A model generated the notes under the pieces. It ran no database searches and was not told the DNA's origin. It saw only the letters and a list, made by a program, of their open reading frames with translations. Positions 1-51,805 of a stretch of 51,805 nucleotides of DNA are shown piece after piece. Within the stretch, counting starts at the first letter, position 1. Every line of letters starts with the position of its first letter. The stretch covers positions 1-51,805 of the IMG/VR virus record IMGVR_UViG_3300021473_000005. One strand, written 5' to 3'. Origin of the DNA: a virus. The position numbers and the translations under genes are program-made.

Positions 1-177
1 GTTGGAGGCGGCGGACAATCCGCTCCAGGGCAAGGCCCAACTGGCGCCAATCAATTTTTCGTTTCGCAGCCTTGGAACATTCCTAATGTTGGCGCATCTA
101 ATCCTGGGCAGGTCCAAAAAGCGCAAATGGATGCGATAATGTCTATAATCAAGGGCGCCAGCAAAGGTATGGGTTAA
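1..177 (+). CDS. 3' end of an unidentified phage protein (partial)
   Basis: The window opens inside a reading frame that runs from base 1 to a TAA at 175-177, giving the last 58 residues of a protein. The visible part is Gly/Gln/Asn-rich at first and ends in a short amphipathic stretch (MDAIMSIIKGASKGMG). The composition resembles the low-complexity proteins that follow, but the ending lacks their FGG[A/Y] tail. It lies 11 bp before the next gene on the same strand and is probably part of the same late operon. No function can be assigned from this fragment. Confidence 0.6.
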   Translation, partial: VGGGGQSAPGQGPTGANQFFVSQPWNIPNVGASNPGQVQKAQMDAIMSIIKGASKGMG

Positions 178-188
178 TATATTTTTTT

Positions 189-698
189 ATGGGAGGATCA
201 CCAACTTATATGCCAACGCCGCCGCCCCCAGCGCCGGCAGACAACACTGCCTTGTACGCCATGATTGGCGCCATGCAAAAGCAGAACGTGCAAGCGGTTG
301 CTGATACTGCGGCAGCTGAAAAACAGGCGTTGATTGACGCTCAAAATAAAGCTGGAGAACAGCTTACGACCCAAGGGAATCAGCAGGCTCAGCAGTACTT
401 GGGCCGTGAGCAGGCTTACCAACAGGCGATTGATTCTCAAAATAAAAAACTTGCGAGCAAAACAGCTTCTGACATTGCGTCATCCGCTGTGGGAGCTCCT
501 ATTGACCTTGCGTCTGAGGAAGCGCAGAGAGTGTCCAATCTGGCTGGTGGCGTTGGAGTTCTTCCGACAACCGCTGCAAACTTAGCGTATTTAGATCAGT
601 CAAATACGAATCCTGCTTTGAAAAGTGTTGGAAAGACCACACTGAGCAACAAATTCACTCTGCCGCAAACCAGCGGAATTACGTTTGGAGGTTACTAA
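189..698 (+). CDS. Ala/Gln-rich probable virion protein, first of four tandem paralogues
   Basis: This 169-aa protein has a proline-rich start, a long helical Ala/Gln/Lys segment (about residues 25-110) and a conserved C-terminal tail (FTLPQTSGITFGGY). The next two genes end in the same way (FSPPTTQGLKFGGGY and FTLPVAQGLTFGGA), and the fourth ends in LKFGGA, so the four look like a tandem family. The tail codons TTT GGA GGT also form the GGAGG ribosome binding site of the next gene, whose ATG is at 700. No enzyme motif is visible. Position before the giant internal-type protein suggests a small structural or ejected component, which is inference. The start ATG has no clear Shine-Dalgarno sequence. 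Confidence 0.65.
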   Translation: MGGSPTYMPTPPPPAPADNTALYAMIGAMQKQNVQAVADTAAAEKQALIDAQNKAGEQLTTQGNQQAQQYLGREQAYQQAIDSQNKKLASKTASDIASSAVGAPIDLASEEAQRVSNLAGGVGVLPTTAANLAYLDQSNTNPALKSVGKTTLSNKFTLPQTSGITFGGY

Positions 699-699
699 T

Positions 700-1224
700 A
701 TGGGCGGAATGTTTGGCGGCGGCGGCGGCGGCGGCGGCGGGCCTGGCCCTGAGTATTATGCTCAGGTGGCTGAGAACTCTAGAATTCAAGCGGCAAATGC
801 AGCAGCAATGCAGCAGCTTCAGTCGCAGTGGGCTGAAAACGACAAATCCAGCCAGGCAAATGCAGCGCAGGCAGCAAAAAACGATGCGGCGCGGTTGGAG
901 TCTGAAAAGCAGGCAAAAATTCAGGCAGAGAACGACCTTGCTGCGCGGGCGCAAGACTCTGCAAGCCAATCGGCCTCCTCAACGCTGGCCAGTCTTAACC
1001 TGACCCAGCAAGCGGCAGATGCAGCTAAAAAACAGCAGATGCAAATATCTGGCAGTTTAGCTCCAGCTCCAACGCTTGACTCAACAGCAGCGGCAGGCGC
1101 AACTTTTCCGGTCGCAGCCGCAAAGCCAACAATTCCTAGCGCAACTGACGTTTTTCAGGCGCCACTAACAAACCAATTCTCCCCGCCGACCACGCAGGGA
1201 CTAAAATTTGGAGGAGGATACTAA
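700..1224 (+). CDS. Gly/Ala/Gln-rich probable virion protein, second tandem paralogue
   Basis: This 174-aa protein starts at ATG 700, with GGAGG at 687-691 inside the end of the previous gene; an in-frame TTG at 685 is rejected because it lies inside that binding site. The N-terminus is a poly-glycine run encoded by a GGC repeat at about 715-740. A helical Ala/Gln segment follows, then the family tail FSPPTTQGLKFGGGY. The tail's GGA GGA codons supply the ribosome binding site for the gene at 1226. No catalytic motif is seen; a short structural role is the likeliest reading. Confidence 0.65.
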   Translation: MGGMFGGGGGGGGGPGPEYYAQVAENSRIQAANAAAMQQLQSQWAENDKSSQANAAQAAKNDAARLESEKQAKIQAENDLAARAQDSASQSASSTLASLNLTQQAADAAKKQQMQISGSLAPAPTLDSTAAAGATFPVAAAKPTIPSATDVFQAPLTNQFSPPTTQGLKFGGGY

Positions 1225-1225
1225 A

Positions 1226-1789
1226 ATGAGCTGGCTATCACATGTTTTTAGCGGAGGCGGAGGCGGAGGCGATAATGGCGACGCACAACGCGCTCAAGAG
1301 GCCGCAAATGCGGCAGCAGCACAACAGGCGGCTCAACTTCAAGCGCAGCAGCAGCAGCTTGAGATGATGCGTCAACAGCAGGCGGCAGCCGCCGCTGCTG
1401 AAGCATCCGCTCAAGCAGCGCGACAGGCTGAGGCGGCTCGCCAAGCTGAAATTGCAAGGCAAGCTCAGATTGCGGCAGAGAACGCCACAGCATCGTTGCA
1501 ACAGAGCGCAGCAAATACAAAGGCTGCCGGCGCTTTGCCAGGGCTAAACCAAATTCAACAAAAATCGGACGTTAGCGTTGCCTCGTCTATCCCTTCTTTT
1601 GGAGGTGGCGCAGGAGCGCAAATCACTCCTACGGCAACCGCCGCAAATATTGGCGCTTACGGTGGCGCAAAAACGGCATCTGGCATGGGTGGCGGGGCGC
1701 TACAAAAAGACCAAAGCCTAGGCTCTGTTCCTGCGGTTAATAAGTTTACCTTACCAGTAGCCCAGGGGCTCACATTCGGAGGAGCATAA
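1226..1789 (+). CDS. Ala/Gln-rich coiled-coil probable virion protein, third tandem paralogue
   Basis: This 187-aa protein starts at ATG 1226 behind GGAGGA. After MSWLSHVF and a glycine run it has about 90 residues of almost pure Ala, Gln, Glu, Arg and Met (residues 18-105), a strong helix or coiled-coil former. A Gly/Ala-rich region and the family tail FTLPVAQGLTFGGA follow. The last codons (TTC GGA GGA GCA) again make the binding site for the next start at 1791. Its relation to the neighbours is visible; its function is not. Confidence 0.65.
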   Translation: MSWLSHVFSGGGGGGDNGDAQRAQEAANAAAAQQAAQLQAQQQQLEMMRQQQAAAAAAEASAQAARQAEAARQAEIARQAQIAAENATASLQQSAANTKAAGALPGLNQIQQKSDVSVASSIPSFGGGAGAQITPTATAANIGAYGGAKTASGMGGGALQKDQSLGSVPAVNKFTLPVAQGLTFGGA

Positions 1790-1790
1790 T

Positions 1791-2402
1791 ATGGGCAATT
1801 CTAATCCCGGCGGACCAAAGTTTGGAAGCAATGAATACTTCCGAGAGATAGCCCCTGCTGCTGTTGACCATACGCAAATTTACACAAAGTCTGGAACTCC
1901 AGATCCTCGGCCAGCTCCAGCAAAGAACTCTTCGCATTTTCTCGGTTTTATAGGCAGCGCACAAGCGCAACAGTCAGAGATGGCTAGGCAACAAGCGCAA
2001 CAGTCAGAGATGGCTAGGCAATTAGCCAACCAGCCTGCTATTAACGCTGAAAATACTGCCGCCACATCCAAACAAGACACTGCAAACCAATGGGCTGGCT
2101 CGTTGCACACGTTAATTTCAGGGCAGCAAGAAGCAGACGCGCAGTCCGTAGCTAAACAACAAACGCCTCCGCTTGTTACTGGTCAGCCGGCAACTCCTGA
2201 AATTATAGCCAATGCATCCCCTGTTTCGGCTCAAGGCGTATCTATTTCTGCTCCTGCCCAAAAAATGCAAGCTGCTGGCGGAATGATGCCGGCGGCAGCA
2301 AAAGGCGGACCGCCTCGTATAAACCAGGCTGGACCTATTCCTCAAAACGGAATGGTCAACGCTGTGGCGCCTTCCCAGGAACTTAAATTCGGAGGAGCAT
2401 AA
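1791..2402 (+). CDS. Gln/Ala/Pro-rich probable virion protein, fourth tandem paralogue
   Basis: This 203-aa protein begins at ATG 1791, two bases after the previous stop codon. It carries a duplicated ten-residue block (QAQQSEMARQ, about residues 58-77) encoded by a perfect 30-bp tandem repeat. A proline- and alanine-rich second half ends in SQELKFGGA, a shortened form of the family tail. Codons for FGGA (TTC GGA GGA GCA) give the ribosome binding site of the gene at 2404. Unlike the other three it lacks the N-[KQ]-F-[TS] part of the tail. Confidence 0.65.
   Translation: MGNSNPGGPKFGSNEYFREIAPAAVDHTQIYTKSGTPDPRPAPAKNSSHFLGFIGSAQAQQSEMARQQAQQSEMARQLANQPAINAENTAATSKQDTANQWAGSLHTLISGQQEADAQSVAKQQTPPLVTGQPATPEIIANASPVSAQGVSISAPAQKMQAAGGMMPAAAKGGPPRINQAGPIPQNGMVNAVAPSQELKFGGA
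1961..2020 (+). repeat. Perfect 30-bp tandem duplication inside a coding region
   Basis: Bases 1961-1990 and 1991-2020 are identical. The unit starts ACAAGCGCAACAGTC and ends ATGGCTAGGCA. The length is a multiple of three, so the frame is kept and ten residues are repeated. The lack of any base difference suggests a recent duplication. Confidence 0.95.
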
Positions 2403-2403
2403 C

Positions 2404-4362
2404 ATGAACGGAACGACTCAGGGCTTTGCAATGAATCCGGCGAATCCAAATGCCGGCACAGCGCTTGCAACTTTGCGCGCAATTAATTTTGGCGCAAACC
2501 CTGTGTCCTTTCATGTTGACAAACCTTGGACTATTCCCGATCCAGGCGCAATGCCGTCGTCAGCGCTCAAAGGGGCGGTTGGAGACGTTATCAACAAGGC
2601 GCTGACTGGTTATCAAAAGCGCCAGGCTGAAAAGAAAAAGGAAGACTCAGACTCCACAAAAGATTGGATGGAGTGGCAGAAATTTAAAGAAACCAAACGT
2701 CATAACGAGGAAATCGAAAAAGCTGCGATGGGTCGCATTAAATCGACGACTCCAGAGAACACATCAGATAGCGATGAGTTTTGGCGTTCAATTGGATTCG
2801 CAGGTGCTCCTGGTCGCAATTCTGAGTCTACCATCCAGGAGGGTGATTCAGATCCGGAAGATTCAAAGCCAAGCCTTTACGACGCTATCCCGCAAGCCAG
2901 TGATCCAAGCCTTAATGAGGAATACTCTTTAAAGCTAAATGTGGCCCCAACCACAGATCCCAGGATGCAGCGCAATGCCAGGCCAAATCCTGACCTGAAT
3001 TTAACTGGATCAAAAGAGCCCGTTTTGACAGTAAATGGGGGTTCTGAGGAAACGCAGAAACAGCTTTCTGAGCTTAGTAAGTCCGACCTTCCTTCCGGAC
3101 CTGGAGGCGCATCTTTTGACCTGGTCAAGCCGACGCAGCAGGGACTTCAAAGTGTTGGAGCACTTGGAGGGTTGCCTCCAATTGAAATATCCGAGGCTCA
3201 AAGAAACGAACTGCTCAATGGGCCGGCGATTAAACCTCAATACGCTCCAAGGCCAGCCCCTATCTCCCAGGCCATTCAACAGGCAGCTCAAGAGCCTGCG
3301 CTCAAAGGCATGCAGGCTCCTTCTCCCGGGCAACAACTCCCGTTTGCAAACATGTCTCCAGGCAAGGTGCCTGCGTTTATTCCTCAAAAAGACGCAGCAA
3401 AGGCGCTTTGGCTCATAAACAACTGGGAAAAGCTTGGAGGCAATCCAGACGTTATCCCAAAAAAACTACTGCCCGTAAACAAGCAAGGAATGGTGCAGAT
3501 TGATTGGGAGAATGTCGGAACGCACAATCGAGAACAGAGAGTTCGAGAAGATGAGCACCGGTTAAAGCAGGAAGAGATGAAGCAAAAATTTGAAACTGCT
3601 TCTGCCGCAAAGACAGCCTCAATTGCCATGCGCGAAGGGAACGCAGTGAACACGCATGACAGCATGAAAAATTACACCAGGGCTTCTGGTCTTCGTGCGG
3701 GTTTGGAGGCGTTTATTCCTGCGTACCTGGCGCAGCAACAGCACCCGGAAACATCCGGTGCGGCTGACGTTGATTTGATCGACAACTACGCCAGGGCCAT
3801 GTCAGGCGGCAAAGTAACGGAAGGCCAGGTGCATTTGATTGAAAAAGCCACATCGCTAAAAGACAAATTAAAGGTACTCTTTATGAAGCCAGAGGGTGGC
3901 GATATTCTTTCCCAGGGCCAACGCGACCAAATGCTGCGAGCCATGGTTGAGGCGCATAATATTAAGGCAAATGCCGCAAACTCAGTCATGGACACCGCCC
4001 GGAGGCGCATGATCAAAGAGGGCGTAAAAGACGAAGATTACCTACCTCAGTCGTTTGTTGCCGACATGATTCTAAAAACAGACGCAGAGGTTGAAAAAAT
4101 TCACTTAAAAGAAAGCGCAGATAAGCTCATTCTTGAACGCAGAAATGCGCTTGCCTCTAAGAATTTTGAAGATGCAAAAATGATGGAACCTGAGATTGAA
4201 AAGCTGCTTTCGGAGTCTGTCCATTTGCAGCAGCGTCTTATTCAAGAAAAATACTCCGGGAAACCCATTTTGGGGTACAAAAACTTCAAAGAAAAGACCC
4301 AGGGGTTTGTTGCTGGAACTGGTGGGTACAATATGGGTTACAAAGACCCTAACGCTCAATAG
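2404..4362 (+). CDS. Probable internal or structural virion protein, 652 aa
   Basis: The start ATG 2404 follows GGAGGAGC, and the gene ends two bases before the giant gene. The N-terminal 70 residues are Asn/Pro/Gly-rich. A charged helix follows (about 75-115, rich in Lys, Glu and Asp), then a long proline-rich disordered middle (about 120-320). The second half (about 325-640) is helical, with heptad-like charged segments. No enzyme motif is visible. Length, composition and position between the small repeat proteins and the polyvalent protein fit a virion protein, possibly one ejected with the DNA. That role is inferred from context only. Confidence 0.6.
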   Translation: MNGTTQGFAMNPANPNAGTALATLRAINFGANPVSFHVDKPWTIPDPGAMPSSALKGAVGDVINKALTGYQKRQAEKKKEDSDSTKDWMEWQKFKETKRHNEEIEKAAMGRIKSTTPENTSDSDEFWRSIGFAGAPGRNSESTIQEGDSDPEDSKPSLYDAIPQASDPSLNEEYSLKLNVAPTTDPRMQRNARPNPDLNLTGSKEPVLTVNGGSEETQKQLSELSKSDLPSGPGGASFDLVKPTQQGLQSVGALGGLPPIEISEAQRNELLNGPAIKPQYAPRPAPISQAIQQAAQEPALKGMQAPSPGQQLPFANMSPGKVPAFIPQKDAAKALWLINNWEKLGGNPDVIPKKLLPVNKQGMVQIDWENVGTHNREQRVREDEHRLKQEEMKQKFETASAAKTASIAMREGNAVNTHDSMKNYTRASGLRAGLEAFIPAYLAQQQHPETSGAADVDLIDNYARAMSGGKVTEGQVHLIEKATSLKDKLKVLFMKPEGGDILSQGQRDQMLRAMVEAHNIKANAANSVMDTARRRMIKEGVKDEDYLPQSFVADMILKTDAEVEKIHLKESADKLILERRNALASKNFEDAKMMEPEIEKLLSESVHLQQRLIQEKYSGKPILGYKNFKEKTQGFVAGTGGYNMGYKDPNAQ

Positions 4363-4364
4363 CC

Positions 4365-7300
4365 ATGGACGAAACAATAGCGCCTCCGGTTGCCTCCGAA
4401 GATGAGTTTGAAAAAAGGATGATGGCACTCTCTGGAGGCATTGTTCCAGGAGTTTTAGGCAAGCCCGCGGCCCAGCAATTAAAAACATCCGCGCCATCCA
4501 GCTCCCCGGCAGATGAGTTTGACCAAAAGATGTCAGCAATTTCTGCTGCGCTTGGTGAATCTACAGCTTCGACGGGTGATGGCCCGACGTTTTATGAACA
4601 AATGGCGGCAAAAGGCCCGCACGCCATGGACGAGGCTGACTGGGCTCAATTGCAGTCTGAAAAAGACCCGCACCGGATTGCTGAAATGGACAAGCACCTC
4701 AATTGGGCGCTTTCTGGCGATCAGGTAAAGATTCTGGCGCAGCATCACCGGAAAAAAGATCCTCAAATTGAAGAAGCATTAAAAGAAAAAGAACCTGGCT
4801 TTTGGTTAGGAACAGCTTGGCCGGTTGTGAAAGATGCGGCCGTTGGCGCGGCAAAGTACGGATGGCAAATAGCCAAGCCTGCCGTTGAATCGTTTGGCGC
4901 TGGTCTTGCTGAGCAGAATTACACTCCTGAGCAACAGCAGGCAGACTTTAAGGGACAAGAGGAAGTCATGCGTGCCGGCGGCGCTGCCTGGTATGATACC
5001 GGCGAAGGCATCCAGGAGCATTTGTCCAAATTTGCAAAAGCCGGGTACACCTGGTGGGACCGGGCAATGGAAAAGGCCGGCGCGATGACCCCGGCCGAGG
5101 CAGATGATCGTTTTGAAAAGCGACATGCAATCACCGCTTGGGATGCATTAAACAAGGCAAAGAATCCGTCTGAATATGCCCGGTTTGTCGAAGCACGCCG
5201 GCCACTAATCACAGGCTCAGTTGAAAGCGTTTTAGACACAGGCACTGAAGAGTCCAAAACCCCCGTCGAACAGGTTGCCAAAACGCTTAGTGCGGCAACA
5301 AGTCCCGCCGGGTACGCCCAATTTGCAAAAGCATCGGTTCCTTTGACTGCTAGGGTTGCTCAAGCCATCGTTGGCGAGCTGACCCCGAGCGTTGACGACA
5401 TTGTCGCATCTCAGGGCGTGTCCCGGGATGAGGCGCTTGCCATCAAAAAAGAGCAGGATGCCAATGTCGTTCAGTCCGCAATTAGCGACATGGTCAACGA
5501 CCTAAATAAAAACGCCCAGGTTGACCCGGCGTTAAAATCATTCACTGGGCTAGTGCTTCCTGGCGGAAATGTGTTTTCTGTTTTGGAAATTGGAGCTGCC
5601 GGCGCTTTGAAGTTTGCAAATGCTGCCGAAAATGCAGCAATTCGGGTTTCGCTTGGAATGACCAAGGCGGAGCAGCAGGCTGTTGAAGCTTTTTCCATTG
5701 GCCAAAAGGCCAGGATTGCAGCAGAAGATGCAACCAAGATGGGACCAATTGGCAAGGGTGCCACACGGGTTGCCGACATGATTGACGTTGGTGGCCAAAG
5801 GCTTGAAAAGGCGCTTGGGAACATCCCAGATCCATACAAAGGACTTCTCTCTGAGGGAATCAAAGCCGGCGGCCGTGCCGGCGTCCTGGGAGGTATTGGC
5901 GCAGCTTACGGAGAGATTACAGACCCTGAAAACCGCTGGGACGCTGCTAAAAAAGGGGCAATGCTTGGGCTTGGGCTTTCAGCGCCTCGACTCATCTCTG
6001 ACCTGGCCAAGGGAGAGGCCGCGTTAACCGGCAGAATGTTTCAGGGTGCCGCCCTGAACGCAGAATCAAGCGAGTTTACCAAGTCGCTCCTACGCGGCGG
6101 CGAAAAGATTAAACTTAGTCCAAATTGGCCAAAAACGTTAGACGCAATGGCAGGGTTTGCAAAAGCCGGCGTGGCCACCGGGGTGCGCATGGTGCCCTTG
6201 ACGTTGGCCGCGGGGCTAATGGAGGATCAGACCTGGGAAGAGCTGCAAAAGAGCTACGCAAGCGGCATGGTTTACGGCCTGGGCGGAGGGTGGCTTGGAA
6301 GAGCCATGGGTAAAGACGCTACACACGCCGCGGAGATGCGCCGGCAGATGGATTTTGATTATCAAAAAGAGGTCAAAAAGCATTCTCCGGAAACGCAGGT
6401 CCGAATGGACATGCTGCGCAGTTACGACAACGAAATCGAGCGCAGGAAAAACAACCTGTCCTGGGCGGAGAGCAATTTACAAAACACCGTCCAGGAAGTT
6501 GGTTTGGACAACGAGTTTTACGACGAGGCAGTCAAAAACGTTAAGAACGCCAAAAAATACTACGAGCAGGCTCAAAAGGCATCACCGGAAGAGCGCGTGG
6601 AGTACTCACGCCATATGGGTGAGATCTTTACGGACGCAGCAAAAGTAGCAAATGGCGTTGTCCGCGGAGGTCGCAATCTGAATATCGAGCTCTTAACCGA
6701 GGCTGAGATCGAGAACCGGATCATGCAGCGCGGAGCGTCCCAGGGGGTCACTCCCGAGTTTGCCAGGATGGCGGCGCGGCAGCGTGGCGCTTACTTTGGA
6801 ACAGACGGGGTGGTTAACCTTCCAAACGGAAATCCGGTCAAGCTGTTCGACCGGGACACAGTGGTCGTCAACCTGGACAAACTTAAGCGAAAACAAGAAT
6901 ACTCTGGTCGTTCGTTTGCTCACGTTTTTCAACACGAAATGGGCCATGCCCTGGAGGGGTTTGAGCAATACCGAGAGTTGAATAGAAAACCGCGTGAAAT
7001 CTTGTTTGGACGCAAGATTGAACTTAACGGGGAAACTGTCCACGAAGAGCCTGGAATCTACTCGGAAAACGACCTGGCTGACATGTACTTGGATACATAC
7101 ACAAAAGGAAAATCCAAAAATCAGTCCGAAGCATTCCTGAAAGAAAACGGGTTGTGGAGCTGGATAGACAATAAGCCAAACCGGAAGGAAATGGCCGAAA
7201 CCCAAAAAGAAGAAATCATCGCTGACTTGAATGCCAGGGGATTGTCTGGCGGAATTCGCTATTTTGCAAATAGTCCTGTTCAATCGGTCGTTGATTGGGT

Positions 7301-10300
7301 GACAGCCAGTCACCAGAACAACGTTCTTGCGCAATCGTTGCGAAACATTGCTGGACTTGGCGGGGAGAGTCCATTCACCAGCGAATACACCAAAGCGACG
7401 TTCAGCCCAGAAGTGTTGGAGCTCAACAAGCGGGCTCTTCAGGCTGCTAGAGATTTGAATGGCAATTTTACCGGGGTAAGGGGTCCGCTAAAGCCAAAGA
7501 TTTCGCGTCAGGACATCTTGCAAAACGAAAAGCTTCGCGAGCACTACATGACCGGAACTCCCATGTTTAAAGAGGGGTTCCTGGCCACTGTTTATGACGC
7601 GGCCGGCAACCCGGTGTACACCAGTGTTGTTCAGTCTCCTGGCGCAAAAGAGGGCGAATGGAAACATGTTGATAATGGTGACGGAACTTCCGCTATCACA
7701 CGTTCCAGGGGCTTTGGAAATATCCCTTCTGAGGTTGGCCCTGATGTCGTCATTCCGGTTGGAGGCGGAGTAAAGGTTGAGCGGAAAATCATCCTGGACG
7801 AAAATGGCAAGCCTGCCGAAAACGACAGAAAGGCCAGGAAAATACTGAGCAAAGCCAGGGGCAGGATGGTTCGTGAGGCACTGGATGGCACTCCTGACGT
7901 TGGAGCCCCAAATCGCATGAGGGCGGTGTTAGATGATGGCCTGACCTACAGGGGCACATTAACGCCATTGCAGCGGCAGGCGATTGAAAACCTGCCTGAA
8001 GGCATTGTTCCGCTTTCCATAAAAGAAAAACTGTTTGCGTTGTCCGACATGATATCAAAGGACGACGGAACGCAATTTATTGCCGACTACGCAAACCGGA
8101 TGGATGTCAACGGAAACTACCGCTCCTTTTCTCCCAAGCTAATTAAGTTCGTCCCGATTGGGCTTCATTTCTCAAAAGACGACAATCTGCTTGTTACGAC
8201 AATTTCTGTAGACGGCATCGAGGACAAGCTGGACTTGTGGAAAAAGTACATGCCAGAACGCCTGTCTCCATGGAATTACGACACGGACAAATTCATGGAA
8301 CAGTTTCATCTGTACCTGAAAAACTGGGAGGCTGGATTAGAGGACAAAACCGACCACTCAAACCTGGATTCTGACCCTCAAAAGGCCGAAATAAAAAAGA
8401 GCATCTTCAACGACCTGTTGAACATGTACGACAAGGAGACGCAGGACAAAAATCCGGACAGAACCAAGCTGAATTTAGACAAATCCAGGCTTACTCCTGA
8501 AGAGAAAGCGGACGGCCTGTCGTCTGACCCAAATACGGTTGTTCGATCCCGTCGCCTGGACTCAATTGCATCCCTCGAGGTCCATAATGGGCAAAAGATA
8601 CGCATCCCGTATCAGTACGCCAAAAACAACTGGATGGCTGAAGGTGCTCCGGAAGTGTCAGCAGGGGCAGAAGAGAAGCCGGTCGGCCCGATTGGCATCG
8701 GCCTGGGGGCTGTCGGCGGGCAGAAAGACTTCTATTCCAAGGCCGGAGAGGTGCTGCTCTCTAAAATGCCGGAACGGGCTTCCTATGAGCAACTCCGGAA
8801 TATGTTGGACCCAGCCCGCGGATCGGGCGTGAAGCGGGATGAGTTGAAGTGGAGCGGCATTCTGCCGTACATGGAGCGCGTCGCCCAAGAGAAGGGCCAA
8901 GTGTCAAAAGCGGATATCCAGAAGTTCCTCAAAGAAGGATACGGCGCCAGGTTCACCGAGGAGACGATGAGGCAGTCGCAATACGGAGAAGATCAGACAC
9001 GGTATTCTCAATGGAAGCTTCCCGGAGGCAGCAATTACCAGGAAACGGTATTGCAAATGCCTGGGGTTGACTACACATCAAGCCACTTTGGCAACGTTCC
9101 AAACTATGTTGCGCATATGCGCACACAAGACTTTGGAAATGGCAGGCTGATTGAAGAATTGCAGTCTGACTCGCATCAAGCGGCTAGGAAAAGAGGGTAC
9201 AAAAATGAACAACTTCGCGATTATAATAGGGTGCGTGAAATTGAAGCAAAAGGGCAAGCGGCAACACCTGAAGAGCGCAAGGAATGGACAGCCTTAATGA
9301 ACGCAGGAGCAATGCGTCAAGACGGCGTTGCCGACGCACCATTCCGCAAGGACTGGCCCCTTCAACTCTTCAAGCACGCACTTCAAAAAGCTGTTGCTGA
9401 CGGCAAAGAATGGGTCGGCTGGACTGGCGGTGAGGCGCAAGCTGAACGCTATGATTTGAGTAAACAGGTCAGTTCCATTGAATACCTACCAAAAACTCAG
9501 GTTCTCCGAGCGTTCAATCTTGATGGACAGGAAGCATTTGAAGAGGTTGTGCCTAAAGAGAAGATTGCCGACTATGTAGGTAAAGATGCGGCTGAAAGGC
9601 TGCTTGCGACAGAGCCGTACACAGCAGGTTCTGGCAAGCAAGTTCACGCTTTAAGGGGTGTTGACTTAAAACTCGGTGGCGAAGGGATGAGGGGCTTCTA
9701 CGACACCATCCTGCCCAATGAGATCGGCAAATACGTCAAGCAGTGGGGGGCAAATGTTGAGCCGTCTGAAATAAAGGCACGATCCGATCACTATGCTGTA
9801 GAGGAGGGGAATCAGATTTGGAATGTTGTTAATGACAACGGAGCGGTGCTTGCGACTTACAATTCAACCACTCCAGAAAGAGCTAAAGAACTGGCTCAAA
9901 ATTGGTTGGAATACAATTTAAGCAGATATCCTAACGCCACGCTTCAATCCGCAATTCAAAAAGACAATATTTCAAAAATCTGGAAGGTCGCAATCACTCC
10001 CGAGATGCGTGAAGGCGTCAAACGCGGGCAGCCGTTATTCATGGCGGAAAATAGCGCCAACGCCGACACCCACCAGGCGGAGCTGGACGCTTTCTCCGAC
10101 AAATGGAAAAAGTCAGGCGTTCGTACTTCGCCTTACATTGCTCACGGAACCGGAGACATTCGACCAGGAATGGTGATAGTGCCAAAAGAAAAGCGAAGCC
10201 AGGGCATTGGCACCCAAGTGATGGAAGACCTTGTCCGCATTGCAGACCAGCAAGGCCGGCGCATTGCCCTTACACCGTCAACAGACTTTGGAGGCACATC

Positions 10301-13300
10301 TGTGTCCAGGCTGAAGGACTTCTACTCCAGGTTTGGGTTTGTTGAAAACAAGGGGAAGAACAAAGACTTTGCGACAAAAGAAACCATGCTTCGACCTGCG
10401 GCAAAGGAAGCCATCAAGAGTCCAACTCAAGACAACCGCAACAGCTCAGAAATGCGGTTTATGTCAGAGCTGGAAGGGCAGTTTAAGCCTGTGCCAACTC
10501 AAGAAGAATTGGACGCTATGAAGGCAGAGCTGCCCAAATACGCCTCAACATTGGTAAAAATTGGAGCTTATTCATCAAGTTCTCGGCGCATAGCTATTTA
10601 TGACGTGTATCAAGGACATAAGGATGTCATTGGGTATGCGTATGTGAGGCCAAAGCCGGAAAACGATGCGCTTGAAATTGAATCTACACACATAGACGGA
10701 GAATGGAGAGGCAAAGGGTACGGACAAGCATTGTACCGAGAAATTGCCAAGTTTGCTCAAGAGCAGGGCATTTCCAAGTTAACCGCAACATCAACATCTC
10801 GCATGGCAGCAGAAGCCAGGAGTCGCATTCTTGAAACCAAGTGGAAGGGTGCAGGCTGGGACGCTGAAAGCAGAGTGCCGGCAAGCGTTCGGTTCATGTC
10901 CGAGGAGCACGCCGCGGCGCATGAGGCCGGCGATGAGGAGAAAGCCAGGAATCTAGTGCGCCAGGCAGCGGAAAAGGCCGGCTACTCCAGGAACGGAAAA
11001 CACGGCACAACGCACAGTTTTACCGTATTCAACACGTCTCGCGCAAACGTCGAGAACGACATGGGGAAAGGGTTCTACTTTTCCACATCTCCTAAAGACG
11101 TAGAGGCAAATTATGCCGGAGTAGGCCCAGACCTTACCTCCAGAATTGAAAAGCTCACTGAAACCCTTTACGACTCGATGGAAGAAAAAGAAGTCGATCA
11201 GTACGGGAGCACTGATGCCGCCTACGCTGCCGCAAAAAAACAAGCAGAGCAGGAGCTTGCTGGAAATAGCCAGCGTGTCATTGATGCTTTCATCAATTTA
11301 AAGAACCCGCTTATTCTTGGAGGAAAGGGAGAGACCACTTTTGAGGAAAACCAAGACCTTTATTCAAAATACCCAGCCGGCCAAATGGGCCAATTGATCG
11401 GTTCCATTGAAGGGGAGGGACAGCATTACAATGATATTTATGGTGCCAGGGGAGCCATTTCAAAAATAGCAGAACAGGCGTACAATGGCGAAATCACGGC
11501 GAGAGAAGTTATCAACATCATCAAAGATCAATTTTCAGACGCTACTGATCCAGACACGGGAGACATTGCAACAAATCAGATTGTCCGCCAGGTAATTGAA
11601 GACCTAGGTTTTGATGGCATTGTGGACAACACGGTAAACGAAAGGTTTGGGAAGCGCAGAAAATACGGTCAGGCAATGGCCGGCATTGATGAAAATACTC
11701 AACACATTATTGCGTTTAACCCTGAGAGCATCAAATCCGCGGACCCGTTCACATACGACGACCAGGGCAAACTGATTCCACTTTCTGAACGGTTTAACCC
11801 AAGAAAGAATGACATCCGGTTCATGGCTGAGCCCAACCGCGGCATCAATATCAACGACAGCGACATGTCCAAATACGGGTTTCCGCTTAGTAACATCGAA
11901 GCGCTTACAGAGCCAAAGTTGATTCCAAAAAGCGGTCGCGTTGCGTCGGATTTGAGCAGCATTCGATTTATGGCTGAAGACATCGCTGGAAACGGCCAAC
12001 CCGTGTCGATGCTGACTGAGTCTGCGCTCAAGGCGTTAGATGAAATTGGCGACAAAAAAAGCACTCAAGCTGGCGCCGACCTAGAGCTTAGCCCTGTTAC
12101 GTTTACCCCAAAGACCATCACTGATGAGCGTGGAATGTTCAGCATTGTCATCGGCGCCAAGCCCGGCGAGCACGGCTACAGCTTCAGAACAGCATCCGAG
12201 CTAAGAGATACGCTTGAAACAATTTCCGGCCAAAAGGCAGCAGTTGAAACGTGGGGCGAATTGCAGCTTAAAAAGCAACGCCAACTTGAGCTAATTGCTA
12301 AAGCGGACGAGTCGGCCAAGAACGCAAAGAAGCCTGAAAAAGCAGCGGAGTTTGAGGCAAAGAAGGCCGCCTATGCGGAAAAGGTTGCCTTGCTGGACAC
12401 TCAGATTGAAGAGATGCGCTCGCAGTTCCCGGAAAAAATGCAAAACATGAGCCCGGAGGATGCCGCATGGAAAGCTCAAGTCAAAAAGCTAAACAGGTCG
12501 TTTGAAGAGGTGTCACTAAAGGCAACCCCCGCTCCATTCACCGCCAATCCGCTTGGAATTCGTAGTCTGGCAGAGCTGGGAGACGCAGTGCATGACATTC
12601 TAAAATCCGATGGGTTTAACAGGATACTAAAAGACTTCTTTGACCTTGATGGTCTGGAGATTAGGCCAATTGCAGGGACTTGGCAGGGCAAGGTTGAGCC
12701 ATCGTTTGATTTGGTTCATCCTAATCTTACGTTTGACAAAGCGAAGCAAATCACTCAGCTTCTAACTCTTGCTTTTGCTCAAGACGCTGGCATTACCTAC
12801 AAGCCGTCAATTGACCTTAAAGAAGGCACTCAGGCAGTATACCTGATCCATTCTGAAAAGCTCACTGACGACCAGTTGAAGCTCGTTTTTGACAAAGCAA
12901 GAGAAGTTGGCGTAGACGTTTCTACGACAACGGACGGCAAGGGCATAAAGGCTCTAAACTTTGGAACCGAGAACTTCTTCGATAAGGTCAAGGAAATCCA
13001 AACAGCAGCATCAATTAATCAATTCCACGAAACACTTGTAGACTCAGAACTGTATGAAACTGAAAAAATATTCAAGGGAAGAGACTCGCAGAGAGTCCTC
13101 CCGAGTTGGTGGAACGCCACTTCCGGCGGACAGTCCCTACTACAACGAAGTATCGATAGCCTTCTTATCGACTACGCCAAGGCAGCAGCCGCGCAAGGCT
13201 ACATCTTCGACCCAGCCCTCTACGCCAAGCGGTACGGACTCAGCGACACCGACGCCAAGCACATAAGAGACAAGCTGTACCCGGTAGACCCAATGGCCCG

Positions 13301-14852
13301 GAGCGCCAGTCCGCTGTTGGCAGGAACCGAAATCCTGCCTGTACGGTCAACGTACACGCTGGCCGGCAAGCGGGAGACAGCCGTCCCGGACATGATTCAT
13401 GCGTTGCAGAATCGAGCGGCCAGCGATGGGGTAATCCTGCCCGGAGACTATAGCCCAAGGGCGATGGATATCATTTCGTCAGTTGTGGCCGACGAGGTTC
13501 AGCAGCACATGGCGAGGGCCGCGCTGAATCCAAAGTCTCCAAACGCAATTGGATGGTACGACGCGGCCCTGAAGCGGATGAAGGGAATGTACTCGCAACT
13601 CTTTCCGTGGCTCGAGGTTGGGTCTCCCCAGCACGACGCAGACAAGAGCCTTGTTTTCGATGCGGTTCTCGGGATTGCGTCTCAGGGCAACGACGTCTTC
13701 GAGAATGGCAAAATGGCAACTCGGGTAACGCTAATGTTAGAAAATGGCAAAACCCTTCCAGAAATTGTCACCGCACTGCATGGCACATTCGGCGATAAAA
13801 CTGCCGCGATTGAAAACAACATACTGAAATTGCACGAGTTGCTGACAAGGCATACCCCAAGTCAGCTCCGAGCCCTTTTGTTCAAAACGGACACTGTTGC
13901 AAATTGGAACAAGAATCTGAAGCAAGACACCTCCCTGTATTACAACGGGGAGCCGCTGTCTGTTGAGGGCGGCAAAAATCAAATGGTGACCGGGTTTATG
14001 GTCTTTGGGCCAAAGATCGGATCTTTCATTAATAACCTCCACGGCGACTACTCAACGCTAACCGCCGACCTTTGGTATACCAGAACGTGGAATCGAATTC
14101 TTGGTCGCTCATTTAAGTATGATCCTCTCAAGGAAGGGCATCAATTTGAGCGGTTTCAAGACTCGTTGATTGAGGAATACAACAGAAATCAGGCGCTCAA
14201 AAAAGGCAAGGAATATACCGACCGAGTGCTCATTAAAAAAGGAGTTGAAGAGCCCTACCTTTACGGAGAAGACGCGCCCAGATGGTCGAAAAAAGAATTC
14301 CACAAATTACTAGAAGACAGCGGCGCGATGCTTGAGTTTGCGGAGCACCTTGAAAAAGTATTCAGAACTGGCAGCTTCAAGGGAAAAACCGAATTACGAA
14401 GAGCCGCCAAGAATTGGGTGCAGGATCGCACAACGCCGCTTGGCGCACCTCGGGCCAGTAACGAGCGGGCGTTTCAGCAGACAACGATGGAGCAGGCTCA
14501 GGCTAGGCTTGCTCAAGCCGGGATTGTTGTTACCATTGCCGATATGCAGGCTGCCCTGTGGTTTAACGAGAAGGAATTGTTTGGCAAGTACGGGGCGGCA
14601 ACGAGCGGAGCAGAGCCAGCGGACTACGCTGACGCCGCCAAGTTTTCTTTGGACATCATCCAAGCTGGAGGTTTGTTCCAAGTGGATCGTAAAGGGGAAA
14701 CAGTGCGACTCTTGTCCGAGGCCGATGAGGCAAACCTCACTGGCGTTAAGTCTCCCAATAAGGGGCTAATGAAGCAATTGATGGAAAAAGAAAAAGCAAT
14801 CAAAGCGGCAGAAAAACTGCGAAAAGAAGCTGAAGGAGAAGACGAAGAATAA
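4365..14852 (+). CDS. Giant phage polyvalent protein (3495 aa; protease-, GNAT- and ART-like modules)
   Basis: A single 10.5-kb frame encodes a multidomain protein of the class known as phage polyvalent proteins, thought to be packaged and delivered with the DNA. Visible modules, in order: small Gly/Ala-rich, partly hydrophobic segments (about 400-650); a zinc-metalloprotease-like HEMGH (857-861) with a Glu near 949; a phage LPD-type region (about 1465-1550); a second conserved phage module with YQETVLQMPG and LIEELQSDSHQ (about 1558-1895); a GNAT-like acetyltransferase with RSQGIG (1944-1949); a second GNAT-like domain with RGKGYG (2115-2120); an ADP-ribosyltransferase-like domain from HGTTH (2213) through GFYFST and NPESIKSAD to about 2485; a charged helical linker; and a C-terminal helical domain with FGPKIGSF (from 3214). 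Modules 1891-2534 are separated by xFM[AS]E tags. Family names are recalled patterns; activities are untested. Ribosome binding is weak, so translation may be coupled to the gene upstream. Confidence 0.85.
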   Translation: MDETIAPPVASEDEFEKRMMALSGGIVPGVLGKPAAQQLKTSAPSSSPADEFDQKMSAISAALGESTASTGDGPTFYEQMAAKGPHAMDEADWAQLQSEKDPHRIAEMDKHLNWALSGDQVKILAQHHRKKDPQIEEALKEKEPGFWLGTAWPVVKDAAVGAAKYGWQIAKPAVESFGAGLAEQNYTPEQQQADFKGQEEVMRAGGAAWYDTGEGIQEHLSKFAKAGYTWWDRAMEKAGAMTPAEADDRFEKRHAITAWDALNKAKNPSEYARFVEARRPLITGSVESVLDTGTEESKTPVEQVAKTLSAATSPAGYAQFAKASVPLTARVAQAIVGELTPSVDDIVASQGVSRDEALAIKKEQDANVVQSAISDMVNDLNKNAQVDPALKSFTGLVLPGGNVFSVLEIGAAGALKFANAAENAAIRVSLGMTKAEQQAVEAFSIGQKARIAAEDATKMGPIGKGATRVADMIDVGGQRLEKALGNIPDPYKGLLSEGIKAGGRAGVLGGIGAAYGEITDPENRWDAAKKGAMLGLGLSAPRLISDLAKGEAALTGRMFQGAALNAESSEFTKSLLRGGEKIKLSPNWPKTLDAMAGFAKAGVATGVRMVPLTLAAGLMEDQTWEELQKSYASGMVYGLGGGWLGRAMGKDATHAAEMRRQMDFDYQKEVKKHSPETQVRMDMLRSYDNEIERRKNNLSWAESNLQNTVQEVGLDNEFYDEAVKNVKNAKKYYEQAQKASPEERVEYSRHMGEIFTDAAKVANGVVRGGRNLNIELLTEAEIENRIMQRGASQGVTPEFARMAARQRGAYFGTDGVVNLPNGNPVKLFDRDTVVVNLDKLKRKQEYSGRSFAHVFQHEMGHALEGFEQYRELNRKPREILFGRKIELNGETVHEEPGIYSENDLADMYLDTYTKGKSKNQSEAFLKENGLWSWIDNKPNRKEMAETQKEEIIADLNARGLSGGIRYFANSPVQSVVDWVTASHQNNVLAQSLRNIAGLGGESPFTSEYTKATFSPEVLELNKRALQAARDLNGNFTGVRGPLKPKISRQDILQNEKLREHYMTGTPMFKEGFLATVYDAAGNPVYTSVVQSPGAKEGEWKHVDNGDGTSAITRSRGFGNIPSEVGPDVVIPVGGGVKVERKIILDENGKPAENDRKARKILSKARGRMVREALDGTPDVGAPNRMRAVLDDGLTYRGTLTPLQRQAIENLPEGIVPLSIKEKLFALSDMISKDDGTQFIADYANRMDVNGNYRSFSPKLIKFVPIGLHFSKDDNLLVTTISVDGIEDKLDLWKKYMPERLSPWNYDTDKFMEQFHLYLKNWEAGLEDKTDHSNLDSDPQKAEIKKSIFNDLLNMYDKETQDKNPDRTKLNLDKSRLTPEEKADGLSSDPNTVVRSRRLDSIASLEVHNGQKIRIPYQYAKNNWMAEGAPEVSAGAEEKPVGPIGIGLGAVGGQKDFYSKAGEVLLSKMPERASYEQLRNMLDPARGSGVKRDELKWSGILPYMERVAQEKGQVSKADIQKFLKEGYGARFTEETMRQSQYGEDQTRYSQWKLPGGSNYQETVLQMPGVDYTSSHFGNVPNYVAHMRTQDFGNGRLIEELQSDSHQAARKRGYKNEQLRDYNRVREIEAKGQAATPEERKEWTALMNAGAMRQDGVADAPFRKDWPLQLFKHALQKAVADGKEWVGWTGGEAQAERYDLSKQVSSIEYLPKTQVLRAFNLDGQEAFEEVVPKEKIADYVGKDAAERLLATEPYTAGSGKQVHALRGVDLKLGGEGMRGFYDTILPNEIGKYVKQWGANVEPSEIKARSDHYAVEEGNQIWNVVNDNGAVLATYNSTTPERAKELAQNWLEYNLSRYPNATLQSAIQKDNISKIWKVAITPEMREGVKRGQPLFMAENSANADTHQAELDAFSDKWKKSGVRTSPYIAHGTGDIRPGMVIVPKEKRSQGIGTQVMEDLVRIADQQGRRIALTPSTDFGGTSVSRLKDFYSRFGFVENKGKNKDFATKETMLRPAAKEAIKSPTQDNRNSSEMRFMSELEGQFKPVPTQEELDAMKAELPKYASTLVKIGAYSSSSRRIAIYDVYQGHKDVIGYAYVRPKPENDALEIESTHIDGEWRGKGYGQALYREIAKFAQEQGISKLTATSTSRMAAEARSRILETKWKGAGWDAESRVPASVRFMSEEHAAAHEAGDEEKARNLVRQAAEKAGYSRNGKHGTTHSFTVFNTSRANVENDMGKGFYFSTSPKDVEANYAGVGPDLTSRIEKLTETLYDSMEEKEVDQYGSTDAAYAAAKKQAEQELAGNSQRVIDAFINLKNPLILGGKGETTFEENQDLYSKYPAGQMGQLIGSIEGEGQHYNDIYGARGAISKIAEQAYNGEITAREVINIIKDQFSDATDPDTGDIATNQIVRQVIEDLGFDGIVDNTVNERFGKRRKYGQAMAGIDENTQHIIAFNPESIKSADPFTYDDQGKLIPLSERFNPRKNDIRFMAEPNRGININDSDMSKYGFPLSNIEALTEPKLIPKSGRVASDLSSIRFMAEDIAGNGQPVSMLTESALKALDEIGDKKSTQAGADLELSPVTFTPKTITDERGMFSIVIGAKPGEHGYSFRTASELRDTLETISGQKAAVETWGELQLKKQRQLELIAKADESAKNAKKPEKAAEFEAKKAAYAEKVALLDTQIEEMRSQFPEKMQNMSPEDAAWKAQVKKLNRSFEEVSLKATPAPFTANPLGIRSLAELGDAVHDILKSDGFNRILKDFFDLDGLEIRPIAGTWQGKVEPSFDLVHPNLTFDKAKQITQLLTLAFAQDAGITYKPSIDLKEGTQAVYLIHSEKLTDDQLKLVFDKAREVGVDVSTTTDGKGIKALNFGTENFFDKVKEIQTAASINQFHETLVDSELYETEKIFKGRDSQRVLPSWWNATSGGQSLLQRSIDSLLIDYAKAAAAQGYIFDPALYAKRYGLSDTDAKHIRDKLYPVDPMARSASPLLAGTEILPVRSTYTLAGKRETAVPDMIHALQNRAASDGVILPGDYSPRAMDIISSVVADEVQQHMARAALNPKSPNAIGWYDAALKRMKGMYSQLFPWLEVGSPQHDADKSLVFDAVLGIASQGNDVFENGKMATRVTLMLENGKTLPEIVTALHGTFGDKTAAIENNILKLHELLTRHTPSQLRALLFKTDTVANWNKNLKQDTSLYYNGEPLSVEGGKNQMVTGFMVFGPKIGSFINNLHGDYSTLTADLWYTRTWNRILGRSFKYDPLKEGHQFERFQDSLIEEYNRNQALKKGKEYTDRVLIKKGVEEPYLYGEDAPRWSKKEFHKLLEDSGAMLEFAEHLEKVFRTGSFKGKTELRRAAKNWVQDRTTPLGAPRASNERAFQQTTMEQAQARLAQAGIVVTIADMQAALWFNEKELFGKYGAATSGAEPADYADAAKFSLDIIQAGGLFQVDRKGETVRLLSEADEANLTGVKSPNKGLMKQLMEKEKAIKAAEKLRKEAEGEDEE

Positions 14853-14853
14853 T

Positions 14854-15123
14854 ATGCCAAAAACACCAAAACTATCTGTATCGAAGGGAGATAAGCTTCC
14901 TGTTTCCCGGGGCGCCGGGCTAACAGCCAAGGGCCGAGCCAAAATCAACGCGGCAACTGGCAGCAACTTGAAGGCGCCTGCGCCGCACCCAAAGACCAAG
15001 GCCGACGCTGGCAGAAAGGCTTCATTCTGCGCTAGAATGAGCGGCAATCCCGGTCCGATGAAAGACGAAAAGGGTCGCCCAACCCGTAAAGCCGCATCAC
15101 TTAAACGCTGGAACTGCAAATGA
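14854..15123 (+). CDS. Small basic DUF6321-like phage protein
   Basis: This 89-aa basic protein matches the remembered pattern of phage DUF6321 proteins: GLTAKGRAKINAATGSNLKAP near residue 22, then RKASFCARMSGNPGPMKD and a tail ending RKAASLKRWNC. It follows the giant gene by one base and overlaps the ATP-grasp gene by four bases (ATGA), so it belongs to the same operon. The two cysteines and many Lys/Arg residues suggest a nucleic-acid or virion-binding protein, but the family's role is unknown to me. Confidence 0.75.
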   Translation: MPKTPKLSVSKGDKLPVSRGAGLTAKGRAKINAATGSNLKAPAPHPKTKADAGRKASFCARMSGNPGPMKDEKGRPTRKAASLKRWNCK

Positions 15124-16388
15124 AAGACCCAAAAGACGTAGTCTGTCTTGTCGTAGACAACGGCCTGTTTGTTGAACTTGCGCTAAAACTAAGCAAGACC
15201 TTCAAAAAGGTTTACTATTATTGCCCCTGGGAGTGCGCCTTTGCCAAGCTGAACACCGCCTGGATCGGCAAGGGGTTGGACGGCCTGGAGCTGGTTGATT
15301 CCATCTACGGCCCGCATTTTGACGACGTCGATTTCTTCTGCTTCCCCGATATCTATTTTGGATGGGAGCAGCGAATGCTGGACCGGATGGGTAAGGTTGT
15401 CTGGGGTTCTCGCCTGGGCGAGGAAATGGAACTGGACCGCGCCGGCATGAAGCGCATTATCGAGCGCACCGGCCTGCCTGTTGGCAAGTATTGGGAAATC
15501 ACTGGCATGGACAACCTGCGCTCCTTCCTGAAGGAGCACGACGACGTTCACGTCAAGATCGACAAGTACCGCGGCACTTTTGAAACATTCAAGGCGCCCT
15601 CGTATGAAGAGGTGGAGCCAAAACTGGACGAGGTCGAGTACAAGCTCGGGCCGCTCAAGCATGACCTCAAATTTATTGTCGAGGAAGACCTTCCCGACCG
15701 CGTTGAGTTTGGGACAGATGCCTGGACAATCGACGGCCAGTTTCCGAATACGCTCATCTCCGGCCTGGAGATCAAGGATTGCGGGTTCGCCTCCGTCTTC
15801 AAAAACTACGCCGACCTTCCGGAACCTTTAACTCGCTTTAATGAGGCGATGAAGCCGGTTTTCGAGGCTTACGGATACCGCGGCTTTTTCTCGACCGAGA
15901 TCCGGATCGGGAAAGACATGGATCCCTACATGATCGATTTCTGCGCCAGGGCTCCGAGTCCTCCAAACGAGCTCTACCAGGAGCAGTATTCCAACCTGGC
16001 AGAGTGTATGTGGTACGGAGCGAACGGCGTTGTGGTTGATCCTGAGCCGACGGCCATTTATGGCGCCGAGATCATGCTCCACTCGTCCTGGGCGGACCAG
16101 AATTGGCAGAAGGTCAAATTCCCCGACGAGATCCGGGATTTTGTTAAGCTCCGGAACGTTTACAAGAACAAGGACGGCTTTTATTGCATCCCCCAGGACT
16201 GTGGGCTGCCGGAGATAGGCGCTGTTATCGGCCTGGGCGACACAATGGAAGACGCGTTTGCGCACGCTTTAGAGAACGCAGAGCAGGTTGAAGGTTACTA
16301 CCTCGAGTCAAAAAGCTCTGCCATTGAGCAGGTGCGAGAGCAGATCAAGGAAATGGAGAAGCTCAACCTCAGCGTGTTTAACGAATGA
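15120..16388 (+). CDS. ATP-grasp superfamily ligase, 422 aa
   Basis: The protein has the layout of ATP-grasp carboxylate-amine ligases. There is an N-terminal Rossmann-like lobe (about 1-105). The ATP-lobe strand HVKIDKYRG has candidate ATP lysines K146 and K149, and a second ATP-binding strand reads FIVEEDLPD. The C-terminal lobe carries FSTEIRIG followed by MIDFCARAPSPP (271-282). The last motif stands where related enzymes have an E-x-N-x-R metal site, here D273, C275 and R277, so an Asn position is Cys. Overall it looks nearest to PurD-like enzymes, but the substrate cannot be told from sequence. It overlaps both neighbours by ATGA junctions, and the next gene is a thiol-oxidase-like protein, so the pair may act on a shared peptide or protein target (inference). 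Confidence 0.75.
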   Translation: MKDPKDVVCLVVDNGLFVELALKLSKTFKKVYYYCPWECAFAKLNTAWIGKGLDGLELVDSIYGPHFDDVDFFCFPDIYFGWEQRMLDRMGKVVWGSRLGEEMELDRAGMKRIIERTGLPVGKYWEITGMDNLRSFLKEHDDVHVKIDKYRGTFETFKAPSYEEVEPKLDEVEYKLGPLKHDLKFIVEEDLPDRVEFGTDAWTIDGQFPNTLISGLEIKDCGFASVFKNYADLPEPLTRFNEAMKPVFEAYGYRGFFSTEIRIGKDMDPYMIDFCARAPSPPNELYQEQYSNLAECMWYGANGVVVDPEPTAIYGAEIMLHSSWADQNWQKVKFPDEIRDFVKLRNVYKNKDGFYCIPQDCGLPEIGAVIGLGDTMEDAFAHALENAEQVEGYYLESKSSAIEQVREQIKEMEKLNLSVFNE

Positions 16389-17086
16389 GGATTGAGATTA
16401 AGACCATCGACGCGTCGGCCATGCGTTATCCTACAGCCGGCGACTGGGAATGGCTCCCAGACGGCGCGCTGAAGATTACGGCGCCAGACTACGGCGGCCA
16501 GGACCAAAGCGCCCTCCTGGTGGCCCTGCATGAGCTTGTCGAAGCATGGCTTTGTAAGCGCGACGGGATCACCGACGAGGAAGTCACCAAATTTGACACC
16601 GATCATCCCAAGCTCGAGGAGCCTGGCGACGATCCCAAGGCGCCGTACCATATCCAACACCAGGCGGCCATGTTGACCGAGAAAACGGTCGCAATGTCAT
16701 TCTCAACTGATTGGGACGCCCATAACCAATGGGTCATCAACGCCGGCAACGAGGTTGAGCGCATCTACGACCGCGGCGAAAGCCGGAAGAGCCAAATCAT
16801 GCTGGCCGGCCCGAGGTTTTGGGCGGAGCTGCACCTGTACGCGCTCCGGCACGAAGGGAAACCTAGGTATATGCACCATTGGCTCCTGGACTGGATGGGA
16901 GACCTCCCGTTTGACGGGTGCCCGTGCAAAGCGCACCTGGAAGCCTTCCTGGCTGCCGACCCGCCGGACTACACTCGTCTGTTTGACTGGTCGGTGCGTC
17001 TGCATAATAATGTCAACGAGCGCCTCGGAAAACCTCTGATCGACCCGATTGGAGCCAGGACGCTCTGGCTAAACAGACTTTTTTAA
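16385..17086 (+). CDS. Fusion of a HELVEAW phage domain with an ERV/ALR-like sulfhydryl oxidase domain
   Basis: This 233-aa protein has two parts. Residues 1-115 carry ALHELVEAWLC (H49, E50, E53), a short conserved phage pattern with metal-site-like spacing. Residues 140-225 follow the helical order of the ERV/ALR flavin-linked sulfhydryl oxidases: RFWAELH (144-150), an interior Cys motif GCPCKAH (C179, C181, H184), then HNNVNERLGKP (207-217) and a closing Arg-Thr-Leu-Trp. Known family members have CxxC followed by xxH; here the two cysteines are spaced CxC, while the C-x-x-H part is kept. FAD contacts (W, H, N-x-x-N) look present. The role could be disulfide formation in virion proteins, or a degenerate fold. 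It overlaps the ATP-grasp gene by ATGA. Confidence 0.7.
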   Translation: MRIEIKTIDASAMRYPTAGDWEWLPDGALKITAPDYGGQDQSALLVALHELVEAWLCKRDGITDEEVTKFDTDHPKLEEPGDDPKAPYHIQHQAAMLTEKTVAMSFSTDWDAHNQWVINAGNEVERIYDRGESRKSQIMLAGPRFWAELHLYALRHEGKPRYMHHWLLDWMGDLPFDGCPCKAHLEAFLAADPPDYTRLFDWSVRLHNNVNERLGKPLIDPIGARTLWLNRLF

Positions 17087-17089
17087 TAA

Positions 17090-17311
17090 ATGAAACGAAT
17101 ACCTATCTACCCAGCTTTTCCTGTCCAGGCTTACCCTGGCGACCGAGACAATGCGGCGGTGCGATCAAACAGCGGCATGAGCATCCTGGACTACTTTGCG
17201 GCGGCAGCTCTTACCGGCCTGCTTGCTGCCGGATGGGACTCGTCCGACGCTTCTGTAGAGTCATTCAAGCTTGCTGAGACAATGTTAACAGAAAAAGAGA
17301 ATTACAAATGA
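17090..17311 (+). CDS. Small conserved phage protein, 73 aa
   Basis: The protein contains GMSILDYFAAAALTGLLAAG in its middle, a pattern recalled from many short phage proteins (G-[MI]-x-[LV]-x-D-[YW]-F-A-A-x-A-L-x-G-L-L). It is a helical, soluble protein with no catalytic motif, and its function is unknown. The start ATG lies in TTTTTTAATAAATG with no Shine-Dalgarno sequence. It overlaps the next gene by ATGA. Confidence 0.7.
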   Translation: MKRIPIYPAFPVQAYPGDRDNAAVRSNSGMSILDYFAAAALTGLLAAGWDSSDASVESFKLAETMLTEKENYK

Positions 17312-17565
17312 GATTCCCACCTAAAAAAACCCCCGTGACGCCTGGTAAAGCGTCCTACCAGGCGCCCGAAAAGACCCACTCTGGCGTTTCGTTAAACACC
17401 GGCTCGCCGGAAATCCGTATCGGCCTGGAAGCTGCAAAGCCCTACAAATCACCAACAAAGGACAAAGGTGCCGCCGACGCAAAAAAAGTTAAGACAGACG
17501 AAAAGAAAATCACGATGCCAGGCAAACCTGCCCGAATTCCGGCACGTCGCTCAGTTAGAAAATAA
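17308..17565 (+). CDS. Small basic hypothetical protein
   Basis: This is an 85-aa Lys/Pro/Ala-rich protein with little predicted order, ending ARIPARRSVRK. It overlaps the upstream gene by ATGA and ends one base before the next start. High positive charge suggests contact with DNA or a virion partner; nothing more can be said. Confidence 0.55.
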   Translation: MRFPPKKTPVTPGKASYQAPEKTHSGVSLNTGSPEIRIGLEAAKPYKSPTKDKGAADAKKVKTDEKKITMPGKPARIPARRSVRK

Positions 17566-17566
17566 A

Positions 17567-17827
17567 ATGGAAACCAACGAAGAAACCCAGCCTGAAGCTC
17601 CTAAGCAAATGACTATGGAGCAGCTATTTGCGCAAACAATTAACGCCATTGACTTTGAGAAGGTCACCCACCAAGAGGTGATTGCTGATGTTCTTAATGC
17701 TCTCAATACGTTGTCTTTCCGTCTCATGGTTGCCACCGCGGTGCTTCAAAAAATCACTCCGAAAAATGAAAGCCAAGAACCAGTACAGCAGACAGGCGAC
17801 GAAGAACCCGTCAGCGAGCCGAGCTGA
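17567..17827 (+). CDS. Small acidic helical hypothetical protein
   Basis: This is an 86-aa protein beginning METNEETQPEAPKQ and containing two amphipathic helices (about 15-62). The tail is acidic and Gln/Glu-rich. ATG 17567 is chosen because it directly follows the previous stop codon; an in-frame upstream extension to 17468 would overlap the previous gene by nearly 100 bp. No family is recognised. Confidence 0.55.
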   Translation: METNEETQPEAPKQMTMEQLFAQTINAIDFEKVTHQEVIADVLNALNTLSFRLMVATAVLQKITPKNESQEPVQQTGDEEPVSEPS

Positions 17828-17954
17828 AGCTCCTCGAGCTCATGCACATGAGCCTGCTGGAGGAGACGCAAAGAAGGCAAACCCGCAACGCAAAGATGTG
17901 CTTGCTCGGCATATGCTTTCATCTTTTAAGCTTAAAAGAGACAACGAGTTATGA
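17766..17954 (+). CDS. Small basic hypothetical protein overlapping its neighbours
   Basis: This 62-aa frame starts at ATG 17766 inside the previous gene and ends in an ATGA junction with the next gene at 17951, which supports its being translated. It is rich in Lys, Ala and Arg (KNQYSRQATKNPSASRAEAP and onward). The 62-bp overlap with the previous gene is unusually long, so the true start could lie further downstream. Function is unknown. Confidence 0.4.
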   Translation: MKAKNQYSRQATKNPSASRAEAPRAHAHEPAGGDAKKANPQRKDVLARHMLSSFKLKRDNEL

Positions 17955-18112
17955 AACACAAGAACCCGCATCTTCAACGTTGCATTGCGATCACTGAGAC
18001 CCAGCAGGAGCTCCGGAATAGTCGCATTCACGCCGGCACTAAAAAGAAGCTGAACAGCAAGCTTGGCGGGCTGTTTAAAGGCAAGAACCCAAAGCCAATG
18101 GACGACAAATGA
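17951..18112 (+). CDS. 53-aa basic hypothetical protein
   Basis: Translation from ATG 17951 gives MKHKNPHLQRCIAITETQQ and a Lys-rich tail ending in NPKPMDDK. It is joined to both neighbours by ATGA overlaps, typical of the surrounding operon. It is too short for a family call; charge and context suggest a small accessory virion or DNA-associated protein. Confidence 0.5.
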   Translation: MKHKNPHLQRCIAITETQQELRNSRIHAGTKKKLNSKLGGLFKGKNPKPMDDK

Positions 18113-18285
18113 AAGAAGACCTATTCAAGTGGCCATGCTACTCAACTCACGCTGGAAAGGGAGACGATCCCAGGCCGGTGGACAAAGCGAAGTTCCAATC
18201 CAATTTTGAAAACATCCAAGGGCGTGGAAAAATGTCCGGAAAGGTGAAGCGACGACGCAACGGACGAACGACATACAGCTACTAA
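18109..18285 (+). CDS. 58-aa basic hypothetical protein, last gene of the late block
   Basis: The frame starts at the ATGA overlap with the previous stop codon and ends TYSY-stop just before a strong terminator. It has an aromatic start (MKEDLFKWPCYSTH) and a Lys/Arg-rich tail (GKVKRRRNGRTTYSY). As the last gene before the terminator it closes the transcription unit that contains the giant protein. No function is recognised. Confidence 0.55.
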   Translation: MKEDLFKWPCYSTHAGKGDDPRPVDKAKFQSNFENIQGRGKMSGKVKRRRNGRTTYSY

Positions 18286-18292
18286 GTGGCTG

Positions 18293-18329
18293 AAAGTGCG
18301 CTGTTTAACCGCAGCGCACTTTTTTTTAT
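18293..18329 (+). terminator. Strong rho-independent terminator
   Basis: A perfect nine-base-pair stem, AGTGCGCTG (18295-18303) with CAGCGCACT (18312-18320), has an eight-base loop (TTTAACCG) and is followed by a run of eight or more T. Two more A-T pairs extend the base of the stem. It lies eight bases after a stop codon and separates the late block from the early promoter. Confidence 0.92.
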
Positions 18330-18338
18330 AAAAAAAGC

Positions 18339-18367
18339 TTCACAAGATTCTAACCGTGGGTTCTAAT
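18339..18367 (+). promoter_or_regulatory. Sigma70-like promoter for the early block
   Basis: TTCACA (18339-18344), a 17-bp spacer and TCTAAT (18362-18367) match five of six bases at both consensus elements. It sits right after the terminator and before the first early gene. The same TGGGTTCTAA context recurs at 26012, also behind a suitable -35 box. Confidence 0.6.
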
Positions 18368-18374
18368 AGCTCCA

Positions 18375-18395
18375 GTTGGTCGCAGTACGGCCAAC
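18375..18395 (+). promoter_or_regulatory. 5'-terminal leader hairpin of the early transcript
   Basis: GTTGGTC (18375-18381) pairs with GGCCAAC (18389-18395) around a seven-base loop, GCAGTAC. If transcription starts about seven bases after the -10 box, the mRNA would begin almost exactly with this hairpin, which could protect the 5' end. An A/C-rich unstructured leader (AACCACAACCAAATCC) then runs to the ATG at 18418. Confidence 0.45.
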
Positions 18396-18417
18396 GAAAC
18401 CACAACCAAATCCAAAC

Positions 18418-18627
18418 ATGAAAATCACAGTTACTCTCCCCGACGGCACAATCGCGAAGCGCACAACCAACCGCACCTACACCCACGCAATTGTGGTCCA
18501 GGACCGCGACAATGACACCTGGGGCGCAACTTCATACTGCGGCAACCTGGTGCTGGCGCACAAAGCTCTCGCACAATACCAGGCGGAATCCAGGTACAAG
18601 AATGCGCAGATTGTTCCGGTAAACTAA
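18418..18627 (+). CDS. Early 69-aa hypothetical protein
   Basis: The protein starts MKITVTLPDGTIAKRTTNRTY and looks like a small beta-rich domain: an antiparallel strand pattern followed by a helix (LAHKALAQYQAESRY). ATG 18418 is chosen because the leader AACCAAATCCAAACATGAAAATCA is repeated before the next gene. There is no Shine-Dalgarno sequence. It is the first gene after the early promoter. Function is unknown. Confidence 0.65.
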   Translation: MKITVTLPDGTIAKRTTNRTYTHAIVVQDRDNDTWGATSYCGNLVLAHKALAQYQAESRYKNAQIVPVN

Positions 18628-18635
18628 TCACCCCT

Positions 18636-18656
18636 GGCGGGGTTCTATCCCCCGCC
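18636..18656 (+). promoter_or_regulatory. GC-rich intergenic hairpin
   Basis: GGCGGGG (18636-18642) pairs with CCCCGCC (18650-18656) around TTCTATC. No T run follows, so this is not a normal terminator. It may be an mRNA-stability or attenuation element between the first two early genes. Confidence 0.5.
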
Positions 18657-18673
18657 TCTAACCAAATCCAAAC

Positions 18674-19072
18674 ATGAAAATCAAAATCACGACTTCTAAC
18701 GCAGCGGCCATTACCGCCGCCTTACTAGCGGTTAACGGCAAAGCAACGGCCCACACCTACACCCGGGCCAGCGAGATCACCGCCTGCGCGGAGGCGTCCG
18801 AGGCGGCCCTCGCAAAACTCGGACTGCCAGTTAGCGCTCGCAAGGGCGCCAGCGTAGTAGTGGCGTCTGGGCAAAAGTTGCCGTCGGCCTACAAATACAA
18901 GGTCAAAATCACCCACGCCACGCTGGTCCGCGTCGCCACAGGCTGGACGCTCGCCGAGCTGGCCAGCGTTGAGACATGGCACGGCGGAGGCAGCCAGTTG
19001 TCGCTGACGACCGCTCAGGACGAGCGGATCGTTGCGGGGGTGCGGGCGGGGTACCTGATTTCAAAACGATAA
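18674..19072 (+). CDS. Early 132-aa phage protein
   Basis: The protein is Ala/Thr-rich with a helical first half and a beta-rich second half. SARKGASVVVASGQKLPSAY resembles a phage domain I recall with the pattern SRKGA...LP.xYKY...T...ER...GW. Its role is not known to me. It begins with the same leader as the previous gene (AACCAAATCCAAACATG), suggesting shared translational control. Confidence 0.6.
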   Translation: MKIKITTSNAAAITAALLAVNGKATAHTYTRASEITACAEASEAALAKLGLPVSARKGASVVVASGQKLPSAYKYKVKITHATLVRVATGWTLAELASVETWHGGGSQLSLTTAQDERIVAGVRAGYLISKR

Positions 19073-19077
19073 ATAGT

Positions 19078-19536
19078 ATGAAAAATAACGTAATGAGCAG
19101 TCACGACAGCGACAGCAAAATCAAAACCAAGATTGTCAACGGAGAGGATGTTTACAGCTTTGACGACATAGCCGTCTTAATTGCAGAGCAAATCGGCAAG
19201 ATGCCACGAGAAACCAGGCCTCAAGTACTCATGGCACAAGACGCCCGGGCGACAATCGACGAAATGTACAATGGCATCGGCGGGGATATGGAAAAACACC
19301 GGGAAAACATGAAGAATCACCTCTCAAATTTGAAGGGATTCAAAATCGCATACGTCGCCGAAGTGACCGCCATAAAAAAAGAGCTACAAGATATCCGCAC
19401 TTTTTTTGTCGGGGCCGAGCACGATCAGGAAATAGCCAGGCTGCGCGAGTTCGTCGATCTTTGCGAGCGAATTGCCGCGCTCAAGAGAGCCGGAACGCTT
19501 GACGCTGTCGCCGAAACCATTATCAAACTTTTATAG
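19078..19536 (+). CDS. Early helical hypothetical protein, 152 aa
   Basis: ATG 19078 follows CGATAAATAGT and is preferred over an upstream in-frame start that would lie inside the previous gene. The protein is mostly alpha-helical, with long charged helices (about 55-150) likely to form coiled coils. There are no catalytic motifs and no family is recognised. Confidence 0.6.
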   Translation: MKNNVMSSHDSDSKIKTKIVNGEDVYSFDDIAVLIAEQIGKMPRETRPQVLMAQDARATIDEMYNGIGGDMEKHRENMKNHLSNLKGFKIAYVAEVTAIKKELQDIRTFFVGAEHDQEIARLREFVDLCERIAALKRAGTLDAVAETIIKLL

Positions 19537-19539
19537 ACA

Positions 19540-19806
19540 ATGAGCACCTCACACTATTCCCGCCCTCCCCGGGGCGACGTCGGCCGCGATACGATCCGGA
19601 TCCCACTCGGGGATCCGCACCTGCGCCCGCGCCCACAGCGCACCACCGCCACGGTCTGGCTGCTGGTGGGCGTCGCACTACTGATGGCAGACGGGTGCGC
19701 CATGGCGCATTTTGCCGAGTCCGCGGTCGAGGCCTGCATTGTGGCCGCGCTGACAATGCCGACCGGGATCCTTGTCATCTTTGCAGCACTGGAGGCTCGG
19801 AAATAA
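19540..19806 (+). CDS. Small membrane protein with two transmembrane helices
   Basis: The first 35 residues are Arg/Pro-rich. They are followed by two hydrophobic segments at about 36-56 (TATVWLLVGVALLMADGCA) and 62-86. The short polar loop and basic N-terminus suggest an inner-membrane hairpin. A role in superinfection exclusion or early host takeover is possible but unsupported by any motif. Confidence 0.6.
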   Translation: MSTSHYSRPPRGDVGRDTIRIPLGDPHLRPRPQRTTATVWLLVGVALLMADGCAMAHFAESAVEACIVAALTMPTGILVIFAALEARK

Positions 19807-19997
19807 TGGGCTCGCGAACAGCCGGCATGGGCGGAATGACGGAATGTTGGATTTATTCCGGGAATCGGGTAAAAAATCCAAACCGCACAAAAGCCGAAAA
19901 ACTGGCGCAGACAAACGCTAGAGCGGCAAAAAATAAATCCCTCCGCGCTCGGTGCGGCGGCCTGGAGGCACGAAATAATGAGCGCTCACCTCATTGA
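19806..19997 (+). CDS. 63-aa basic hypothetical protein
   Basis: ATG 19806 uses the last base of the previous stop codon. The protein is basic, Asn/Arg/Lys-rich and starts MGSRTAGMGGMTECWIYSG. It has two cysteines and no recognisable fold. It overlaps the next small gene by 20 bp. Confidence 0.45.
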   Translation: MGSRTAGMGGMTECWIYSGNRVKNPNRTKAEKLAQTNARAAKNKSLRARCGGLEARNNERSPH

Positions 19998-20109
19998 CCT
20001 CCTACAAGAGCGCATTCGTGAGCTCCTTCAAGAAAACCTGCGCCTTCAGCTCCGCATCACTGAGCTGGAAATTCAAATAAATACATCCAATGACAAATCA
20101 GTACACTGA
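19978..20109 (+). CDS. 43-aa leucine-zipper-like peptide
   Basis: Translation gives MSAHLIDLLQERIRELLQEN and continues with regular Leu/Ile spacing, a short coiled coil of about 35 residues. It overlaps both neighbours by 20 bp. The regular heptads argue for selection, but its small size keeps the call tentative. Confidence 0.4.
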   Translation: MSAHLIDLLQERIRELLQENLRLQLRITELEIQINTSNDKSVH

Positions 20110-21148
20110 CGCCGCCGATGCCGGCATGGCAACCATTAACATTGCCAACGCAGCGACCGCAAAGGCGGCAGCCCTCTTCCTGGGCTGGACCCGTTCCTTC
20201 CGGCACATCCTGGACGAACACGACGTCCTCGAGGTCGAGTCGGAATTCTCATTCCCGCTCCTTAATCCCGAGACTGAGTCGCCGTCCAAGACCTTCCTGG
20301 AGGCCGGCAAGATTGACGGCGTTCTCCGCAATAAGCGTTCTGGCACCATAAAGGTGCTCGAGCACAAGACGACCGCGGACAGCATCGACTCGGACAGCAA
20401 CTACTGGCCCAGGCTGGTGATGGACACGCAAATTTCCAAATATCTATTGAGCCTCCGCGCCCGCGGCCTGGACGCAAACCAAGTTTGCTACGACGTTATC
20501 CGGAAACCAGGATACAAGCTCGGCTCGGTGCCGACCCTGGACGAGAACGGGCTCAAAATTGTCCAGGACCAGTTCGGCAACAGGATAACCACAAGTGACG
20601 GCAAAAAATGGCGTCAGACAGCGGACACTGAGCGCGGGTGGGCTGTTCTCTCAAGGCCGGAGACGCCCCAGGAGTTGTTTGACCGGACGTTTAAGGAGAT
20701 CAGTGACCGGCCCCTGGACTACTTTGTCCAGCGTGACATTGCACGCAGCGACTCCGACCTGCTCGAGTACATGAACGACGCCTGGGCGTTGTCGCAGCAG
20801 ATCCTTTGGTTCCGCCGCCGGAACCTTTGGCCCAGAAACCCGAGCGCCTGCGCCCAGTTCGGCACCTGCGAGTACTTTGAGCTCTGTTCAGGCCGGTCGG
20901 CTGTTGATGGCATCCGGTACGCTCCAAAGCCGGAAAAACACGCTGAGCTCGAGATGAAGGAGACCAACACCAAAGAACTCCTCACTAATAGCCGGCTGAC
21001 GGCCCTGAGGAAGTGCAGCCGGTATCATTACCTTAAATACGAGTCTCCCACCATGAAGGTCGGAGAGACAGAAGAAGCCCTCGCCCTGGGCACCGCCTTT
21101 CACCTGGCCGCGGAAACGTTCCTGCGCCATTTCATTGTCAGCAAATAA
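20090..21148 (+). CDS. PD-(D/E)XK exonuclease (Cas4/RecB-like), apparently circularly permuted
   Basis: The catalytic core is clear: GKIDG with D76, then LEHKT with E91 and K93, and a Cys cluster CAQFGTCEYFELC (C254, C260, C266). In the usual order of this family a short N-terminal module with SRL...C-x-R...GT-x-x-H comes first. Here it lies at the C-terminus: LLTNSRLTALRKCSRYH (from 297, C309) and GTAFH (334-338). So the chain starts in the middle of the canonical protein and ends with the canonical start. An internal ATG at 20954 (M289) marks the likely ancestral start. All four expected cluster cysteines are kept, so the enzyme may still fold. It would resect DNA ends for recombination with the ATPase and SSB encoded next. 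Confidence 0.8.
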   Translation: MTNQYTDAADAGMATINIANAATAKAAALFLGWTRSFRHILDEHDVLEVESEFSFPLLNPETESPSKTFLEAGKIDGVLRNKRSGTIKVLEHKTTADSIDSDSNYWPRLVMDTQISKYLLSLRARGLDANQVCYDVIRKPGYKLGSVPTLDENGLKIVQDQFGNRITTSDGKKWRQTADTERGWAVLSRPETPQELFDRTFKEISDRPLDYFVQRDIARSDSDLLEYMNDAWALSQQILWFRRRNLWPRNPSACAQFGTCEYFELCSGRSAVDGIRYAPKPEKHAELEMKETNTKELLTNSRLTALRKCSRYHYLKYESPTMKVGETEEALALGTAFHLAAETFLRHFIVSK

Positions 21149-21156
21149 ATACAACC

Positions 21157-22035
21157 ATGAGCATTCTAACTAAAATCAAACGCGGCGGCGAAAGCCTCCC
21201 ACCTCGAGTTCTTCTTTCCGGTCCGGAAGGGATTGGCAAATCAACGTTCGGAGCAGGGGCGCCCAGCCCGTTGTTTATCTCCCAGGAGGACGGCCTCACC
21301 GGTCTGGATCACGTTGCCAGGATCAGCCCTGAAACCTATGCCGACACTACGGCGATGGTCGAGGCGCTCACCCTGGACGCCGGCGAGTACAAGACCTTGG
21401 TCCTGGACACAACCGACTGGCTTGAGCGCAGCATCCACCAGTTTATCTGCAAGCGCGACGGGAAAGCCGGCGTTGAGGACTACGGGTTTGGCAAGGGCTA
21501 CAAGATCGCCGAGCAGGAGCTTAGCCTTCTCCTGGCCAAACTGGACACGCTCCGGCAGCGCCAGAAGTTTGGGATCATCTTGCTCTCGCACGTCCAGATC
21601 AAGACGTTCTCGGCGCCGGACGGCAATACATGGGATCGCTACGAAATGAAGGGGCACAAGGGATTCACCGGAATTCTCCGCGAGTGGCCAGACGCCTGTT
21701 TGTTTGCGGTTTACGAGGTCTACAAGACCAAGGAGCGCGGCTCCAATAACGAGAAGGTCACTGGCGGCGGTCGAGTATTGCACACCACCTGGTCGCCAGG
21801 GTGGGACGCTAAGAACCGCCTGGGCCTTTCTGAAGTGATGGAGTTGGACTACGCAACCTTTGCGGCAGAAGTCGAGGCCAACCGGCCAGACAAGCTCCGC
21901 GCACAATTTCTCGCCCTCTTAAGCACGGCCAAACTCGAAGGAGAAGCCAAAGCCAAGTGGCAGAAAACACCGGTTGATCAGCTTCCTGCTGACCGGATCA
22001 AAGTCGGAATCGAAAAATTGAAAACCCTACAGTAA
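21157..22035 (+). CDS. Sak4-like RecA-fold ATPase (single-strand annealing or recombination)
   Basis: This 292-aa P-loop protein has Walker A SGPEGIGKST (21-30) and a Walker B-like TLVLDTTDW (about 80-88). It resembles the short RecA-core ATPases of phages (AAA_24/Sak4 group) that work in recombination. It lies between an exonuclease and an SSB, the usual setting. The leader AATAAATACAACC has no Shine-Dalgarno sequence. Confidence 0.8.
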   Translation: MSILTKIKRGGESLPPRVLLSGPEGIGKSTFGAGAPSPLFISQEDGLTGLDHVARISPETYADTTAMVEALTLDAGEYKTLVLDTTDWLERSIHQFICKRDGKAGVEDYGFGKGYKIAEQELSLLLAKLDTLRQRQKFGIILLSHVQIKTFSAPDGNTWDRYEMKGHKGFTGILREWPDACLFAVYEVYKTKERGSNNEKVTGGGRVLHTTWSPGWDAKNRLGLSEVMELDYATFAAEVEANRPDKLRAQFLALLSTAKLEGEAKAKWQKTPVDQLPADRIKVGIEKLKTLQ

Positions 22036-22036
22036 T

Positions 22037-22567
22037 ATGGAATACACAAAACCAACGGAACCTGGCCGCTACTTGGCCATCGTCAAAGAATCAAAGTCCT
22101 GGGTATATTTGTCCAAGGACGACAAGCCGAGCGTTGTCATTGGCATGGTCATCGACCACGGCCAGGGCGACAACAGCGGGACAGAAATAACTTGGTTCGG
22201 CTCGTTGAGCACTGACAAAGGCCGGCAGATCACCCAGGACCAGCTTAAGCGCTGTTTTGACTGGGACTGGGATTCAGCCGCTTTGGCAGATGGCCGAGTG
22301 CCGTTTGCTGGCAAAGAGGTGGAAGTTGTCATTGAATGGAACGATTGGAATGGCAAGAAGTCGCTGAAAGCGCAGTGGCTCAATAATCCAAACGCTCCGG
22401 AGTCTACCGTCGCTCAAGACCCAGCCAAGATCCGGTCGATCCTTGGTGCCTTGGACCGCGGGATGAAGGCAAACGCTCGGGGGTTGGCCGCTAAGGCCGT
22501 TGTCCCAGGGCGGGTAGTGAAAGCGACAGATCCTGTTGATCTGGCTGACGACGATATTCCGTTTTAA
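22037..22567 (+). CDS. Single-stranded DNA-binding protein
   Basis: This 176-aa beta-rich protein with many aromatic residues ends in an acidic, aromatic tip (DDDIPF), the classic SSB tail that recruits repair proteins. Its position directly after the Sak4-like ATPase supports the call. The N-terminal fold resembles phage SSB-like DUF669 proteins rather than bacterial SSB. Confidence 0.75.
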   Translation: MEYTKPTEPGRYLAIVKESKSWVYLSKDDKPSVVIGMVIDHGQGDNSGTEITWFGSLSTDKGRQITQDQLKRCFDWDWDSAALADGRVPFAGKEVEVVIEWNDWNGKKSLKAQWLNNPNAPESTVAQDPAKIRSILGALDRGMKANARGLAAKAVVPGRVVKATDPVDLADDDIPF

Positions 22568-22740
22568 TGAAAACGTGTTTCAAATGCGGAAATAAACTTC
22601 CCCTCACTGAGTTTTATCACCACCTAAGGATGAGCGACGGCCATCTAAATAAGTGCAAAGCTTGCACAAAGTCAGACACAAAAGAAGCCAAGTTAAAACG
22701 CAAATTAAAAACAGCAAGTTCGAGGGGCGCGCTCTCGTAA
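22567..22740 (+). CDS. Small zinc-ribbon protein, possible HNH remnant
   Basis: The 57-aa frame has CFKCG near the start and CKACTKSD about 25 residues later, a CxxC...CxxC zinc ribbon. The segment LPLTEFYHHLRMSDGHLNK matches the N-terminus of phage HNH or endonuclease VII-like proteins. It stops soon after the ribbon, where a 32-bp tandem repeat begins, so it may be the truncated start of a longer nuclease. It overlaps the SSB stop codon by one base. Confidence 0.6.
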   Translation: MKTCFKCGNKLPLTEFYHHLRMSDGHLNKCKACTKSDTKEAKLKRKLKTASSRGALS

Positions 22741-22817
22741 AAGCAGCAAACCGGAGTAGTACGCTCTCGTAAAAGCAGCAAACCCGAGGGGCGCGCATTC
22801 GTAAAACGCGCAAAACC
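22721..22817 (+). repeat. Three 32-33-bp tandem repeats
   Basis: Units begin at 22721, 22753 and 22785. Units 1 and 2 share CTCTCGTAAAAGCAGCAAACC, and units 1 and 3 share CGAGGGGCGCGC. The unit length is not a multiple of three, and no frame runs through all three units. The array fills the gap between the zinc-ribbon gene and the ParB-like gene. Confidence 0.9.
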
Positions 22818-22834
22818 CAAACCCAATAAATACA

Positions 22835-23596
22835 ATGAAACAGACAGCTAGAATTGAACTTATCACCCCAGCAATTGCAAATAGAATGCTCTTACAAAAC
22901 TGGGTAAATCGTCCTGCGTCGAACCATCGAATTGACCTCTACGCTAAGAGTATGGCCAGCGGAAACTGGCAACTGAATGCGTCCAACATTCGTTTTGGCG
23001 TTACTGGAAGATTGCTCGATGGGCAGAAACGGTTGATGGCTTGCATCAAGGCTAACGTCTCATTTGAGACGTGGGTGACTCGCGGAATCCCTGACGAGTA
23101 CATCTATTCTATAGACATAGTTCAACCGAGGACGGTTTCAGATATGCTCGCCTTTGATGAAGAGAAAAACGTTAAACATTTGAGTGCCGTCATCAACCTG
23201 ATTGCCGAAATCTTTGGAGGACGTTATCAGCGATTAGCTTATTCCCCGCAGCGTGAAATTTTAGAGGATAATCCAGACATTCGCGATTGCGTTAAATCGA
23301 GACGCCTAAAGTTTTTCAAAGTTCCATCCAGCGTTGAGCACGCGGCTTTCTTTGTTGCAATGCGTGCTTATGGCCTCAATTGGGTTAATGAGTGGCTTTT
23401 AAAGCTGTCAAAAAGCGAATTTGATTCCGCCCAAGCTGCCTTTGATTTGTACATGAAAAAACGATTGGCGCCTTCGAGGAATGAGGGATGCCTCCATTTA
23501 ACGGCGGTTCTTGTTAAAGCCATGAAGTGGTCAAAGACTGGCAGGAAATTGACCTTGGCTTGGACTCCAGACAAAGAGGCGTTCCCTCAATTATGA
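22835..23596 (+). CDS. ParB/sulfiredoxin-fold protein, 253 aa
   Basis: The N-terminal part follows the phage ParB-like pattern: ITPAIAN, an NR-like motif, YAKSMASGNW and LLDGQKRL (near residue 62). DGQ[HK]RL is the conserved nucleotide-binding signature of the group. The rest is helical. Such proteins often have nuclease or ATP/CTP-binding roles, but the exact role here is unknown. The start uses AATAAATACAATG, directly after the tandem repeats. Confidence 0.7.
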   Translation: MKQTARIELITPAIANRMLLQNWVNRPASNHRIDLYAKSMASGNWQLNASNIRFGVTGRLLDGQKRLMACIKANVSFETWVTRGIPDEYIYSIDIVQPRTVSDMLAFDEEKNVKHLSAVINLIAEIFGGRYQRLAYSPQREILEDNPDIRDCVKSRRLKFFKVPSSVEHAAFFVAMRAYGLNWVNEWLLKLSKSEFDSAQAAFDLYMKKRLAPSRNEGCLHLTAVLVKAMKWSKTGRKLTLAWTPDKEAFPQL

Positions 23597-24006
23597 TTGA
23601 ATTCACTATCCCCGTGGACCCAATGTCGGTTCAGTTTTCGGGAAAGCGGGTGATGGTGCGCGCCGGAAAGCCGATCTTCTTTAAGCAGAAAAAGGTCGTC
23701 AAATGGGAGCAGTCAATCGAGTGGCTGACTGCTCCCTACCGGCCAGCAGTGCTCTTGGAAGGCGCCCTGGAGATGAAGGTGCTGTACGTTTTGCGCCGGC
23801 CAAAAGTGTTGATGGCTAAAAAGCACTCAACGGATCGCATATGGAACATCCACCGGCCCGACCTGGACAACCTCCAGAAGGGGCTCCAGGACGCCATAAA
23901 AGGCTTCTGGCACGACGACGCCCAGATCGTGCGTCTGAACCTCGGAAAGTGCTACGCAGCAATTGGCGAAGATCCAAAAATTGAAGTTAAAATAAATAAA
24001 TTATGA
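23593..24006 (+). CDS. rusA: RusA-family Holliday junction resolvase
   Basis: ATG 23593 overlaps the previous stop codon. The 137-aa length and the motif RPDLDNLQKGLQDAIKG followed by WHDDAQI match RusA, with acidic residues for metal-dependent cleavage of four-way junctions. It fits the nearby exonuclease, Sak4 and SSB genes. Basic residues around VLRRPK agree with DNA binding. Confidence 0.85.
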   Translation: MIEFTIPVDPMSVQFSGKRVMVRAGKPIFFKQKKVVKWEQSIEWLTAPYRPAVLLEGALEMKVLYVLRRPKVLMAKKHSTDRIWNIHRPDLDNLQKGLQDAIKGFWHDDAQIVRLNLGKCYAAIGEDPKIEVKINKL

Positions 24007-24296
24007 GCAAAGTGAGCGGGAGACCTTGGATATCACGCGGGCGCCGAATTGACCCAGACGTCTGGGCGGACAATGTAAAGCGGTTGCCAACCCGGTACAG
24101 GGCCGCGGTAGCCAGAATTGTTTGGTGGGACTGGTTTGCGTCCAGGACGTGTAGCAACCGGTGGGACCATCTGGATGAATATATGCGCTACCCTATTGAA
24201 GGAGAGACATGGACAGACGACGACCTAAAGAAAGGCCTGGTGAAAGTTGGGTATCCCCAGGAGGAGGCTAACCGCCGAATTCGTCCGACCAAATGA
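24003..24296 (+). CDS. 97-aa hypothetical phage protein
   Basis: A helical protein rich in Trp and Arg (PDVWADNVKRLPTRYRAAVA, WDWFASR) and without known motifs. It is linked by ATGA overlaps to RusA and to the DUF1376 gene, so it is probably part of the replication and recombination operon. Confidence 0.6.
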   Translation: MSKVSGRPWISRGRRIDPDVWADNVKRLPTRYRAAVARIVWWDWFASRTCSNRWDHLDEYMRYPIEGETWTDDDLKKGLVKVGYPQEEANRRIRPTK

Positions 24297-25099
24297 ACCA
24301 CTACCCTCGACACATTGGGGACTACCTCCGGGACACCGGTCACCTGTCTCTGCTAGAGCACGGCGTCTACAGCCGCCTGCTCGATCTCTATTACCTCAAC
24401 AACGGACCACTTCAACTCACTGTTGACGACGCAATCCGAAAGCTGTGCGCTCGGGCTCAGGACGAGCGTGAAGCCGTGGAACGAGTTTTGCGGGAGTTCT
24501 TTTCTCACTGCAACGGTGTATGGTCTCACAAACGAGCCGACAAAGAGCTTGAAAAGTACCGTTCGCTTTCGGAACAGCAGAGGGCCAGAGTGTCAAAAAG
24601 ATGGTCTAAAAATACCGACGGTATACCGACGGTATCGGAAACCGTACCGACGGTATCAGAAAGTATACCGCAGGAATACCAGGTGCCGTATACGGGTGCT
24701 GGTATACCAACCAAGAACCAAGAACCAAGAACCAGTAACCAAGTAATACCCCCTACCCCCTTTAAGGGGGCGGTCGCTGCTGTCGCAGCTCCCAGGGTTC
24801 GGAAGTCAGCCTGGGGTCATCCGCTTGATGGCCTGCCGGCGGTCCTGAATGTTCCGGAGTTTGTCAACGTCTGGCTTGAGTATATCGCGTACAAGAAGAA
24901 GCAATCGGCCAAAACGCTCCCGTCCAGGACTCGGGTCTTCGCCAAGGCGGTGGAGGTCGGAGTGCCGGCGGCGATAGCCGGAATGATTCAATCAATGGAA
25001 AAGGGCTGGAGCGGAATTCACATAGAAACCAAAACAAATGCAAAACTTGAAAAACGCAGTGGAGAGTGTCCTGAGTCCATTGATGTCCCAGTCTTTTGA
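24293..25099 (+). CDS. DUF1376-family replication protein, 268 aa
   Basis: The N-terminus HYPRHIGDYLRDTGHLSLLE and the following YSRLLDLYY match DUF1376 (YdaU-like) proteins, thought to act in phage replication initiation next to a DnaC-like loader, as here. A low-complexity middle encodes repeated GIPTVSETVP-like and KNQEPRTSNQ segments from imperfect repeats (24616-24735). The C-terminal helical domain (about 175-260) is typical. It overlaps the loader gene by 62 bp. Confidence 0.75.
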   Translation: MNHYPRHIGDYLRDTGHLSLLEHGVYSRLLDLYYLNNGPLQLTVDDAIRKLCARAQDEREAVERVLREFFSHCNGVWSHKRADKELEKYRSLSEQQRARVSKRWSKNTDGIPTVSETVPTVSESIPQEYQVPYTGAGIPTKNQEPRTSNQVIPPTPFKGAVAAVAAPRVRKSAWGHPLDGLPAVLNVPEFVNVWLEYIAYKKKQSAKTLPSRTRVFAKAVEVGVPAAIAGMIQSMEKGWSGIHIETKTNAKLEKRSGECPESIDVPVF

Positions 25100-25691
25100 C
25101 CAGGACGACATCGATCAACGGGTTGCAGAATCCGCGGCCAGGGAGCGACGCATCCTTGCCCACAAACTGATGGAGAAGTCCAACATCCCCCATCGCCACC
25201 GGCAACCGGTCGAGCCTCGAGGGGAAGGATGGCTTTCGCTCCTGGCTCGAGTTGAGGCCAAGGTCCACTCCGGATTCATCATCGCTCTGTGCGGCTCTAG
25301 GGGCACCGGAAAGACCCAATTGGCGGCAACCATCGCCAAAACCTACGCGGGGGCCGGCAAGGCGCCATTGTACGCAACGGCGATGGGGTTCTTTCTCGAC
25401 ATCAAAGAGTCGTTTGAGGGCAAACGCTCGGAGAAAGCAGTCATTGATGCGTATTGCGGTCCAAGTCTGCTGATCTTGGATGAGCTCCAGGAGCGTGGAG
25501 AAACCCCCTGGGAAAACCGGCTTCTCACGCATTTGATTGACCGACGCTACGGCGCCATGCGTGACACACTGCTGATCACTAACCAAAACCAAACAAAATT
25601 CCTGGACACTATCGGAAACAGTGTCGCTTCCAGGATCGTAGAAACCGGCGGCGTCGCGTTCTGCGATTGGCCGTCTTACAGAACAAACTAA
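25038..25691 (+). CDS. DnaC/IstB-like helicase loader ATPase
   Basis: This 217-aa AAA+ protein has Walker A GSRGTGKTQ (from 86, K92), Walker B LLILDELQ (D148, E149), a sensor-1 LLITNQNQ and a C-terminal SRIVETGG arginine-finger-like motif. This is the form of DnaC-type loaders, which place the replicative helicase on DNA. No helicase gene is seen nearby, so it may load the host helicase. Confidence 0.8.
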   Translation: MQNLKNAVESVLSPLMSQSFDQDDIDQRVAESAARERRILAHKLMEKSNIPHRHRQPVEPRGEGWLSLLARVEAKVHSGFIIALCGSRGTGKTQLAATIAKTYAGAGKAPLYATAMGFFLDIKESFEGKRSEKAVIDAYCGPSLLILDELQERGETPWENRLLTHLIDRRYGAMRDTLLITNQNQTKFLDTIGNSVASRIVETGGVAFCDWPSYRTN

Positions 25692-25712
25692 AAACTTAAC
25701 CGCCTCAATCTA

Positions 25713-25997
25713 ATGGACTTCAAACAAGCAATCGCAACAATCGCAGACTTTACTTTGGGTGCCGGAATTTCAAACTTCAAGGCTCAGTTACAATGCTCTG
25801 ACGGCGAGCATGATGGAAAGATCATTCAGATATCAGTCGCGGTGCTGTGTGGCTGCGATGAATGCGTCATGGAGCGCAGTTTCAACGACCAAGAATCATG
25901 CCCAAATTACCATTCTGAAGACAACGAAGCAGAACCAGAAGTGCCTCAAGACGATGATGATAATGACGAAATAGGAGAGCAGTGGAAAAATAATTGA
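25713..25997 (+). CDS. Acidic Cys-containing hypothetical protein
   Basis: This 94-aa protein has VLCGCDECVME, a possible small metal site, and a very acidic tail (PQDDDDNDEIGEQW). It is the last gene before the second early promoter, whose -35 box overlaps its stop codon. No family is recognised. Confidence 0.55.
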   Translation: MDFKQAIATIADFTLGAGISNFKAQLQCSDGEHDGKIIQISVAVLCGCDECVMERSFNDQESCPNYHSEDNEAEPEVPQDDDDNDEIGEQWKNN

Positions 25998-26022
25998 AAA
26001 TAAATTTGACCTGGGTTCTAAC
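25994..26022 (+). promoter_or_regulatory. Second early sigma70-like promoter
   Basis: TTGAAA (25994-25999), a 17-bp spacer and TCTAAC (26017-26022). The TGGGTTCTAA context is shared with the promoter at 18339-18367. Transcription from it would begin near 26029 and read a structured leader before the gene at 26110. Confidence 0.55.
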
Positions 26023-26062
26023 TCCCAATAGCTTGGCGTCTCAGTTAAAAACAACCACAACA

Positions 26063-26100
26063 GTCCAAGGTTACGGTTTGTAACCGCGGACAAAAACCGT
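26063..26100 (+). promoter_or_regulatory. Leader hairpin with a possible H-type pseudoknot
   Basis: GTCC (26063-26066) pairs with GGAC (26088-26091), and GGTTAC (26069-26074) with GTAACC (26080-26085), leaving a five-base loop GGTTT. AAACC (26094-26098) just downstream is complementary to that loop, so an H-type pseudoknot can form nine bases before the leader AATAAATAAATG. This could control translation of the small-gene train. Confidence 0.5.
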
Positions 26101-26109
26101 AATAAATAA

Positions 26110-26421
26110 ATGACTGCAACACTACCTACAACTACGCGGAATCAAACCCTTTGGAACGCGGTGCTCCGCGCAAAGGCCGGCAAGAATTGCTCTTGGGCCG
26201 GAGAGCGCGCCTATTATCGGGCGGTGAACGCCTACGAATGCAGCATGGGGCATGAAGTCCCAGTGATCTTTTACGAAGACGGAACAGACACGGCGCCGGC
26301 GCCCCTTAAATGGGAGCAAGCGGTCGGCTGGTCGTTTGAGCTTCCCAACGGAGTGTGGGAATGCGAGGAGCTGGACTCCAGGCCGGTCGGCACATTCACC
26401 TTTGTTCGGAGGTCCGCATGA
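26110..26421 (+). CDS. 103-aa early hypothetical protein
   Basis: The protein has a helical N-terminal half (TLWNAVLRAKAGKNCSWAGE) and a mixed, Trp-rich C-terminal half. It is the first gene after the structured leader and overlaps the next gene by ATGA. Its role is unknown. Confidence 0.6.
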   Translation: MTATLPTTTRNQTLWNAVLRAKAGKNCSWAGERAYYRAVNAYECSMGHEVPVIFYEDGTDTAPAPLKWEQAVGWSFELPNGVWECEELDSRPVGTFTFVRRSA

Positions 26422-26606
26422 GCGGGCGCGTGCGATACATTGAAGGCTCCAGGTTGTGTTCAACCGGGGAGCGTCCAATGGACGAAGACCATGCCCTGGA
26501 GCAGGCCGAGGAGGAGATCCGCCGGCTGAAAATTCGAGTAGCGGAGCTCGAGGCCGATCTCGGCAGGATGATCGAGCGGATGAAAGCCTTAAAAAACGCA
26601 CGATGA
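26418..26606 (+). CDS. 62-aa coiled-coil protein
   Basis: ATG 26418 overlaps the previous stop codon and is preferred to an earlier in-frame start. The last 40 residues form a coiled coil (EEEIRRLKIRVAELEADLGR). Similar short coiled-coil peptides are common in phage early regions; function is unknown. Confidence 0.55.
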   Translation: MSGRVRYIEGSRLCSTGERPMDEDHALEQAEEEIRRLKIRVAELEADLGRMIERMKALKNAR

Positions 26607-26869
26607 CCAGGCAAGAAATTGAAGACTTTTTGGAACAGGAGTTCCCAGAAGAACGTGTAATCCTGGCCGACGGCATGGAGTCCGCGTTCTTGGGTTTTGT
26701 CCAACGCATGAACGAACCCGTTCTGGCTTGCTACGACCAGGACCGTTGCCTCTATGCGCTTGTGGAGGAATCAGGCATGAGCCAGGACGACGCCTGGGAT
26801 TGGTTTAGTTTCAACACTCTTGGGTCGTATGTTGGCCCAGGAACGCCTTTATTCATAAAATTATGCTAA
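26603..26869 (+). CDS. 88-aa acidic hypothetical phage protein
   Basis: The start overlaps the previous stop codon (ATGA). The core CYDQDRCLYALVEESGMSQD followed by DAWDWFSFNTLG resembles a common small phage protein of unknown role, with conserved W..FNT and GPGTP.F motifs. It is acidic and soluble. Confidence 0.6.
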   Translation: MTRQEIEDFLEQEFPEERVILADGMESAFLGFVQRMNEPVLACYDQDRCLYALVEESGMSQDDAWDWFSFNTLGSYVGPGTPLFIKLC

Positions 26870-27042
26870 GCACAGGATCACCAGGGGACGAAGACGACCG
26901 CTACCCCGTGGACAAAGAATGTCCGATTTGCGGGTCACCAACAGCGACTGGCCCAGACTGGGCTAGCTGCATCAATAGCCATTGTGGCTGGTCTTGGGAG
27001 GCTGATGGCGAGCCTGAGCAGCCCTGGGGGGACGAAGTATGA
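26863..27042 (+). CDS. 59-aa zinc-ribbon-like protein
   Basis: The protein contains CPICGSP and then CINSHCGWSW, a possible four-ligand zinc site. It starts seven bases before the previous stop codon and ends in an ATGA overlap with the next gene. Acidic termini surround the ribbon. The function is unknown. Confidence 0.5.
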   Translation: MLSTGSPGDEDDRYPVDKECPICGSPTATGPDWASCINSHCGWSWEADGEPEQPWGDEV

Positions 27043-27284
27043 GACAACAATCAATTGGCCGGTGCGCTATTGCCGACAGAAAAGATCGCGGGGCGTTGAG
27101 AGCAGTCAACAAGGCGTTAAACGCGAGACGGGTTGCCCAGTCTGGAACCACAACTATGAAGGAAATCATGCATCAACACGCCGTTTTAAGCTCTGCAAAA
27201 AAAGCTGCATGGCAACGGTCACGAGAAAAGCTTAACACAACCGCCGGCATGTTCGGCACAACAGTCAAACCAGATGCGCCCTAG
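27039..27284 (+). CDS. 81-aa basic hypothetical protein
   Basis: This is a Lys/Arg/Ala-rich helical protein (MRQQSIGRCAIADRKDRGAL) that could bind nucleic acid by charge. It overlaps the previous gene by ATGA and the next by 11 bp. No family is recognised. Confidence 0.5.
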   Translation: MRQQSIGRCAIADRKDRGALRAVNKALNARRVAQSGTTTMKEIMHQHAVLSSAKKAAWQRSREKLNTTAGMFGTTVKPDAP

Positions 27285-27513
27285 CCAACGTCAAGCCCTG
27301 GCTTATTGGCTGGCGGCCACTGGAGTGTCTGTTTGCGAGATCGGACGAGTGCTTTGCTGCTCCAGCGAGGCAGCCCAAGGCACGCTAGCCGCTGCTAGGC
27401 GTAAGGCTCAGGCGGTCGGCCTAACCTACGCCCACCAATCGCCGGTTGACCCAAAAGCAGAGTCTGGGCTGTCGGCAGCAAAGCGCCTGGCGCAGGAGGC
27501 CGGCTTAGTATGA
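27274..27513 (+). CDS. Small helix-turn-helix-like protein
   Basis: The segment ATGVSVCEIGRVLCCSSEAA has the spacing of a helix-turn-helix: short helix, turn, then a recognition helix. The 79-aa size fits a small DNA-binding regulator of early genes. The C-terminal half is helical and rich in Ala and Lys. The call rests on pattern only. Confidence 0.45.
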   Translation: MRPSQRQALAYWLAATGVSVCEIGRVLCCSSEAAQGTLAAARRKAQAVGLTYAHQSPVDPKAESGLSAAKRLAQEAGLV

Positions 27514-27680
27514 GCACCTGGGAATCAGAGTACGTCGTGACGGTGGACTTTTTGCCATACATAGCCTGGACAATCACCGCGGAGTCAGAATCAGAAGCCA
27601 GGTTGAAGCTCGTTGAGCTCCTGGGGATCCCATACGAAGAAACAATCGCCTCCCTGGGAGGCCAACCCACACAAAAATGA
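27510..27680 (+). CDS. 56-aa hypothetical protein
   Basis: The sequence begins MSTWESEYVVTVDFLPYIAW and looks like a small alpha/beta domain (strand, strand, helix ARLKLVELLG). It overlaps both neighbours by ATGA. No function is recognised. Confidence 0.5.
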   Translation: MSTWESEYVVTVDFLPYIAWTITAESESEARLKLVELLGIPYEETIASLGGQPTQK

Positions 27681-28270
27681 ACACAAAAGAAATAATTACA
27701 GGGCTGCGCTATGTGGCAACCAAGCGCCCGCTTGAATGTATACTTTATGTGTCGGCAGCAGACGCACTGGAAACGTTGCAAAAGGAATTATCCCAGGCCA
27801 TTGCTGAGCGCACCCCGCACGATTACGGGCTCTTAAGAGAGGAGGCTACCTTTTTGCGAAAGGAGCTCGACAAAGCACTTGCAGAAGTGAAGCGGCTTAA
27901 GAGCGATAGAGATGACTATGCGCGAGATGCGGAAAAATTCGCGGAACAACGCAACAAAGCCCGCGTCGAGGTGGAGCTATTGAAGGAAAAACTAGACGCC
28001 GAGTTAAACAGTTCGGTAACGCTTCAGTCACAACGTGACGAAGCCCGCGCCGAGGTGGCACAACTCAAAGACACTGTTGCAGCTTACGAGGCCACAACCG
28101 TCAACCAACAGTTGACAGTTCGCCCCGAGCCCTCGCGGCTGGAGATTGCGGCGATGTTGCTGGCTGCGCTGGCCGGCAGAGAAAGCGAATCGTGGGAAGC
28201 AAAATTGGAAGTAATCTGGGCTGTTGAACAGGCAGACGCACTCATCGCAGCAGCAAAGGAGGCCAAATGA
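27677..28270 (+). CDS. 197-aa coiled-coil protein
   Basis: Residues 50-140 form a long charged coiled coil (for example LREEATFLRKELDKALAEVK) with a repeated [RK]DEARAEV motif. The C-terminal 60 residues make a separate helical domain. It is probably a structural or scaffolding helper for early functions; there is no catalytic motif. Confidence 0.6.
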   Translation: MNTKEIITGLRYVATKRPLECILYVSAADALETLQKELSQAIAERTPHDYGLLREEATFLRKELDKALAEVKRLKSDRDDYARDAEKFAEQRNKARVEVELLKEKLDAELNSSVTLQSQRDEARAEVAQLKDTVAAYEATTVNQQLTVRPEPSRLEIAAMLLAALAGRESESWEAKLEVIWAVEQADALIAAAKEAK

Positions 28271-28578
28271 CCGACGACCAAATTAACGCGGCGATTGCTA
28301 AAGCGTGCGGATGGACTGGCATTTTTGAGCATCCAGAGTTTGGATTGATGGGAGTCGCCCCGGAGACGCATGGCTGCCGGACTGCGGTTGAGGAGTACGC
28401 CCACTGCCTCAACGCGATGCATGAGGCGGAAAAGGTGATAAGAGACAAAGAGCTACTTTTTGAATATGGAATGCACATATCAAACTCTCACCATTACGAG
28501 TACCTGCTCAGGGCAACAGCCCGCCAACGCGCAGAAGCGTTTTTACGGACGCTGGGAAAATGGGAGGAAAAGGAATGA
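28267..28578 (+). CDS. Phage ABA-sandwich-like protein, 103 aa
   Basis: The start DDQINAAIAKACGWTGI and the end ATARQRAEAFLRTLG match the pattern of the phage ABA sandwich family (I..A.a..GW ... R..AfL+). The family's job is unknown. It is joined to both neighbours by ATGA overlaps. Confidence 0.55.
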   Translation: MTDDQINAAIAKACGWTGIFEHPEFGLMGVAPETHGCRTAVEEYAHCLNAMHEAEKVIRDKELLFEYGMHISNSHHYEYLLRATARQRAEAFLRTLGKWEEKE

Positions 28579-28856
28579 AAATTCACCCTAACGCGGTTGA
28601 GTTAACAACCCGAGAAGCCAACGGATGCAATGCATATGTGGACGCGTATAACTGCGCCTATGACGTTTTTGAGATCGTTCAAGCTGCAATGCATTTGCCA
28701 ATACCAGCAGGCGTTGGTAAAGGCACGCGGCATGGAATCATTTCCAAATTTGCTGATCTGCTCATAGCTAAGCAAAAAGAACAAATTGAGAAACTTGAGG
28801 AAACGCTCGAGCGCATCCGCGATTGCGAAATTGGCTGGAACGGGGTGTTGAAATGA
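28575..28856 (+). CDS. 93-aa hypothetical protein with C-terminal coiled coil
   Basis: ATG 28575 overlaps the previous stop codon and is preferred to the in-frame start at 28560. The last 35 residues (KQKEQIEKLEETLERIRD) are a coiled coil; the first part is mixed. Function is unknown. Confidence 0.5.
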   Translation: MKIHPNAVELTTREANGCNAYVDAYNCAYDVFEIVQAAMHLPIPAGVGKGTRHGIISKFADLLIAKQKEQIEKLEETLERIRDCEIGWNGVLK

Positions 28857-29509
28857 TCCGGTTCATTTCATATTTGACCGAGGTGCTGAACCCCTGGATT
28901 CATCGGAACAGCCTGGACCCAACGACGACGTTCCTCACAGACGCCATCCTAGCCCGCCAGAGCGCTCAGGATCTCCTGGCAGCCCTGCCTATCATCTTGG
29001 ACGAGACAGCCCGCGCCAGGCACAAAGCCAGCCCAATACAAGGCGATCTGTTCTTTGACTCAAGGGTCACTAACGACGGCCTGTGGAAGAAGTACTACCT
29101 CAAATGGTACGCCAAGCCCAGCAAACGAGCCCTAACCGATTTCCCAGCGACGTTAGCCGTCATCAGCCGGCACCCAGACATTCACCTGGCGATGCTCAGC
29201 ATCCTAGAGCCCAGGGCAACGATCCATCCTCACGCTGGTCCCTGGGCCGGCTGCATCCGCGTGCATATCGGCCTGACAACGCCCAACAGCCCAAACTGCT
29301 TCATCTCACTCAACGGCCAGCGTTACTCCTGGAAAGACAGAGAACTGGTCGCTTTTGACGATACAACCCAACATTGGGTCGTAAACGATACCGAAACACC
29401 CAGGACAGTCTTATTCCTGGACTTTGAGCGCAAAATGAAGAGCAAACGCACCCAAATCATCCTGAACCTGCTCAACAGAACCGTGGGCAAACTCACAACC
29501 AGAGAATGA
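28853..29509 (+). CDS. Aspartyl/asparaginyl beta-hydroxylase-family dioxygenase
   Basis: This 218-aa protein carries the full signature of the Fe(II)/2-oxoglutarate AspH family: WKKYYLKW, then FPATLAVISRHP, IHPHAGP (H125, H127) followed by R136 and H138, then W160...FDDTTQHWVVND (D169, D170, H174, N178) and R184 before the last core strand. H127 and H174 are the likely iron ligands. Known relatives hydroxylate Asp/Asn side chains or lipid A. The substrate here is unknown; a phage or host protein is possible. ATG 28853 overlaps the previous stop codon. It is by far the largest enzyme in the early small-gene train. Confidence 0.85.
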   Translation: MIRFISYLTEVLNPWIHRNSLDPTTTFLTDAILARQSAQDLLAALPIILDETARARHKASPIQGDLFFDSRVTNDGLWKKYYLKWYAKPSKRALTDFPATLAVISRHPDIHLAMLSILEPRATIHPHAGPWAGCIRVHIGLTTPNSPNCFISLNGQRYSWKDRELVAFDDTTQHWVVNDTETPRTVLFLDFERKMKSKRTQIILNLLNRTVGKLTTRE

Positions 29510-29802
29510 CTCAAGAAACACTCAACTTTGATCAGCCTGCGCCCTGGCACTTTGATGGCAAGACCTACAGCCCAAAACAGGATCAAACCAGGCTATCAGC
29601 GCAACTCACCGCGGTATTCAGCGTCATGCGAGACGCTAAGTGGCGCACGCTAACAGAGCTCTCAAGCATCACCGGCGCCTCAGAAGCCTCAGTTTCAGCC
29701 AGGCTGCGCGACCTCAGGAAAGCCAGATTTGGCAGCCATACCGTGAATCGTCGCCGTCTCATTGCCGGCCTGTTCACCTATCAACTAATCGTCAACCAAT
29801 AA
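29506..29802 (+). CDS. Winged-helix DNA-binding protein, 98 aa
   Basis: The segment MRDAKWRTLTELSSITGASE and the following ASVSARLRDLRKARFG form a helix-turn-helix with a wing (VNRRRLIAGLFTYQL). This is a common phage winged-helix protein, probably a transcription regulator. It is the last gene of the early block and overlaps the hydroxylase gene by ATGA. Confidence 0.7.
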   Translation: MTQETLNFDQPAPWHFDGKTYSPKQDQTRLSAQLTAVFSVMRDAKWRTLTELSSITGASEASVSARLRDLRKARFGSHTVNRRRLIAGLFTYQLIVNQ

Positions 29803-30036
29803 GCCAGGCTTCTATCATATGAGCATCATATAACAGGGCTATAGATTCAATTTTAAAGCAGTCAAGCGATCAACCGTCAAGAATAAAGTTCAGAATTGAG
29901 GCGTATTGTTTTAATGCACTTGCAATTGTGTGATGAATAAAGCAGTTTCTAGCAATTAATTGAAATCAATTGATTAGATGTCAATCCAGAGAAAGACGAC
30001 CGTCTTTATTTGTATTTCCTTTTTATTCAACCACTT
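29803..30036 (+). other. AT-rich intergenic region between early and packaging genes
   Basis: These 234 bp hold no convincing gene. They contain short inverted repeats, including ATATGA-GCA-TCATAT near 29820 and AATTG-AAAT-CAATT near 29959, before the terminator-like hairpin. A frame at 29978-30184 is out of frame with the terminase gene it overlaps and looks like a shadow. The region probably holds late-gene control sites, but I could not place a clear promoter. Confidence 0.6.
29992..30024 (+). terminator. Terminator-like hairpin before the terminase genes
   Basis: AAAGACG (29992-29998) and CGTCTTT (30001-30007) form a stem with a minimal loop, followed by a T-rich tail (ATTTGTATTTCCTTTTT). 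It could end early transcription or act as an attenuator, as it lies only 13 bp before the terminase start codon. Confidence 0.5.
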
Positions 30037-30621
30037 ATGCCTCGTCTACAAAACCGACTGCACGAACGTTTCGCTCATTTGCTCGCTGAGGGCATTCTCC
30101 AGGGCGACGCTTACCGAAAGCTGGCTCCTCACGTCGTTGATCCCAACGCGCAGGCTTGCCGGCTTGCTCAGCGACCTGACGTAAAGACTCGCATCGCCGA
30201 GATCCAGACTGAAGTTCACAGTCGCGCCGTCATGGGCTTGGACGCAAAGAGAGACCTGCTGCGCCAGATGATTGAGGGCACGGTTCCAACTAAGGTTGTG
30301 CGCAAAGCCGACGGCAAGGTCGAAGCCATCTTTGACCGGCTCCTGGCGCTGCAAACGGACGCCAAGATCTCCGGCGAAGCAGACGGGCGTCAGCAACAAG
30401 ACGGAAGCGCCTTGGCACTAACGTTTAAGATGTACGGACGCGACGACAAGCTCGCGCCCAAGGAATGGCTTGAAGCTGAGCTTGTGCCGGTCACGCGTGA
30501 GATTGACGCAACGCCGGTTGACTTGTCGCAATACGCTGGGCCTGTTGATGAAACAGCTCCAAGCCTAACGGATCTTGAGACGCTTTCGTTCACGCAAATG
30601 GCTGTAACATCCGCTGTTTGA
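30037..30621 (+). CDS. terS: Terminase small subunit
   Basis: This 194-aa protein has an N-terminal helix-turn-helix-like segment (FAHLLAEGILQGDAYRKLAP, then LAQRPDVKTRIAEIQ) typical of small terminase subunits, which recognise the packaging site. It lies upstream of the large subunit with one small gene between. ATG 30037 is chosen over an upstream in-frame start because it gives the usual MPRLQNRL opening. The C-terminus is acidic, as expected for contact with the large subunit. Confidence 0.75.
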   Translation: MPRLQNRLHERFAHLLAEGILQGDAYRKLAPHVVDPNAQACRLAQRPDVKTRIAEIQTEVHSRAVMGLDAKRDLLRQMIEGTVPTKVVRKADGKVEAIFDRLLALQTDAKISGEADGRQQQDGSALALTFKMYGRDDKLAPKEWLEAELVPVTREIDATPVDLSQYAGPVDETAPSLTDLETLSFTQMAVTSAV

Positions 30622-30701
30622 ACGACTTGCTTCATAACTTAATACAACGTGTGTCATGTGGAATTGGAAATGTTGATTTGCAACCACTTAACGTCCCATT
30701 T

Positions 30702-30881
30702 ATGATAATCCGAGACAAACAACCCACTACCGCGGCTGAGCAGGCTATCGGCAAAGCATGGGGCAGCGTCGCGTTCGCCTGCCTCCCTGTTCTCCTAGCC
30801 GCTGCTGCCGGCATCCTCATCGGCCTCATGCTGGGCTGCGCCTACCTGGTCGCTGACTGGATCATTGGCCTGGTACTCTGA
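30702..30881 (+). CDS. Small membrane protein between the terminase genes
   Basis: The 59-aa frame has a polar start (MIIRDKQPTTAAEQAIGKA) and two closely spaced hydrophobic helices (about 19-59). An upstream TTG start is less likely. It ends in the ATG overlap with the large terminase. It might be an accessory holin-like or membrane protein; there is no firm evidence. Confidence 0.5.
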   Translation: MIIRDKQPTTAAEQAIGKAWGSVAFACLPVLLAAAAGILIGLMLGCAYLVADWIIGLVL

Positions 30882-32755
30882 TGCCTGCTGTACGCGCACG
30901 CACGGTGGATCGGACGATGGCCATCGCTCTCGAGGCTCGACGCTTGGCTGACAAGGGCGAGGATGGCCTCCAGGAGGGGGCGGCGTACATAGCCCGCAAC
31001 GCCAGCGACCGCCCGCCGTCCTCGCTCGCTCTCACTCCTGAGATGGCACGCCAGGTCATCTACAAGTACGTCCAGGCAATGCTCGAGTACGACCACTTCG
31101 AGGCGGCTGCTACCCTGCTCTGGGGGCCGGACGTGTACGACTGGCGACCCCTGGCCTCCAGGGATACATGGCGCTGCCTGTTCGCTCAGGACAAGCTGTT
31201 GATCCAGGGCGCCGGCGCGATGGGTAAGAGCTTCTGTGGCGGCGCTTGGTTCTACTTGGACTGGTTCCGCGACCCTGAGTACACGGCCATCAAGGTGGTA
31301 TCGCTGACCAGGGAGCACGCAGAGCGGAACATCTTCGCCAGCATCAAGACCTTTCACCGGCAAGCGCTCGTCAGGCCGCCTACCCAGTTCGAGTCTGACC
31401 TGGTCAACAGCATCCAGGTGACGCCGGACAGCAAGCAGGGCATTCACCTGGTGGCCATCCCCAGGGGGGAGTCGGGGCACGGGACGCTCCGTGGGTTCCA
31501 CCCGTCACCTCGGTTCGGTCCGGCTCATCGGCGGTGGGGCAGGCTGTCTCGGACGATGGTGGTCCTTGACGAGGCGGAGGAGATACCGGCGGGGGTATGG
31601 GAGGGCTGCAACAACATCCTGTCCTCGGTTGATCTGCACGCGCACCCTGGGTCCATCAAGATCTTCGCGGCCAGCAACCCCAAAGACCGGACCTCGGAGT
31701 TCGGGCAGCGGTGCGAGCCGTCGTCGGGCTGGGGCAGTATCGACATTGAGGATGACCATGAGTGGGAGTCCAGGGAGGGGTGGCACGTCCTCCGCCTGGA
31801 CGCGGCGCGTTGTGAGAACGTGAAGGAGCGGAAGCTAGTGTACGCCGGCCTCCAGACCTACGAGGGGTACATGAGCTATGTATCCAGGGGCAAAACGGCG
31901 GAGGCGATGACGATGGCGCGTGGGTGGTTTCCGGACGAGGGGATCAGCATGGGACTCATCTCGCCGGTCTTGGTGGACAACGCGGTGGGCATTGTCCGGT
32001 TCATTGGGGCGGTGACAGCGGTGGCTGGGTTCGACTTGGCACTCGAGGGGAACGATCAGACGGTGTGCAGCTATGGCCGCTGGGGGTTGGCGGATGGGTG
32101 GACGGGACGGGACGACAAGTTCCATCCGTTTCCTGAGGGCGCCAGGACGGTGCTTCAGTTGGACAGCCAGGTGCCCTTTCCTAAGGCGGCGACGATTGAG
32201 CAGGCGCAGGCGATCCAAAAGTTCTGCAAGACAATGAAGGTTGAGCCGCGGTGGGTGTGTGTGGACCGGACGGGGAACGGGTCGGGGGTACACGACGCGC
32301 TCAAGACGCTCTGGTCGGAAGAGGTAATGGGGGTGAACTACTCCTGGGCCGCGACTGACGCGTTCATCCTGGGAGACGACAGCCAGAAAGCCTCAGAGCT
32401 GTACGACGGCGTTGTGACTGAGTTGTTGTTTGGCTTGACGCGGTACATGGAGTTTGGCTGGCTAAAGATCTCGCCTGGGTTTCGGGCCGAGGAGTTGACC
32501 AGGCAGGCTACGGGGCGCCGGTACAGGCAGAAGGGGTTGGGCAAGGTCCGGGTTGAGTCGAAAGGAGACTACCGGAAGCGGACCGGTCAGCCGTCGCCGG
32601 ACGCATTGGATTCCCTGAGTCTGCTGGTGTATTTGCTCCGGCAGCGGGGCGAGAGCGAGGCGCGTATGATGAAGCCAAGGGCGGAGGCAAAGACAGGCAA
32701 AGAGATTTACAGTGTGGTGGATGCAGACATGAACTTTGTTGATTTCAGCTTATGA
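30881..32755 (+). CDS. terL: Terminase large subunit
   Basis: This 624-aa ATPase-nuclease motor protein has Walker A QGAGAMGKS (about 109-117) and Walker B MVVLDEAEEI (226-235). A C-terminal RNase H-like nuclease begins at AGFDLALEGNDQTV (about 382) and CVDRTGNGSG (about 460). It packages DNA into the prohead with the small subunit and portal. Its sequence is unusually G-rich (for example 39 of 60 bases G or C in 32041-32100), unlike most neighbours, which may mean separate ancestry. Confidence 0.88.
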   Translation: MPAVRARTVDRTMAIALEARRLADKGEDGLQEGAAYIARNASDRPPSSLALTPEMARQVIYKYVQAMLEYDHFEAAATLLWGPDVYDWRPLASRDTWRCLFAQDKLLIQGAGAMGKSFCGGAWFYLDWFRDPEYTAIKVVSLTREHAERNIFASIKTFHRQALVRPPTQFESDLVNSIQVTPDSKQGIHLVAIPRGESGHGTLRGFHPSPRFGPAHRRWGRLSRTMVVLDEAEEIPAGVWEGCNNILSSVDLHAHPGSIKIFAASNPKDRTSEFGQRCEPSSGWGSIDIEDDHEWESREGWHVLRLDAARCENVKERKLVYAGLQTYEGYMSYVSRGKTAEAMTMARGWFPDEGISMGLISPVLVDNAVGIVRFIGAVTAVAGFDLALEGNDQTVCSYGRWGLADGWTGRDDKFHPFPEGARTVLQLDSQVPFPKAATIEQAQAIQKFCKTMKVEPRWVCVDRTGNGSGVHDALKTLWSEEVMGVNYSWAATDAFILGDDSQKASELYDGVVTELLFGLTRYMEFGWLKISPGFRAEELTRQATGRRYRQKGLGKVRVESKGDYRKRTGQPSPDALDSLSLLVYLLRQRGESEARMMKPRAEAKTGKEIYSVVDADMNFVDFSL

Positions 32756-32904
32756 ATAACGAGACCCAAGAACGAACGTTTAACCGCCTACTGGTCCTCA
32801 TGGGGGCCATTGCGGTGTTGATCGCGGTATCTTCCTGCGCTAGCGGGTTACTGGACGCCTACGCCCGTATTAGGCTGGCAGAGCTAGGAAAGGGGGCACG
32901 ATGA
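32752..32904 (+). CDS. 50-aa membrane or lipoprotein-like peptide
   Basis: The sequence has one hydrophobic helix (LLVLMGAIAVLIAVSSC) ending in a lipobox-like AVSSC, then a short amphipathic tail. It could be a lipoprotein or a single-pass membrane protein, such as a small spanin-like peptide. It overlaps both neighbours by ATGA. Confidence 0.45.
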   Translation: MNNETQERTFNRLLVLMGAIAVLIAVSSCASGLLDAYARIRLAELGKGAR

Positions 32905-33116
32905 TCCCCCAGGAAGAGTTTGATGCGCTCAATAAGAAAGCGGCCAGGACCGCCGGCAAGGTGGCTGAGTTGATGATCCGAGTGGCGGAGCTGGAAAAAA
33001 AAACCGGACTCGCTGACGCGAATGACACTGACCCCCCTGTTCCGGAGACCCCCCATGTTGGCCTGGCCCCAGGAACATTGGCCCATACATTCACTCAAGC
33101 TGGAAACACCAAATGA
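32901..33116 (+). CDS. 71-aa hypothetical protein with N-terminal coiled coil
   Basis: The first 40 residues form a coiled coil (EEFDALNKKAARTAGKVAEL); the rest is Pro/Thr-rich and disordered. It is coupled to both neighbours by ATGA overlaps. Function is unknown. Confidence 0.5.
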   Translation: MIPQEEFDALNKKAARTAGKVAELMIRVAELEKKTGLADANDTDPPVPETPHVGLAPGTLAHTFTQAGNTK

Positions 33117-33307
33117 AGACCGGTGGCCCCAAGAAAGAAAAGAACCAGCGTGTGCCGGCGGTGAAGCGGTGCGACCACGTTGAGAAGCAGGGTAAGGCGA
33201 AGTATCTCCGGTGCGATACGCTCACGGCGACCAAAGGCAAGACCGCGGACGGGCGCCTAGTGTACTGCTGCCCATCGCACGCTTACCTGTATAGGCCGCC
33301 TGTATAG
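33113..33307 (+). CDS. 64-aa zinc-finger-like basic protein
   Basis: A spaced set of CDH, C, CC and H residues (KRCDHVEKQG, LRCDTL, YCCPSHAYL) suggests a small zinc-binding fold. It is Lys-rich at the N-terminus and is the last gene before the tRNA region. No family is recognised. Confidence 0.5.
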   Translation: MKTGGPKKEKNQRVPAVKRCDHVEKQGKAKYLRCDTLTATKGKTADGRLVYCCPSHAYLYRPPV

Positions 33308-33468
33308 GTCAGAGGTGCCCCCTTTGCGGTTAGCCAGACGCGGGGGCGGGCGTCCAATCATAGGGCAGTCTCACAACCCTTGGCAGACACTCGCAACTTA
33401 TCCTGGGTCTCTTCCCAGCGTCACGCCTGTTAACTCTTGGTGGCGTTCCCGATTCGGCGTCCCGAAAT

Positions 33469-33543
33469 TGGAGCCGCAAGTCAGGATTGAACTGACGACC
33501 TGAGCTTTACAAAAGCCCTGCTCTACCACTGAGCTATCACGGC
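33469..33543 (-). tRNA. tRNA-Thr (anticodon UGU)
   Basis: On the minus strand, GCCGUGA pairs with UUGCGGC (with two wobble pairs) as acceptor stem. The D-arm AGCUCAGUGGUAGAGC is standard, the anticodon stem GGGCU/AGCUC closes the loop UUUGUAA (anticodon UGU), and the T-arm is GUCAG-UUCAAUC-CUGAC. The CCA end is encoded. It lies 5 bp from the next tRNA, also on the minus strand, opposite to all protein genes. Confidence 0.9.
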
Positions 33544-33548
33544 AAAAT

Positions 33549-33623
33549 TGGTGGCGGGGGGTGGGATTGAACCACCGACCTTCTGGTTATGAGCCAGACG
33601 AGCTACCACTGCTCCACCCCGCT
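33549..33623 (-). tRNA. Initiator-like tRNA-Met (anticodon CAU)
   Basis: Read on the minus strand this is a full cloverleaf: GCGGGG/CCCCGC acceptor (positions 2-7 and 66-71), D-arm GAGC-AGUGGUA-GCUC, anticodon arm UCUGG-CUCAUAA-CCAGA, T-arm GGUGG-UUCAAUC-CCACC, and an encoded CCA end. Position 1 is A and position 72 is C, so the first pair is mismatched, as in bacterial initiator tRNA. The A11:U24 pair is also an initiator mark. Only two of the three usual G:C pairs at the anticodon stem are present, since pair 29:41 is U:A. Confidence 0.88.
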
Positions 33624-33633
33624 AAAAAAAGAT

Positions 33634-33731
33634 GCTCGTTCTCTCCGAGCCGTCGCACCACTGATTCGACCGGCACTTGTGCCAGCCCGCAGGTGTCGCG
33701 CTGGGGAGCCGGCGACCACAACGACGCCGGC
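33634..33731. other. Cluster of three hairpins beside the tRNA genes
   Basis: Inverted repeats lie at 33634-33650 (GCTCG and CGAGC), 33672-33683 (GGCAC-TT-GTGCC) and 33708-33731 (GCCGGCG and CGCCGGC). On the minus strand the first is followed by ATCTTTTTTT, right before the initiator-like tRNA, and could act as a terminator or processing signal. The GC-rich region does not code for a recognisable protein. Confidence 0.5.
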
Positions 33732-33739
33732 CCCCCCCT

Positions 33740-33767
33740 GTTATACCCTTGCCTGCCTTTGTTTCAT
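33740..33767 (-). promoter_or_regulatory. Possible minus-strand promoter for the tRNAs
   Basis: Read on the minus strand, ATGAAA (33767-33762), a 16-bp spacer and TATAAC (33745-33740) resemble a sigma70 promoter pointing at the two tRNAs about 115 bp away. The -35 match is only fair. Confidence 0.3.
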
Positions 33768-33951
33768 GGACCAAACATCAAGGCCATTGCAGGGTCTCCC
33801 TGCAAATCATCTGGCGACAAGGGAAGCTGAGGCCGCCTCTTTCGGGACGGCCTCGTTACTCCTTCAACACATGGTTGATGAGCTTGTGCGCCCAGGCCGC
33901 CACCTCGTGAAGATCACAGCCCAGACACGGGGGGGATTATTGTCGCAATAA
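33766..33951 (+). CDS. 61-aa hypothetical protein, tentative
   Basis: The frame from ATG 33766 ends two bases before the next gene. Its second half is a plausible helix (SFGTASLLLQHMVDELVRPG). The upstream part of the same frame runs through the tRNA region and is not believable as protein, so this start is chosen. There is no family match and no Shine-Dalgarno sequence. Confidence 0.4.
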   Translation: MDQTSRPLQGLPANHLATREAEAASFGTASLLLQHMVDELVRPGRHLVKITAQTRGGLLSQ

Positions 33952-33953
33952 AA

Positions 33954-34505
33954 ATGGCGGTCAATAATATTTCAGAAAATATGTCTGAAAATACAAACAA
34001 TTCCCCAGGCCGACTTCAGGTTGAGATGATAAACATTTCAGAGTTAACGCCTTACGCCAGAAACTCACGCACTCATACAGACGAACAAATTGACGCGATT
34101 GCTGAAAGCATTAAGACCTTTGGATTCACAAACCCAATTTTAATCCATTCCGGTGGAAAAATAATTGCGGGCCACGGCAGGGTATTAGCGGCGTCCAGGG
34201 TGGGTCAATTAATGGTGCCGGTAATTAAGCTCGATCACCTTAATAACGCTCAGGTTCAAGCATTAGTGATTGCAGACAACCAGCTCGCAAATATGGCCGG
34301 CTGGGACTTTGATGTACTGGCTTCAGAAATTGATTCCTTGAACGACCAGGGGTTTGATTTGGAATTATTGGGATTTACCAAAGAAGAATTAGATGAATTA
34401 ATTGGATCGCCGGAACTACCTCCGGAAGTGGCAGATGAAGAAGAGAAGAAGGCGGACGGAGATACAACTATTTGTCCGAAATGCCATCACGAATTTGTTT
34501 TGTGA
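33954..34505 (+). CDS. ParB/Srx-fold protein with C-terminal zinc knuckle
   Basis: Residues 22-130 form a ParB-N domain: ISELTPYARNSRTH, DAIAESIKTFGF and the signature AGHGR (72-76), then ADNQLA. This fold is often joined to phage DNA methyltransferases; here no methylase follows. Instead the protein ends with an acidic stretch and CPKCHHEF, a half zinc ribbon. It sits between terminase and portal. A nuclease or packaging role is possible. Confidence 0.75.
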   Translation: MAVNNISENMSENTNNSPGRLQVEMINISELTPYARNSRTHTDEQIDAIAESIKTFGFTNPILIHSGGKIIAGHGRVLAASRVGQLMVPVIKLDHLNNAQVQALVIADNQLANMAGWDFDVLASEIDSLNDQGFDLELLGFTKEELDELIGSPELPPEVADEEEKKADGDTTICPKCHHEFVL

Positions 34506-34539
34506 TTGCGTTGCTGGAATTAATGGTAATATCCAATAA

Positions 34540-35124
34540 ATGGCGACTCCAATTCAAGGAATGGTCCCCCCTGGGGGCTGGCATTTCAAACAGGGCGACG
34601 TAACATTAGAAGGTGACTGTTATGCCAACCTTATTGAAGTCGTCTCTAATTTTAGAGCTGAAAACAATCTACCTCAAAACGATGTCACTGGAGACGTTAA
34701 TTCATATATTTGCGGGAATTGGCCTCACTTTTGTCACGGCGTTGACGCGGTCAGTGTAATCAGCTACCTGACGCCGACGACGGGGACGCAGTTGATGAAT
34801 GATGTTCAGGCGTGGGCCAAGCTGGTCCTGAACTCCAGCAAGCCTCACCCGCTGGTCTTGGATGAGCTGGCCGAGGCTCGGGCGCAAGTGTGCGAGAAAT
34901 GCCCCAAGAACCTCAATTGGAGGTCATCCTGCTCCTCCTGCGTGTCTGCCGTTGATCGCCTGAGCGCCGGCGTGCGCCAGGGCCGCGACGTAAAGTCGTC
35001 TGTCAACTTGGGCGGCTGTTTTGTAATGCGCCACGACAATCGCAGCGCGGTGTTCCTGGATCGGGACGCCCTGAACAAAGCCGCAAACTTGCCGGCTGAC
35101 TGCTGGGTAAACGTTCTCACTTAA
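34540..35124 (+). CDS. Cys-rich 194-aa phage protein before the portal
   Basis: The protein starts PIQGMVPPGGWHFKQGDVTL and has CEKCPKN, CSSC and further cysteines in its second half (about 110-190), a likely zinc-binding domain. The first half (LIEVVSNFRAENNLPQND) is a pattern recalled from head genes of related phages. It could be a head-completion or portal-associated factor. The function is not known. Confidence 0.6.
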   Translation: MATPIQGMVPPGGWHFKQGDVTLEGDCYANLIEVVSNFRAENNLPQNDVTGDVNSYICGNWPHFCHGVDAVSVISYLTPTTGTQLMNDVQAWAKLVLNSSKPHPLVLDELAEARAQVCEKCPKNLNWRSSCSSCVSAVDRLSAGVRQGRDVKSSVNLGGCFVMRHDNRSAVFLDRDALNKAANLPADCWVNVLT

Positions 35125-35125
35125 T

Positions 35126-37549
35126 ATGGCCACTTCCTCGACGATTAAACCACTGGACCCTCGCATTACCGATGCGTTTGCGGACAAGGCGCCCAGGGTA
35201 TCGGACACTCACGACAAGCCACGGGTTCTCGGGCTAGACGTCCGCGATCCAGACAACGGAAACATGGATACGGTCGATCCGGAGACGCTTACGGTTCGCC
35301 GGACGTTTAAGGACGCGCTTCAAGCCCATTCCGCGTATCGCCGTCTGAAACAGCAGAACGTTGAGCGGAACCGGAAGAATCAAATGATTCAGAAGAAGCT
35401 CAACAACGAGCCTCCGTATTCGCCAAAGAAGCTCGAGTCTATGGGCCAGAATTGGCGCTCGAATCGTCCTACTGGCTTCCTGAGCACAATGGTGAGCCGT
35501 ATTCAGCCGCCGTTTAAAGCGGTCATTGAGCAGACGCCGACGCTCACTTTTGCCAAGCATCCCCTGGACGAGATTGATTCTGATCACAAGACCAAGACCT
35601 TCCGAGAAGCGATCACCAAATGCATCCGCGGCTGGTCCGGTTTTGACGACCTCGTTGCCCAGACCGTCCATGAAAATACAACTTTCGGGTTCTGTGCCTG
35701 GTGCTGGGACGACCTTCGCGACTGGAAGGCCGAGTTTCTCCGACAGGATTACACGTTCTTCTCTATCGAAACGCCTCAGGTGACTGACGCAACGCCGATC
35801 TGGGCGCGTAAACGCCGGTATCAGATTGCAGAGCTTCTGCCTATCCTGGAACGCCCAAATTACTCCGCGGCGGCAGGTTGGCACATCAACAACCTGGTGA
35901 GGAGCATCAACAACGCCATCCCCGCGGGCCGGACACTGGACGCTGACGACGATGCGCGCCGGTACGAAGACTGGATTCGGGAGGGCAGCTACGGCGCCTC
36001 CTACGAAAACGACGCAAAATACGTTGAGCTCGGGGAAATCCTGGTCAAAGAACCGCACGGGAAGATCAGCCGGTTCCTCTTTGACGACAAGTCCGGCGAC
36101 GAGATTTGCACGCAGTTGGACCGGTACAACAAAATGTCAGAGACCCTGGCGCTGTTTGCTGTCGAGATCGGCAGCGGCGGTCTGATGTCCTCCAGGGGCG
36201 CTGGTCGCGACCTGTACAATACTCACATCTCTGTGGACAAGGCTCGTAACTTGGTTGTGGACAATGCCTACCTAAAGGGGCTCCTCCTGCTCAAAAAGCT
36301 ACCGACAGCGAAGCCAAACGCGGCGCCGCTAACGGTTCATCATCCCATTGCGTACATCTCGGAAGGGTATGAGGTCGTCCCTGGCAACCTGCCGGCGGAC
36401 ATTGATGACTTCTTGAAGCTGGATCAGTTTGTTTCTCAGCTTGCAGAAATTCAGGTCGGAACGTTCCTTCCTGGATCTCCGGTTGAAACTCAGCAGCGCA
36501 AGACGGCGTCCGAGGTGAATCGTGTTGCGGCTATTGAAAATCAGCTCCGGCAGGGAATTCTCATGCGGTTCAGCCGGCAATTCAGCCACGGGATTGAACG
36601 GATGCAGCGCGGGATCTGTCACCCAGAGCACCTCAAGGCGGCGGCGGATCTCAAAGGCAAGCTGGACCTAGCTAGGCAGCACCAAGAAGGCGCAATTTGG
36701 GCGCGTCGCGAAGTGGTGGACTCGTTTGACCGCTCTCACATGGAACTTCCTCCGTTCCTGGTTCCGTTTGAAGTTCCAGAGCACCTGGACGAGGACGCAA
36801 TTAATTGTTGCCTCGAGATGCTAGAGCACAATGTGCCGCCGGCAGATATTCTGCTGATGGCATTCTCGCCGGCGATGGAATTGCTCCAGGACACGACGGC
36901 CCAGGACAATCAAATCCTGGACATGATGATCCAGCGCTACACCGGAAATCCCGGCATCAACCAAGACGAGTTGATGAAGCTCGACTGGATCCGAAAAATG
37001 GGAGAGACGGTTGCCAACCAGGTCATCCTCCCGAAAGACAGCATCGAAGCCATCGCAATTGAGGCGACGCGGCAGCAGATTATCGAGCTTCAATCGATTA
37101 TTGCCGGCCAGGAGATTCCGGTATCTCCTCGAGACAACGACGGGGTTCACTTGGACACGCTTATGCTCAAGCTCATGCCGGTCGTCCAGGCAATCCCCCC
37201 TGGGGGACTGCCTCCGGAAGGCGTTCCTCCGTTCGTTCAAGCGCTCAAGCATTTCAACGAACACATCGCCGCGGCGGAGGTCAAAGGAGCCGACAAGAAG
37301 GCGCTTCAGAAGTACAAAGAGGCGTATTACCAAGCGGCTGCGCACTTAACCAAAGGCCACAATGGGCCTCCGGTGCCGGACATTGCTCCAGCAGCGGCGC
37401 ATGGCGGCGGAGGGCATCACCCAGCAGCGCCACGGCCAAGCGCGGCCAGGCAAAAGATAGCTGGGGAGATCTACGGCCAGAATTCGCAAAGCCAGGCTGG
37501 GTTGGTCAACAATATCGCCAACCCTCCAAAACCTCCGACTGCCGGATAA
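35126..37549 (+). CDS. Portal protein, 807 aa
   Basis: The length, the order after terminase and before scaffold and capsid, and the segment KTASEVNRVAAIENQLRQG (about residues 460-480) identify the portal, a twelve-subunit ring through which DNA passes. The middle has stem-like helices. The C-terminal 60 residues are Ala/Pro/Gly/His-rich and disordered. The size is at the large end, closer to podovirus portals than to siphovirus ones. Confidence 0.8.
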   Translation: MATSSTIKPLDPRITDAFADKAPRVSDTHDKPRVLGLDVRDPDNGNMDTVDPETLTVRRTFKDALQAHSAYRRLKQQNVERNRKNQMIQKKLNNEPPYSPKKLESMGQNWRSNRPTGFLSTMVSRIQPPFKAVIEQTPTLTFAKHPLDEIDSDHKTKTFREAITKCIRGWSGFDDLVAQTVHENTTFGFCAWCWDDLRDWKAEFLRQDYTFFSIETPQVTDATPIWARKRRYQIAELLPILERPNYSAAAGWHINNLVRSINNAIPAGRTLDADDDARRYEDWIREGSYGASYENDAKYVELGEILVKEPHGKISRFLFDDKSGDEICTQLDRYNKMSETLALFAVEIGSGGLMSSRGAGRDLYNTHISVDKARNLVVDNAYLKGLLLLKKLPTAKPNAAPLTVHHPIAYISEGYEVVPGNLPADIDDFLKLDQFVSQLAEIQVGTFLPGSPVETQQRKTASEVNRVAAIENQLRQGILMRFSRQFSHGIERMQRGICHPEHLKAAADLKGKLDLARQHQEGAIWARREVVDSFDRSHMELPPFLVPFEVPEHLDEDAINCCLEMLEHNVPPADILLMAFSPAMELLQDTTAQDNQILDMMIQRYTGNPGINQDELMKLDWIRKMGETVANQVILPKDSIEAIAIEATRQQIIELQSIIAGQEIPVSPRDNDGVHLDTLMLKLMPVVQAIPPGGLPPEGVPPFVQALKHFNEHIAAAEVKGADKKALQKYKEAYYQAAAHLTKGHNGPPVPDIAPAAAHGGGGHHPAAPRPSAARQKIAGEIYGQNSQSQAGLVNNIANPPKPPTAG

Positions 37550-37552
37550 TTT

Positions 37553-37789
37553 ATGTGGGAACAATCAGATACATCGAGACTCAGAGACTACCATGCCCGC
37601 ACGGGCGGACTATTAAGAGCATACCTGGCTTCCAGGGTGCCAAGAATTTCGGGGACGACAATTGAGTCTGTCGCCCTAGAGGCAAAATTCAAAGAAGGCT
37701 GCGAGCATATGCTGCGCGAGTTTGACGCCCTCCTTGAACAAGTAAAACAACCAGACGATTCAGCAGCAGCATCATTCGCATCAATGTAA
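37553..37789 (+). CDS. 78-aa helical protein between portal and scaffold
   Basis: The protein is alpha-helical (TSRLRDYHARTGGLLRAYLA, KFKEGCEHMLREFDALLEQV) with no motif. It starts three bases after the portal stop codon and ends one base before the scaffold start. A head-assembly helper is likely from context only. Confidence 0.55.
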   Translation: MWEQSDTSRLRDYHARTGGLLRAYLASRVPRISGTTIESVALEAKFKEGCEHMLREFDALLEQVKQPDDSAAASFASM

Positions 37790-37790
37790 T

Positions 37791-39059
37791 ATGGACGAAG
37801 ATAACAATTCAGTGCCGGAATTTAACGTAGCAAACATGGACGGCGGGTCCGAAAAGCTAAACGCCGATCCGATCACGCAAAGCACTAGCGACCAGATTGA
37901 TTCCATGCTCGACATGGCGGAGGCGGAAACATCCGCGTCTGACACGTCTCGAGATATCGCGCCAGTAACGGCGGACAATTCCTCGGACAATTCTGGAGCC
38001 TATTCTAGGGATACCGCTCCTCAACAGCCTCAGCAGCAGCAGCCTGCGCAGCAAAATTACGGGACACAACATGCGCAAATTGACCCAGAAATACTGGCAA
38101 TTGAACAGCCCAGGAACCTCTCTGAGAAGAACCAGTCAAACTGGCGCAAGCTTCAGGAGACGGCGAGCACCTATAAGCGCCAGGCAGCGGAAGCTGAGAT
38201 CTTAAGGCAGCGCTTGGATCAGCAGCAAATCAATCAGCAGGTGCCTCAGGATTACGACGAACTGCGCAAATTCCGCCAGATCTTTGATATCAAAAACGAC
38301 CCTGAATTCCGGACAAAGTATGATGCGCCGATTTCTTCCGCAAAGGAGAACATCTACAGCATCATGCGCAAAAACGGCGCGCCAGACGATGTTATTGCCT
38401 CAATTGAGGCTGCCGGCGGCCCCGATAAGGTTGACCAGAACTGGTGGAAAAAGAACGCCATCGACAAGCTCCCAATGTTGGACGGGGAGATCTTGAAGAA
38501 AAACCTGGTTGATGTTGTTGGGCTGAAGCAGCAGCAGGACAAAGAGGTCGAGCACGCCGCCCAGAATGCGGAGCAATTTCTGCAAGAGCGCCAAGAGAAA
38601 AACAAAAATTGGTACGCGGAAGAAACGAATCACATCGAGAATCATATCTCGAAGATTGTAGAGAATGTGCCTTGGGCCAGGTTCCAGCAGATCCCTCAAG
38701 GGGCAAGCCAAGAACAGATTCAGCGCCTCCAAAGCCATAACAAAAATGTTTGGCAATTAAAGCAGAAGTTTGATTCTGCCTTGTGGCCGACAACGCCCCA
38801 GGACCGCGCCAATGTAGCCGCCGCTGCAACGTTCAGCCATGTGTTGACTCAGCAACTCCGAGTTGAACAGAAGCTTCGCGCCGACTTGGAATCGCAACTT
38901 AAACGAGCTGTCACTGAAAATAATTCCTATAAGGGGGCTGCAAAGGTTCCTCGCCCAGGCGTTGGGACGGGAAGCTCAAAAGCAAACAACACTACAGACC
39001 GACTGAAAATGTCGTCATCTGACGCAATTGATATGGGACTAGATGAAGCTGGCGAATAA
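37791..39059 (+). CDS. Scaffold-like protein, 422 aa
   Basis: The protein is acidic and hydrophilic, with a Gln/Pro-rich linker (about 75-95) and long helices and coiled coils (about 105-390), the usual composition of phage scaffolding proteins. It ends in a short acidic helix. It lies upstream of the capsid gene, separated from it by two glycosyltransferase-like genes. No protease motif is seen, so the scaffold may be released without cleavage. Confidence 0.65.
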   Translation: MDEDNNSVPEFNVANMDGGSEKLNADPITQSTSDQIDSMLDMAEAETSASDTSRDIAPVTADNSSDNSGAYSRDTAPQQPQQQQPAQQNYGTQHAQIDPEILAIEQPRNLSEKNQSNWRKLQETASTYKRQAAEAEILRQRLDQQQINQQVPQDYDELRKFRQIFDIKNDPEFRTKYDAPISSAKENIYSIMRKNGAPDDVIASIEAAGGPDKVDQNWWKKNAIDKLPMLDGEILKKNLVDVVGLKQQQDKEVEHAAQNAEQFLQERQEKNKNWYAEETNHIENHISKIVENVPWARFQQIPQGASQEQIQRLQSHNKNVWQLKQKFDSALWPTTPQDRANVAAAATFSHVLTQQLRVEQKLRADLESQLKRAVTENNSYKGAAKVPRPGVGTGSSKANNTTDRLKMSSSDAIDMGLDEAGE

Positions 39060-39064
39060 ATAAA

Positions 39065-40078
39065 ATGAGCACGACACGACTTGAAGACATTACCCTCAAC
39101 GCACTGGATTCGCCTAATCCATTCAACACGGCGCCAAAGCCAACGCTGAAGAATGGAAAGCCAATTCCGGCGCCGGTCCCAGAAACGCCAGCTCCGGCAC
39201 TATTGGACGAAGATGCAAAGCGCGGCCCTGGCCGGCCTCGGCAAACTCCAATCCCAGACTCGTCCATTCCCAAGCGTAAGCCAGGACGCCCGCCAAAGGC
39301 ATCCGCAGATGCAATTGAGATCAGCCTTGAGGACATTGAGGCGCCGGTGTTTGAGAACCCAATTGCTGAAACGAGAAGCCAGGCCGGCTCTCCGAATTAC
39401 CGCGTCGAGTGGCCAGGCCGTGACGTTTTTGTCGGGTTTCACTGCAACTTTGACACAAACGTCGCCACGGCTTTCGGGTTGCTGGCGCTTGCATTGGACT
39501 TTGGCAAAGACAAGATTCGATTCGACTACGCAACAGACCCTGATCCTAACGAGGCCAAGAACCAGCTTGTTGGGTTGTTCCTGCAAACCGACGCGCCTTG
39601 GTTGCTTATGGTCGGCAATGATATCGTTCCGGCAATTGGACGGGCGCCGTTTACCCGTCGCAAATTGGCCCTGCCTGCTTCTGTCCAGGACAATGTCATC
39701 AACCGCCACGTTCTTCACCGGCTCATGGGCGCTGGTCGAAAGCTGGTGGGCGCCTCTTATTTCGGCAAACAGGCTGGCGCCGCTGTCGCGTGCGGTCACC
39801 CTAACGCGGTGGCCCTGACGCGGCAGCACGCAGAGGCGGTGCATCCGGTAGACTGGATCGGTTCCGGAATGCTGCTCATTCACCGTCGCGTTTTTGAAGA
39901 CATTGAAGCAACCGACCCAAGCATCCGACCCAATCGCCCAAACGCGCCCCTGGAGTTTTTTAAAGGCGACGCCGCATTCTGTGCTTTGGCTCGGAAGGCT
40001 GGCCATCAGTCCTACTGCGATTTCGGGATTCCGGTTTACAACGTTGGGCGGCACGCGTTTGGGGGCGGGAATGTATGA
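39065..40078 (+). CDS. GT-A-like glycosyltransferase with two AT-hook motifs
   Basis: Residues 110-337 resemble phage GT-A family proteins: FVGFHCNFDTNVATAFGLL, a substrate segment near WLLMVGNDIVP (about 179-189), VDWIGSGMLLIHRRV and a late GDAAFCALARKAGH. The usual D-x-D is replaced by G-N-D. The N-terminal 100 residues are Pro-rich and hold two AT-hook-like motifs, RGPGRPRQ (53-60) and KPGRPPK (about 73-79), which bind the minor groove of AT-rich DNA in other proteins. Lying between scaffold and capsid, it may glycosylate a virion protein or DNA base; the target is unknown. Confidence 0.7.
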   Translation: MSTTRLEDITLNALDSPNPFNTAPKPTLKNGKPIPAPVPETPAPALLDEDAKRGPGRPRQTPIPDSSIPKRKPGRPPKASADAIEISLEDIEAPVFENPIAETRSQAGSPNYRVEWPGRDVFVGFHCNFDTNVATAFGLLALALDFGKDKIRFDYATDPDPNEAKNQLVGLFLQTDAPWLLMVGNDIVPAIGRAPFTRRKLALPASVQDNVINRHVLHRLMGAGRKLVGASYFGKQAGAAVACGHPNAVALTRQHAEAVHPVDWIGSGMLLIHRRVFEDIEATDPSIRPNRPNAPLEFFKGDAAFCALARKAGHQSYCDFGIPVYNVGRHAFGGGNV

Positions 40079-40662
40079 AGCCGATCTACGCATTTTATTC
40101 TGCCGTCCTGAATTCAAACCAGGACGAGCAGTTTGCTCGAGCTAATTACTGGAAACACTCTTGGCAAAAAGCTGGGTGGGCGCCGGCGATGCTGAATAAA
40201 TCGCACGCCGCTGCTTCTCAATATTCCACAAAGCTAGCCAGGAGAATCCATGAATTTGCCACCCAAGAGAATATGCATCCTGGGCCGGTCAGAGATCAGT
40301 TCTCGGCAACCTTGCTAAGGTGGTGCGCCCTTCACGCCTCGAAGGGGGGCTGGATGAGCCATTACGACGTTATAAACGCTGGATTTACTCCAGAACAGGC
40401 TGGAAAGCTTGAGCTAGAATCCCAGCTACATATCACCCAGGACAAGGCTTATTTGTTTTACGTTTCACAGAAATGCATCACTCAAGCCCTGGATAAGTTC
40501 TTGTCTGAACCTTGGCTAGATGGGTCTAGGATGAAGAGCGAAGCTGAAATCCTTGGACTGGGCTCAACGCTTGAAGAATTAAATCTTCCGATAATTCACG
40601 TCCAAGCTAACGGAGAAAAGAAATCCGAAAAAATGAAGTCTATTTGTCAGGAATTGGAATAA
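40075..40662 (+). CDS. Small glycosyltransferase-like protein, 195 aa
   Basis: The segment LLRWCALHASKGGWMSHYDV followed by INAGFTP resembles the R..L...GG.W.[SD].[YD]D core of small glycosyltransferases (GT32-like), where an Asp pair binds the sugar nucleotide. One of the acidic positions is His here, so activity is uncertain. It overlaps the previous glycosyltransferase gene by ATGA, so the two probably work together. Confidence 0.55.
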   Translation: MKPIYAFYSAVLNSNQDEQFARANYWKHSWQKAGWAPAMLNKSHAAASQYSTKLARRIHEFATQENMHPGPVRDQFSATLLRWCALHASKGGWMSHYDVINAGFTPEQAGKLELESQLHITQDKAYLFYVSQKCITQALDKFLSEPWLDGSRMKSEAEILGLGSTLEELNLPIIHVQANGEKKSEKMKSICQELE

Positions 40663-40738
40663 TTGTTGCAAATATCATTTAATTAAGTAGAAATACATCA
40701 ATTCGGTATGCCCCTCCGCATGGGGTGACCCTGCTAAC

Positions 40739-40889
40739 GGTCTAATGTTGGCGCCTGACACGCATAAAAGCTGTATCGTGTCGCAGCGAACATCAGAAAA
40801 CCTTGAACCTGTAAGGAATCCTTACACGTTCCGACGTTATGATTTCGCGCCTGTGTGGGATGCGAACACATAGCGCCAACACTTAGACT
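40739..40889 (+). ncRNA. Structured RNA-like leader upstream of the capsid gene
   Basis: A long closing stem pairs GGTCTAATGTTGGCGC (40739-40754) with GCGCCAACA (40873-40881), a bulged C, then TTAGACT (40883-40889): 16 pairs. Inside are hairpin 40757-40782 (GACACG/CGTGTC, extended by ATA/TAT), hairpin 40805-40831 (GAAC-c-TGTAAGG with CCTTACA-c-GTTC) and hairpin 40852-40870 (TGTGT/ACACA). The last can extend with GCGC 40847-40850 pairing GCGC 40873-40876, which would break the closing stem. The stem ends five bases before the capsid ATG. Confidence 0.7.
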
Positions 40890-40894
40890 TAGCT

Positions 40895-42100
40895 ATGCCC
40901 TCCTCAAACGATTGTATTCCAATTGCAACGATTCAGAATTTCGCTTCCAAAGATACGAAGCGCATCATCGGACAGATCGCAAAAGTTCTGGCCCGCAAAA
41001 GCCCTTACATCAATTCGATTGATGGTGGCACCCTGCCTTCCGTTTCGGATGTCGTCCGCTCGGTGGTTGAGGAAATGGCGGTTCCGGCCTCTTCTCTGGC
41101 AGCTCCTACGTTTGTGAGCGATCTTTCGCTTTGCGGCGTTGGCGCCACTCCTGACGTTGTTGGGTCCACCGAATATGAATTCAGCCTCCAGACGCTTCGC
41201 GGCGCCGGCCCTCGGGTCTGCGTTAAGCAGGCTCGGACTGCGTTCAAAGGCTCGTACCTTCAAGCCCAGGTATCCCTTGAAAAGACGATCCTTCAGCTCA
41301 TTAACGCTGATATTCGTTACCAGTACCTGCTCCAGTCTGGCGTCAAATTCGTCTGCTCCTCGTTGCATTCTTTCACCGACAATTTGACCGGTGATATGCA
41401 GCAGATCAACACGAAGTTCGCCAACAACACGACAGACTCGCATTTGAATTTCAAGACATTGTATCGTCTTGGGACGTTCCTTCGCGAGGAAATGCTTGCT
41501 GAACCGTTCTCCTCAAAAGAAGGAGAGTTTTTCCAAGTCATGCTGGGCGCCGACGCGATTGAAGCCATTCGGAACGACCAGGACGTCAAAGAAGACTTGC
41601 TGTATCTCTCCGCCGGTAGCTTCAAGCTCGGCGAAGAAAGCATCTCCGGCTACCAGTTCATGGGATACCGCGGGTTTGCCTTTGGGATCGACCAGCAGCC
41701 TTTGCGCTCCACCGGCCTTGACGGCAGTGGCAACCTCGTCTTGATAAACCCCATCGTCTCGACAGCGGTCACAACTGGTTTTGCGCAGCGCCGCAACCCC
41801 GCTTGGGTCGCTGCTCCTTACGAGGTAGGATTCATTATTGCTGGTGACGCATTCAAGCGTTTGGTGCCCGAGCAGTACACCGGGGAAGGCACGTTTAAGT
41901 TTGCTCCGCAGCTCTCAATGGGCGAACTGGAATGGACTTACTTCCGTGACAATGACTGTAACTTGTATGGCGATTTTGGTCAGCACATCTACCAAATCAG
42001 CCGTGCAATTCAGCCAATTCGTCCGCAGAACGTATTGCCGGTGCTGTACAAGCGCTGCCAGTTTGATGGCGCCGCTCTGCCCTGCGCAACAGGCCTCTAA
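40895..42100 (+). CDS. Major capsid protein, 401 aa
   Basis: The place after portal and scaffold, the length and a beta-rich domain order fit an HK97-fold capsid protein. Features include a helical N-terminus (NFASKDTKRIIGQIAKVLAR), a likely E-loop region (about 75-115), a long spine-like helix (YLQAQVSLEKTILQLINADI) and a C-terminal region with DNDCNLYGDFGQHIYQIS. No known signature was matched exactly, so the call rests on context and overall pattern. It is preceded by a structured 150-base leader and no Shine-Dalgarno sequence. Confidence 0.75.
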   Translation: MPSSNDCIPIATIQNFASKDTKRIIGQIAKVLARKSPYINSIDGGTLPSVSDVVRSVVEEMAVPASSLAAPTFVSDLSLCGVGATPDVVGSTEYEFSLQTLRGAGPRVCVKQARTAFKGSYLQAQVSLEKTILQLINADIRYQYLLQSGVKFVCSSLHSFTDNLTGDMQQINTKFANNTTDSHLNFKTLYRLGTFLREEMLAEPFSSKEGEFFQVMLGADAIEAIRNDQDVKEDLLYLSAGSFKLGEESISGYQFMGYRGFAFGIDQQPLRSTGLDGSGNLVLINPIVSTAVTTGFAQRRNPAWVAAPYEVGFIIAGDAFKRLVPEQYTGEGTFKFAPQLSMGELEWTYFRDNDCNLYGDFGQHIYQISRAIQPIRPQNVLPVLYKRCQFDGAALPCATGL

Positions 42101-42117
42101 TCCTGAACGTTGACACG

Positions 42118-42143
42118 GGCCGGCTCCAGAGATGGGGCCGGCC
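42118..42143 (+). promoter_or_regulatory. Strong GC-rich hairpin after the capsid gene
   Basis: GGCCGGCTCC (42118-42127) pairs with GGGGCCGGCC (42134-42143) around a six-base loop AGAGAT, ten pairs with one U-G. No T run follows. It may protect the 3' end of capsid mRNA or reduce read-through into the lysis genes. Confidence 0.6.
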
Positions 42144-42155
42144 AAGTCACCGCTT

Positions 42156-42704
42156 ATGAACGAGGACTTTGCCAAAGCTCTGAAATTTGTATTGGAGCAC
42201 GAAACGGAATACCAACCCAAGCACTGGGGCGACGACCAATATGTTGCCACAGAGCATGACAAAAATGATCCAGGGGGTACAACCCGCTACGGGGTTGACG
42301 CCCGCTCTCACCCTGGCGTTTGCATCGAAACGCTAACCTTGGAACAGGCCACGGAGATCTACCAAGAAGAATGGAAAGACGCTCACTGCGATGACTTCCC
42401 GTTTCCCCTTAATGCGGTCTATTTTGACGGCTGCGTGAATATGGGAAACGGCCAGGTCACAAAGTTCTTACAGCGCGCAGTTGGGGCGCACGACGACGGC
42501 GTCATGGGTCCAAAAACAAAAGCAGCGGTGCTGGCTGCCGCTGAAAATATTGGCGCAAAAGATCTCGCGTTGAAAATCTGCAAAATGAAAGCGGATTTCT
42601 ACGAAATGCTTGCAAAAAAGAATCCGGAATCAGCGGAATATCTCGATGGTTGGCTGGTGCGCGTTGCTGACATGGTGAAAGGAATTAAAAATGGAGTGGC
42701 TTAA
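42156..42704 (+). CDS. Endolysin, GH108-like with peptidoglycan-binding tail
   Basis: This 182-aa protein matches the GH108 muramidase pattern: FAKALKFVLEHETEY with the catalytic Glu likely at E16, DPGGTTRYGVDAR, then LTLEQATEIYQEEW. The C-terminal half resembles a PG_binding_3 domain (VNMGNGQVTKFLQRAVG, DDGVMGPKT). The usual EGGY is ETEY here. ATG 42156 is preferred over an upstream ATG at 42132, which lies inside the strong hairpin. It cleaves host peptidoglycan at lysis with the holin next to it. Confidence 0.8.
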   Translation: MNEDFAKALKFVLEHETEYQPKHWGDDQYVATEHDKNDPGGTTRYGVDARSHPGVCIETLTLEQATEIYQEEWKDAHCDDFPFPLNAVYFDGCVNMGNGQVTKFLQRAVGAHDDGVMGPKTKAAVLAAAENIGAKDLALKICKMKADFYEMLAKKNPESAEYLDGWLVRVADMVKGIKNGVA

Positions 42705-43176
42705 AAAAATTGCACCGACCGTTGCTTCGCTTTTGGGGTCTCCCCTGGCTGGGATCGCCGTTGAAGCAATTGGAAATATTTTGGGCGGCGAAAAGACGCC
42801 GGAAGCCATTAAAAATGCGCTTCAAAAGAACACGTTAACCGCGGAGCAATTGGCTGCCATAAAGGCTGCCGACGCTGACCTTCAACTAAAGATGAAGGCG
42901 ATGAATATCGACGTGCAAAAGCTCGAGATGGAAGACCGGCAAAGCGCTAGGGATATGCAGGCAAAAACCGGCGCCAAAACAGTCCCAATCTTAGCCGGCG
43001 TTGTCACCTTAGGATTCTTTGGTATCTTAATCGGGCTAATGACCGGAGACCTCAAAATGTGGGAAGGCCACGCCGAGCTACAGATGCTCGTAGGGAGCCT
43101 CGGGGCGTCCTGGGCTATGATTGTCTCGTTTTATTTCGGGAGCAGTCATCAACCCGAAAAAACTGAAGGGAAATAA
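42691..43176 (+). CDS. Holin-like protein of the 3TM type, 161 aa
   Basis: The N-terminus WLKKIAPTVASLLGSPLAGI and the middle DRQSARDMQAKTGAKTVPIL fit the 3TM holin superfamily. There are two clear hydrophobic helices (about 93-115 and 121-145) and a weaker one at the start. It overlaps the endolysin gene by 14 bp and has an AAAGGA Shine-Dalgarno sequence. It would form lesions that let the endolysin reach the wall. Confidence 0.75.
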   Translation: MEWLKKIAPTVASLLGSPLAGIAVEAIGNILGGEKTPEAIKNALQKNTLTAEQLAAIKAADADLQLKMKAMNIDVQKLEMEDRQSARDMQAKTGAKTVPILAGVVTLGFFGILIGLMTGDLKMWEGHAELQMLVGSLGASWAMIVSFYFGSSHQPEKTEGK

Positions 43177-43178
43177 GT

Positions 43179-46100
43179 ATGTCATGCGACTGTAATTCTG
43201 GAGGGGGAGACGCCTACAACAACTTCTGCAACGCGGATATTCCTTATCCGAGCGTCTCGCATGAGTCAGTGCCGTCCATGATGGACAATCTGACTTTGGC
43301 TCTGTACGGCATCATTCAGAAGGATGTTTCTTCGGGGAAGGTGAAATGGATCATTCCTTGTGATCCGACAAACTCAGCAACTGTCTTTGGCATTACCAGA
43401 AACGCTAACGAAGGGCTCATGTGCTACTTCATTCGGGCGTTCCAGGACACTCAAGCGGTGACATTCATTCCTGCTGGCCAGTACGGGCAGATTTTGAGCT
43501 CTGCTGGCACAAACTACCTGGCTTGGGTCACGCCGGCGGCTGGCAACGTTCCTGGAGCTCTAGTACAACGCGACAGCAGCGGGAACTTCTCCGCATCGGT
43601 TGTCTCCGCAAATCTTAACGGGTCTCTGCAAGGCGGATTCCCTGGATCTCTGGTTTACCAGTCCGATTCAACTCACACGGCATACTTGTCGGTTGGATCT
43701 CTGAACCAGGTGCTGCTCAGCAACGGCACGCTCCCCACCTGGGCAACTTTGGCCGGATCTGCTTACGTTGACACAACCAATGCGTCAAACATTAGCAGCG
43801 GGACGCTTCCGGCTGGAAGGCTTCCGGCATTCTCGGGAGAGGTAACCTCCTCGATTGGCTCGGCTGTTTTAGCGCTGACTCCGACCGGCGTGTCAGCCGG
43901 CGCGTACAACGTCATTCAGTCCGGCGTCGCCAGGGTGCCACAGGTCACCGTTGATTCCAAGGGGCGCCTGTCAAATGTCACGATGGTTGCGCTCGCCGCT
44001 TCTGCGGTGACAGACACAACCAACGCGACGAATATTTCGTCCGGCACGCTCGCGGCAGGGCGTCTTCCTGCCTCCGGAGCAACCGCGGCTACATACGGCG
44101 CCACCACGCCTCAATTTTTGACTGTCACGGTTGATACTTACGGTCGCATTACTGCGATTTCCAAGCAGTCCGATTATGTGGCCTACACGCTACCAACGGC
44201 GACTGCGTCTGTATTGGGCGGCGTCAAGATTGGATCAAATTTGACAATCACTGGCGGGGTTCTTTCTGCTGACGCAACGCCCCTTCCAATCGCGACGGCA
44301 AGCGTCTTGGGCGGCATTAAAGTTGGGTCAAATCTGACAATCAACGCAGTCAGCGGAGTGCTTTCCGCCGACGCCACGCCGCTACCAATTGCAACGGCAA
44401 GTGTTTTAGGCGGAATTAAAGTTGGGTCAAATCTGACAATCAACGCAGTCAGCGGAGTTCTGAGCGCAAATGCAACTCCGCTACTACCGGCGACAACGAG
44501 CGCCTTGGGTGGCGTAATTGTGGGCAATGGGCTCTCTGTCTCTGGAACTGGACTGCTGTCGGTTTTGACAGGCCCAGGAACAATTGTCACAACGTTTACA
44601 GGGAACGGATCAACGCTCATTTTTGGAACGTTGAATGGGTTCATTTCAACTGACCCTCAAGGCTACATTGTCTCGGTTGGCGGCATTGATCAGCGTCCAA
44701 CGACTGATTTTACAATCCAAGCTGTTCTTGCAACTGGGAATATTGTCTTTGCTACCGCTCCACCTGCCGGCGCCACCATCCTGGTGCGTTCCATCAAGGC
44801 TGCAAGCAGTCAAAATGCCACGCAGCTTCAAGGAAATCCAATTTCAAGCACAACTCCAATTGGAGATCAGTACTTGGGTTGGGATGTGGGAACGAACACT
44901 TGGGCGCCGAGGGAAGTCGCAACGGGAGATGTTACTGGGTTGACGGCAGCCTTGGACGGAAAGACGCCAACAACACGAACAATCACGGCGGGAACTGGGC
45001 TCACAGGTGGCGGAAATTTAACTGCCGACAGGACGCTTGCTGTCTCTTACGGGACTACTTCCGGAACCGCGGCCCAGGGGAATGACTCTAGGCTGAGTGA
45101 TTCTCGGACGCCGACGGCGCACGCATCAACTCATCAGTCTGGTGGGTCTGACCAAATCACGTCGCTAGCTTTGACGACAGGAACCGTTTCTACGGCTCCA
45201 GGAGCCTCAACCGACATTGTCAACAAGCTCTACGCAGACTCAATCGCATCCGGCGTTAATTTCCATGACGCTTGCGATTATGGAACAATAGCAGCGCTTG
45301 TTCCGGCGGCTAACTATAATCAGCCAGGCGGGGCTGGCGTTGGAGTCCTGGCGACTCTTACGGGAGCTCTAAACACGGCGCTACAGGTTGACGGGGTGAC
45401 AGTGGCAGTGGGGAAACGTATCCTGGTTAAAAACCAGGCAAGCTCAATCCAGAACGGGATCTACAACGTCACAAGGCAGGGCGACGGGACAACTTTGCCA
45501 TACATCCTGACAAGGGCCGCTGATTACGATACGAGCGGCACGGGAACAAATGAAGTTGCTGCCGGCGATTTCATCTTGGTCTTGGGTGGTACAATTGCAA
45601 ACACCGCCTGGGTTCAACAGACCGCCGCTCCAATTGTGTTTGGAACGAGCAACATTTCGTTTATCCAATTTGCTGCTGCATCGGGTGGCGTTACATCGTT
45701 TTCCGGAGGAACAACAGGGCTAACTCCGTCGTCGGCAACAACGGGCGCTGTGTCTTTAGCCGGAACTTTGACGGTGGCAAATGGCGGGACGGGAGCAATA
45801 ACACTTACAGGTCTCGTTAAGGGAACTGGCACAACAGCAATGATTGCAGCCACAGCGGGAACAGATTATGTTGTTCCAAGTGGAAGCATTACCGGCAATG
45901 CCGCAACGGCTACTACCGCCGCCGGGCTTAGTGCAACATTAGCAGTCGGTTCGGGCGGGACTGGACTCGCAACAACGCCAGCAAATGGACAGATTGATAT
46001 TGGCAACGGCACCGGGTTTACTCGGGCAACGCTGACGGCTGGCTCGAATATTAGCATCACAAATACGGCTGGCGCGATTAGCATTGCTTCAACGGCTACA

Positions 46101-47105
46101 CCGGTTTCAAGTATTCTGTTTAATCGCATTATTAATGGGGCAATGGTGATCGACCAGCGGAATAATGGCGCTGCGGTTACTCCTGCAACAACTTCAGCAT
46201 ACACCTTAGATAGATGGCAGATACAAGGAAGCGTGGTATCTAAACTTACTGTGCAGCAATCATCTGATGCTCCAGCAGGGTTTAACAATAGTTTAAAAGT
46301 CACAGTAGCAACTCAATATTCTCCTTTTGCTAATGAATATTTTGGCTTATGTTCAACTATTGAAGGATTTGATATTTATGATTTGGCATTTGGATCTGCA
46401 AGCGCAAGTTCAATTACATTTTCAGCTTGGGTAAAAACATCTTCTGTAGGAATTTATTCATTTAGGCTTATTAATAGTAGCGGGCTTGCTGCATATGTTG
46501 GCCTTTATACTATAAGCACTGCAAATACTTGGACTTATGTTTCTGTGGTTATTCCTGGATCAACAATTGGAACTTGGCTTACAAATAATGGTTCTGGAAT
46601 TCAGATTTGGTTTGATCTTGGGAGCGGAAGTGGTGGTGTAACAGCAACTCCGTCAACATGGATAACAGCGGGTAAAGTTAGGACAAGCACAAGTTCAAAC
46701 TTTGTAAGCCAAGTATCAGGATCATCATGGCAAATTACTGGGGTTCAAATTGAAAAAGGAGCAACAGCGACCTCGTTTAATGCGCGGCCCTACGGCACGG
46801 AGTTGGCGCTGTGCCAGAGGTATTGCAGACCAGTTGGATGGGCTGTGGGGCAGGCTGTTGCAACAACTGTTGCTTATTTTCCTTGTTTTGGAGTTGTAAT
46901 GAGAACAACTCCAACGCTTTCATCAGCTTCTGGTTTTCAAATCACAAGTGCAACTGCCGTACTGTTATCTGGAGCAAGTGCAACTGTTTCTGGTGCATCA
47001 GGAGATGGCGCATACATAATTGGAATCACTGTTGCATCTGGACTCGTTCCAGGAAATGCTTCATACAACTCGCCACAAGGTCAACTTTTCTTAGCTGAAT
47101 TATAA
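43179..47105 (+). CDS. Tail fibre with shared anchor, repeats and carbohydrate-binding tip
   Basis: This 1308-aa protein has three parts. Residues 15-90 ([38 protein letters not shown]) match the start of the gene at 51099, so they are probably the virion anchor. The long middle is Thr/Ser/Gly-rich fibre with repeats such as [17 protein letters not shown]. From about residue 980 ([20 protein letters not shown]) to the end is a domain common in phage fibres: it has [20 protein letters not shown] and is likely a sugar-binding receptor tip. That last part is AT-rich compared with the rest (17 of 60 bases G or C at 46321-46380). Confidence 0.8.
44316..44458 (+). repeat. 44-bp exact direct repeat in the tail fibre gene
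   Basis: Bases 44316-44359 and 44415-44458 are identical (starting ATTAAAGTTGGGTC, ending GTCAGCGGAGT) and 99 bp apart. The sequence between them encodes nearly the same residues but with different codons. A third, weaker copy precedes them. Confidence 0.9.
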
Positions 47106-47106
47106 T

Positions 47107-47271
47107 ATGTATCAATTAGCTATTGTATCAAAAGATTTAATTAAATGCGTTTACAGGCTTTCAGACGGCGCGTGTATACCTTTTGACCCAGCCAACACAG
47201 ACTACCAAGCCTACCTAGCGTGGCTTGCAGCAGGCAACACGCCGCTGCCTGTTGAAGAAACCACCGCTTAA
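47107..47271 (+). CDS. 54-aa fibre-associated small protein
   Basis: The frame starts one base after the fibre stop codon. It contains [20 protein letters not shown] followed by NTPLP, a pattern often found in short proteins after tail fibre genes. It may be a fibre chaperone or a small tail component. Its short length leaves the role open. Confidence 0.6.
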
Positions 47272-47276
47272 CTCAT

Positions 47277-50200
47277 ATGCTCAACAAACCAACAGGAGAC
47301 ATGCTGGACGCCGGCGCCGCCACGACTCCACAGCCAGCCGGAACGCCAGCTCCAGGCACTTCTACTTCTTTAGCCAGGGCGGACCATGTTCATGCTATTC
47401 CTACAGCGGCGGCAGTTGGAGCCATCGCCACGTCGCAACTCGGAGCTGTTAATGGCGTCGCCACGCTCACCGCTGGCTCGCTGACGACCTCGCAAGTGGC
47501 GTCGCTGACTGGCGACGTTACCTCGACCGCTGGCGACCCAGCGACAATGGTAGTTAAGCTTCTTGGGCGCGACTTGAGCACCCAAACGCCAGCGTCTGGA
47601 CAAGCCCTCCTTTGGTCTGGCACAGCCTGGACGCCTGGCACTGTTTCCGGCGGCGGCGGAGGTAGCGGCGGCGGTCAGATATACTACCTGGACCAAGCGA
47701 CGACCTCAAGCAACCAGCCAAACGGGTCAACAACAACCAAGACACTTTCAAGAACAAATCCGGTTTCTCAAACATTACTGGATTTTCCTCTCACAAACGG
47801 ATCGTACGCGGTCGCGACTAGTTTCATTACTGGACTGGCCGACCCGAATACGGCACTCATCCCTTCCGGACTTTGGGACATTGCGCTGTTCGCGTATTCA
47901 AACGCGGACACCAACCATCCGACCTCGGTCAGGGTTTTGGCGTACAAGTATTCTGGGACAACGCTGAGCCTGATTGGCACCTCTCAGGTTGAGCTAATGT
48001 CCAACGGGGCCACTTATTCTCAGCGGACATTCACAATCTCATTCCAGGACACTGTGCTGCTTCCGGCGGATCGGATTTATCTGGCCGTTGAAGGCAAGGC
48101 GACAGGGACAGGACACCATTTGATGGTCGCTTTCGGAGACGGAACGCCCAGCCACGCCCATACAACGCTTCCAGATGTTGCAATTGCGGGAACTGGCCTC
48201 TACAAGCTATTAAACGGGGTTCCTCAATCGCCAGCGACACTCCTTGTTGACTCAGACGTTTCTATCTCGGCGGCCATTGCTGTCGCCAAGATCGCCGGCG
48301 CCGCCACGACCGCCCAGCTAGCAAACTACGTCCTTACGTCGCAACTCGGGGCTTTTAATGGCGTCGCGCAGTTGGACGGGACAGGAAAGCTGACAGACAG
48401 TCAGATTCCGTCGCTGACGACTGCGCAGATCGCTCAAATAACGCCGGCGGCGATTGGTGCGGTTTCGACCGGAGACGTTGTTGCTATTACAAAAGGCGGC
48501 ACCGGCACTACGACCGCTCAGGCTGCAATGAACGCCTTTGCTGGCGCCGTGACTTCCGGGCAGTTTTTGCGCGGGAATGGAACCAATGTCACAATGTCCG
48601 CGATTCAGGCGGCAGACCTGCCATCAATTGCCACAGACAAGGGCGGCACTGGGCAAACCTCGTTCACAAACGGGCAAATTTTGATTGGCAACACAGCAGG
48701 CGGACTGTCAAAAACCACGCTGACTCCTGGCTCAAATATCAGCATCACAAATGGAGACGGGACCATTACAATAACGGGCACTGGAACATCAGGGCCATCA
48801 ATAAAAACTGTTGGGCTCGACGCTGCAACAATTCAAGGCTGCATTAACCTATGTGCATCAGCCAGCGCACTTAACGCCTACAGCGTTTTGATTCCTCCTG
48901 CCGATTACGTTGAGAACCTGACGCTTAAGGGTAGCGTAGCGCTTGTGGCGATGGCCGCACCACTAAATGGAGCATCGACAACAATCAAGGGAGTACACAC
49001 TTACGCTCCAGAGACGATCAACTCGACTAACAATCGGATTGGATTTCAAAATATAACTTTCTTGTCGTCAAGCATTACGACGGACTCGGTTGCTTGCGTC
49101 TCAACTCAAAAATACATCTCACAGTTACGCTTCTCCGGTTGCACGTTTAGTGGCACAAAGTCAGATACTTACAGTCATTTGCGCACAGACGATAACGTCT
49201 CAGTTTACCTAGACAACTGCCGATTTGAGAGCAGCGTCGGAGGCTCGACGGCTGCTGGCGTAACGCAAGGCAACGGGCCGTTGTACCTGAGCAACAACAT
49301 GACGTTTGATGTGTCGGGCAGGGCGTTAGATGTACCGGTTTCCACAACAACAACCCGGACGGGGACCCTGATTATGGGGAATGTGGGTGTAACGCTAACC
49401 AGTGGAGACACAACGGTTTTGGCCGTCGGGATGAAAGTGACCGGCACTGGCATCACTTCCGTGAGCCAGATCAACGCCATTACGGGCTTGACCACGTTCA
49501 ATCTGACGACGCCGCCGCAGACAAGTGGCACGGGTGTTATTTTGACCTTTGGACAAACGCCTTACGTCGAGATCCACGACTCTGTCCTCGCTGGCAAAGG
49601 TACTGAGGTTGTGCGGCTTGGCAATGGGTTACTAGCTGGAAACAGCTTTAACATTAGCAACACTGCGACAGGCGGCAGCGGCATTAACATGCTAACGGCC
49701 AACACTGTGGTGTGCATCATCAACTCCTCGTTTACGATCTCCGATGTAACAGCTTACACAATCACGGCAGCCGCTGCGCCTTGTTACGCCGCGCTTGAAA
49801 GTGTCTCGTATTCCCATTCGTTTTTGGCGGCTTATAGCACGCTAATCGGCGCAAATGTCACAGTTGCAGACTACTCTGCGCGCGCAACCAGCGTTTCTAA
49901 TGGCGGCACAGGCCAGACCAGCTTTACCAACGGGCAGTTGCTAATCGGCAATACGACAGGTAACACTCTCGCAAAAGCTGCACTGACAGCAGGCACAGGC
50001 ATCACCATCACCAACGGCGCTGGGACGATTACGCTCGCCAATGCTGGCGCGTTATTGACTGCAAACGCTTTTACTGGAACGCAGACTTTTCCTGCGGGGA
50101 CTACAGCGGCGGCTCCTGCTAAATTTCAAGCTGGCGCAAACCTAACAACTCCAGTAGCTCACGCAATGGAGTGGGACGGGGCTAACAAGTACGTCACGAC

Positions 50201-50585
50201 TGGCGCAGTATTCACTGGCGCAATTGCTAGCGGCTCAACAGTCCTGAACGTCACAGCAGTAACAAATGGGGTGATTCAGGTTGGCATGTTGATCACTGGC
50301 ACTGGAGTAACCGCTGGCACAACCATCACCGCACTTGGTACAGGCATTGGAAACACGGGAACTTACACGGTTTCTGTGGCTCAAACAGTCGCATCTGCTA
50401 CAATCACGGGGCAGATTCGCTGTATTGTGGGAACATTTATTAACGGCGCTGCTGGAGGAACTGGCGCAGTCCCTGCCATTGCGACATCGGTTGGGCGTCC
50501 GGGGCAGATGGCGTTTGATGCAACCTTCTTGTATATTTGTACGGCAAATAACATTTGGAAAAAAACAGCGTTAATTACCGTCTAA
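47277..50585 (+). CDS. Second tail fibre or tailspike with beta-helix-like segment, 1102 aa
   Basis: The start [16 protein letters not shown] is not the anchor of the other fibres. It is followed by [20 protein letters not shown] repeats, a Gly-rich linker (GGGGGSGGG) and a globular insert (about 140-310) containing many aromatic residues. Repeats of [12 protein letters not shown] come next, and a pectate-lyase-like beta-helix (about 507-900, with [25 protein letters not shown] and IGFQNITFL). The C-terminus repeats the [17 protein letters not shown] motif. It may bind or cut a surface sugar; no catalytic residues could be fixed. Confidence 0.7.
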
Positions 50586-50657
50586 AACCAATAAGCGAAG
50601 TTGTTTTAAGTGTTGTAGTTGCTTGCAATTTTTGTTGGTTATCTTTTTTTATTACAA
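50586..50657 (+). terminator. AT-rich spacer with weak terminator-like element
   Basis: AACCAA (50586-50591) can pair with TTGGTT (50635-50640), followed by ATCTTTTTTT. The stem is only six pairs with a long loop. It may end fibre transcription, but the support is weak. Confidence 0.3.
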
Positions 50658-50885
50658 ATGCAAATTTCACCAATAAGCCCAAGCCAAGCGGTACAAAAGT
50701 ACACAAATGTCCAGGCGCCGGCGGGACTAGTTGTCCTGGAAGCGCCAAGCCGAGTCCTCCCTCCGGCGGGACAAGACGGAAGCGGCCTTCCAGAAAACAA
50801 GATTCTGGCTCATAGCCTGTACGACGAAAAAGGGAGACTGCCTCTATTAAACGGCCCAGGGGGCAACTACTTGGCTCACATTTAA
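50658..50885 (+). CDS. 75-aa hypothetical protein
   Basis: ATG 50658 is chosen over an in-frame TTG at 50619 that would add a hydrophobic start. The protein is Pro/Leu-rich (MQISPISPSQAVQKYTNVQA) and ends GPGGNYLAHI. It may be a small tail component. No family is recognised. Confidence 0.5.
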   Translation: MQISPISPSQAVQKYTNVQAPAGLVVLEAPSRVLPPAGQDGSGLPENKILAHSLYDEKGRLPLLNGPGGNYLAHI

Positions 50886-50886
50886 T

Positions 50887-51102
50887 ATGGAGACCATCCT
50901 TGAGATCGCAAAGGGCCAGGGATTTCCAGTGATGTTGCTAATGGTTGCCATCGCATGGATGCAGCGCGTCAACGCCGACTTAATAGCCAGGCTGCACGAC
51001 GAGCGGGCCGACCGGCTAGACAAACTTGAAGCGGCAATCAGGGAATGCGAGCGTGACAGAAAAGATCTTTGGGTTAAACTTTTTGAGCACAGGGCAACAT
51101 GA
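50887..51102 (+). CDS. 71-aa membrane-anchored coiled-coil protein
   Basis: The protein has one transmembrane helix (FPVMLLMVAIAWMQRV, about 13-28) and then a charged coiled coil of 40 residues. This is the layout of inner-membrane spanins and of BhlA-like holins. It overlaps the next fibre gene by ATGA. A lysis role is plausible but not shown. Confidence 0.55.
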   Translation: METILEIAKGQGFPVMLLMVAIAWMQRVNADLIARLHDERADRLDKLEAAIRECERDRKDLWVKLFEHRAT

Positions 51103-51805
51103 GCAATATTAACAGCACCGTTTGCAGGGCAGACATTCCGTATCCGAGCGTTTCCAACGAATCGGTGCCGTCGTTGATTGCAAATCTAGTCCAGGCGCTA
51201 TACGGGGAGATCAGCAAGACGGTTGTTGACGGTCGCGTTGTTTGGAACATTCCCTGCGATCCGGAAAACTCAGCCAGCGTTCCTCAATTACCACGGGAGC
51301 CTGGCGAGGGGTTGATGTGTTATTTGATACGTTTGGCAAATGCAGAAATCTACACCCCTGTTTACCCTGGCGCCGGCATTGCAACGTACAACGTTCCAGG
51401 AAATTATAGTTGGACGCCTCCCTTGTTTGTTCCTTCAGTTAAAATCACTTTAGTTGGAGCTGGCGGCGGCGGCGGCGGAGTTTCCGCGACCAACACAGGA
51501 ACCGCATCAACGCCTGGTGGCGACACGCTCTGCACCATCAACGGTTACACTATGACGGCTCAAGGCGGGCGGAGGGGGTCATATTTTACCAACCGTTACA
51601 CGCCTGGAAACACAGGTTATGATCCTACTGCCGGAAATGGTGGCAATGCTTTTTCAACAAAGCCAGGAACGTCTACTGGAAGTGGAGGGAATTCTATAAT
51701 ATCAGGTAATACTTATGTTGCTGAGGATGGCACAGGGTCTAATGGCTATTATGGCGGCGGTGGCGCATCTCGCGCCATTGGCGGCGGGGCTGGCTTGTTT
51801 GGGGG
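51099..51805 (+). CDS. Third tail fibre, Gly-rich, cut by the window end
   Basis: The first 85 residues ([38 protein letters not shown]) repeat the anchor of the fibre at 43179. After a short linker there is a Gly-rich beta domain that begins YNVPGNYSWTPP, then VKITLVGAGGGGGG. Many Gly-Gly-Gly loops follow, as in receptor-binding Gly-rich tips. The gene continues past base 51805. It starts within the stop codon of the previous gene. Confidence 0.75.
   Translation, partial: MSNINSTVCRADIPYPSVSNESVPSLIANLVQALYGEISKTVVDGRVVWNIPCDPENSASVPQLPREPGEGLMCYLIRLANAEIYTPVYPGAGIATYNVPGNYSWTPPLFVPSVKITLVGAGGGGGGVSATNTGTASTPGGDTLCTINGYTMTAQGGRRGSYFTNRYTPGNTGYDPTAGNGGNAFSTKPGTSTGSGGNSIISGNTYVAEDGTGSNGYYGGGGASRAIGGGAGLFG

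Follow-up and report, generated by a model that had tools for sequence, protein, structure and literature searches.

The window analysed in this study, a 51,805-nt stretch of DNA from an uncultivated phage, contains four consecutive small genes in which the same bases appear to serve two purposes, encoding a conserved C-terminal peptide and supplying the Shine-Dalgarno (SD) sequence of the next cistron. We give this reading, in which two codes share the same stretch, a probability of about 0.78. With GGNGG imposed by the tail a short way ahead of the stop codon, GGA as the first Gly codon places GGAGG 6-9 nt upstream of the following ATG. At the level of sequence, comparison with relatives established that the peptide is conserved, that codon choice depends on spacing, and that intergenic SDs take the place of tail-derived ones.

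All four tailed genes lie on the + strand. Tailed gene 1 (189..698) encodes 169 aa, from MGGSPTY... to ...NKFTLPQTSGITFGGY, and its start at 189 was favoured over 210 on the basis of the invariant M1-G2-G3 of 41 aligned members. Its tail codons TTT GGA GGT (684..692; TTT at 684-686, GGA GGT at 687-692) are followed by TAC, TAA (696-698), T, and the ATG at 700, and the GGAGG at 687-691 ends 8 nt before that ATG. Tailed gene 2 (700..1224; 174 aa; C-terminus QFSPPTTQGLKFGGGY) has the tail codons TTT GGA GGA GGA (1207..1218; TTT at 1207-1209, glycines at 1210-1218), then TAC, TAA, A, and the ATG at 1226; the extra Gly of FGGGY creates an overlapping second GGAGG (1213-1217), and the 8-nt distance is counted from the end of this second copy. 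Tailed gene 3 (1226..1789; 187 aa; C-terminus NKFTLPVAQGLTFGGA) has TTC GGA GGA (1775..1783; TTC at 1775-1777, GGA GGA at 1778-1783), then GCA, TAA, T, and the ATG at 1791, with GGAGG (1778-1782) ending 8 nt upstream. Tailed gene 4 (1791..2402; 203 aa; C-terminus VNAVAPSQELKFGGA) has TTC GGA GGA (2388..2396; TTC at 2388-2390, GGA GGA at 2391-2396), then GCA, TAA, C, and the ATG at 2404, again with GGAGG (2391-2395) ending 8 nt upstream.

The stop-to-start distance is +1 nt at all four junctions. These results bear out the preliminary description, according to which the Phe-Gly-Gly codons double as the SD of the next gene: all four consecutive genes carry TTY-GGA-GGN, with GGAGG before each next ATG. 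The proximity that it reported was also found, whereas its figure of about 10 bases has to be replaced by exactly 8 nt from the end of GGAGG in all four cases. Given the GGA share of 14 window genes (26.8% of their 899 Gly codons), the use of GGA at all four tails would be expected by chance with p ~0.005. The 43 ATG starts chosen from the ORF list were scored for matches to the SD consensus. A match of at least 5 nt preceded all four post-tail starts and only 4 of the 39 other rows (27510, 28267, 42691, and 210, the alternative start of gene 1), in keeping with the earlier statement that most other window genes have no SD; one further start, 43179, had a 4-nt match. The GGAGG is complementary to the anti-SD core at all four junctions, although the anti-SD of the host ribosomes may not be accessible. 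FGG endings at 39065-40078 and on other-strand ORFs look like chance occurrences.

The consensus of the tail is NxFxxPxxxG[LIV]x[FL]GGx, and it is retained in many relatives, which carry one to about four tailed genes each, regardless of the downstream sequence. The longer motif proposed at first (FT.P...GL.FGG) was present in three window genes (KFTLPQTSGITFGGY, QFSPPTTQGLKFGGGY, and KFTLPVAQGLTFGGA), whereas the fourth (VNAVAPSQELKFGGA) is without the FxxP part. The designation of the genes as four paralogues was likewise too broad: when the last 25 residues were removed before matching, the bodies of the genes at 700 and 1226 matched each other and that of the gene at 189 fell into a large family, but the body of the gene at 1791 had no detectable relatives in the set. 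Since the peptide is kept whatever lies downstream, protein function accounts for the tail. The reverse order of causes, in which the requirement for GGAGG ahead of the following start came first and Phe-Gly-Gly simply results from its in-frame translation, would fit the coincidence of tail and SD throughout the window. Nevertheless, FGG is kept in tails that have no start nearby, 70 of 89 of which use codons other than GGA, and the motif extends beyond the SD by some 13 residues in the upstream direction, making this explanation extremely unlikely.

The AF2 model of the tailed gene 1 product contains a helix at residues 20-99 and a C-terminal part mostly with pLDDT <50 (121-128, 130-155, 157-160, and 167-169). 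Low pLDDT merely suggests disorder, and the tail is probably carried on a disordered linker. Predicted transmembrane helices were almost absent, as a 19-residue hydropathy above 1.6 was found in only 1 of 130 tailed proteins. Based on this architecture and the gene neighbourhood, we infer that the tail is a docking tag: each small protein of the virion module would consist of a long helix, a disordered linker, and the terminal motif, and the tail would dock these proteins to one common partner in the assembly of the head or the ejection machine. The assembly or encapsidation tag suggested in the preliminary description could be proposed on the same grounds. Encapsulin cargo-loading peptides are short C-terminal motifs on flexible linkers, common to several cargo proteins, and bind to the inside of an HK97-fold shell. 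The tail shares with them, in architecture alone, a C-terminal motif and a predicted disordered linker. With Gly-Gly so close to the extreme C-terminus (0-3 variable residues come after it), the tail could also be read as a signal for processing or conjugation rather than for docking, with cleavage behind the Gly-Gly and the loss of one residue; this is very unlikely, considering that no link was found from the GG tail to a protease or ligase and that the conserved FxxP part exceeds the needs of a simple GG site.

A codon-neutral DNA pattern scan (GGN GGN) yielded at least 119 stretches, and the matches listed gave 129 distinct contexts after two with an open frame below 70 aa were dropped. 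Among these, the first tail Gly was GGA in 63 of the 66 contexts with the next ATG at -1..+2 from the stop codon, in 10 of 48 at +3..+5, and in 3 of 15 at +12 or more. The +3/+4 class came mostly from one lineage with the codons GGC GGG. In the -1..+2 class, a control Gly of the motif 12 nt upstream was GGA in only 27/66, with 36:0 discordant pairs in favour of the first tail Gly; the same comparison by 60%-identity clusters gave 18:0, and the two classes with more distant starts were unbiased. GGA made up 43-44% of the Gly codons in the protein bodies and was the first Gly codon of the N-terminal MGG in 32/75. When GGNGG lay within 9 nt of the next ATG, 97 of 106 tails had GGA as the first Gly codon, compared with 19 of 89 farther away, and tails lacking a near start kept FGG while their codons drifted to GGT/GGC. 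In a broader set, GGA was used in 102/114 tails at a GGNGG-ATG spacing of 6-9 nt, 6/23 at 10 nt, and 6/26 at 11 nt (12/49 for the last two together), a sharp drop from spacing 9 to 10. The contrast between near and far tails was seen both before next ORFs of <400 aa (62/67 vs 6/31) and before those of >=400 aa (30/35 vs 12/49). Near tails keep GGA and neighbouring glycines are unbiased; therefore, the codon choice is due to the translation of the next gene. The codon-drift comparison of homologous loci suggested in the preliminary description thus indicates that both pressures act, with the peptide persisting everywhere and GGA tracking a near start, and the proposed two-level constraint of protein tail and translation signal holds.

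Codon bias or recent tandem duplication could produce GGA without selection, and several results are in favour of this: 107 of 130 tailed-protein bodies belong to one family, tailed genes use GGA more than any other Gly codon (43-44% in protein bodies), and strict phylogenetically independent pairs, restricted to the last array junction, gave 6 for, 2 against, and 4 ties (p=0.29, not significant). However, the neighbouring Gly of the same motif drifts, the fall between spacings 9 and 10 is abrupt, and among 24 records with both near and far tails, GGA was more frequent near in 18, equal in 6, and the reverse in none; by lineage, this contrast gave 7 for, 5 ties, and 0 reverse (p=0.016). We consider bias or duplication an unlikely explanation.

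SD use differed between the array and the rest of these genomes. At matched tight junctions, an SD was found after 82 of 86 tails vs 20 of 409 elsewhere, and at 69/75 tail-after-tail starts vs 0/39 portal starts. Across long gaps, an intergenic SD, in the form of AAGGAG or AAAGGA, followed 20 of 26 tails vs 1 of 204 outside the array. A 5-nt SD match was also seen at 54 of the 991 remaining starts, and many of these belong to MGG genes from the array's own module. Non-tail starts in these phages are A/T-rich upstream, as would be expected under selection for A-richness or unstructured RNA rather than for SD pairing. That explanation appears improbable, because A at -11 reaches only 0.40 in other junctions, the long gaps contain AAGGAG or AAAGGA and not plain A, and 4 of the 12 non-GGA codons at spacing 6-9 are GGG, with which G-U pairing is still possible. 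A phage-encoded bS21 was considered as a reason for SD use and was found in 0 of 44 records. Speculatively, SD pairing might be all but private to one virion-protein module, delivered by tail codons or intergenic AAGGAG/AAAGGA and allowing module-specific control of translation, possibly through re-initiation. If true, such control would operate in hosts whose starts mostly do without SDs.

Under the dual-coding reading, the tail-derived GGAGG would serve in the cell as the SD for the cistron behind it. The most likely mode of action is that the terminating ribosome is assisted in re-initiating 1-2 nt past the stop codon, and the array proteins would then be made at coupled levels. A 2009 study (PMC2784483, citing Eyre-Walker) describes a genome-wide statistical effect, in which a closely spaced downstream gene has its SD within the upstream coding sequence and thereby constrains it. 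The array shares this arrangement, but here one conserved peptide repeatedly supplies GGNGG while other starts rarely have an SD. Termination-reinitiation, as described in two reports (2019, PMC6728339; Huber et al. 2023, PMC10666635), involves intragenic SD motifs, very short gene distances, and distance dependence, all of which are found in the array; those systems mostly have overlaps, whereas the array often has +1 nt and its coupling is a prediction. SDs inside upstream genes were already known, and a conserved peptide that supplies them throughout an array looks new. The array provides a clean natural experiment for dual coding: one peptide is found both where a start lies close downstream and where none does, and the choice among its synonymous codons tracks the spacing. 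In addition, SD use is concentrated in a single module of SD-poor phages, and the short tail marks an uncultivated virion-protein array and is open to testing for a role in docking or packaging.

The array is followed on the + strand by a 652-aa gene (2404..4362), with homologues after the array in relatives and a mainly helical AF2 model, and by a 3495-aa polyvalent protein gene (4365..14852) with ART-PolyVal and GNAT domains. Small (169-203 aa x4), medium, and very large genes are therefore adjacent in this order, and tailed genes precede the medium gene in 12 relatives. Operons for ejection (internal virion) proteins of the T7/P22 type have the same order, according to a review (PMC8954989), and by gene order alone the 652-aa gene occupies the place of the T7-type middle ejection gene. 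The module differs in having several tailed genes in place of a single small one and no detectable homology, and the tailed proteins, unlike the T7-type gp14-like protein, almost lack predicted membrane segments. Searches of the module against known ejection proteins gave no confident PHROG, Pfam, PDB, or fold match; the 652-aa model is of moderate confidence, and the absence of ejection proteins among the fold matches listed for it does not exclude an ejection role. Close relatives were found in scans with the portal and the terminase but not with the 652-aa gene.

Regarding the host, a match was found in a Chitinophagaceae MAG, on a single contig of 4.3 kb. The 128-aa gene matched only that MAG itself, once each among 396 order-level and 395 phylum-level genomes, and the portal had no match in 294 family-level genomes, a search in which an empty result is not informative. 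The single MAG contig hints at a host in the Bacteroidota, whose ribosomes reportedly do not recognise SDs; should this be the host, SDs would be used despite such reports. The best matches of ParB and AAA_24 were spread over many hosts.

The IMG/VR virus record of 51,805 bases contains four plus-strand genes (189-2402, read directly from the sequence) that end in Phe-Gly-Gly plus one residue, except that the second carries Gly-Tyr after Phe-Gly-Gly. In all four, the final codons are TTY GGA GGN, and, as the preliminary description had proposed, these codons supply a GGAGG before the next ATG, ending exactly 8 nt from it in each case. The accompanying claim that most other genes lack a Shine-Dalgarno sequence (SD) was also borne out: among 43 ATG starts chosen from the ORF list, a match of at least 5 nt was present in 4/4 starts after tails vs 4/39 others. 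GGA accounts for only 26.8% of Gly codons (n = 899, 14 window genes); therefore, its use in all four tails is unlikely by chance (p ~0.005 by our own arithmetic). A 337-aa gene (39065-40078), which overlaps the next ATG, also has a similar C-terminus, FGGGNV; it lacks the FxxP motif and is probably unrelated.

Relatives were gathered with the portal (best 80 loci of 248 relatives), the terminase (best 80 of 94), and a conserved 128-aa upstream gene (alignment A1; 80 of 185 further loci), and a codon-neutral DNA pattern, F..P...G[LIV].FGG. followed by a stop, matched at least 119 stretches. Homologues of the 652-aa gene that follows the array (2404-4362) were found in 12 of 50 relative records, and all 12 had at least one gene ending in FGG or LGG plus one residue upstream. 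Two loci (L192 and L198) carried big arrays of about four tailed genes each, L198 with longer tail variants in which IQIGDxQ precedes KFGG or KLGG. One record (IMGVR_UViG_3300020229_000001, 94,385 bases) may be a join of two phages because it contains two portal genes, one with 100% and the other with 79% identity to that of the window.

It had been proposed that GGA kept without a following gene would point to the protein, and drift to GGC or GGT to the binding site; when this comparison was run on the relatives, the answer was both. In 129 distinct contexts (two with an open frame <70 aa were dropped), the first tail Gly was GGA in 63/66 cases with the next ATG at -1 to +2 from the stop codon, 10/48 at +3 to +5, and 3/15 at +12 or more. 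The Gly of GLxF, which lies 12 nt upstream and served as an internal control, was GGA in 27/66 of the -1 to +2 class. After clustering at 60%, mostly-GGA units made up 33/34 of this class vs 7/19 of the others (Fisher 2e-6). A broader set (n = 224, a few being chance matches) gave GGA in 102/114 tails at a spacing of 6-9 nt, 6/23 at 10 nt, and 6/26 at 11 nt. With a stricter motif and the next ORF within 90 nt (195/224 tails kept), GGA occurred in 97/106 near tails (GGNGG ≤9 nt from the next ATG) vs 19/89 far tails, and formed 43-44% of Gly codons in the remainder (bodies) of these genes. One related tail uses GGT GGA at loci that have no start within the next 72-73 nt (L279, L286, L307, L322, L355) and GGA GGA at loci with an ATG at +4 (L275, L288, L308); this pair is a natural experiment on spacing and codon.

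Near and far tails occurred together in 24 records: the near tails had the higher share of GGA in 18, the shares were equal in six, and no record showed the reverse; collapsed to 12 lineages, seven were in favor, five tied, and none reversed (p = 0.016). By their first GGAGG, window gene 2 and a row in L195 were scored as far, although an extra Gly gives each a second one at 8 nt. Independent pairs on the tree of the following gene, covering the last junction only, were not significant (six for, two against, four ties; p = 0.29). At many loci, far tails were poorer in GGA (19/89) than their own gene bodies (44%), as if an out-of-place GGAGG were avoided, or possibly through lineage effects instead. 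At three loci (L216, L217, L315), where the tail spacing is 19, a CCTCC after the tail is complementary to that tail's GGAGG, possibly a hairpin masking the SD or a chance occurrence.

With start codons assigned by script, a 5-nt SD was present at 82/86 tight junctions (-1 to +2) after tails vs 20/409 others. By class, SDs were present at 69/75 tail-after-tail starts, 30/63 starts of the following ~600-aa gene, 23/87 first tailed genes (a class holding some misassigned rows), 3/49 of the 128-aa genes, and 0/39 portal genes. Across gaps of 17-90 nt, the counts were 20/26 after tails, 10/27 for first tailed genes, and 1/204 elsewhere. Considering all gaps ≤90 nt, 54 of 991 starts without a tail before or in them carried an SD, many being MGG-starting genes of the same module; thus, SD use is concentrated in the tailed-gene module and not exclusive to it. 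SDs overlapping the coding sequence of an upstream gene are already described in PMC2784483, and intragenic ones assisting re-initiation in PMC6728339, where the effect ranges from none to essential and is opposite in one pair. Bacteroidia ribosomes are reported (PMC9976891) to lack SD recognition, which would be relevant only if the host belonged to Bacteroidota, as hinted by one MAG contig.

With tails removed, 107/130 protein bodies linked into one family and the remainder formed 14 small clusters. MGG at the N-terminus, and P and GG at the C-terminus, are conserved without exception in 41 aligned members. An AF2 model shows a helix at residues 20-99; from residue 121 onward, its confidence is mostly very low, the tail included. 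No convincing PHROG match was obtained for the family (two PHROG families were each matched by 1/41 members), no relatives of the portal, tailed, 712-aa, or 128-aa proteins were found in the cultured-phage collection, and a literature search of partial coverage, which did not query the motif letters themselves, returned nothing on the FGG tail.

The gene order (~300-aa MGG gene, tailed genes, ~600-aa gene, and then, in the window, a giant gene) matches the small-medium-large order of ejection operons (PMC8954989). However, gp14-like proteins have membrane segments, which the tailed proteins almost lack (1/130); among untailed ORFs of 230-460 aa that begin with MG[GSA], a mixed set, 39/117 had a C-terminal hydrophobic segment. 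In the window, the giant gene (4365-14852) directly follows the ~600-aa-type gene; it encodes a polyvalent protein of 3495 aa that has GNAT and ART-PolyVal domains and is probably a virion component. We infer that the tail may dock the tailed proteins to a common virion partner. In the relatives, 712-, ~80-, 128-, and ~300-aa genes lie upstream of the array; the record is probably missing a few kb, because only a fragment precedes the array at its left end (51805 to 1). Genes for tRNA-Thr and tRNA-Met are located on the minus strand at 33469-33623.
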